In this document: piece after piece, positions 1 to 33,873 of the stretch
Layout: each line of letters opens with the position of its first letter
How positions within the stretch are numbered: the first letter of the stretch is position 1
Assembly: GCA_007122505.1 (NCBI GenBank)
Contig: SKTQ01000041.1
Coordinates: 1 to 33,873, forward strand
Length of the DNA: 33,873 nt
From: Bacteroidales bacterium
GTDB lineage: Bacteria > Bacteroidota > Bacteroidia > Bacteroidales > UBA7960
Reading direction: 5' to 3'
Notes under the pieces: model-generated
What the model saw: the letters and a program-made list of their open reading frames with translations, nothing else
What the model was told of the DNA's origin: nothing
Database searches by the model: none
Position numbers and translations under genes: made by a program

Positions 1-1179
1 ATTACCTTTGGTGGATTCATTAAAAGCGACTTCTTTTATGATTCCCGTCAGGCCGAATCCCTCCGGGAAGGGCATTTCCTTTTATGGCCTAAAAAACCTT
101 TATTTGATGAGGATAACAAAGATATTTACGATGCATCCAGTTTTAACTTCCTGTCGATCCAAACCCGCTTGAATTTTACGGTTACGGCACCTGAGTTTTT
201 TGGATTCAGAACTTACGGTCATGTGGAAGGAGCCTTTTTCGGGAATATTGAGTCAGATATAAACGGTTTTCGGTTGCGCCATGCTTTTGTAAGTTTTGAA
301 CGCAACAAAACAGAGCTTTTATTCGGACAGTTCTGGAACCCCATGCTTTTGCCGTTTTGCTTCCCTCATGTTGTTTCGTTTAATACGGGCAGCCCCTTTC
401 AGCCATTTTCAAGAAACCCACAGATACGCCTGACCCAAAAGGCAGGTGATTTCCGATTCATTGCTGCTGCTTTGTCGCAACGAGATTTTGCGAGTGTTGG
501 CCCCGACGGTCGCAGCTCCTCATACCTGCGCAACGCCGCCATGCCGGATATGCACATGCAGGTACACTACCATTACAACAAAGAACAATCGATGCCACAA
601 GTCATATTCGGGGGAGGCATTGCCTATAAAGAAATTGCTCCGTCACTCGTTACAACAAATAACTATATCACGGATGCTGCAGTAGCCGGTTTTTCATACA
701 TGGGATTTGCAAAGACAACTTTTGAGCATTTTACTGTAAATGTCCAATACCTGATGGGGCAAAACCTAACAGATTTGTTACAGATTGGAGGTTATGGGGT
801 CAGTAATATTGTTGATGAGGCCAAAGGTTTTGTGGAATATGCACCAATACGCACGCAAACATATTGGCTTGATATGTACACCAATGGACAAACCATACAA
901 GTTGGCCTTTTTATAGCCAGGTCAGAAAATATGGGCGCAACCAAAAACCTGGTTGAAGGAACAGCTGTAACCGGATTTGGAACAGATATCGGATCACTAT
1001 ATCGCATCTCACCGCGACTGATCATCAACTCCGGCAAAGCACGATTTGCGCTGGAATGTGAATATACAGCTGCAGCCTTTGGCACAGTAAACATTGCTGA
1101 AAACAGCAAAGGCATTCCGCTGAACACCGAAACGGTAAACAATCTTCGCTTATTACTTGGAGTGTATTTATTTCTTTAA
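1..1179 (+). CDS. Outer-membrane porin-like beta-barrel protein (5' partial, begins before the window)
   Basis: Frame 1 is open from base 1 through the listed ORF (ITFGGFIKSDFFYDSRQAES...), so the ORF start at 169 is internal. Barrel-like alternating residues (GFRTYGHVEGAFFGNIESDINGFRLRHAFVSFERNKTELLFGQFW...) resemble DcaP/porin-like proteins. Confidence 0.75.
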   Translation: MTFGGFIKSDFFYDSRQAESLREGHFLLWPKKPLFDEDNKDIYDASSFNFLSIQTRLNFTVTAPEFFGFRTYGHVEGAFFGNIESDINGFRLRHAFVSFERNKTELLFGQFWNPMLLPFCFPHVVSFNTGSPFQPFSRNPQIRLTQKAGDFRFIAAALSQRDFASVGPDGRSSSYLRNAAMPDMHMQVHYHYNKEQSMPQVIFGGGIAYKEIAPSLVTTNNYITDAAVAGFSYMGFAKTTFEHFTVNVQYLMGQNLTDLLQIGGYGVSNIVDEAKGFVEYAPIRTQTYWLDMYTNGQTIQVGLFIARSENMGATKNLVEGTAVTGFGTDIGSLYRISPRLIINSGKARFALECEYTAAAFGTVNIAENSKGIPLNTETVNNLRLLLGVYLFL

Positions 1180-1200
1180 TATTAGACAAGGAAGAAACAG

Positions 1201-1947
1201 ATGAAACTGGGGCTCATTTCAGATATCCATGAGGACATAGTCTCTTTGCAAAAAGGGCTTGACCTTCTGTATAAAGAGCATTGTGATCAGATCATTTGCC
1301 TCGGCGACATTATCGGTTTCAGCAACCCGTATTATCCATATGGTGATACAAAAGACGCAAATGCCTGCATTGACCTGGTAAGGAAACATTGCTCAATTGT
1401 CGTCCCGGGCAACCATGATCTTTTTTCCGTTGGCAGAATTCCTGAGTTTAATGCCGGTATTGAATATCCCGATGATTGGTTTAGTCTGGATATATCGGTC
1501 CGTTTGGATTTAATGAAAAATAAAATATGGCTCTATGAAAAAGAGATAATACCGGAATTGACCGAAGAAAACATGCAGTATTTACAATCTTTGGCCGAGC
1601 ACCGGGTGCTTCAGGTTGATGGTTTCAATGTCCTGTTTACACATTTCCTTTATCCTGACGTGTCAGGCTCTTTGCGCAAAAGAATTGATGATATCTATGA
1701 CTACAGAATGCATTTTTTGTTTATGCGGGAAAATAATTGTAAATTGTCATTTGCCGGTCACATGCATAAAGAAGGGTTTGAAGTGATCAATATGCAGGGC
1801 TACCGTGAGTATCGTTTCAAGAAAAAAAGGTTGCAAAAAACAGAGACATTTGTCGGTTTGCCTTCGCTGGCTTCCGGCAGAAATAGAAACGGAGTCGCAA
1901 TATTTGACACAGAAAGTTATGAACTCCATGCATTCAGAATAAAATAA
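1201..1947 (+). CDS. Calcineurin-like metallophosphoesterase
   Basis: Motifs in order: SDIHED, CLGDIIG, GNHD, FTHF, GHMH. Starts 21 bp after the porin stop. Confidence 0.9.
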   Translation: MKLGLISDIHEDIVSLQKGLDLLYKEHCDQIICLGDIIGFSNPYYPYGDTKDANACIDLVRKHCSIVVPGNHDLFSVGRIPEFNAGIEYPDDWFSLDISVRLDLMKNKIWLYEKEIIPELTEENMQYLQSLAEHRVLQVDGFNVLFTHFLYPDVSGSLRKRIDDIYDYRMHFLFMRENNCKLSFAGHMHKEGFEVINMQGYREYRFKKKRLQKTETFVGLPSLASGRNRNGVAIFDTESYELHAFRIK

Positions 1948-1958
1948 ATCTTCACCCC

Positions 1959-4418
1959 ATGAGAGATGTATTTTTTATAAAAATAATAGTGCCAGCAATC
2001 TTGATCATCGTGCTGTTTGTATTTTCATTCTACCTCATCTTTCTTCCCATGGTGGAAAGAGGTTTTATGGACAGAAAAAAGGAGATGATCATGGAGCTGA
2101 CCAATTCAGCGCTGAGCGTAATAGATGAATATTATCTCGAAATTGAAAGGGGGAATCTTACGGAAGAAGTTGCCAAAGAGATGGCCATCAACCGGATAAA
2201 GTATATTCGTTATGGAGATGAAGGAAAGGATTATTTCTGGATCACCAATATGGTACCTGAGATGATCATGCACCCTTTCAGAACAGACCTCAACGGAACA
2301 GACATCTCGGATTATACAGACCCGGAAGGCACCAGGCTTTTTTATGAAGCGGTGAGAAAAGTAAAAGACAACGGGGAAGGTTATATCGATTATTATTGGC
2401 AATGGAAGGATGATAGCACTCGAATTGTTCCGAAGCTCTCTTTTGTTAAAGGGTTTGAACCCTGGGGCTGGATTGTTGGGACGGGGATATATCTCGAGGA
2501 CGTGAATGAGGAAATAAAAGCCATTGGAGGCAGGCTTGTTCGCATAACCCTGGTCATCATACTGCTGATCGCCATAATCGTTTTTTATATCACCAGGCAG
2601 AGCCTTATCATTGAAAATAAACGGATCGATGCGGAGAAAGAACTAATTCAATCACAGTTGAAATATAAGATGCTGGTAGAGGCATCTTCTGACAGCACCC
2701 TGATGTGGCTGGACGGAAAGCTGATCTATTACAATCAACCCATTCTGCGCCAGACAGGATATTCAGCCGGGGAGCTTTTGAAAAAGCAAATGGATGATCT
2801 TTTTACTATTCAGGATGAGTCTGTTAACGCCTTTTGTGATCGTGTAGATCAAAGCCGGAATACAGAAGCGATGCTTCGCACCAAAAGCGGAAAAGAAATT
2901 AGCGTTGTGATTACAATATCCAATATAGAGATCAGTGGGAAACGCGGTTTTATTTTTATCATTAAAGACGTAACCAGGCATTTGCTGCGTGACAGGTCTG
3001 AACAGATGCTGGAGGAAGAGTTAAGAACTGCTCTGACAATTATGAATGCTTCTGTGAATCTTTTTCTGCGTGAACCGGAAACTATTGACATGGATATGTC
3101 TGTTGAAGATGCCGGTATTCTGATGATAAGAAAACAAACAGACCTGCTTTTTGTGACGAAAAACGCAAAAGATATAGTAGGGGTAATTACCGGTGATGCA
3201 TTAATTGTGGAAGTATTGGGCACCAATACAGGTCTAAACCGAAAAGTTTTCAGCATCATGAGGTCTCCGGTGCATTTTGTTGATGAAAAGGCGTTGCTTT
3301 TTGAAGCTTTGCTGCTCATGGAGAAATGGCGCACCGAATATTTGACCGTTAAAAATGAAAAAAATCAGACGAGTGGTTATATTACAAAGCAGGATCTGTG
3401 TGAGGCCCAGCAAAATGTGTCCATGCTTTTGGTAAAAAGAATAGAAAAAGCTGAGTTGATTGGGCAACTTCAGGGTTTGTATGATAAACTGCCCGGAATA
3501 TTGTCATTGCTGCTTAGTTCTGACTCACAATCCAGAAATGTGGCACGCATATCAACGGTTATTTCGGATGCCATTGCGAGCCGCGTTATTGAACTCCTTA
3601 TTGAGAAAACTGGTCCTCCACCGGTAAAATTTGCATTTGTAGCCCTGGGAAGCGATGGGAGGGAGGAACAAACCCTGAAAACCGACCAGGATAATGCCAT
3701 CATATTCCAGGGTCAGCACAAAGAAGAAGTGCATACATATTTTCTTGATCTGGCCAAAAAAATAAACAAATGGCTGAATGAGATCGGTTATGAGTTTTGT
3801 AAAGGTAAAGTGATGGCCAGTAATCCTAAGTGGTGTCAGCCAATTTCACAATGGAAAGAATATTTCAGAGAATGGGTTGAAAACAGTGATCCGGAAAGCA
3901 TCCTGGATACTTCAATCTTTTTTGACATGCGCTTTGTGTATGGAGAGCCATCGCTTGTATCTGAGCTAAAAGACGAGATTAAGAAAACAACAGATGCAAA
4001 AGCTGTATTTTTCTCTCATCTGGCACAGTCAGTGCATCGTACGAAACCGGTTGCTTTTTCTGAAAAACTGGAATCAATTGACATTAAAAGAGCCATGCTG
4101 CCCATTGTCGGTTTTGCCCGTGTGTATGCTTTAAAAAACAAATTGAGTGAAACCAATACAGTATTCAGGCTAAGAGGTATAACAGCTTCCGAAAAGATAA
4201 ACCCCTCATTCATTCAGGAAATCATCAATGCTTATGAATACCTGATGTATTTGAGGTTCAGATTCCAAACAAAAAAGATTCAGAACAATGATGCCCCCGA
4301 CAATAATCTTTATTTGGCGTCATTAAGCAATATAGAAAAAGCTACATTGAAGGCCGCTCTGAATGAGATTACAGAGATATACGCACAACTTGGGTTTGAC
4401 TTTGAAGCCAATGTGTAA
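1959..4418 (+). CDS. Membrane sensor nucleotidyltransferase: TM - sCache_2-like - TM - PAS - CBS-like pair - DUF294 nucleotidyltransferase (GlnD-like) and C-terminal domain
   Basis: N-terminal TM; Cache-like YFWITNMVPEMIMHPFRTDLNG...WGWIVGTGIY; second TM LVRITLVIILLIAIIVFYI; PAS-like SQLKYKMLVEASSDSTLMWLDGKLIYYNQPILRQTGYS; CBS-like repeats; NTase signature FVALGSDGREEQTLKTDQDNAIIF. Confidence 0.85.
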   Translation: MRDVFFIKIIVPAILIIVLFVFSFYLIFLPMVERGFMDRKKEMIMELTNSALSVIDEYYLEIERGNLTEEVAKEMAINRIKYIRYGDEGKDYFWITNMVPEMIMHPFRTDLNGTDISDYTDPEGTRLFYEAVRKVKDNGEGYIDYYWQWKDDSTRIVPKLSFVKGFEPWGWIVGTGIYLEDVNEEIKAIGGRLVRITLVIILLIAIIVFYITRQSLIIENKRIDAEKELIQSQLKYKMLVEASSDSTLMWLDGKLIYYNQPILRQTGYSAGELLKKQMDDLFTIQDESVNAFCDRVDQSRNTEAMLRTKSGKEISVVITISNIEISGKRGFIFIIKDVTRHLLRDRSEQMLEEELRTALTIMNASVNLFLREPETIDMDMSVEDAGILMIRKQTDLLFVTKNAKDIVGVITGDALIVEVLGTNTGLNRKVFSIMRSPVHFVDEKALLFEALLLMEKWRTEYLTVKNEKNQTSGYITKQDLCEAQQNVSMLLVKRIEKAELIGQLQGLYDKLPGILSLLLSSDSQSRNVARISTVISDAIASRVIELLIEKTGPPPVKFAFVALGSDGREEQTLKTDQDNAIIFQGQHKEEVHTYFLDLAKKINKWLNEIGYEFCKGKVMASNPKWCQPISQWKEYFREWVENSDPESILDTSIFFDMRFVYGEPSLVSELKDEIKKTTDAKAVFFSHLAQSVHRTKPVAFSEKLESIDIKRAMLPIVGFARVYALKNKLSETNTVFRLRGITASEKINPSFIQEIINAYEYLMYLRFRFQTKKIQNNDAPDNNLYLASLSNIEKATLKAALNEITEIYAQLGFDFEANV

Positions 4419-4555
4419 ATTCTCAACTTCTTTGTCCGGTTGCAATGTTCGCAATCGCAAAGCCGATCGGTTATCCCCCCGGTTAGTTTGATTTACACCA
4501 TGAGGTTCATTGGTTGCGCACGGCAAAAAGGGCAGGATTGTTTCAATGAATGATC

Positions 4556-5608
4556 CTAGCGTTTCTGTGCCGGTTGGGTACCCTGGCTGGGGTCGTTGAC
4601 CAAACGCTCCGGCAAAAAGCCAGGAGGGTATTTTGTGACAAAATCATTTCCGAAAAGCCGGTTGTGGATCTGGGTGTTTTTGTAAATATCCCAGTCAAAC
4701 TTGCCATGTTTGCGAAAATACATAGTAATGCCCGAAGACGTCATCACAATAAAAGTGGAATAAAGGATGGCGAGCCACAGCATCTGGCTTTGTACCGGTT
4801 CGTTGAAGCTCAACAGGATGATGGCAAAAGAAACCGGTCCGTTCTGTATCCCGGTTTCCAGTGAAATAGCCCGCTGAAAAATGGGCTTCATCCCGATCAG
4901 TCGCGAAAACCAGTAACCGAAAAAGAAGCCGGCCATACCCAGGCCAATGGTTGCTATATATACCGTGACGGGTGTTTGCAGAAAAAGGCCGCCGTGCCTT
5001 ACAAATGCAGTCAGAATGAGATACAGGATCACAATCACAGCCAAAAACCCGGCCGTGTCTTCCATTGTTTTGGCCCAGCCCGGCGATTTCTTCCTCAGGA
5101 TCATACCCATGATCACCGGCACCAGTACCAGCACAAGCGAGCTGATAATGTTCCCGGTCGGAATAACAAATTCAGTCTCCGCACCAGCGGCACGCATGTC
5201 GGCAGTCAGCTGACTGGTAAAGCCAACTGTGTAGAGACTCAAAATGATGGGCATCATGAACAAAGCCATTACCGTTGAGGCGGTTGTCATGGAAATACTT
5301 AGTGCTACCGATCCTCTTGAAAAATAAGTAAACATATTGGAGGTAGTCCCCCCCGGCAAGCATCCGATCAGTATCAGTGAAATGGCAAAAGCAGGGTGCA
5401 ATTTCAGGATAATGGAGAGACCAAGTGCGATAAGTGGCATCAGGCCAAATTGGGACAGAAAACCGGTTAAAACCCCTTTCGGACTCCGGGCCACCGCCCT
5501 GAAATCATCCACCGTAAGGCTTGCTCCCATCCCAAGCATAATGATAAAAATCATCAATGCCAGCAATATCTGGTCCTGTGCATACAACAATTGTGATGGA
5601 AATTCCAT
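4556..5608 (-). CDS. Bile acid:sodium symporter (BASS/SBF) family transporter
   Basis: Polytopic membrane protein, GCLPGGTTSNMFTYFSRGSVALSISMTTAST motif typical of BASS proteins. Confidence 0.85.
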   Translation of the reverse strand: MEFPSQLLYAQDQILLALMIFIIMLGMGASLTVDDFRAVARSPKGVLTGFLSQFGLMPLIALGLSIILKLHPAFAISLILIGCLPGGTTSNMFTYFSRGSVALSISMTTASTVMALFMMPIILSLYTVGFTSQLTADMRAAGAETEFVIPTGNIISSLVLVLVPVIMGMILRKKSPGWAKTMEDTAGFLAVIVILYLILTAFVRHGGLFLQTPVTVYIATIGLGMAGFFFGYWFSRLIGMKPIFQRAISLETGIQNGPVSFAIILLSFNEPVQSQMLWLAILYSTFIVMTSSGITMYFRKHGKFDWDIYKNTQIHNRLFGNDFVTKYPPGFLPERLVNDPSQGTQPAQKR

Positions 5609-5614
5609 GTTTGC

Positions 5615-7555
5615 TTATTTTTTTGGTGAGTGGTTGCTGTATATATCGTTAATTAAGTCTCCGTATTTTTCAGAAACGATATGGCGCTTAATTTTGAAGA
5701 GATTGGTGAGCTCCTTTCCTACTTCAAATTTTTCCGGTAGCAGCCGGAAATCACCAATTCGCTCATAGTTTTTAAACCCCGAAGCGGGGGAAATCAATCG
5801 CCGGATCTCTTTTTTCATGAGCTCTTTCGCTTCCGGAATTTGAACCAGCTCTTGAAGAGATCTGTGTTTTATACCGTTTTTGACAAATTCACAACCATTT
5901 AGCACTACCAGAAGCCCCAGAAACTTTTTGTCCTGTCCTACCACCATGCATTGGTCAATGTACTTGCTTTGCTGCAGATGCATCTCCATGGGCTCGGGTT
6001 CCACATTTTCGCCGCTGGAAAGGACAATGGTGGCTTTCGAGCGCCCCAGTATTTTTAGGCAGTCGTTATAGGTAATCATGCCGAGATCGCCGGTGTGGAA
6101 CCAGCCGTCCCGGATCGCAATTTCAGTGAGGTTTTTTTCTTTGTAATACCCCTTCATAACCTGTGGGCCACGAACCAGTATTTCCCCGCGTTTGCCCCGT
6201 CCTCCAAACTCACATGCTGGATCAGGAAAAAGGGTTTCCCCCGTTTCCGGATCAACAATGCGCAGCTCGGTCTCTTTAATGGGCGGGCCAACCGTGCCGA
6301 CAACAAGGTTAAGCTTGGGACGTACCGATATTACCGGCGATGTCTCTGTCAAACCATAACCTTCAAGAACCGGAATGCCCACATAATTAAAAAACTTGTC
6401 GATATGGATGGGGAGTGCCCCTCCACCCGAGATGGTAGCTGCCAGGGAACCTCCGGCACCCAGGCGGATGCGCTCCAGCACGGCAGCATTAAAAAAGCCG
6501 TACCACGGCAGCACCACTATCCATCGCAAAACGTGAAAGGGCATCAATAGCGATCGCTTCCAGGCAGGCTGCCTTTTAAGTTTCAAGTCTTTATTTGTGA
6601 TGAAGTATTCTGAATTTTTGTATTGTTTTGCCAGGAAGTAGGCAATTTTGAATAGCAATCGCCTGACCGGATGCGACTTTTTGATGTTGGCCAAAATCTT
6701 TTCATGTATCTTTTCCCATAGCCTTGGTGCCGAAGCCATAAACGTGGGCTCCACATTCTGCATATCTTCGCTGAGGGTAATGATTCCCGAATAGTAGGTG
6801 CACCCGCCAAAACTGATGGTGTACATCTCTATGATCCGTTCAAAAACATGCCAGATAGGCAAGACAGACAGGGTGCGGTCTGTGCAGTTGTGGTGTCCCG
6901 GCAGGTTACGGATCTGCGACATCATGTTGTCATGGGTGAGCATCACCCCTTTCGGTGTTCCTGTGGTGCCTGATGTATAAATCAGTGTAAACAGGTCGTC
7001 GGGCCTGATCCCCGCAATCCTTTCTTCCGCCTTTCGATCACCCCGGTTTCGCAGTTCCTCGCCTTTATGGCAAATGTCTTGCATACGCAACACACCTTCC
7101 GGGGGCTCTGCAGCAGGATCCAGCATCACGATATGCCGGAGCGCGGGCAGTTCCTCCTGCAGCTTAAGCAAACGAATGGCAAGCTGCTTAGTTTCGGCAA
7201 AACAGAATGTGATACCTGCATGATCGACGATGTATTTCAACTCCGCATCCGATACATCCCTGCCGCGGGGAACATCAGCAGCACCACAAAGCTGCACGCC
7301 ATAGTCGGCAAGTATCCATTCGTAGCGGTTGTCGCCGAAAAGACCCACATGATCACGCGCTTTCACACCATAAGCGATAAGTCCTGTGGCCAGGTTCAGC
7401 CCCTGCCGGTAAAGCTCTTTATAGGTTACGGGTTGCCACTCTTGTGCAGACTTCCTTGTGGCAAAGGCCGGCATATCATCAAAGCGCTTCGCCGCTTCGC
7501 CGTAGAGCAGCGCAAGATTGTCTGCTTCTGTGCGTTCAAATCTGGCATATTCCAT
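5615..7555 (-). CDS. AMP-binding long-chain acyl-CoA synthetase
   Basis: TLIYTSGTTGTPKGVMLTHDN (A-domain P-loop), EGYGLTETSPV, DGWFHTGDLG, and a C-terminal LGRSKATIVLSSGENVEP region. Confidence 0.92.
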   Translation of the reverse strand: MEYARFERTEADNLALLYGEAAKRFDDMPAFATRKSAQEWQPVTYKELYRQGLNLATGLIAYGVKARDHVGLFGDNRYEWILADYGVQLCGAADVPRGRDVSDAELKYIVDHAGITFCFAETKQLAIRLLKLQEELPALRHIVMLDPAAEPPEGVLRMQDICHKGEELRNRGDRKAEERIAGIRPDDLFTLIYTSGTTGTPKGVMLTHDNMMSQIRNLPGHHNCTDRTLSVLPIWHVFERIIEMYTISFGGCTYYSGIITLSEDMQNVEPTFMASAPRLWEKIHEKILANIKKSHPVRRLLFKIAYFLAKQYKNSEYFITNKDLKLKRQPAWKRSLLMPFHVLRWIVVLPWYGFFNAAVLERIRLGAGGSLAATISGGGALPIHIDKFFNYVGIPVLEGYGLTETSPVISVRPKLNLVVGTVGPPIKETELRIVDPETGETLFPDPACEFGGRGKRGEILVRGPQVMKGYYKEKNLTEIAIRDGWFHTGDLGMITYNDCLKILGRSKATIVLSSGENVEPEPMEMHLQQSKYIDQCMVVGQDKKFLGLLVVLNGCEFVKNGIKHRSLQELVQIPEAKELMKKEIRRLISPASGFKNYERIGDFRLLPEKFEVGKELTNLFKIKRHIVSEKYGDLINDIYSNHSPKK

Positions 7556-7594
7556 AGAGGTATGTGTATATGTAAGTACCAGTTAATCAGGTCG

Positions 7595-7602
7595 CAAATA
7601 TA
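7595..7602 (-). promoter_or_regulatory. Bacteroidetes -7 element TATATTTG upstream of the acyl-CoA ligase gene
   Basis: Plus strand CAAATATA, minus strand TATATTTG, matches TAnnTTTG; about 40 bp upstream of the ATG. Confidence 0.55.
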
Positions 7603-7858
7603 CAACTATTTTAAATAAACATTCAAGAATTGTTAAATTTTTTTTAAGATTTTTTTTAAAAATCATTCTTAAAAATAAAATGAAAATATTTGCCGGTCAG
7701 ATTCGGATGCAATGTATCCTAAATGCATCGTTCAACTGCTTTTGAAACGGGCCAATACATTCAACGGGCGAGTAAGGGAAAGCGGCGTTCGGTCGCATTC
7801 ACCGTTACAAAAATTGAGGCGGGGAAGAAACCAGCAAAACCACTGAAAGCCTTATTGG

Positions 7859-8161
7859 TTATACTACTTGCTGTGGTGCTTTTATTTTTATCTTTGTCAA
7901 TATATCTTGCTTGTCTTTTTTCTCTTCTTCAATATCATAATCATCCTGAAGGCCAAGCCAAAACTTTGCAGTAGTTCCAAAATATGACGAAAATCTCAGG
8001 GCTGTATCAGCAGTTATTCTCCTTTTACCTTTAATAATCTGTGAAACACGAGTCTGTGGTATTTCGGTATCCTTTGATAATCTGTACGCAGTTATTGAAA
8101 GAGGACGTAAAAACTCCTCAAGTAAAATCTCTCCGGGATGTATATTTGCTAATCTGTTCAT
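7859..8161 (-). CDS. higA: HigA-family addiction-module antitoxin (XRE-type HTH)
   Basis: HPGEILLEEFLRPLSITAYRLSKDTEIPQTRVSQIIKGKRRITADTALRFSSYFGTTAKFWLGLQDDYDIE is a classic HigA pattern; directly downstream of a RelE/HigB-like toxin. Confidence 0.93.
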   Translation of the reverse strand: MNRLANIHPGEILLEEFLRPLSITAYRLSKDTEIPQTRVSQIIKGKRRITADTALRFSSYFGTTAKFWLGLQDDYDIEEEKKDKQDILTKIKIKAPQQVV

Positions 8162-8179
8162 TATTAATCCTCCAATTAT

Positions 8180-8455
8180 TTAATGATAATCTGTTATCTC
8201 AACATCGTGTGCATTATTATCAATCCAACGAAATACAATTCTCCATTGGTCATTGACCCTGATGCTATAAAACTCGGAACCTCTTAATTTCTCAAGCCTG
8301 TTGGATGGTGGAATTTTCAAATCAGTCCAATTTTGAGAATTGTTGATCATCCTTAATTTTCTTCTTCCAATCTGCTGTATCTCAAACGGTATCTTTTTTA
8401 CTCGTTCTCCATTCCAAATTTTCCCGGTATCCCTTGAACCAAATGATACAATCAT
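8180..8455 (-). CDS. higB: HigB/RelE-family toxin
   Basis: MIVSFGSRDTGKIWNGERVKKIPFEIQQIGRRKLRMINNSQN...RLEKLRGSEFYSIRVNDQWRIVFRW: conserved HigB/RelE sequence, toxin-first order. Confidence 0.93.
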   Translation of the reverse strand: MIVSFGSRDTGKIWNGERVKKIPFEIQQIGRRKLRMINNSQNWTDLKIPPSNRLEKLRGSEFYSIRVNDQWRIVFRWIDNNAHDVEITDYH

Positions 8456-8479
8456 ATTCTCGTTTTATGATACTAACGT

Positions 8480-8511
8480 CAAAGATAAGCATTTTGTAGC
8501 GAATTATCAAA
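8480..8511 (-). promoter_or_regulatory. Predicted Bacteroidetes promoter of higBA (TTTG-N20-TATCTTTG)
   Basis: Minus strand reads TTTGATAATTCGCTACAAAATGCTTATCTTTG; spacing of 20 fits the Bacteroidetes -33/-7 consensus; about 25 bp upstream of the higB ATG. Confidence 0.65.
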
Positions 8512-8581
8512 TAATTCTCAGGATGTTAAATTTTTTAATCTCCATTAGATAATGTACCTACCTGTAAGGACTCACAATTAT

Positions 8582-8612
8582 TTTGAAATCTCAGAAATAG
8601 TATATACTTTTG
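8582..8612 (+). promoter_or_regulatory. Predicted Bacteroidetes promoter of the MazEF-like module (TTTG-N19-TACTTTTG)
   Basis: TTTG at 8582-8585, TACTTTTG at 8605-8612, 19 nt between; 22 bp upstream of the antitoxin ATG. Confidence 0.65.
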
Positions 8613-8622
8613 TGATATACTA
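8598..8622. promoter_or_regulatory. Candidate autoregulatory operator: inverted repeat TAGTATAT-N9-ATATACTA spanning the -7 element
   Basis: Perfect 8-bp arms at 8598-8605 and 8615-8622. Confidence 0.55.
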
Positions 8623-8634
8623 ATTATAAATATT

Positions 8635-8868
8635 ATGAAAACACTCTCTCTTAAGCTAGACGAAGTTGTGTACAAAGAAACCGAGCAGCTTTTAGAAAAA
8701 ATCAAAAAGCCTAGAAATCGTTATATCAACGAGGCTCTTAGCTATTATAATCGTCTTCAGAAAAGAAAACTGATCGCTAACCAATTAGCGGCAGAGTCAA
8801 AAGTTGTGAGTGTGGATTCAATGGCCATTCTCTCTGAATTCGAAAAACTTGAAGGTCATGAAAGCTAA
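8635..8868 (+). CDS. Antitoxin, ribbon-helix-helix-like (MazE-position partner of a MazF/PemK toxin)
   Basis: MKTLSLKLDEVVYKETEQLLEKIKKPRNRYINEALSYYNR: short RHH-type N-terminus; overlaps the toxin start by 11 bp. Confidence 0.8.
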   Translation: MKTLSLKLDEVVYKETEQLLEKIKKPRNRYINEALSYYNRLQKRKLIANQLAAESKVVSVDSMAILSEFEKLEGHES

Positions 8869-9205
8869 GCAGTTTGAAGTTTGGCTGGCAAACCTTGATC
8901 CAAGTTTTGGCACCGAAGCTGGGAAAACAAGGCCGGTTCTGGTTGTACAAACGGATTTATTGAATAAGATTCACCCATCCACCTTAATTTGTCCAATTAC
9001 AACGAATGTTTATCCGGAAAGCCGGATACTGAGGGTCAATATAAAAAAGGGTGTTGCGCATGTAAAAGAAGATTGTGCTATAATGATCGACCAATTGCGG
9101 GCAATTGACAACAAAAGATTATTTAAAAAAATTGGCAAGGTGCCTGGTGGTATATCAGATAAGGTAAAAGAGAACCTGAAGATAATCCTTGAGTTGGATG
9201 AATAA
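8858..9205 (+). CDS. MazF/PemK-family endoribonuclease toxin
   Basis: MKAKQFEVWLANLDPSFGTEAGKTRPVLVVQTDLLN...CPITTN...CAIMIDQLRAIDNKRL: PemK/MazF motifs. Start taken as the internal Met (8858) rather than the listed ORF start (8810). Confidence 0.92.
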   Translation: MKAKQFEVWLANLDPSFGTEAGKTRPVLVVQTDLLNKIHPSTLICPITTNVYPESRILRVNIKKGVAHVKEDCAIMIDQLRAIDNKRLFKKIGKVPGGISDKVKENLKIILELDE

Positions 9206-9417
9206 GTCGCGAGACGCTGATAAAGTGGCTTAACCAAGAGGGTTTCACTGTTATTCAAAGCGATGTAAACCGTATAAACAATTGCAGATGTTGAAAAGAT
9301 GTTGTCCAAAGGGATCAGACCATTACCCTTTTCATCTGTTTATAATTTTGTAACTATTAGTTTTTTAGACTTTTGTGATTTATTTTCAGGGCGCTGGTGT
9401 GGTGTTGCCAACATTTA

Positions 9418-9461
9418 CCCAGGGCGTTGCCCTTGGGCTGAATTAATTTGCCCTTCAGGGC
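9418..9461. repeat. Double-hairpin repeat (CCCAGGGCGTTGCCCTTGGG ... GCCCTTCAGGGC)
   Basis: Two adjacent imperfect/perfect palindromes; the second half recurs near 24221 (CCCCTTCAGGGCGTTCCG). Confidence 0.6.
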
Positions 9462-9490
9462 GTTCCAATTACCGGCGCGAATCCTCCTAT

Positions 9491-9530
9491 CTCCCATCTC
9501 TCAGTTCTCAGATCCCAGCTCCCAGCTCCC
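9491..9530. repeat. Short CTCCCAG-type heptamer array, followed by the CATAATCAT junction
   Basis: ctcccatctctcagttctcagatcccagctcccagctccc then ataatcatctctc. Confidence 0.7.
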
Positions 9531-9542
9531 ATAATCATCTCT

Positions 9543-9653
9543 CCTTTGCGTTTTTTGCGTAATTTAACCTTTGCGGCCTTTGCGAGGAATAAAGAGCAAC
9601 AGCGGATTGCGGTTGATTTTTTCACCGCAAAGACGCAGAGCACGCAAAGAAAA
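9543..9653. repeat. CGCAAAG inverted element, copy 1
   Basis: CTTTGCG/TTTTGCG/CTTTGCGG/CTTTGCGAGG ... CACCGCAAAGACGCAGAGCACGCAAAG; opposed arms. Confidence 0.75.
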
Positions 9654-9694
9654 TGTGCAAATTTATCAATGTATCAATGTGCAAATGTACAAAT
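9653..9694. repeat. Degenerate 8-bp array (TGTGCAAA/TTTATCAA/TGTATCAA)
   Basis: Parses as TGTGCAAA|TTTATCAA|TGTATCAA|TGTGCAAA|TGTACAAA. Confidence 0.7.
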
Positions 9695-9699
9695 GACGG

Positions 9700-9793
9700 T
9701 CCTTTGCGTTTTTTGCGTAATTTAACCTTTGCGGCCTTTGCGTGGAATAAAATGTTTCACGCAAAGCTCGCAATGAAAGAAAAGCCCGCAAAG
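9700..9793. repeat. CGCAAAG inverted element, copy 2
   Basis: cctttgcgttttttgcgtaatttaacctttgcggcctttgcgtgg...cacgcaaagctcgcaatgaaagaaaagcccgcaaag, near-identical left arm to copy 1. Confidence 0.75.
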
Positions 9794-9808
9794 CTACTGC
9801 TTACTTAG

Positions 9809-10095
9809 CTACTTCTTACTTCTTACTCTTCTCTTAAGTCCCTTAAGTCCCTTAAGTCTCTTAAGTCTCTAAAGTCTCAGCTCCCAGCTCCCAGCTCCCA
9901 GCTCTCAGCTCCCAGCTCTACCTACTTCTTACTTCTTACTCTTCTCTTAAGTCCCTTAAGTCTCTTAAGTCTCTAAAGTCTCAGCTCCCAGCTCTCAGCT
10001 CTCAGCTCCCAGCTCCCAGCTCCCAGCTCCCAGCTCCCAGCTCCCAGCTTCCAGCTCCCAGCTCCCAGCTCCCAGCTCCCAGCTCCCAGCTCCCA
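9809..10095. repeat. Two tandem copies (~113-bp offset) of a composite unit: (TTACTTC)n - (CTTAAGTCY)n - (CTCCCAG)n
   Basis: ctacttcttacttcttactcttctcttaagtccc... starts at 9809 and again at 9922; the terminal heptamer array in the second copy extends from about 9980 to 10095. Confidence 0.85.
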
Positions 10096-10187
10096 TAATC
10101 ATCCCCCTGTGTGTCAAAAAATCCTGTCATGGGCGTTTCATGTTATTTGTTACTATTTTGTTTGTGAAAAATTCATTTTTTAAACAT

Positions 10188-10221
10188 AAAAGCCTGTCTA
10201 TAAATATATAGACAGGCTTTT
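10188..10221 (-). terminator. Intrinsic terminator downstream of tRNA-Met
   Basis: Perfect 15-bp stem AAAAGCCTGTCTATA / TATAGACAGGCTTTT with a 4-nt loop, immediately 3' of the minus-strand tRNA; A/T flanks could make it bidirectional. Confidence 0.85.
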
Positions 10222-10227
10222 CTATGG

Positions 10228-10301
10228 TAGCGGGGACGGGAGTTGAACCCGTGACCTTCGGGTTATGAATCCGACGCTCTAACCACCTGAGCTACCCCGC
10301 C
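10228..10301 (-). tRNA. tRNA-Met (anticodon CAT)
   Basis: Minus strand GGCGGGGTAGCTCAGGTGGTTAGAGCGTCGGATTCATAACCCGAAGGTCACGGGTTCAACTCCCGTCCCCGCTA folds as a cloverleaf; anticodon loop TTCATAA. Confidence 0.92.
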
Positions 10302-10337
10302 GGTTAAGGTGGTGCAAAATTATAAAACAATTTTAAA

Positions 10338-11297
10338 CTACAAACGCTTTTCTGTTTTTTTACCAAAATCAGCTTCCCGGCTAAGCAAGGCATCCTTTCT
10401 TCGCTTGCGCAGTTTTGTCAACTGGGTCAGAAATAAACCACCAATCACGATCAGCATCCCGATGATACGGCTCAAATCAATCACCTCCTTCAAAAACAGG
10501 AAGGATGTTATGGCCGTGACAACCGGAATGAGGTTCGCAAAAATGGCTGTCCGGGCTATTCCAATCACACGAACACCTGATGTATAGAACATAAAAGCAA
10601 GGGTTGATCCGAATACCGCAAGGGCAAACAGGGAGGCAACAGCCTGCCAGGACGGCCGGATGTGTATAAATTCACTTAGGTCCATCACCAAAAAAACAGG
10701 CAAAAAGAAGAGTGCCCCCAGGAAATTCTGCACCAGAATAATGGTGAATGAAGAATATTTGGCAGCCAGCCTCTTCAAAAATATAATATTCACCAACGCA
10801 GAAAAAACGGCAAAAAACAGCCAGAAAACGCCCACCGGTGAAGCTGTAAACTGCAGGTCGGCATCCAGAACCATGATCAGAACCCCGGTAAATGAAAGAA
10901 TAAAACCCATCACATTGAGGTAAGTAACTTTTTCACGGAAGGCCACATACCCCAGTATGGGAGAGAAGACCGGGATGGTGGCGATAACCACTGCCGCCAC
11001 CGTTGGCGAAACATGATACACACCGAAATTCTCCCCGATAAAGTAAAAAAACGGCGAAAAAAGGGACAGTATCAGGAAAGCCTTGTAGTCAGAGCGATCA
11101 ACCCGTTCCGTGTAACGCCTTACCTTAAAAATGATGAACATCAGGATGGATGAAATCGTAAGCCGGATCAGCATTACCGTGATGGGCTGGTAATAAGTAA
11201 AGGCCGTTTTTGTCCAAACATAGGATACCCCCCAGAAAATCACCGCAAGGCTTATAAGGGTGTATATATACCATATGTTTTGTTGCCGTTGAATCAT
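10338..11297 (-). CDS. EamA/DMT-family transporter
   Basis: About ten TM helices in two halves; ISLAVIFWGVSYVWTKTAFTYYQP and GSTLAFMFYTSGVRVIGIARTAIFANLIPVVTAI motifs. Confidence 0.9.
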   Translation of the reverse strand: MIQRQQNIWYIYTLISLAVIFWGVSYVWTKTAFTYYQPITVMLIRLTISSILMFIIFKVRRYTERVDRSDYKAFLILSLFSPFFYFIGENFGVYHVSPTVAAVVIATIPVFSPILGYVAFREKVTYLNVMGFILSFTGVLIMVLDADLQFTASPVGVFWLFFAVFSALVNIIFLKRLAAKYSSFTIILVQNFLGALFFLPVFLVMDLSEFIHIRPSWQAVASLFALAVFGSTLAFMFYTSGVRVIGIARTAIFANLIPVVTAITSFLFLKEVIDLSRIIGMLIVIGGLFLTQLTKLRKRRKDALLSREADFGKKTEKRL

Positions 11298-11617
11298 CCC
11301 GGACGATGCTTTTTAGTTGAAATCTTAATTGTATTCGAAAAAAAGATGTTTATAACTCCTGATCAATCCTGCATGGCGACGCCATCCGTTTTCGCCCGCA
11401 AAAGTAATCAATTTGCCCCTTTCAAATGTTAAAGTCTGGATAAGCTGATTTTTAAAGTCACCACATACTTCCCAAATTATTCGGAAGCAATATAAATTAT
11501 AGTTTTGTTTGATGATTGTTTTTTGGATGGTTATTTTTGTATGACAATAGGACTTATATCAATCAAAGATATTTTAGAACACGACAACTGCATCAAACCC
11601 GCCCAAAAATCATCAAT

Positions 11618-13642
11618 ATGAAAATCATCTTGTTTATTAGTCTGTTTGTTTTTTTTATTTCAGAGTTAACCGCCAGCACACCGCCCTTTGATTTTGGCAG
11701 CGTTTCACAGGAGGAACTCGATCTGGAATATTTTAGAAATAAATTTCCCGACGAGCCGGCTGTGATTATTGGCGATATCGCCGATTGTAAATTTAATTTT
11801 AACAACGACTCACGCCGTTTTCAGTTTGTGTTCGAACGACACACCCGCTTTATGATACTAAGAGAAGAGGGCTTGAGTTATGGGGATTACAGTATTCCGT
11901 TTTATGTATCCGACATAGGACAAGAGAATATTCGAAGGTTCAGGGCTTATGTTCACAATCTTGACGGCGACAGGGTAAGAACAACAAGGATAAGACCGAG
12001 GGAAGGCTTTGAAAATGATTTGGGAAACAACTGGAAAGAGCTGGTCTTTGCTTTTCCCAACGTTAGGGTAGGAAGCATTATCGAAGTAAGATATGAGCTT
12101 AACTCGGATTTTCTTTTTCATTTGAGAAACTGGAGATTTCAGCACCGAATACCCATCATGCACAGCGAATACAATCTCAATATTCCGTCATTTTTCAATT
12201 ACCTCGCCAGGTTCAAAGGCTTTTTCGATCTTGATGTGAACGAACGGCGAAGTTCGCTGCAAACTTTCCGCTATGAACGGCAGGTCTCCATCGGTTATGG
12301 GTCGCAAACCGGAACGGGTGGACAAACTTATAATATTTCGGCTTACAGCACCCAGTTCAGATGGGCCGTCAGGAACCTTGAAGGCCTGAGAGTAGAACCC
12401 TACACCGATAACATCAATAATTACCTGGGTACGATGTTTTTTGAAATGGTAAGTGAAGAGTTCCCTGACCAGCCAACTGTTCATTACACAACCACCTGGG
12501 AAGACGCCGCAAACTACATGCTGAACCACAGGAATTTTGGCGGATACCTGGAAGATGCCGTTGCGGTGACGAGGTCTTTGGTTTCGGGAAATGACAGTGA
12601 TGATAAGAGAGAGAAAGTGGAATGGGCTTTAAAAACCATTCATGAAAGAATCCGATGGAACCGGAACGCTTCTTTTTTTGCCGGAAATTCACCTGATATG
12701 GTATTGGCTGACGGTTCAGGTAATAGCGCAGAAATTAATCTGCTGCTTGTGAGCCTGCTGAGAAGTTTGGGGCTGGAAGCTTATCCTGTTGCCGCAAGTA
12801 CTGTTAGGAACGGTAGGTTGTTTTCTGAAGAACCCACAATAAACCAATGGAATTATGTAGTGGCGCAGGTAAGATTACCCGGGGAAGAACCATTGCTGCT
12901 GGATGCAACAACTGCCTTTCCTTATGCGGGCTACCTGCCGCAAAGGCTAATAAACGGCAGAGGCAGAGTTTTTGACAGGCAGGTCAACGAATGGGTAAAC
13001 CTTGAAAACAATATTTCCTTTGATTTCCATAAAGCCTATGAGATGGAAATTGATTCTAAAGGAAACCTGGATGGTACATTGATTTATACATGGAAAGATT
13101 TTGGTGCATATTCCATACTTCAGGAGCTGTCCACTGCTGACAACGACCGTATTTTGGAAGAATTTACCAAAGAAACAGGTGCCCGGATCACGGATATCAA
13201 ATTGGGTCAACCCACCCATGAAAACGATACCCTGCAATTAAGCCTGACAGCAACTTTCCATATACCGTCTTACGCACAGGTGTTGGGTGACGAGATTATT
13301 ATACCAGGCTTCCTTTTTGAAGCCCGCAGGGAAAACCCTTTTACCAGGGAAGAAAGATTGTACCCGGTGGTTTTTCCTTATAATGCCAGCTACACATACG
13401 ACTTTTTGCTGAAACTTCCCGAAAATGCAAACATTGACCACCTTCCGAGGCCAAGATCAGGACGATGGGGTAGTTTTTCACACAGGTTTAATTTCAGTGA
13501 AGAGGCGGGTGCAATCTTAATCAATGGGTTTGTAGAAAACCGCACCAGGGTCGTCAATGAACCCCAGTACAGGAATTTCCGGAATTATATGATCCGATTG
13601 GTTGAAAATAATTCAGATCACATTGTAATCAGTCTAAAGTGA
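11618..13642 (+). CDS. DUF3857 / transglutaminase-like secreted protein
   Basis: Signal peptide MKIILFISLFVFFISELTAS; DUF3857-like region; transglutaminase-like LADGSGNSAEINLLLVSLLRSLGLEAYPV. Listed ORF start 11516 is probably upstream of the true start. Confidence 0.82.
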   Translation: MKIILFISLFVFFISELTASTPPFDFGSVSQEELDLEYFRNKFPDEPAVIIGDIADCKFNFNNDSRRFQFVFERHTRFMILREEGLSYGDYSIPFYVSDIGQENIRRFRAYVHNLDGDRVRTTRIRPREGFENDLGNNWKELVFAFPNVRVGSIIEVRYELNSDFLFHLRNWRFQHRIPIMHSEYNLNIPSFFNYLARFKGFFDLDVNERRSSLQTFRYERQVSIGYGSQTGTGGQTYNISAYSTQFRWAVRNLEGLRVEPYTDNINNYLGTMFFEMVSEEFPDQPTVHYTTTWEDAANYMLNHRNFGGYLEDAVAVTRSLVSGNDSDDKREKVEWALKTIHERIRWNRNASFFAGNSPDMVLADGSGNSAEINLLLVSLLRSLGLEAYPVAASTVRNGRLFSEEPTINQWNYVVAQVRLPGEEPLLLDATTAFPYAGYLPQRLINGRGRVFDRQVNEWVNLENNISFDFHKAYEMEIDSKGNLDGTLIYTWKDFGAYSILQELSTADNDRILEEFTKETGARITDIKLGQPTHENDTLQLSLTATFHIPSYAQVLGDEIIIPGFLFEARRENPFTREERLYPVVFPYNASYTYDFLLKLPENANIDHLPRPRSGRWGSFSHRFNFSEEAGAILINGFVENRTRVVNEPQYRNFRNYMIRLVENNSDHIVISLK

Positions 13643-13833
13643 TTGCTTTGGCAAAATAAGTCTGCCGCGCTGTCCGGCTTTTCAGATTAGCCAGATGGAA
13701 CTGAGCGTTTGATCCTGTCAAAATTTGTCCGCTGAACATAATTCCGCTTATTTTAGGGCGGGTTGTTCATTACTTGTTTATTTTCCGGGAAGGCTATTGC
13801 TTTTTTTTGCATTTTTGCATAAAACTTTAAGGA

Positions 13834-15345
13834 ATGACCCGGCTGGAAAATTATTTTAAACCCTTCAGGAAAAACATTGTAGGCATTGACCAGCGCTACA
13901 AAACGCCTTACGGGAAACAGAAGATCATATATGCCGATTGGATTGCCGGCGGACGGATGTACCATCCCATTGAGCGGATACTGACAGAACGCTTCGGTCC
14001 CTTTGTTGCAAATACTCATACAGAAGCCAGCGAAACCGGCACGCTGATGACCAACGCCTATCATCATGCCCATCAATTGATCAAAAAGCATGTCAATGCC
14101 GGCCCAAACGATGTCATTATCACCGCCGGGAGCGGAATGACCACAGTCATCAATAAGTTTCAGCGTATGCTCGGACTTCGTGTGTGCGGGGAGCTGGCCC
14201 ACAAAGTTTGTTTGAAGACATCAGAGCGGCCTGTGGTTTTTATTACACACATGGAGCACCATAGTAACCACACTTCGTGGTTTGAAACCATGGCAGATGT
14301 GGTGCAGCTCAAACCAGGCGCTGATCTGTTGGTCGATCCGGGTGAGTTGCGTCACGAGCTTGAAAAATACAAAGACAGGAAACTGAAAATCGGATCTTTC
14401 ACGGCTTGCAGCAATGTAACGGGTATAGAAACGCCTATCCACGAACTGGCACGTATCATGCACAGCTACGGAGGTGTTTGTGTTGCCGATTATGCCGCCT
14501 CCGCACCTTATGTAAATATCAACATGCATCCCGGTGACCCGATGGAAAAGCTGGATGCCGTTATGTTTTCACCGCACAAGTTTTTGGGTGGGCCAGGAAG
14601 CTCCGGCGTACTTATCTTCGATTCCTCTTTCTATACCAGCAAAGTGCCGGACAACCCCGGAGGAGGTACCGTTGACTGGACAAACGCCTGGGGAGAGTAC
14701 AAGTATATTGACGACATTGAAGCCCGCGAAGATGGTGGCACGCCCGGATTTATACAGGCTATACGAACAGCCTTGTGCATTGAACTAAAGAAGCAGATGG
14801 GCACAGTCAATATCCGAAACCGGGAAGATGAAATGCTGGAAATCCTTTTCGACGGTATCCGAAAAATTCCCCATACCCATATACTGGCCGACAGTGTTGA
14901 ACATCGGCTTGGTGTCATTTCCTTTTACTTCGATCACATACATTACAATCTGGTGGTAAAGTTACTCAGCGACAGGTTTGGTATACAGGCAAGAGGTGGT
15001 TGTGCCTGTGCGGGAACGTACGGACATTTTCTTCTCAACGTGGATTATGAAAAATCCAAACAGATCACGGAAAAGATCAATACCGGCGACTTGTCCGAAA
15101 AACCTGGGTGGGTCAGGCTTTCCATACATCCCACCATGACAAACAAAGAATTATTTGCCATATTAAATGCCCTTGAAAAAATCCAAAAACATCACGAAAG
15201 CTGGCAGAAAGACTATGATTATCAGCCCCGTAGAAATGAATTTGTGCATAAGCAGGCTCCTGCCGATAACGTGGATAGAATAAGAGAATGGTTTACACTG
15301 CCCGACGCCGCCAAAAAACTCCCCGGCAATTTAGTTGTTAAATAA
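13834..15345 (+). CDS. Class-V aminotransferase fold PLP enzyme (cysteine desulfurase-like)
   Basis: YADWIAGGRMYHPIE, ITAGSGMTTVINKF, DAVMFSPHKFLGGPGSSGVLIF (PLP-Lys), RGGCACAGTYGH. Confidence 0.85.
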   Translation: MTRLENYFKPFRKNIVGIDQRYKTPYGKQKIIYADWIAGGRMYHPIERILTERFGPFVANTHTEASETGTLMTNAYHHAHQLIKKHVNAGPNDVIITAGSGMTTVINKFQRMLGLRVCGELAHKVCLKTSERPVVFITHMEHHSNHTSWFETMADVVQLKPGADLLVDPGELRHELEKYKDRKLKIGSFTACSNVTGIETPIHELARIMHSYGGVCVADYAASAPYVNINMHPGDPMEKLDAVMFSPHKFLGGPGSSGVLIFDSSFYTSKVPDNPGGGTVDWTNAWGEYKYIDDIEAREDGGTPGFIQAIRTALCIELKKQMGTVNIRNREDEMLEILFDGIRKIPHTHILADSVEHRLGVISFYFDHIHYNLVVKLLSDRFGIQARGGCACAGTYGHFLLNVDYEKSKQITEKINTGDLSEKPGWVRLSIHPTMTNKELFAILNALEKIQKHHESWQKDYDYQPRRNEFVHKQAPADNVDRIREWFTLPDAAKKLPGNLVVK

Positions 15346-15747
15346 CCGTTGCAGCTTTTTTACCTGTGCGTCCCAGATCCGCTGGCTGAAATCAAGATCG
15401 ACATCCTCCGAATGGTCTGTGATAATGAGCGCTACTTCTGAAGATACCGGTTCATTTTGGATGTGCATTTCTATAAAACGCTCACCACCAATATCATCCA
15501 ACCATGTAAACTGAACAAATTCGTTTTCCTTAAACCGGGTCAATCTGGCCTTTTGCTCCGAATCCTCCCATTTAAAAACGAATATATCCTCCTCTTCGGT
15601 CATGACCATGTCTGCAAACCAACGTGAAAGCCCCTCCGGCGTGGATATTGCCGTATATAATAACCGGGGAGTGGTTTTGAACCCATATTCCAGGGTGAAT
15701 TTCTTATAGGCGCCCATGACAATCTTGTTTTTATCTACATCTTGCAA
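15331..15747 (-). CDS. START-like/SRPBCC (AHSA1-like) domain protein
   Basis: KFTLEYGFKTTPRLLYTAISTPEGLSRWFADMVMTEEEDIFVFKWEDSEQKARL; 3' end overlaps the aminotransferase 3' end by 15 bp (convergent). Confidence 0.75.
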   Translation of the reverse strand: MQDVDKNKIVMGAYKKFTLEYGFKTTPRLLYTAISTPEGLSRWFADMVMTEEEDIFVFKWEDSEQKARLTRFKENEFVQFTWLDDIGGERFIEMHIQNEPVSSEVALIITDHSEDVDLDFSQRIWDAQVKKLQRLFNN

Positions 15748-15994
15748 TATACAAAAAAATAATATCTATTCACAGTTTTTTATCGCTTAAGACAAAGTTT
15801 TATTAACCATTTGCTTCCCGCGTTTAGCATTGAAAGGCTTTGGGCGGCACTTCATCCGTCTTCTTTTCTCCGGGCCTGCATTTATGGTTTGATTTTTAGT
15901 ACTTTTGATGAGCAAGAGAACAAAGTATTTATCCGGTTGTTTCTATTGTAATGAAAGATTTTTGTTTGGAACAGTTTTTGCTTTTTTAGAAGCA

Positions 15995-16008
15995 GGCAAA
16001 TATTTGCC
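15995..16008. promoter_or_regulatory. Perfect 14-bp palindrome GGCAAATATTTGCC in the leader of the zincin-propeller-barrel gene
   Basis: Direct sequence reading; about 170 bp upstream of the ATG. Confidence 0.4.
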
Positions 16009-16175
16009 GATGGTGTATCTTTTGCAGCCTCTTAAACTCTAACAGAAAGATCTGCTGGTTGCGATTTGTAAGTTATGCAAGACAAAAAAACATCCATCCT
16101 TTCAATGGGCTGTGAGTTGCCAGATACCGGAAGTAATGGCAGTTTACCTATTCTCTAATTTAAGTAGAGCAAATT

Positions 16176-19100
16176 ATGAAAGCTATGGGATTGACTCGAT
16201 ATTTTAGGTTGTTGATATCATTTATGATAATCATTGTACTGGCACCCATTGAAAGTTCAGGTCAGTATTTTGGTCGTAACCGGCCAAGTTATCAGCGTTT
16301 TGATTTTCACATGCATCAAACGCCCCACTTTGATATCTACCACTATTTTGAAGATGACTCAGTGGTTACGGCTATTGCCAATACCTACGAGAAATGGTAC
16401 ATCAGGCTCCAGAAGGTTTTCAAAGATACCTTTGAAACGAGGAACCCCATTATTGTATATGCAAATCATCCCGATTTTCAGCAAACCACAGCCATAGGCG
16501 GCATGATTGGTATTGGCACATTGGGTGTTACGGAGGCACTCAGGAACAGGGTTGTTTCTCCAATCCTTGAAACAAATGCCGGTACTGACCACGTTATGGG
16601 TCACGAGCTTGTTCACGTCTTCCAGTTTCGGTCCATGTTTCTCAACGACTCACTCTCCCTGAACTCTTTGCGCAACTTGCCCTTGTGGCTTGTTGAAGGA
16701 ATGGCCGAATACTTTTCCATTGGCAGTGTCGATCCCCATACCGCCATGATCATGAGGGATGCCATCCATCAGGACAAGTTTCCGGATCTCCGTGACATGA
16801 CCCGCAGTTATGAGTATAATCCTTATCGCTTCGGGCATGCCTTTGTGGCGTTTTTTGGACGTACGTGGGGTGACTCCCTGATTGTTCCTTTGTTTTCGGA
16901 AACAGCCAAGTTTGGATATGAACGTGCAATGGAAAGGGTGGTTGGCTTGAGTGCCCGCACCGTGTCAACACTCTGGAAAACTGCCACAGAGAATCATTTT
17001 GCACCATTACTGGAAGATACCACTCGCCATGTGGCTGTTGGTCAGCGAATTCTTTCGAGAGACAATTCGGGAGCCATGAACCTGAGTCCTTCGGTAAGCC
17101 CCGACGGTACTATGGTAGCTTTCTTTTCAGAAAGAGACCTCATTTCCATAGACCTGTTCCTGGCCAATGCTCAAACCGGAGAAATCAAGCGCAAACTAGC
17201 CAGTGCAACCCGCTCCGGTGATATCGACGGCTACAACTTTTTTGAATCCATGGGAACCTGGTCGCCCGATGGCAGCAAGTTTATCCATGTTGCAGTTAAA
17301 CGGGGACGCAACTACCTAATAAAGGTAGATGTTAACAGGCCCCGGCGTACCAGGGAGATCCGCGTACCCGGAGTCCCTTCGCTCAATAATCCAAGCTGGT
17401 CTCCTGATGGAAGCTATTTGGTTTTCAACGGCCTGGTGGAAGGCCGTAACAATTTATTTAAGTTTAACCTGGAAACCAGGGAAGTTACCCAACTGACCAA
17501 CGACCGATATTCATATATCCACGCTTCTTTCTCACCGGATGGACGATGGTTGACCTTTGCCACCGACAGGCCCCAGTCAACACAAGCCGAAGATAAGCTA
17601 AACCTGAAGATGAACCTGGCCGTAATGGACCTCTCAGATCCCGACAGGCCCATTACAGTGCTGGATGTCTTCCCCGGAGCTGAAAACATTAACCCCGTCT
17701 TTACTCCCCAACAGGATGCCATTTATTTCTTGTCAAACAGTGACGGATTTCGTAATTTGTTTCTCTATGAAATGGAAACAGGGGATGTTTACCGGCTGAC
17801 TGATCTATATACTGGTATCAGCGGTATTACACATATGACCCCATCCATCAGTGTAGCAAGGGAAACCGGTGAAGTATTATACAGTCATTTTCAGAAAGGG
17901 GGATATTCCGTATACCGTGCACATCCCGATGAGTTTGACAGGGTACAGGTAGACCCTATGCAGCTGGATATGCATGCTGCAACCCTCCCACCCTATGAAC
18001 GCCTTGTGCCGGCCATCGTGGATGCCAGTCTTGCCATAGAGCCTATGGAACCCATCCTTCCCCCGGATGTTTTTGAGGAAAAACCATTTGACGGCCGCTT
18101 TGGACTGACATTTATCGGCAGTTCGGGTGTCGGTGTAGCGACCAACCGTTTTGGTACCGGTATGGCAGGAGGTGTAAGCATGATGTTCAGCGACATTATC
18201 GGAGACAACCAGTTGTTTACCACGCTGGCGGTGAACGGCGAGATATATGATTTTGGTGGAATGGTTGGCTATCTCAATCAGAAGAGCCGTATCAACTGGG
18301 GTGCTTCGGTTTCCCACATTCCCTACACATTTAATACATTGAGATTTATACGGGATACCCTTATGACAGAACAGGGGCCCGTGGGCGTGGATAACCTGCA
18401 GCTGCTGACGCAACGAACGTTTGAAGACCAGCTGGGATTATTTGCCTCTTTCCCCATCAGCACCACCCGCCGTATCGAAGCAGGCGCCAGCGTTGCCTGG
18501 TATTACTTCCGGATTGATGCCATCAACAATTATTATTTTCAGGGCTTCCGTGTTGGTGAAGAAAGGGAGCGCCTTGATGCCCCCGACGGGTTTAACCTTC
18601 AGCGTGTGAACCTTGCATACGTTGGCGATAACTCCTTTTTCGGGATGGCATCTCCCATGGCAGGCTTCCGCTATCGGCTCAGCGGTGAACGGATGTTTGG
18701 AGAAATAAACATGTACAACGTGGTGGCCGATTACCGGCATTATCTCCGCAGACATCCCTTTACTTTTGCCTTCAGGGGTATACACTATGGACGCTATGGC
18801 AAAAATGCCGACAACAGCCTTTTTTATCCGTTGTATCTGGGTTATCCGGGATTTGTCAGGGGGTATGATTATACCACACTCCGCCAGATCGAGAAAACCT
18901 TTGATGATGCATTTACATTTGAACAGCTTCTTGGCAGCAGGGTGATGCTTGGCGGGCTGGAAATTCGTGTGCCATTTACCGGCCCGGAACAACTTGCACT
19001 TATCTCCAGCGGATTCTTCTTTACGGAGCTTGCATGGTTCCTGGACGCGGGGGTAGCGTGGACAGGCGATACACGCATTACGCTTGACCCATCAAAAGGT

Positions 19101-19259
19101 ATGGACCCCGGCCGTCGTTTCCCTGTGTTCAGTACCGGTCCATCTCTTCGTATCAACCTCTTTGGAGCACTCATTCTTGAACCCTACCTGGCATTTCCGT
19201 TCCACACAAGAGGCATCAGAGAAGGCGTGTGGGGGCTGAACTTCTTGCCAGGTTGGTAA
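16176..19259 (+). CDS. Outer-membrane fusion protein: gluzincin-like metallopeptidase + PD40/TolB-like beta-propeller + Omp85/surface-antigen-like barrel
   Basis: HVMGHELVHVFQF (HExxH) then LPLWLVEGMAEYFSIG; repeats SPSVSPDGTMVAFF, SWSPDGSYLVFNG, SFSPDGRWLTFATD; C-terminal beta-rich region with YPGFVRGYDY and terminal W. Confidence 0.85.
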   Translation: MKAMGLTRYFRLLISFMIIIVLAPIESSGQYFGRNRPSYQRFDFHMHQTPHFDIYHYFEDDSVVTAIANTYEKWYIRLQKVFKDTFETRNPIIVYANHPDFQQTTAIGGMIGIGTLGVTEALRNRVVSPILETNAGTDHVMGHELVHVFQFRSMFLNDSLSLNSLRNLPLWLVEGMAEYFSIGSVDPHTAMIMRDAIHQDKFPDLRDMTRSYEYNPYRFGHAFVAFFGRTWGDSLIVPLFSETAKFGYERAMERVVGLSARTVSTLWKTATENHFAPLLEDTTRHVAVGQRILSRDNSGAMNLSPSVSPDGTMVAFFSERDLISIDLFLANAQTGEIKRKLASATRSGDIDGYNFFESMGTWSPDGSKFIHVAVKRGRNYLIKVDVNRPRRTREIRVPGVPSLNNPSWSPDGSYLVFNGLVEGRNNLFKFNLETREVTQLTNDRYSYIHASFSPDGRWLTFATDRPQSTQAEDKLNLKMNLAVMDLSDPDRPITVLDVFPGAENINPVFTPQQDAIYFLSNSDGFRNLFLYEMETGDVYRLTDLYTGISGITHMTPSISVARETGEVLYSHFQKGGYSVYRAHPDEFDRVQVDPMQLDMHAATLPPYERLVPAIVDASLAIEPMEPILPPDVFEEKPFDGRFGLTFIGSSGVGVATNRFGTGMAGGVSMMFSDIIGDNQLFTTLAVNGEIYDFGGMVGYLNQKSRINWGASVSHIPYTFNTLRFIRDTLMTEQGPVGVDNLQLLTQRTFEDQLGLFASFPISTTRRIEAGASVAWYYFRIDAINNYYFQGFRVGEERERLDAPDGFNLQRVNLAYVGDNSFFGMASPMAGFRYRLSGERMFGEINMYNVVADYRHYLRRHPFTFAFRGIHYGRYGKNADNSLFYPLYLGYPGFVRGYDYTTLRQIEKTFDDAFTFEQLLGSRVMLGGLEIRVPFTGPEQLALISSGFFFTELAWFLDAGVAWTGDTRITLDPSKGMDPGRRFPVFSTGPSLRINLFGALILEPYLAFPFHTRGIREGVWGLNFLPGW

Positions 19260-19263
19260 AGGT

Positions 19264-19346
19264 AAATGTGTAAATTAGCTGATGTGCAAATGTGCAAATT
19301 AGCTGATGTGCAAATATGTAAATTAGCTGATGTGCAAATGTGCTGA
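19264..19346. repeat. 8-bp array (AAATGTGC / AAATTAGC / TGATGTGC)
   Basis: Parses in an 8-bp frame: AAATGTGT|AAATTAGC|TGATGTGC|AAATGTGC|AAATTAGC|TGATGTGC|AAATATGT|AAATTAGC|TGATGTGC|AAATGTGC. Confidence 0.85.
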
Positions 19347-19360
19347 TTTTATGGAGGGGT

Positions 19361-19714
19361 TTATTTGGGGATTCGTTTTTTTGTTGTGGAGATTATTTTT
19401 CCAAGAATCTTTTTAATACCAGCTATTTCACTAAGCAAGCCTCCGGGATTCGGATAGTTCTCAGATGATTCACATAATAACAACCAATATTCGGTTTCTT
19501 CGGCTTCTTTGCCCGCGATTTTTATTTTGTGACAAAAGTCAGCAACGCTCTCAGCGTTTTGTGCTTCACGGATTGATGCACCAACAGATGTTCCTGCTTT
19601 CATTAATTGATTTGCAATGACAAACTTCCTTTGCTGTTCAAGCAATTCACAGTATTTGATTATATTCAAAGCAAAAGAAAAACTTATTTCTAAAACCGCA
19701 TTCTTTTGAGCCAT
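19361..19714 (-). CDS. Four-helix-bundle protein (S23 / 23S rRNA intervening-sequence protein family)
   Basis: FVIANQLMKAGTSVGASIREAQNAESVADFCHKIKIAGKEAEETEYWLLLCES is the family signature. ORF listed to 19744; internal Met MAQKN preferred because a TATCTTTG element sits at 19753-19760. Confidence 0.9.
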   Translation of the reverse strand: MAQKNAVLEISFSFALNIIKYCELLEQQRKFVIANQLMKAGTSVGASIREAQNAESVADFCHKIKIAGKEAEETEYWLLLCESSENYPNPGGLLSEIAGIKKILGKIISTTKKRIPK

Positions 19715-19880
19715 TATTTGATGAATATGAGTGTTGTCATACAAATATTCATCAAAGATAATTAAAAAATATTTGATATTAAAAAAACATATTTTTATTG
19801 CAAAAAACTGTTATATTTAAACCACTAACAAACCACCGACTAATTATCATACCCCCTCACTAAACCACCTCTCCATGCGT

Positions 19881-20022
19881 ACATTTACACATTTGCACAT
19901 TGGTAGATTTGCTCATTGATACATTGGTACAATAGCTAATTGGTAAATTTACCCATTGATAGATTGGCACCTTGCACATTTGCAAATTGATACATTGGTA
20001 CGTTTACAAATTTGCACATTTA
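19881..20022. repeat. 8-bp array in the opposite orientation (CATTTGCA / CATTGGTA / CATTGATA)
   Basis: Parses in an 8-bp frame: CATTTGCA|CATTGGTA|GATTTGCT|CATTGATA|CATTGGTA|CAATAGCT|AATTGGTA...; runs up to the symporter stop codon. Confidence 0.85.
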
Positions 20023-21537
20023 CTCATCGGTTTTCACTTCCTCCATCGCCTTGGCCAGCGACGTTTCTTTTGTGTAAAAGCGTCCCCATTTGGTCGACGG
20101 ATCGGGTTTCGTGGCCAGTGAAACGATGATCAGAGCGAGGATGGAAGCGCTGGCTGCGGGCAGGATGATGTATTGCTCGCTTAACAGTTGTGTGCCGTAC
20201 AAGTTTGACATGATGGAGTTGGTAATAGTGATGAAAAGGGTGACGCCCATACCGGTAGCGATTGAAGCCACGCCACCGGATACGGTCACCCGTTTCCACA
20301 GGAATGCCGCCAGAAGGGCAGGAGTAAGGCCTGCCCCAACCATGGTATAAGCGGTTAGTGCCATAGCCAGAATGGTTTCGAACTGCGTGAGGATCAAATA
20401 AGCCAGTAAGCCCAGCAAAACCACCATCACACGCTGAAACACCACGATCATTTTGGGATCTGCAGTTTTATTGATAAACCGTTGGTAAACATCCCTGGTG
20501 AGGTTGGTAGATGGTGTCAGCAGGAAACTGTTGCCTGTCGAGGTGATGATGGCTACAGATGCTGCCAGCAAAAGCAACCCTCCCCATACCGGCAACCCCA
20601 CTTCAGTGCTGTATCGCGCTGTATGCAGGATAATCCTCTCCGCATTTTCTGCAGCCAGGAAAAGTTCAGTTGAGCTTAATCGTTCCATCACATTAAAATG
20701 GCTGAAAGCGAATATTGCCAGTGAAGCCAGGGCTGTTTCCACCACAATGGTTCCTGAAACCCAAAAAACAACGGCTTTTTTTGCTGATTTTTCGTTTCGT
20801 GCAGAAAAGAACTTTTGGTACATATTGGACTCGCCGAGCAGGAGAAAGAAGGTAGGTAAAAATATCCCCATTGCCCAGAAAAAGTTTTTGTCGCCAAAAA
20901 TCTTGAAGTGCGACGGATCCAGTGTTGCTGTGAGGTGTTCGGCGCCACCGATATTGATGAACACGATGGGCGCTGCCACAAGCATTGCCACCGTAATCAC
21001 GGCTCCGTTGATGACGTCCACTGAGACAATTGATAACATCCCCGCAAAGGCGGTGAAGGTAATGATAAATGCCGCGGTTAGCAACACACCCTGCCACTCA
21101 GGAATGCCGGCAACCAGGTCCAGGACAAATCCGCCGGCACGGAACTGATATCCCACGATGGTTGTATAAGCGATCACGATCACGATGGTGCCGAGGATTC
21201 GTGCGTATTTGTTGTATCTCAGCTCCAGAATGTCCGGCACGGTGTATTCAGCGATACGGCGCACACGGGCAGCCAGGAAGAAAACAATGATGATGCCTAT
21301 CCATGCACCTGCTGCCATCCAAAGTTCGGAGAACCCCACTTTTACAGCCAGTCCGGCGCCGGCCAGCAAACTGCCTGACCCCATCCAGGTACAAAGCAGT
21401 GTGCCTACCAGACGGGCGGTTGACACCGAGCGCCCGGCAACCATAAAATCTTCCTGGTTTTTAACCCTGAAACTCTTGTAAATGGAAATGCTCATCAGCA
21501 AAACCAGGTATCCGATAACAACCCACAGGAATATCAT
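20020..21537 (-). CDS. Sodium:solute symporter (SSS) family transporter
   Basis: Polytopic; MGSGSLLAGAGLAVKVGFSELWMAAGAWIGI and ASVAIITSTGNSFLLTPSTNLTRDVYQRFI are SSS motifs. Confidence 0.92.
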   Translation of the reverse strand: MIFLWVVIGYLVLLMSISIYKSFRVKNQEDFMVAGRSVSTARLVGTLLCTWMGSGSLLAGAGLAVKVGFSELWMAAGAWIGIIIVFFLAARVRRIAEYTVPDILELRYNKYARILGTIVIVIAYTTIVGYQFRAGGFVLDLVAGIPEWQGVLLTAAFIITFTAFAGMLSIVSVDVINGAVITVAMLVAAPIVFINIGGAEHLTATLDPSHFKIFGDKNFFWAMGIFLPTFFLLLGESNMYQKFFSARNEKSAKKAVVFWVSGTIVVETALASLAIFAFSHFNVMERLSSTELFLAAENAERIILHTARYSTEVGLPVWGGLLLLAASVAIITSTGNSFLLTPSTNLTRDVYQRFINKTADPKMIVVFQRVMVVLLGLLAYLILTQFETILAMALTAYTMVGAGLTPALLAAFLWKRVTVSGGVASIATGMGVTLFITITNSIMSNLYGTQLLSEQYIILPAASASILALIIVSLATKPDPSTKWGRFYTKETSLAKAMEEVKTDE

Positions 21538-21715
21538 AATCAGTAGTTTTAGTTTGGTTCGTTTTTTACACTGCGGACAAAGGTAAAAATTTTTGTTTTT
21601 AAAATCCTGTTCTGCATTTTTTTCAAGCTCCCAGGTTACCTGTTTAATGCCTTAACAAATGGACTGCTTGCTTCTATTTACCTTTTGCTTGTCGGCCTTA
21701 AATCAAATTGATCCT

Positions 21716-21801
21716 CTTTGCGCTTTGCGTGAATTATTTTGCGGCCTTAGCGAGGAAGAAAAATTCCGCGCAAAGATCGCTGAGATAAAGACACGCAAAG
21801 A
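21716..21801. repeat. CGCAAAG inverted element, diverged copy 3
   Basis: ctttgcgctttgcgtgaattattttgcggccttagcgaggaag...ccgcgcaaagatcgctgagataaagacacgcaaag. Confidence 0.7.
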
Positions 21802-21823
21802 AAATGTACCAATTTATCAATGA

Positions 21824-22041
21824 TAAAATGTATCAATGATTCGATTATCAATGATCAATGAAAAATTTTTGTTATGATTGACTGATCAAGCCCGGCCTAT
21901 AGAGGTGGTGGCAAATCAGTTCCCGTTTTCCTGCCTGCTTCATACTTTTTATCCTGTGCCAACATTTTACTGCATACTGCCTACTGCTTACTAACTACTT
22001 TTTACTTTCACCCCCTCGCCCCTCTCTCTTTCGCCCCCTCC
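21824..22041. repeat. ~217-bp direct repeat, copy A (octamer tail, unique core, TACTGCN heptamer array, C-rich tract)
   Basis: Matches 24461-24677 with about five differences by eye. Confidence 0.9.
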
Positions 22042-22074
22042 CTCATTCTCCACCTCACATCGACTTACCTTAAC

Positions 22075-24180
22075 CTAAAACCGCAACCGAATTTGTGCTT
22101 TAACTTCCGTGCGGGTGTTTTCGTCAATGGTCTCCAGTCCGGAACCTGACGAATTTCGGTTGGTATAGGTAGTGTTTGCCAATCGCATGTATATATCCAC
22201 TTGTCTGTGAACGCGGTATCTGATCAGTAAATACGTGCGAAACCCTTTGTCTGAGTAGAAGGGAAATGAGAAGGCATACAACACATCATGCTCATAGGCA
22301 TATATACGTGAATCAAACCCGTCTGTGTCAAAAAGTGCATATCTGATGGTTATGGCAAAAGGACTGGAAAGGTTGCGGTAGAGGATGTCCTGGTAAACCA
22401 TATATCCCTTTTGTATTTCGTCGCCGTAGCGGTGATGGATCATTTCCAGCCTGTTTCTTATGGAAACAGTTTGACTTACCGCATATGAAAGGTGAAGCCG
22501 GAATTGTGTCCGGACCACATCTTCCAGGTGCCTGATCATGACCGGATCCCTGGTATTGAGTGGTTTGGTTTTTTGCCGGAAGCGCGCGATCAGTTCGGTG
22601 TTGCGAGCCGGCCGGTAGTGGAGGCTGACAAGGTAATCGCTGCCCATAGATGGCATGTATGTTCTGAACTTCATCCAGGGAAATCTAAAATGATCGGCAA
22701 ATGCATGTATTCGGATGGTTGGAGTCAGCCTGACGGATGTTCCGACATATACCCCGGATTCATTGGCTGCCCGTGTGTTTTCGCCGAATGAAGCAGTCAT
22801 GGGGTTCTGGTATGCTCGGTCGTAGTGCCGCCATGCTAACGAAAAGGAAACCCTTCTGTGCAGACTGATCATGAGTCCATTTAGAAAAGCAACCCTGCCA
22901 TTGTTTCCCATGGACACTTCGCCGAACAGATTGATATTGTGTGCGAGGTACTGATAATCGAAACCCATTGCCTGAAAATAATGATGGCTGAAATCGAACT
23001 GGTTATAAAATGAAAGATTTCGCTGGTATTGGGCTGCCAGTTGCATGTGGTAAGCGGTGACTCCAAGACTTAACCGGTTTTTTTGAAATCCAAGATTGCC
23101 TCCCCAAATGGTTTCCAGCACTGCATTTTTTCCTTCAAGCTCACGGGGTGTCCTATGGAGTCCGGATTGCTGCAGGCTACTGATGACCATGGGATTCCCT
23201 TCATCATCGGCGGGAGCAATAACGTTGGCATCACGATGTTTGGAGGAAAAGAAGCCGGTCAGCCGGAACGGTCCCCACCGAGTTGTTGCACCAACTCCGC
23301 GCATAAAGTTGTTTTCATCCACAGAGGTGTATTGACGAAGGCCGGGCCCGTTCTTTTTCACAGCAATGGCTTCAGCGCTTTTCCCGAAAGCCATGCCAGA
23401 CCACAATGTAAGCCCCTGCCCGAATTGTGCCTGGTAGTCGCCAACTGACAAGGCACTTATCCGCCCAAAATCACGCAGATGCAGGTGTGCCGAATAAAAG
23501 TCAAAACCCCTGGGTTGGGACCCCCTGAAAAACTCTTCCCCCGGATCTTTTTCTGCGGTAATTCCGAAACTGATATTCTGATACCATGTAAATCGGTATC
23601 GGCTGTACAGCCGATAGGGACTGCCTAAGTATCTGGCGTTTGGATTAGCATGAAGCTCTTCCGGGTCAATAGGCGCATAGCCTCTTTGTTCTTCAAACAG
23701 CTGCTGGTAGCGAAGAAAAAAAACATGGCTGCCATCGCGGAGCATGCTGTCGAACCTGAAATGCCGGCGCGGATGATCATCCGACAAGGTTACAAAAGGC
23801 AACATCGTTTCAATGGTTTGCATGTCGAAACCATCAATGGTTTGCAATTCATATATACTGATGAGTTGTCCGTGTTCCTTTATATGAAGCAAAAGATTGC
23901 TGATCTGGATGTCGTTTAGCATATAAAGCTGTCTTAACTCCTCCGTATGGGTGTTGTTGAGATTTATCGGCCTCGACAGCAGCCATTCCAGTTCCTCTGC
24001 CAGGGCTGCGAATTCTGCACCGTCAGCCTCCGACATTTCAACAAGACTTTCTACATGCTGCATCAGTTGTTCCTGTGCATTCTCCTGCCCCTCCTGGGCA
24101 TGAAGGATTTGGTGAAATGAACAAATTCCGGTTAGTATCAGGATGATCAATGAGTTTTTCATTTGTTTTTCATTTTGCAA
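22075..24180 (-). CDS. Secreted helix-hairpin-helix domain protein with C-terminal outer-membrane beta-barrel
   Basis: Signal peptide; INLNNTHTEELRQLYMLNDIQISNLLLHIKEHGQLISIYELQTIDGFDMQTIETMLPFV (ComEA-type HhH); remainder barrel-like ending ...VKAQIRLRF. Confidence 0.82.
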   Translation of the reverse strand: MQNEKQMKNSLIILILTGICSFHQILHAQEGQENAQEQLMQHVESLVEMSEADGAEFAALAEELEWLLSRPINLNNTHTEELRQLYMLNDIQISNLLLHIKEHGQLISIYELQTIDGFDMQTIETMLPFVTLSDDHPRRHFRFDSMLRDGSHVFFLRYQQLFEEQRGYAPIDPEELHANPNARYLGSPYRLYSRYRFTWYQNISFGITAEKDPGEEFFRGSQPRGFDFYSAHLHLRDFGRISALSVGDYQAQFGQGLTLWSGMAFGKSAEAIAVKKNGPGLRQYTSVDENNFMRGVGATTRWGPFRLTGFFSSKHRDANVIAPADDEGNPMVISSLQQSGLHRTPRELEGKNAVLETIWGGNLGFQKNRLSLGVTAYHMQLAAQYQRNLSFYNQFDFSHHYFQAMGFDYQYLAHNINLFGEVSMGNNGRVAFLNGLMISLHRRVSFSLAWRHYDRAYQNPMTASFGENTRAANESGVYVGTSVRLTPTIRIHAFADHFRFPWMKFRTYMPSMGSDYLVSLHYRPARNTELIARFRQKTKPLNTRDPVMIRHLEDVVRTQFRLHLSYAVSQTVSIRNRLEMIHHRYGDEIQKGYMVYQDILYRNLSSPFAITIRYALFDTDGFDSRIYAYEHDVLYAFSFPFYSDKGFRTYLLIRYRVHRQVDIYMRLANTTYTNRNSSGSGLETIDENTRTEVKAQIRLRF

Positions 24181-24219
24181 CTAACTGTGTTGCGGTCTTT
24201 TATAGATTATTTTTAAGCT

Positions 24220-24238
24220 GCCCCTTCAGGGCGTTCCG
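24220..24238. repeat. CCCTTCAGGGCGTTCC repeat, second copy
   Basis: Shares gcccttcagggcgttcc with 9450-9466. Confidence 0.6.
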
Positions 24239-24290
24239 TTTAACACCGCAAATCCTCTCACAGTTGCTGCGAATGCATAATACAGCCTTT

Positions 24291-24400
24291 CTTTGCGCGT
24301 TTTGCGTGATTTAACTTTTGCGGCCTTTGCGAGGAAAAAAGAGCAATAGCGGATTTCGGTTGATTTTTTCACCGCAAAGACGCAGAGCACGCAAAGAAAA
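24291..24400. repeat. CGCAAAG inverted element, copy 4
   Basis: ctttgcgcgttttgcgtgatttaacttttgcggcctttgcgaggaaaaaagagcaatagcggatttcggttgattttttcaccgcaaagacgcagagcacgcaaagaaaatg, near-identical to copy 1. Confidence 0.8.
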
Positions 24401-24498
24401 TGTACCAATTTATTAATGTGAAAATGTACCAATTTATTAATGTGAAAATGTACCAATGTGAAAATGTATCAATGATTCGATTATGAATGATCAATGAA
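24400..24498. repeat. 8-bp array (TGTACCAA / TTTATTAA / TGTGAAAA)
   Basis: Parses TGTACCAA|TTTATTAA|TGTGAAAA|TGTACCAA|TTTATTAA|TGTGAAAA|TGTACCAA|TGTGAAAA|TGTATCAA. Confidence 0.8.
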
Positions 24499-24677
24499 AA
24501 ATTTTTGTTATGATTGACTGATCAAGCCCTGCCTATAGAGGTGGTGGCAAATCAGTTCCCGTTTTCCTGCCTGCTGCATACTTTTTATCCTGTGCCAACA
24601 TTTTACTGCATACTGCCTACTGCTTACTAACTACTTTTACTTTCACCCCCTCGCCCCTCTATCTTTCGCCCCCTCTC
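24461..24677. repeat. ~217-bp direct repeat, copy B
   Basis: Matches 21824-22041; same strand; the pair flanks the HhH-barrel gene. Confidence 0.9.
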
Positions 24678-24694
24678 TCCCTCTCTCCTTCGTC

Positions 24695-24729
24695 CTCCCA
24701 GCTCCCAGTTCCCAGTTCCCAGCTCTCAT
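24695..24729. repeat. Short CTCCCAG heptamer array ending in CATAATCA
   Basis: ctcccagctcccagttcccagttcccagctctcataatcaatctccc. Confidence 0.7.
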
Positions 24730-24818
24730 AATCAATCTCCCTTGTGCGTAAAACTCAAATACCCGGCTAATTTCATGCATACACACATTTTGAAGTGTTA
24801 AAAATGCTGTTTCCACCA

Positions 24819-25646
24819 TTATTTGAAAGTATATATCAAACCAGCCTGTGGTGAATAACCCAACACATAGTGGTAGGAGGATGCAAGGTCCAGTTGCCAT
24901 TGCCCGAGGGATATTCCGAATCCGAATGTGTTTTCCATGGGCATGGTGCTGATACCGGCCCGCAGGTAGATATGATGACCTAAACCGTATTCAACTCCGA
25001 ATTTTGGTTGGATGGGGTGGCGGATATCTTTTTCCGCTTCCACGCTCATGGTAAGGTTTTCTGAAAATTCCACCGACAGGCCTAAGCGGAAAATAGCCGG
25101 GTATCTTTCTTCCATATCCAGGTATTTATGTTTTGTGAGCATTGAGCGATTTGGATTAACCAGGTGGGCGCCTGCAAAAATGCGATCCCGGACTTCATAT
25201 ATCATGCCCATTTCTGCGACTACTGCCCCCGTTTTACCGTATCCCTCTCCGATGGAAATAAACAGGTAACTTATTTGCATGCCTGCAGAAAGCCTTTCCC
25301 CAAACGTACGTGAATAGGCAATGCCTGCTTTTCCTTCCCGGTAAAGGTCGAAGCCGAAGTGTTTGACAGAGAATCCCAGATTTCCGATGGATGCCGGCAT
25401 TACCACTGCCAGGGCCGTTAATGACATTTCAGGTAACAAAAAACGGTTTTCTGAGTACATAGCTGCCGTTGTGTGGCGGATACGTGCCATTCCTGCCTGG
25501 TTATGGCTGATGCCCCAGAAATCATAGATGGCAACGGATGCATTTGCCATGCCCGCCAACCTGGCTCCTGCAGGAAAGCTTCCTGCCATGGCGGCTGTAG
25601 CAAACAGGAAGAGTATAATGAACATTGATTTTGACAATACCTTCAT
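24819..25646 (-). CDS. PorV/PorQ-like outer-membrane beta-barrel protein
   Basis: Signal peptide MKVLSKSMFIILFLFATAAMAGS; SFPAGARLAGMANASVAIYDFWGISHNQAGMARI resembles the PorV/PorQ N-terminal motif; barrel C-terminus. Confidence 0.7.
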   Translation of the reverse strand: MKVLSKSMFIILFLFATAAMAGSFPAGARLAGMANASVAIYDFWGISHNQAGMARIRHTTAAMYSENRFLLPEMSLTALAVVMPASIGNLGFSVKHFGFDLYREGKAGIAYSRTFGERLSAGMQISYLFISIGEGYGKTGAVVAEMGMIYEVRDRIFAGAHLVNPNRSMLTKHKYLDMEERYPAIFRLGLSVEFSENLTMSVEAEKDIRHPIQPKFGVEYGLGHHIYLRAGISTMPMENTFGFGISLGQWQLDLASSYHYVLGYSPQAGLIYTFK

Positions 25647-25964
25647 GGCTGTGAATTTTTTGCCAAAATAATACATTTATCACAAAAAAAGCATAAAAAA
25701 AAGAAATAAAAACGTTATTGGAGTGAATTATGTATTAAGCGGATTTCTTGGGGAAAACAAAGGAATTCAGCAAAGGGGCGGTTTTCCCGGCCTGTTGCAA
25801 AATCCGATGCTGCATGCGCAAGTTGATCCGATAGCTCCAACCGCTAAGGCGATAATGACCTATATGTTTTGTTTGCGGGTGTTTTCTGAGAATTAGATGA
25901 TCAATGATTGAAAATGAGCGAATGACATTGTTGGACTAATTATGATTGTTGCATAAATTTCATG

Positions 25965-25972
25965 TATATTTG
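25965..25972 (+). promoter_or_regulatory. Bacteroidetes -7 element TATATTTG upstream of the BCCT gene
   Basis: TAnnTTTG match, about 54 bp upstream of the ATG; no well-spaced -33 TTG was found. Confidence 0.45.
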
Positions 25973-26025
25973 TTTGCTCATAGTTTTTTCCGATTTGATT
26001 TATTCATATATAAGAAGATTTTTTA

Positions 26026-27660
26026 ATGATGAAAAAACCAAAAAAGGAAACATCTGAGCCGGATGATCCTCTTGTGAGCAAAAAGCGTTTCTTTGATGTT
26101 GACCACCGTGTTTTTTGGCCTTCCGCGGTTATCATTGTTTTTTTTATTGCTGTTACATTGATTGTGGGGGCACCCATGGATCGGGTTTTTGCTATGATCC
26201 AGGAAGGCATTTCGCATAATGCCGGATGGTTTTTTGTTTTGTCGGTCAATTTCTTCCTGGTATTTGTATTGGTGATGTCAATAACAAGGTACGGCAATAT
26301 TCGGCTTGGAGGACGAATGGCGAAGCCTGAGTTCAGCACAACGGCCTGGTTTGCCATGTTGTTCAGTGCCGGAATGGGGATTGGCATTCTGTTCTGGAGT
26401 GTGGGAGAGCCCATTTTGCATTATGTAACACCTCCCTTAGGAAGCGGAAGTACGGTTAGGTCGGCCGAGGTTGCCATGCAAACTACCTTTCTGCACTGGG
26501 GTTTGCATGCCTGGGGTATTTATGCCCTTGTTGGAATGTCACTGGCATTTTTTACCTTTAACAAAAAGCTGCCGCTGACAATCAGCTCTGTTTTTTTCCC
26601 TTTGATAGGGAAACGGGTGCATGGCGGATTGGGTAAATCGATCAATGTACTTGCTGTTGTTGCTACTTTGTTTGGCCTGGCTACTTCATTGGGACTTGGG
26701 GTTCAGCAGGTGAGTGCCGGGCTCGAGCATCTGCTCGGTTGGGAAGATAATGTAACTACCCAGGTGATTCTGATCGGTGTCATTACCCTGGCAGCTACTG
26801 CTTCTGTGGTTGCCGGGCTCAGTCATGGTGTAAAGCGCCTCAGTCAGCTAAATATCATCATTGGAAGCTTTTTTCTTCTTTTTATGCTGATTGTTGGACC
26901 ATCACTGTTTATTTTAGGTTCCTTTGTTCAGAACATTGGTGGTTACCTGGATAATTTCTTTGCTTTGAGTTTCTGGACGGAAACCTATCAGCAATCTGAC
27001 TGGCAGAAAGGATGGACGGTTTTTTACTGGGCATGGTGGATCAGCTGGTCTCCTTTTGTAGGGATGTTTATCGCCCGCATATCCAGGGGGCGGACATTGC
27101 GCGAATTTATCCTGGGGGTGTTGATTGTACCAACCATCATTACATTTTTATGGCTGTCGGCCTTTGGTGGTTCTGCCATTTATCTGGAGCTGAATGCAAT
27201 TGCCGACATTTCCGTAGCTGTTTCTGAAAACGTGGCGACTTCTCTCTATCGTCTGCTGGAGCAGTTTCCCCTGGGATATTTTACTTCCATTGTTGGTGTG
27301 GTTCTTGTAACCAGTTTTTTTATCACATCTTCCGACTCCGGCTCACTTGTAATTGACAGTCTGACTGCAGGAGGCAAACTTGATGCGCCTGTTGCACAGC
27401 GCGTTTTCTGGGCCGTAACAGAAGGTGCTGTGGCTGCCGTTTTGCTTATTGGCGGGGGGTTGGGTGCGTTGCAAACTGCATCTATCATTACCGGCTTGCC
27501 GTTTGCCTTGGTGTTGATCATTATGGCTTATAGCTTGCTGAAAGGACTTAGGGAGGAACATTTTAAGCTGATGCGGTATGAGATTGAAAAGGAAAGAAAG
27601 TCTTATCAGGAAATCATTTCCGATGTCATAAAAAAAAGAGAGAAAAAAAGCAAAAAATAA
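26026..27660 (+). CDS. BCCT-family (betaine/choline/carnitine) transporter
   Basis: GMGIGILFWSVGEPILHYVTPP and FYWAWWISWSPFVGMFIARISRGRTLREFI are BCCT signatures. Confidence 0.95.
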   Translation: MMKKPKKETSEPDDPLVSKKRFFDVDHRVFWPSAVIIVFFIAVTLIVGAPMDRVFAMIQEGISHNAGWFFVLSVNFFLVFVLVMSITRYGNIRLGGRMAKPEFSTTAWFAMLFSAGMGIGILFWSVGEPILHYVTPPLGSGSTVRSAEVAMQTTFLHWGLHAWGIYALVGMSLAFFTFNKKLPLTISSVFFPLIGKRVHGGLGKSINVLAVVATLFGLATSLGLGVQQVSAGLEHLLGWEDNVTTQVILIGVITLAATASVVAGLSHGVKRLSQLNIIIGSFFLLFMLIVGPSLFILGSFVQNIGGYLDNFFALSFWTETYQQSDWQKGWTVFYWAWWISWSPFVGMFIARISRGRTLREFILGVLIVPTIITFLWLSAFGGSAIYLELNAIADISVAVSENVATSLYRLLEQFPLGYFTSIVGVVLVTSFFITSSDSGSLVIDSLTAGGKLDAPVAQRVFWAVTEGAVAAVLLIGGGLGALQTASIITGLPFALVLIIMAYSLLKGLREEHFKLMRYEIEKERKSYQEIISDVIKKREKKSKK

Positions 27661-27666
27661 ATCAAT

Positions 27667-28587
27667 ATGGCTTCATTTAAAAATATCATCATATGTCTTG
27701 ATCTCACCGAGATGGATGAAGTGCTGATCAAGTATGCCAACTTCCTCACCAGTACCTTTGAGTCAAAGAAACTCACCTTTATTCATGTTATGGAAACCAT
27801 TGATATTCCGGATGAGTTAGCCGAAGCTTTTCCGGATATGGATAAGCCGTTAAACGAAATCATCCGGGAAGAAATAGAGGAGCAGGTACACGGGTTGTTT
27901 GAGCACGCTGACAAGGTGGAAATAGATATCATTCTTGATAGTGGTATCCCGACAGAGCAAATTATTCAGCATGCCCGAAAGCGTCGTGTTGATCTGGCTT
28001 TGCTTGGAAAAAAAACAGGTTATGCAGGCGAAGGGGGTGTTGCAAAGCGAATTGTGGGGTTGATGCCCGCCACGGTGTTGATGGTAAGTGAAACATCACC
28101 TCATCATATAAATAATATTCTGGTGCGGATGGATTTTTCAAAAATGTCGGCTATGGCCCTGAAAACCGCTCAAACCATTGCCGGTCATACCCAGGCTAAG
28201 GTGGAGTGCCATCATGTGTATAAGCTTCCGCTTGACTTTATGCCGCAACAATCGCCATCTGCCTTACAGAAACTAAAGAAACAGATGGGCGGCTTTGTCA
28301 GCAAACAATTTGCCGGATTTCTAAAAAAGAACAAAATGGAAGCGGATGCAGTGTGTACATACTCCATTGATCATCATGGAGATGAAGCCCAGATCTTGTA
28401 CGGGTATGCTATCAAAACCGGGGCAGACCTTGTTCTGGCTGGTTCAAAAATTAAATCACCACTGGCCAATGTAATGCTCGACAGCACTTCTGAAAAACTG
28501 GCTTCTCCCAATAAAAGCATTCCGGTGATGGTTGTCAAAGACCAGAAACAATCCATCGGGTTTTTAAAAGCATTGTTCGATTTTTAA
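27667..28587 (+). CDS. Universal stress protein, two UspA-like domains
   Basis: ICLDLTEMDEVLIKYANFL...ARKRRVDLALLGKK; second domain ILVRMDFSKMSAMALKTAQ...TGADLVLAGSK. 6 bp after BCCT. Confidence 0.85.
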   Translation: MASFKNIIICLDLTEMDEVLIKYANFLTSTFESKKLTFIHVMETIDIPDELAEAFPDMDKPLNEIIREEIEEQVHGLFEHADKVEIDIILDSGIPTEQIIQHARKRRVDLALLGKKTGYAGEGGVAKRIVGLMPATVLMVSETSPHHINNILVRMDFSKMSAMALKTAQTIAGHTQAKVECHHVYKLPLDFMPQQSPSALQKLKKQMGGFVSKQFAGFLKKNKMEADAVCTYSIDHHGDEAQILYGYAIKTGADLVLAGSKIKSPLANVMLDSTSEKLASPNKSIPVMVVKDQKQSIGFLKALFDF

Positions 28588-28599
28588 AATCAAAGAGTT

Positions 28600-29478
28600 A
28601 TGAGAAATTTTGCTATATGGTATATACTGTTTTCTTTCGTTTTAATGGCAGGTTGTGCTGAGCCTGTTCCTGATGACAAGGCTGACAAGAAGGAAATATA
28701 CATTGTTTATACTGATTGGGCCGAATGTGTGGCATTGACTTGTCTTTCCCAATATTTACTTGAGGATTATCTTGGTTATGATGTAATTACGCGGATGACC
28801 GATATTGAGACTGTTTTTGCAGATATTGCTTCCGGTCGTGCTGATGTGTTTACAGATGTTTGGGTTCCGCACACCCATGCCAGTTTCCTGGAACAATACG
28901 CGGGTATGTTTGAAGATTTGGGGCCCAATTATTTGGAAGCACGAACCGGACTGGTAGTTCCAGGTTACATGCCGGTGGAAAGTATTCCTGGTTTGCGGGA
29001 ATTGTATACCGATCCCATTACCGGGATTGACACCAGTGCGGGTATCATGCGCAATACGATGGAGGCCATTCTTGCCTATGAGCTTGAAAACGAGCTTTTG
29101 GTACTTTCTGATCCTGAGATGACTCAAAAACTTAGGGATGCTATACTTCGAAGGGAGTCCATTGTGGTTACCGGATGGGAGCCTCACTGGATATTTCACA
29201 GGTATGACTTACGGTTTCTGGACGACCCTTTTGGTATTTATATGGAAAAAGAAGCTATCCATTCCATATCCAGAAATGGTTTTTCGGAGGATTTTCCCAG
29301 GGCGGCGCGTCTTTTTGAACGAATGGTCCTCAGTGAGCGGCAAATGAACAGCCTCCTTTATGAGGTTGAGCGCCGGCACGATTCAAGGGAAGGGGTTATT
29401 GAATGGGTAAAAAACAATGAATTTATTGTGAATCGGTGGGTGAGAGGGTTAATGCCTGAAAGAGAAAAAATCATGTAA
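28600..29478 (+). CDS. Glycine-betaine/proline-betaine binding lipoprotein (OpuAC/ProX-type)
   Basis: Lipobox LMAGC; IYIVYTDWAECVALTCLSQYLLEDYLGYDV, GRADVFTDVWVPHTH, VVTGWEPHWIFHRYDLRFLDDP. 12 bp after the USP gene. Confidence 0.88.
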   Translation: MRNFAIWYILFSFVLMAGCAEPVPDDKADKKEIYIVYTDWAECVALTCLSQYLLEDYLGYDVITRMTDIETVFADIASGRADVFTDVWVPHTHASFLEQYAGMFEDLGPNYLEARTGLVVPGYMPVESIPGLRELYTDPITGIDTSAGIMRNTMEAILAYELENELLVLSDPEMTQKLRDAILRRESIVVTGWEPHWIFHRYDLRFLDDPFGIYMEKEAIHSISRNGFSEDFPRAARLFERMVLSERQMNSLLYEVERRHDSREGVIEWVKNNEFIVNRWVRGLMPEREKIM

Positions 29479-29564
29479 GCAGATGCATTCGTCTTTCAGG
29501 ATGCATATTTTTTCAAATGATATCCACAAAAATCAATTATTTTTACGGTTTCAAACAGACTTTT

Positions 29565-30632
29565 ATGAAAAAGAAACCCTTGCTCACAGTTTTTTTCGCT
29601 GCATTGGCCCTTATGGCTGTGGCGATGTTGTTTTTCCAATGTTCAGATTCGGAGCATAAGGAGCTGACTGAACTTCAGGAACGGGCTTTAATATTTGCGG
29701 CACCTTTACCTGAACATGCTTTTAAAGATGGGATGGCGCGTTCGGAAGAATTGATCGAACTGGGGAAAATGCTGTTTTTTGAACCGCGATTATCAAAAAG
29801 CGGGCTCATCAGTTGCAACACTTGTCATAATATGGCCACTTTTGGTGTGGACCAGCTGCCTGTTTCCATTGGGCATATGTGGCAGAAGGGGCCGCGCAAT
29901 GCTCCCACCGTGCTCAACGCAGCTTTGCACCGCACGCAGTTTTGGGATGGCCGTGAACCTGATGTGGAATCCCAGGCTCTGATGCCTATCCTGGATCAGC
30001 TGGAAATGGCAGCTACCCGGGAGCATGTACTTGCTGTACTTTCCTCAATGCCTGAATATGTAGAGCAATTCGGAAAAGCATTTCCCGGAGAGGATGAGCC
30101 GCTGGTTTATGAAAATGTGGGTGTAGCCATAGGTGCATTTGAGCGTATCCTCATCACACCAACCCGGTTTTGTGCTTTTTTGGAAGGTGATGCCGGTGCA
30201 CTTACAGAAAGGGAGCAAATGGGACTGGCTGTTTTCATGCGTGTTGGATGCCAGGCCTGTCACAGCGGTCCGGCCCTGGGTGGCAACGCTTTTGCTGTTT
30301 TTGAAACCCCTGCCGAGCGAAAGTCCGGGCAAAGCGATTCGGGAAGGTTTGATGTAACGCAAAACCCGTTGGATAAAAACGCTTTTAAGATCCCCTCTCT
30401 GATCAATATTGCCAAGACCTATCCCTACCTTCACGACGGAAGCGAATGGTCGCTCAGTGAAACCGTGAATGTTGTTGCCCGCGATATGCTGGTCAGGGAA
30501 CTCAGCAATGAAGAAAATGAATTGATTCTTGCATTTCTGGATGCCCTCACCGGTGAAATTCCCGCTTATGCATTAGAGCTTCCCATATTGCCGCCATCAA
30601 CCCCGCAAACGCCCCGCCCGGAATTTGATTAA
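29565..30632 (+). CDS. Di-haem cytochrome c peroxidase (CCP/MauG family), likely exported
   Basis: Two CxxCH motifs (CNTCH, CQACH), LGKMLFFEPRLSKSGLISCNTCHNM, YLHDGSEWSLSETV. ORF listed from 29517; internal Met preferred because it starts the signal/lipobox region. Confidence 0.92.
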   Translation: MKKKPLLTVFFAALALMAVAMLFFQCSDSEHKELTELQERALIFAAPLPEHAFKDGMARSEELIELGKMLFFEPRLSKSGLISCNTCHNMATFGVDQLPVSIGHMWQKGPRNAPTVLNAALHRTQFWDGREPDVESQALMPILDQLEMAATREHVLAVLSSMPEYVEQFGKAFPGEDEPLVYENVGVAIGAFERILITPTRFCAFLEGDAGALTEREQMGLAVFMRVGCQACHSGPALGGNAFAVFETPAERKSGQSDSGRFDVTQNPLDKNAFKIPSLINIAKTYPYLHDGSEWSLSETVNVVARDMLVRELSNEENELILAFLDALTGEIPAYALELPILPPSTPQTPRPEFD

Positions 30633-30782
30633 GGCTCTGTTGTGACCAATATTGGCTGTAATTGATTTAAAAAAACGGTGTACTGCTGGTTTTAATATTC
30701 CTTTTTTACGACAGTTCCAGGTTGATAATGAAATGCGATACCAGCTGATTGATCATGGATCCACTTGTTTATTTTTTTATGA

Positions 30783-31547
30783 ATGAAGAACCTTCATGAT
30801 TCCACAGGCAACATGAAAAAAGACGGAGAAAAGGAAAGACAGGTGCGTCCTTTGCAGAAAATGTTTACAGCCGTGCCCCCATCGTATGATTTGATCAACC
30901 GGCTGATCACTTTCCGTTTTGATGAGCGTTGGCGAAAGAAAGCGGCAGCTGTTATGCTTGCGGATGAACCCGGACAGGTGTTGGATCTTTGTACCGGTTC
31001 GGGCGATCTTGCCATGCATTTGCACAAGAGAGCCGCACCCGGTACGGTCATTTCTGCGCTTGACTACAGCGGGCCGATGCTTGAAGTGGCACGAAAGAAG
31101 GCCATAAAGCGCAATGCACAAAGGATCAACTTCCTTTTGGGAGATGCCGCGAACATGCCTTTTGAAAATCATTGTTTTGATGTGATTGGTATCGCATTCG
31201 CTTTTCGCAATCTTACTTTCAGGAATCCTGACAAAAATCTTTTTCTGGATGAAATATTTAGGATATTGAAACCGGGTGGTAAATTTGTGGTTGTGGAAAC
31301 CAGCCAGCCTTCGAATCCGTTCCTGAAGAACTTGTTTCACTTCTACATGCGTCGAATCACTGTTCCTTTGGGCGGCATGTTGTCGGGGCAACGCCACGCT
31401 TACCATTACCTGGCCCATTCGGCGATTCACTTTTACTCACCTGCAGAACTCATTGATATGATGAAACATGCCGGTTTTGACCTGGTGCTTCACCGGCCAT
31501 ATTTTGGCGGTATTTCTGCCATTTGGGCATTCAGAAAGCCGGGATAG
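30783..31547 (+). CDS. ubiE: Demethylmenaquinone methyltransferase UbiE/MenG
   Basis: VRPLQKMFTAVPPSYDLINRLITFRFDERWRKKA, VLDLCTGSGDLAMHL, GIAFAFRNLTFRNPDKNL. Start could be the internal Met at 30813. Confidence 0.92.
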   Translation: MKNLHDSTGNMKKDGEKERQVRPLQKMFTAVPPSYDLINRLITFRFDERWRKKAAAVMLADEPGQVLDLCTGSGDLAMHLHKRAAPGTVISALDYSGPMLEVARKKAIKRNAQRINFLLGDAANMPFENHCFDVIGIAFAFRNLTFRNPDKNLFLDEIFRILKPGGKFVVVETSQPSNPFLKNLFHFYMRRITVPLGGMLSGQRHAYHYLAHSAIHFYSPAELIDMMKHAGFDLVLHRPYFGGISAIWAFRKPG

Positions 31548-31600
31548 TTGCTCATGAAACAACCATGGCAGGATTTTGGCGCACATGCGGTTGATTATTC

Positions 31601-31698
31601 GAACGCGGATGCCGCGGATCGCATTCTGCGAACGCGGATTTTCACTGATTTAATCCGCGGTCATCCGCGTTGCGAAGCATCAGCGTTTATCCGCGTTC
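31601..31698. repeat. ATCCGCG inverted element with 10-bp perfect terminal inverted repeats
   Basis: GAACGCGGAT (31601-31610) ... ATCCGCGTTC (31689-31698), plus internal opposed copies AACGCGGATT / AATCCGCGGT. Confidence 0.8.
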
Positions 31699-31797
31699 AA
31701 AAAAAGAAAAAAAATATCACTGAACAAACAAATATAAACACATGAAACCCTATGCCTTGATTTGAGAATCCGGTTTTGCCAGGTTCTATATTGCAGA

Positions 31798-32787
31798 TTA
31801 TTCATCAAAAATAACCGCCAGCACGGTTTCGCCAACTGCTTTCAGGGTATATTTGTCAATAACATCCATGTTGTCGCCCATGGTGTGCCATTCAGGGAAA
31901 AATCCATGACTTGTGCGGTCGTCCTGATGAATGATGTTTATGGTAGGAATATTTCGAATGGTATTCACATAATAATGATCATCGATAATCAGCCCTCCGT
32001 CCCTGTTAAGGAACATGTGGCCGTGGCCTAACCGGTGGGCGGTTTCCCATACTCTCCTAACGATTCCCGGAGCAAACATCATGGAATACCCTTCACGCTT
32101 GAAGGTGGCGTTGTAAGCGCCAACCATATCCAGCAGGATGCCAAAACGTGCATCATAATTGATGATATGGGGATTTCTTGCCCAATGCTGAGCTCCAAGC
32201 GCCCAGCTGTCACGATCCGGGAGGTCGGACATGCGGTGCCGGCCATAATCTTCAGCATCAAAAAAGATAATATCTATACCCACATTTGGTTTGACAGTGC
32301 TGATCTGGCGTGCAATTTCCATCAGCACACCCACACCGCTTGCCCCGTCATTGGCCCCGTCGATTGGTCGATAATGGTTTACCGGGTCAGGGTCGTAATC
32401 GGCATAAGGCCGGCTGTCCCAATGTGCACAAAGCAATATCCTGCGCCGCTTTTCGGGTTGAAAGACCCCGATGATGTTTTTGATATTCAGAATGGTGCCG
32501 TCGTAGGCCCTTACCCTGGTTTCTTGCAGGTAGAGGGTGTCAGCAAACCTTTGCATGTTGTTTGCCAGCCATTTGCCTGCCTCCCTGTGCGATTCCGTAT
32601 TTGGCACCCTGGGGCCAAACCCTACCTGGCGTTCCACAAAGTAATAAGCCGAATCAGCATCAAAAGTGGGTGGCTCAATACGATGATTTTCAGGTTCCTG
32701 CACACGTTCTTGCGTACTGTTTCCAACGCGGCCCTGGCACGCAAAAACGAAAAAGAGAGAAAAAATGACAATACTGAAGCGTTGCAT
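31798..32787 (-). CDS. M28-family metallopeptidase / glutaminyl-cyclase-like lipoprotein
   Basis: Lipobox FVFAC; CAHWDSRPYADYDPDP, IDGANDGASGVGVLMEIAR, DIIFFDAEDYG. TATATTTG on the minus strand at 32804-32811 supports the internal Met start. Confidence 0.88.
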   Translation of the reverse strand: MQRFSIVIFSLFFVFACQGRVGNSTQERVQEPENHRIEPPTFDADSAYYFVERQVGFGPRVPNTESHREAGKWLANNMQRFADTLYLQETRVRAYDGTILNIKNIIGVFQPEKRRRILLCAHWDSRPYADYDPDPVNHYRPIDGANDGASGVGVLMEIARQISTVKPNVGIDIIFFDAEDYGRHRMSDLPDRDSWALGAQHWARNPHIINYDARFGILLDMVGAYNATFKREGYSMMFAPGIVRRVWETAHRLGHGHMFLNRDGGLIIDDHYYVNTIRNIPTINIIHQDDRTSHGFFPEWHTMGDNMDVIDKYTLKAVGETVLAVIFDE

Positions 32788-32803
32788 GTGTGGTGTTTTT
32801 TTG

Positions 32804-32811
32804 CAAATATA
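32804..32811 (-). promoter_or_regulatory. -7 element TATATTTG of the M28 peptidase gene
   Basis: Plus strand CAAATATA, 17 bp upstream of the preferred ATG. Confidence 0.5.
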
Positions 32812-32906
32812 CAAATTAGTTGTGCCACATCGGCTACCGGCATTGCGGGTAATAACTAAAATGGGTGTCTGGTTTGCAAAAACAAGGGATTCTGTTTAAA
32901 AAAAGC

Positions 32907-32914
32907 TATCTTTG
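32907..32914 (+). promoter_or_regulatory. -7 element TATCTTTG of the PAS-LuxR gene
   Basis: TAnnTTTG match, 31 bp upstream of ATG 32946. Confidence 0.5.
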
Positions 32915-32945
32915 TCAAGAAAACCTCTCGAAAGGTAAATGGCAT

Positions 32946-33641
32946 ATGGCACACAGCGGCAAAGAACAATCAGAGAGTCGTCTTTTGCGTAAATACCTTG
33001 AACTGCAAAATGAATTTGGTATTTATGAAAAGATCATCAACCGTTTGGATGCCATAATCCTTATTCTGGACTTCAATAATTCGAAGATCGTTTATGCCAA
33101 TAGTCAGTATGAAAAAGTTACCGGCTACCCTGCTGCCATGCAAGCTGAATTTGATATAGACGAACTCAGGTCCCGATATCATCCGGAAGATCGATGCTAT
33201 CCCGACGAAGCAGTAGAGTATTTGCTGGGTAATCCTGATGGCAGCTTCACAGCTTTTTACAGATTTCTTCATGCCGGGGGCCATTATTTGTGGTTGTTCT
33301 CGTCGAGCCAGGTCTTTCGCTTGTTACCGGAGGAGGATATTTTTGAGATCATCACCGTTAGTCTTGACTTTACGGGGCCTGTTAAGTATGAGAAGAGCAT
33401 GAAAAGCTTTGTTAAGGATCAATTAAGGGGGTTAAACAACACGGAAGTATCAAAGATCAGTAAAAGAGAGCTGGAAGTCTTGAAGTTGTATGCTGCCGGG
33501 TTCAATACCAGGGAAGTGGCAGCTAAATTGAACATCAGCCATCATACCGTAAATAATCACAGAAAGAATATGTTAAAAAAACTTGGGTTAAAAAATCTGG
33601 CAGCCCTGGTGAATTTTGCGGTTGAAATTGGAATAGATTGA
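32946..33641 (+). CDS. PAS-domain LuxR-type transcriptional regulator
   Basis: PAS-like DAIILILDFNNSKIVYANSQYEKVTGYPAA; LuxR HTH SKRELEVLKLYAAGFNTREVAAKLNISHHTVNNHRKNMLKKLGLKNLAALV. Confidence 0.9.
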   Translation: MAHSGKEQSESRLLRKYLELQNEFGIYEKIINRLDAIILILDFNNSKIVYANSQYEKVTGYPAAMQAEFDIDELRSRYHPEDRCYPDEAVEYLLGNPDGSFTAFYRFLHAGGHYLWLFSSSQVFRLLPEEDIFEIITVSLDFTGPVKYEKSMKSFVKDQLRGLNNTEVSKISKRELEVLKLYAAGFNTREVAAKLNISHHTVNNHRKNMLKKLGLKNLAALVNFAVEIGID

Positions 33642-33714
33642 TTTACAGTGGTTTTTTTGTATATATATTTATTTTTTGCCTTTTCTATAACCGTTTACGA
33701 ATCAAAAAAAACCG

Positions 33715-33722
33715 TATATTTG
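33715..33722 (+). promoter_or_regulatory. -7 element TATATTTG upstream of the M-box leader
   Basis: TAnnTTTG match about 40 bp before the riboswitch core. Confidence 0.5.
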
Positions 33723-33754
33723 CAATTGAATTTTCAGCATTGTTTCACAACAGT

Positions 33755-33873
33755 GGTGTTGCCTGTTAGGTGAGGCTACTGGATGAACACAGGCTACTGC
33801 CCAAAAATGTCTACAGACGCCAATGGGTAGAACAGGCTTTGTCGGATTAAGGCACTGCTTAAGGTAGCTTCCC
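33755..33873 (+). ncRNA. M-box (ykoK leader) Mg2+ riboswitch, 3' end cut by the window
   Basis: GTTAGGTGAGGCTACT...AGGCTACTGCCCAAAAATGTCTACAGACGCCAATGGGTAGAACAGG matches the conserved M-box core as I remember it (GUUAGGUGAGGCU, CUGCCCAAAAAUGUC, GACGCCAAUGGGU). Confidence 0.92.

Follow-up and report, generated by a model that had tools for sequence, protein, structure and literature searches.

A membrane sCache-PAS-CBS-DUF294 nucleotidyltransferase gene adjoining a metallophosphoesterase gene in a Bacteroidales symporter cluster

Domain organisation of the sensor-nucleotidyltransferase

The window, i.e. the whole stretch of 33,873 nucleotides that was analysed, contains at 1959-4418 of the forward strand an ATG-started open reading frame of 819 residues, hereafter called the sensor-NTase. 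The reading frame, the Pfam matches and full-length homologues define the order sCache_2 - PAS - CBS2 - DUF294 - DUF294_C. A sequence-only reading of this DNA had proposed a Cache, PAS, CBS and nucleotidyltransferase architecture with two transmembrane (TM) segments, and both proposals were borne out: Pfam profiles find every domain, all scoring over the curated cut-offs, the Cache and PAS domains on which that reading depended included, and the hydropathy profile shows two TM segments and no more, one on each side of the Cache domain, with starts near residues 4 and 193.

All features of the gene lie on the forward strand. TM helix 1 (1980-2048, about residues 8-30; limits approximate from hydropathy) is followed by the sCache_2 domain (2067-2522, residues 37-188; PF17200, 2.5e-40, 138.4 bits against a cut-off of 25) and by TM helix 2 (2535-2591, approximately residues 193-211). 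Lying between the two TM segments, the Cache domain is placed in the periplasm and the remainder of the protein in the cytosol; the Lys/Arg residues that follow TM helix 2 are consistent with a cytosolic C-terminal part. This part comprises a PAS domain (2664-2975, residues 236-339; Pfam PAS_9/PAS and TIGR00229, the PAS_9 match covering residues 251-339 at 2.2e-11), a tandem CBS (Bateman) module (3054-3428, approximately residues 366-490; two Pfam CBS stretches, the better at residues 432-484 with 1.6e-11), the DUF294 nucleotidyltransferase (NTase) core (3492-3896, residues 512-646; PF03445, 5.8e-46, 156.3 bits against a cut-off of 21) and a DUF294_C helical substrate-binding domain (4065-4400, residues 703-814; PF10335, 6.5e-24, 84.8 bits against a cut-off of 22.5).

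A profile search of its own assembly, which is about 86% complete, returned the sensor-NTase as the sole DUF294 match. Many Bacteroidales genomes encode full-length homologues, at 38-92% identity, and the gene is therefore a conserved one.

Gene cluster around the sensor-NTase

Upstream on the same strand, a metallophosphoesterase (MPE) gene of 248 codons (1201-1947) ends 11 nt before the start of the NTase gene, and is itself preceded by the 3' part of a gene for a DcaP-like outer-membrane porin (1-1179; profile match to 6eus, 1.4e-5). DcaP itself is a dicarboxylate porin. The 5' end of the porin gene lies on another contig of the assembly, C23 (4301 nt), whose end overlaps the start of the window by 121 identical nt. 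Outside the window but in the same cluster, C23 holds at 3460-243 of its reverse strand a long DUF4212 protein (TIGR03647), which is the symporter small subunit, an SSF symporter assigned to the VC_2705 family (TIGR03648; its matches to ActP and MctC are weaker) and a TPR protein; this symporter is the only one of the genome over the TIGR03648 cut-off. The most economical reading is that the window and C23 form one cluster split by the assembly, a repeat being also possible. The resulting order of six genes is symporter small subunit, VC_2705/ActP-like Na+ symporter, TPR protein, DcaP-like porin, MPE and sensor-NTase, and the same upstream order recurs in homologue contigs from other genomes. 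The DUF4212 small subunit is about 250 residues long at two loci (L019:2256-3008 and L016:3576-4328) compared to 80-90 elsewhere, with the long stretch placed between the conserved ends.

Among the 68 sensor forms having at least 5 kb of upstream sequence, a symporter was found within 8 kb in 49 and in none of the other 19. Some of the sensor-form loci carry a DUF485 (YjcH-like) and SSF pair in place of the VC_2705-type set, so that the symporter, by far the most frequent neighbour other than the phosphoesterases, is present in two distinct subtypes. When the linked symporters were scanned for a target residue, 17 invariant Tyr were found in the VC_2705 type and 3 in the ActP type, none of which was singled out. 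An acyl-CoA synthetase gene (5615-7555) and an SBF transporter gene were considered as members of the system and dropped as convergent genes; among the loci inspected they adjoin the NTase gene only in the window and in its closest relative, L002, except for one SBF gene at L016.

The cluster resembles acs-yjcH-actP with CrbS/R (MxtR/ErdR) in combining an SSF symporter, a small DUF485/DUF4212 partner and a DUF294 protein. In that system, however, control is transcriptional and exerted by a two-component system, whereas here a one-protein sensor-NTase is encoded within the transporter cluster.

Distribution of the membrane form in the DUF294 family

The DUF294 proteins had been taken, in the sequence-only reading, as normally soluble. 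This does not hold in Bacteroidales, where the sCache sensor is present in 48 of the 56 loci that were fetched and inspected (L101-L156), two of the other eight being cut at the 5' end. Strong DUF294 matches were obtained in 60 of 393 sampled Bacteroidales genomes. Outside Bacteroidales, the sensor-NTase form was found in other members of the phylum (L189-L200) and in Desulfobacter-type genomes; in the latter, two or three copies lie at one locus without MPE (L217, L243, L244). Of 194 genomes sampled from the Desulfobacter class, 183 have a DUF294 domain match, the weakest of these matches being likely other NTases. The membrane form is thus not a curiosity of one genome, as it occurs across Bacteroidales, the rest of the phylum and Desulfobacter-type genomes: it is a regular branch of the DUF294 family. 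In a tree of 106 NTase domains, made by a quick method and with many weak nodes, the sensor label needs four changes, whereas shuffled labels need about 31 on average.

Some variation was observed within the branch. Many sensor-NTase relatives carry a second PAS domain. At L106:6719-8767 and L112:8325-10376, two N-terminal TM helices precede a Cache-less PAS-CBS-DUF294 protein that still adjoins an MPE, i.e. the sensor is lost and the partner kept. The sensor-NTase copies of the Desulfobacter-type loci adjoin a soluble DUF294 gene (L217:4328-15457, L243:2527-7948, L244:5689-16080), and one paralogue at each of these loci is extended at its N-terminus by about 150 residues.

The soluble cNMP-binding - CBS - DUF294 proteins (the Pflu5625 and PP_0354 group) have the CBS, DUF294 and DUF294_C core in common with the sensor-NTases, and both are tied to acetate/pyruvate symporters and paired with a phosphoesterase-type enzyme. 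They differ in the cytosolic cNMP-binding domain, which takes the place of TM-sCache-PAS, and in having a DEDD exonuclease as neighbour instead of an MPE. Assignment of the window protein as a canonical soluble cNMP-CBS-DUF294 protein was rejected: it has two TM segments, its neighbour is an MPE and not a DEDD exonuclease, and Pfam gave no cNMP_binding match, whereas the soluble controls L060, L204 and L233 do match. The architecture is a new arrangement of known parts, and similar proteins are present in public genomes. In our literature search, which covered few subscription journals, we found no paper on the Cache-NTase architecture or on an exchange of phosphoesterases, and nothing on DUF4212 or on Cache combined with a nucleotidyltransferase output.

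Phosphoesterase partners of DUF294 proteins

The context of 130 non-identical DUF294 reading frames, 88 of them sCache-bearing, was compared, an MPE being counted as neighbour when it lay no more than 400 nt away and in the same orientation. A survey of the neighbourhoods showed that an MPE directly precedes the sensor-NTase in most relatives. It adjoins 57 of the 88 sensor forms, and a separate DEDD exonuclease adjoins none, while the soluble forms have a DEDD exonuclease neighbour in 21 of 37 cases and an MPE in none; neighbours were called by HMMs from single seeds and the loci are clipped at contig ends, so the absences, including that of a directly adjacent same-strand MPE in 31 of the 88, are soft. 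A second unthinned set gave similar counts (MPE next to 55 of 86 sensor forms, exonuclease next to 21 of 37 soluble forms). After thinning at 60% identity, the sensor forms showed 38 MPE and 0 exonuclease neighbours out of 57 and the soluble forms 0 and 15 out of 23 (Fisher p=1.6e-13). The gap between the MPE and NTase genes has a median of 15 nt, and the two touch or overlap in 13 of 55 pairs.

Across the 393 genomes, MPE and strong DUF294 matches occur together in 44, MPE only in 10 and DUF294 only in 16 (Fisher p=5e-35, kinship being ignored). In three of the 10 MPE-only genomes a contig end truncates the sensor-NTase, and a fourth is unreadable for this reason, so that six remain; at least 6 Bacteroidales genomes thus have the MPE with no DUF294 found. 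In three further genomes the MPE is located away from the NTase. At L252:6461-8605 and L255:3807-5939, in genomes without DUF294 match, the MPE adjoins a DcaP-like porin, and it may have a role independent of the NTase.

Other phosphoesterases are found in the same position as in-frame fusions. At L018 a PHP phosphoesterase domain, and at L119 an RNase_T (DEDD) domain, lies ahead of sCache-PAS-PAS-CBS-DUF294, and both fusions adjoin a DUF485 and SSF pair, which is the YjcH/ActP arrangement. Five loci (L124, L129, L135, L136 and L138) have an opposite-strand neighbour of 251 residues with similar starts, that of L124 being a Metallophos protein in Pfam.

The metal-site motifs DIH, GD, GNHD, H148 and GHMH are kept in the window MPE and invariant, and in a fold search its structure model is near 3rqz and the Ap4A hydrolase/phosphodiesterase SapH, the nearest characterised protein. 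As unrelated phosphoesterases fill the same position, removal of a phosphodiester-linked product would be part of the system, and we hypothesise that the NTase and the phosphoesterase act as writer and eraser.

The nucleotidyltransferase domain

The NTase signature GSDGREEQTLKTDQDNA occupies residues 564-580 (G564-S565 ... D576-Q-D578, 3648-3698). It was described as intact in the sequence-only reading, and the family agrees: G564, S565, D576 and the downstream D656 are invariant among 84 members and D578 is kept in 83. D656 (3924-3926, in FFDMRFVYG) begins a predicted strand, from which position, and by comparison with the GlnE motifs, it is a candidate third catalytic Asp. The expected acidic residues, D576, D578 and the candidate D656, are therefore all present.

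A sequence search of the PDB with the NTase gave no solved DUF294 relative. The structure model of residues 489-819 (pLDDT 87) matched only three PDB entries with E<0.001 in a fold search, namely the halves of E. coli GlnE, 3k7d (2.8e-6) and 1v4a (3.9e-6, TMq 0.71), and DrrA (6yx5). As GlnE and DrrA are protein AMP-transferases or relatives of these, the activity favoured from the model is the transfer of AMP to a protein. The cyclic-dinucleotide synthase DncV came at rank 50 with E=1.9, and an assignment by fold as a CD-NTase/second-messenger synthase was rejected. DUF294_C has been grouped with GlnD/GlnE-type C-terminal domains (PMC3710099).

GlnE (glutamine synthetase adenylyltransferase/deadenylylase) and GlnD (PII uridylyltransferase) present, like the sensor-NTase, an NTase fold, a helical substrate-binding domain and a metabolic input. 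Reversible protein modification is their known role and only a proposed one for the sensor-NTase; moreover, they are soluble with the removal activity in the same polypeptide, whereas the sensor-NTase has a periplasmic input and its proposed eraser is usually a separate gene.

The periplasmic sensor domain

The closest solved relatives of the sensor are, by PDB sequence matches, 4k08 (Adeh_3718) and 5g4y (PscD of Pseudomonas syringae). The ligands of PscD are glycolate, acetate, propionate and pyruvate, the propionate being contacted by seven residues (PMC5062169). These residues, Y90, W92, H103, F126, Y143, W145 and K156, correspond to Y92, W94, H105, F128, Y145, W147 and K159 of the window protein, all seven being identical, and each is kept in at least 95% of 84 aligned sensor-NTases. 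N94 and M129 of PscD, which also line this region, are replaced by T96 and A131, and the exact ligand may therefore differ. Considering this residue mapping, our best guess is that the sCache_2 domain binds C2/C3 monocarboxylates. The NCBIfam MctS model also matches the sensor part (1.8e-28). The chemoreceptors PscD and McpP, Adeh_3718 and the kinase MctS share the sCache_2 fold and the full set of propionate contacts with the sensor-NTase, but their output is an MCP or histidine-kinase module and not an NTase.

Proposed mechanism and alternatives

We propose, tentatively and at somewhat less than an even chance for the reading as a whole, a carboxylate-gated reversible nucleotidylylation. A short monocarboxylate of the acetate, propionate, pyruvate or glycolate class would bind the periplasmic sCache_2 domain, and the signal would travel via TM helix 2 to the PAS and CBS domains and set the NTase activity; to this input the PAS domain would add a cytosolic cue and the CBS pair an adenine-nucleotide cue. 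The GlnE/GlnD-type NTase would then modify a protein with a nucleotidyl group, most probably AMP, a mark which the co-encoded MPE would take off. The most likely target would be the Na+/monocarboxylate symporter encoded in the same cluster, or the small subunit that goes with it, favoured as the commonest other neighbour and in two subtypes; the modification would be inhibitory, so that uptake is adjusted post-translationally. The sequence-only reading that an extracellular ligand and cytosolic cues drive an NTase output without kinase or cyclase is supported in this respect, and the ligand class can be narrowed to C2/C3 carboxylates. Its description as one-protein signal transduction misses the partners, namely the MPE and often an ActP-like symporter cluster.

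Published genetics bear on the target, which the same reading had left as unknown and for which they, together with the gene context, point to the symporter as a candidate. In P. fluorescens, the cNMP-CBS-NTase protein Pflu5625 belongs to the CrbS/R acetate regulon (PMC5715377). In P. putida, growth on pyruvate is impaired by deletion of the exonuclease gene pp_0353 or of actP-I, but not of pp_0354, and in P. aeruginosa PAO1 the homologues adjoin actP and yjcH (PMC9927547). The link between P. putida and DUF294 rests on the descriptions of Pflu5625 as a cNMP-CBS-NTase (PMC5715377) and of pp_0354 as a CBS protein (PMC9927547). The P. putida phenotype would fit an inhibitory mark that cannot be removed; the silent deletion of pp_0354 is equally expected of an irrelevant gene. 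Further points against the proposal are the sensor forms lacking an adjacent same-strand MPE (31 of 88) or a symporter within 8 kb (19 of 68), and the Bacteroidales genomes, at least six, in which an MPE but no DUF294 was found.

Four other explanations were weighed. The same writer-eraser pair may have as target a soluble enzyme, e.g. acyl-CoA synthetase, or a PII-like regulator, in response to carboxylates. This is unlikely, even though GlnE and GlnD modify soluble proteins, the window gene and some of the soluble forms have an acyl-CoA synthetase gene nearby, and the 19 sensor forms without symporter within 8 kb point in the same direction. Against it, that gene is on the opposite strand and confined, as a neighbour of inspected sensor forms, to the window and L002, and the symporter prevails in the neighbourhoods.

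Quite unlikely is a small molecule as product or substrate of the NTase, either a second messenger or a nucleotidylated metabolite, which the phosphoesterase would degrade. Second-messenger synthases exist among the Pol-beta-fold NTases, MPE, DEDD and PHP enzymes often use nucleotides, and among characterised proteins SapH is closest to the MPE in fold; however, the fold search places GlnE far ahead of DncV, DUF294_C is a helical domain of the GlnD/GlnE type, and the neighbourhoods hold no recurrent messenger-receptor gene.

A degenerate or purely regulatory catalytic domain, which would act on the symporter allosterically by binding to it and transfer no nucleotidyl group, appears improbable. 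It agrees with the silent pp_0354 deletion (PMC9927547) and with the literature found, in which no paper assigns a biochemical function or activity to a DUF294 protein (few subscription journals being covered by the search), but the catalytic residues are almost invariant over 84 divergent members and a module for binding only would not need them. Finally, an action of the pair on RNA, the NTase extending ends and the phosphoesterase trimming them to control transporter or TCA-cycle mRNAs, is very improbable in spite of the nuclease-like RNase_T/DEDD partners and of the mRNA decay proposed for pp_0353 by the P. putida authors (PMC9927547), as the fold search gave no RNA NTase match, the exchangeable partners have in common phosphodiester chemistry and not RNA binding, and the MPE contains no RNA-binding domain recognised by Pfam.

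The preferred reading, reversible nucleotidylylation of the symporter, could be extended to a periplasmic carboxylate receptor that directly controls this modification of Na+/monocarboxylate symporters, with DUF294 as writer and an exchangeable MPE, DEDD exonuclease or PHP enzyme as eraser; soluble DUF294 proteins, in Pseudomonas among others, would follow the same scheme and differ only in their sensor and eraser modules. We regard this general form as possible but rather doubtful. If true, acetate/pyruvate uptake would be under a general post-translational control, and receptor-controlled protein nucleotidylylation would be a further kind of transmembrane output next to kinases, cyclases and chemoreceptors. 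The partner pattern turns the widespread DUF294 family into a writer-eraser hypothesis, which offers an account of the unexplained P. putida phenotype and puts forward an eraser, a class of ligands and a candidate target.

Other assignments and genes of the window

A role in anti-phage defence was considered and rejected: the NTase has no PADLOC match, the MPE weakly matches the candidate model PDC-S10 (7.5e-5), and the NCBIfam DS11 match spans the CBS part only, far under the cut-off. A viral origin was likewise discarded, with no matching phage record.

Elsewhere in the window, a HigB-like toxin gene and an HTH antitoxin gene of the HigBA type lie at 7859-8455 (-), with a PemK/MazF-type toxin gene near this pair at 8810-9205 (+). 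Genes for a BCCT transporter, a universal stress protein and an OpuAC glycine-betaine binding protein are consecutive at 26026-29478 (+) and likely form an osmolyte uptake cluster. At 32865-33641 (+), a PAS domain is fused to a LuxR-type HTH, possibly as a one-protein transcription regulator.
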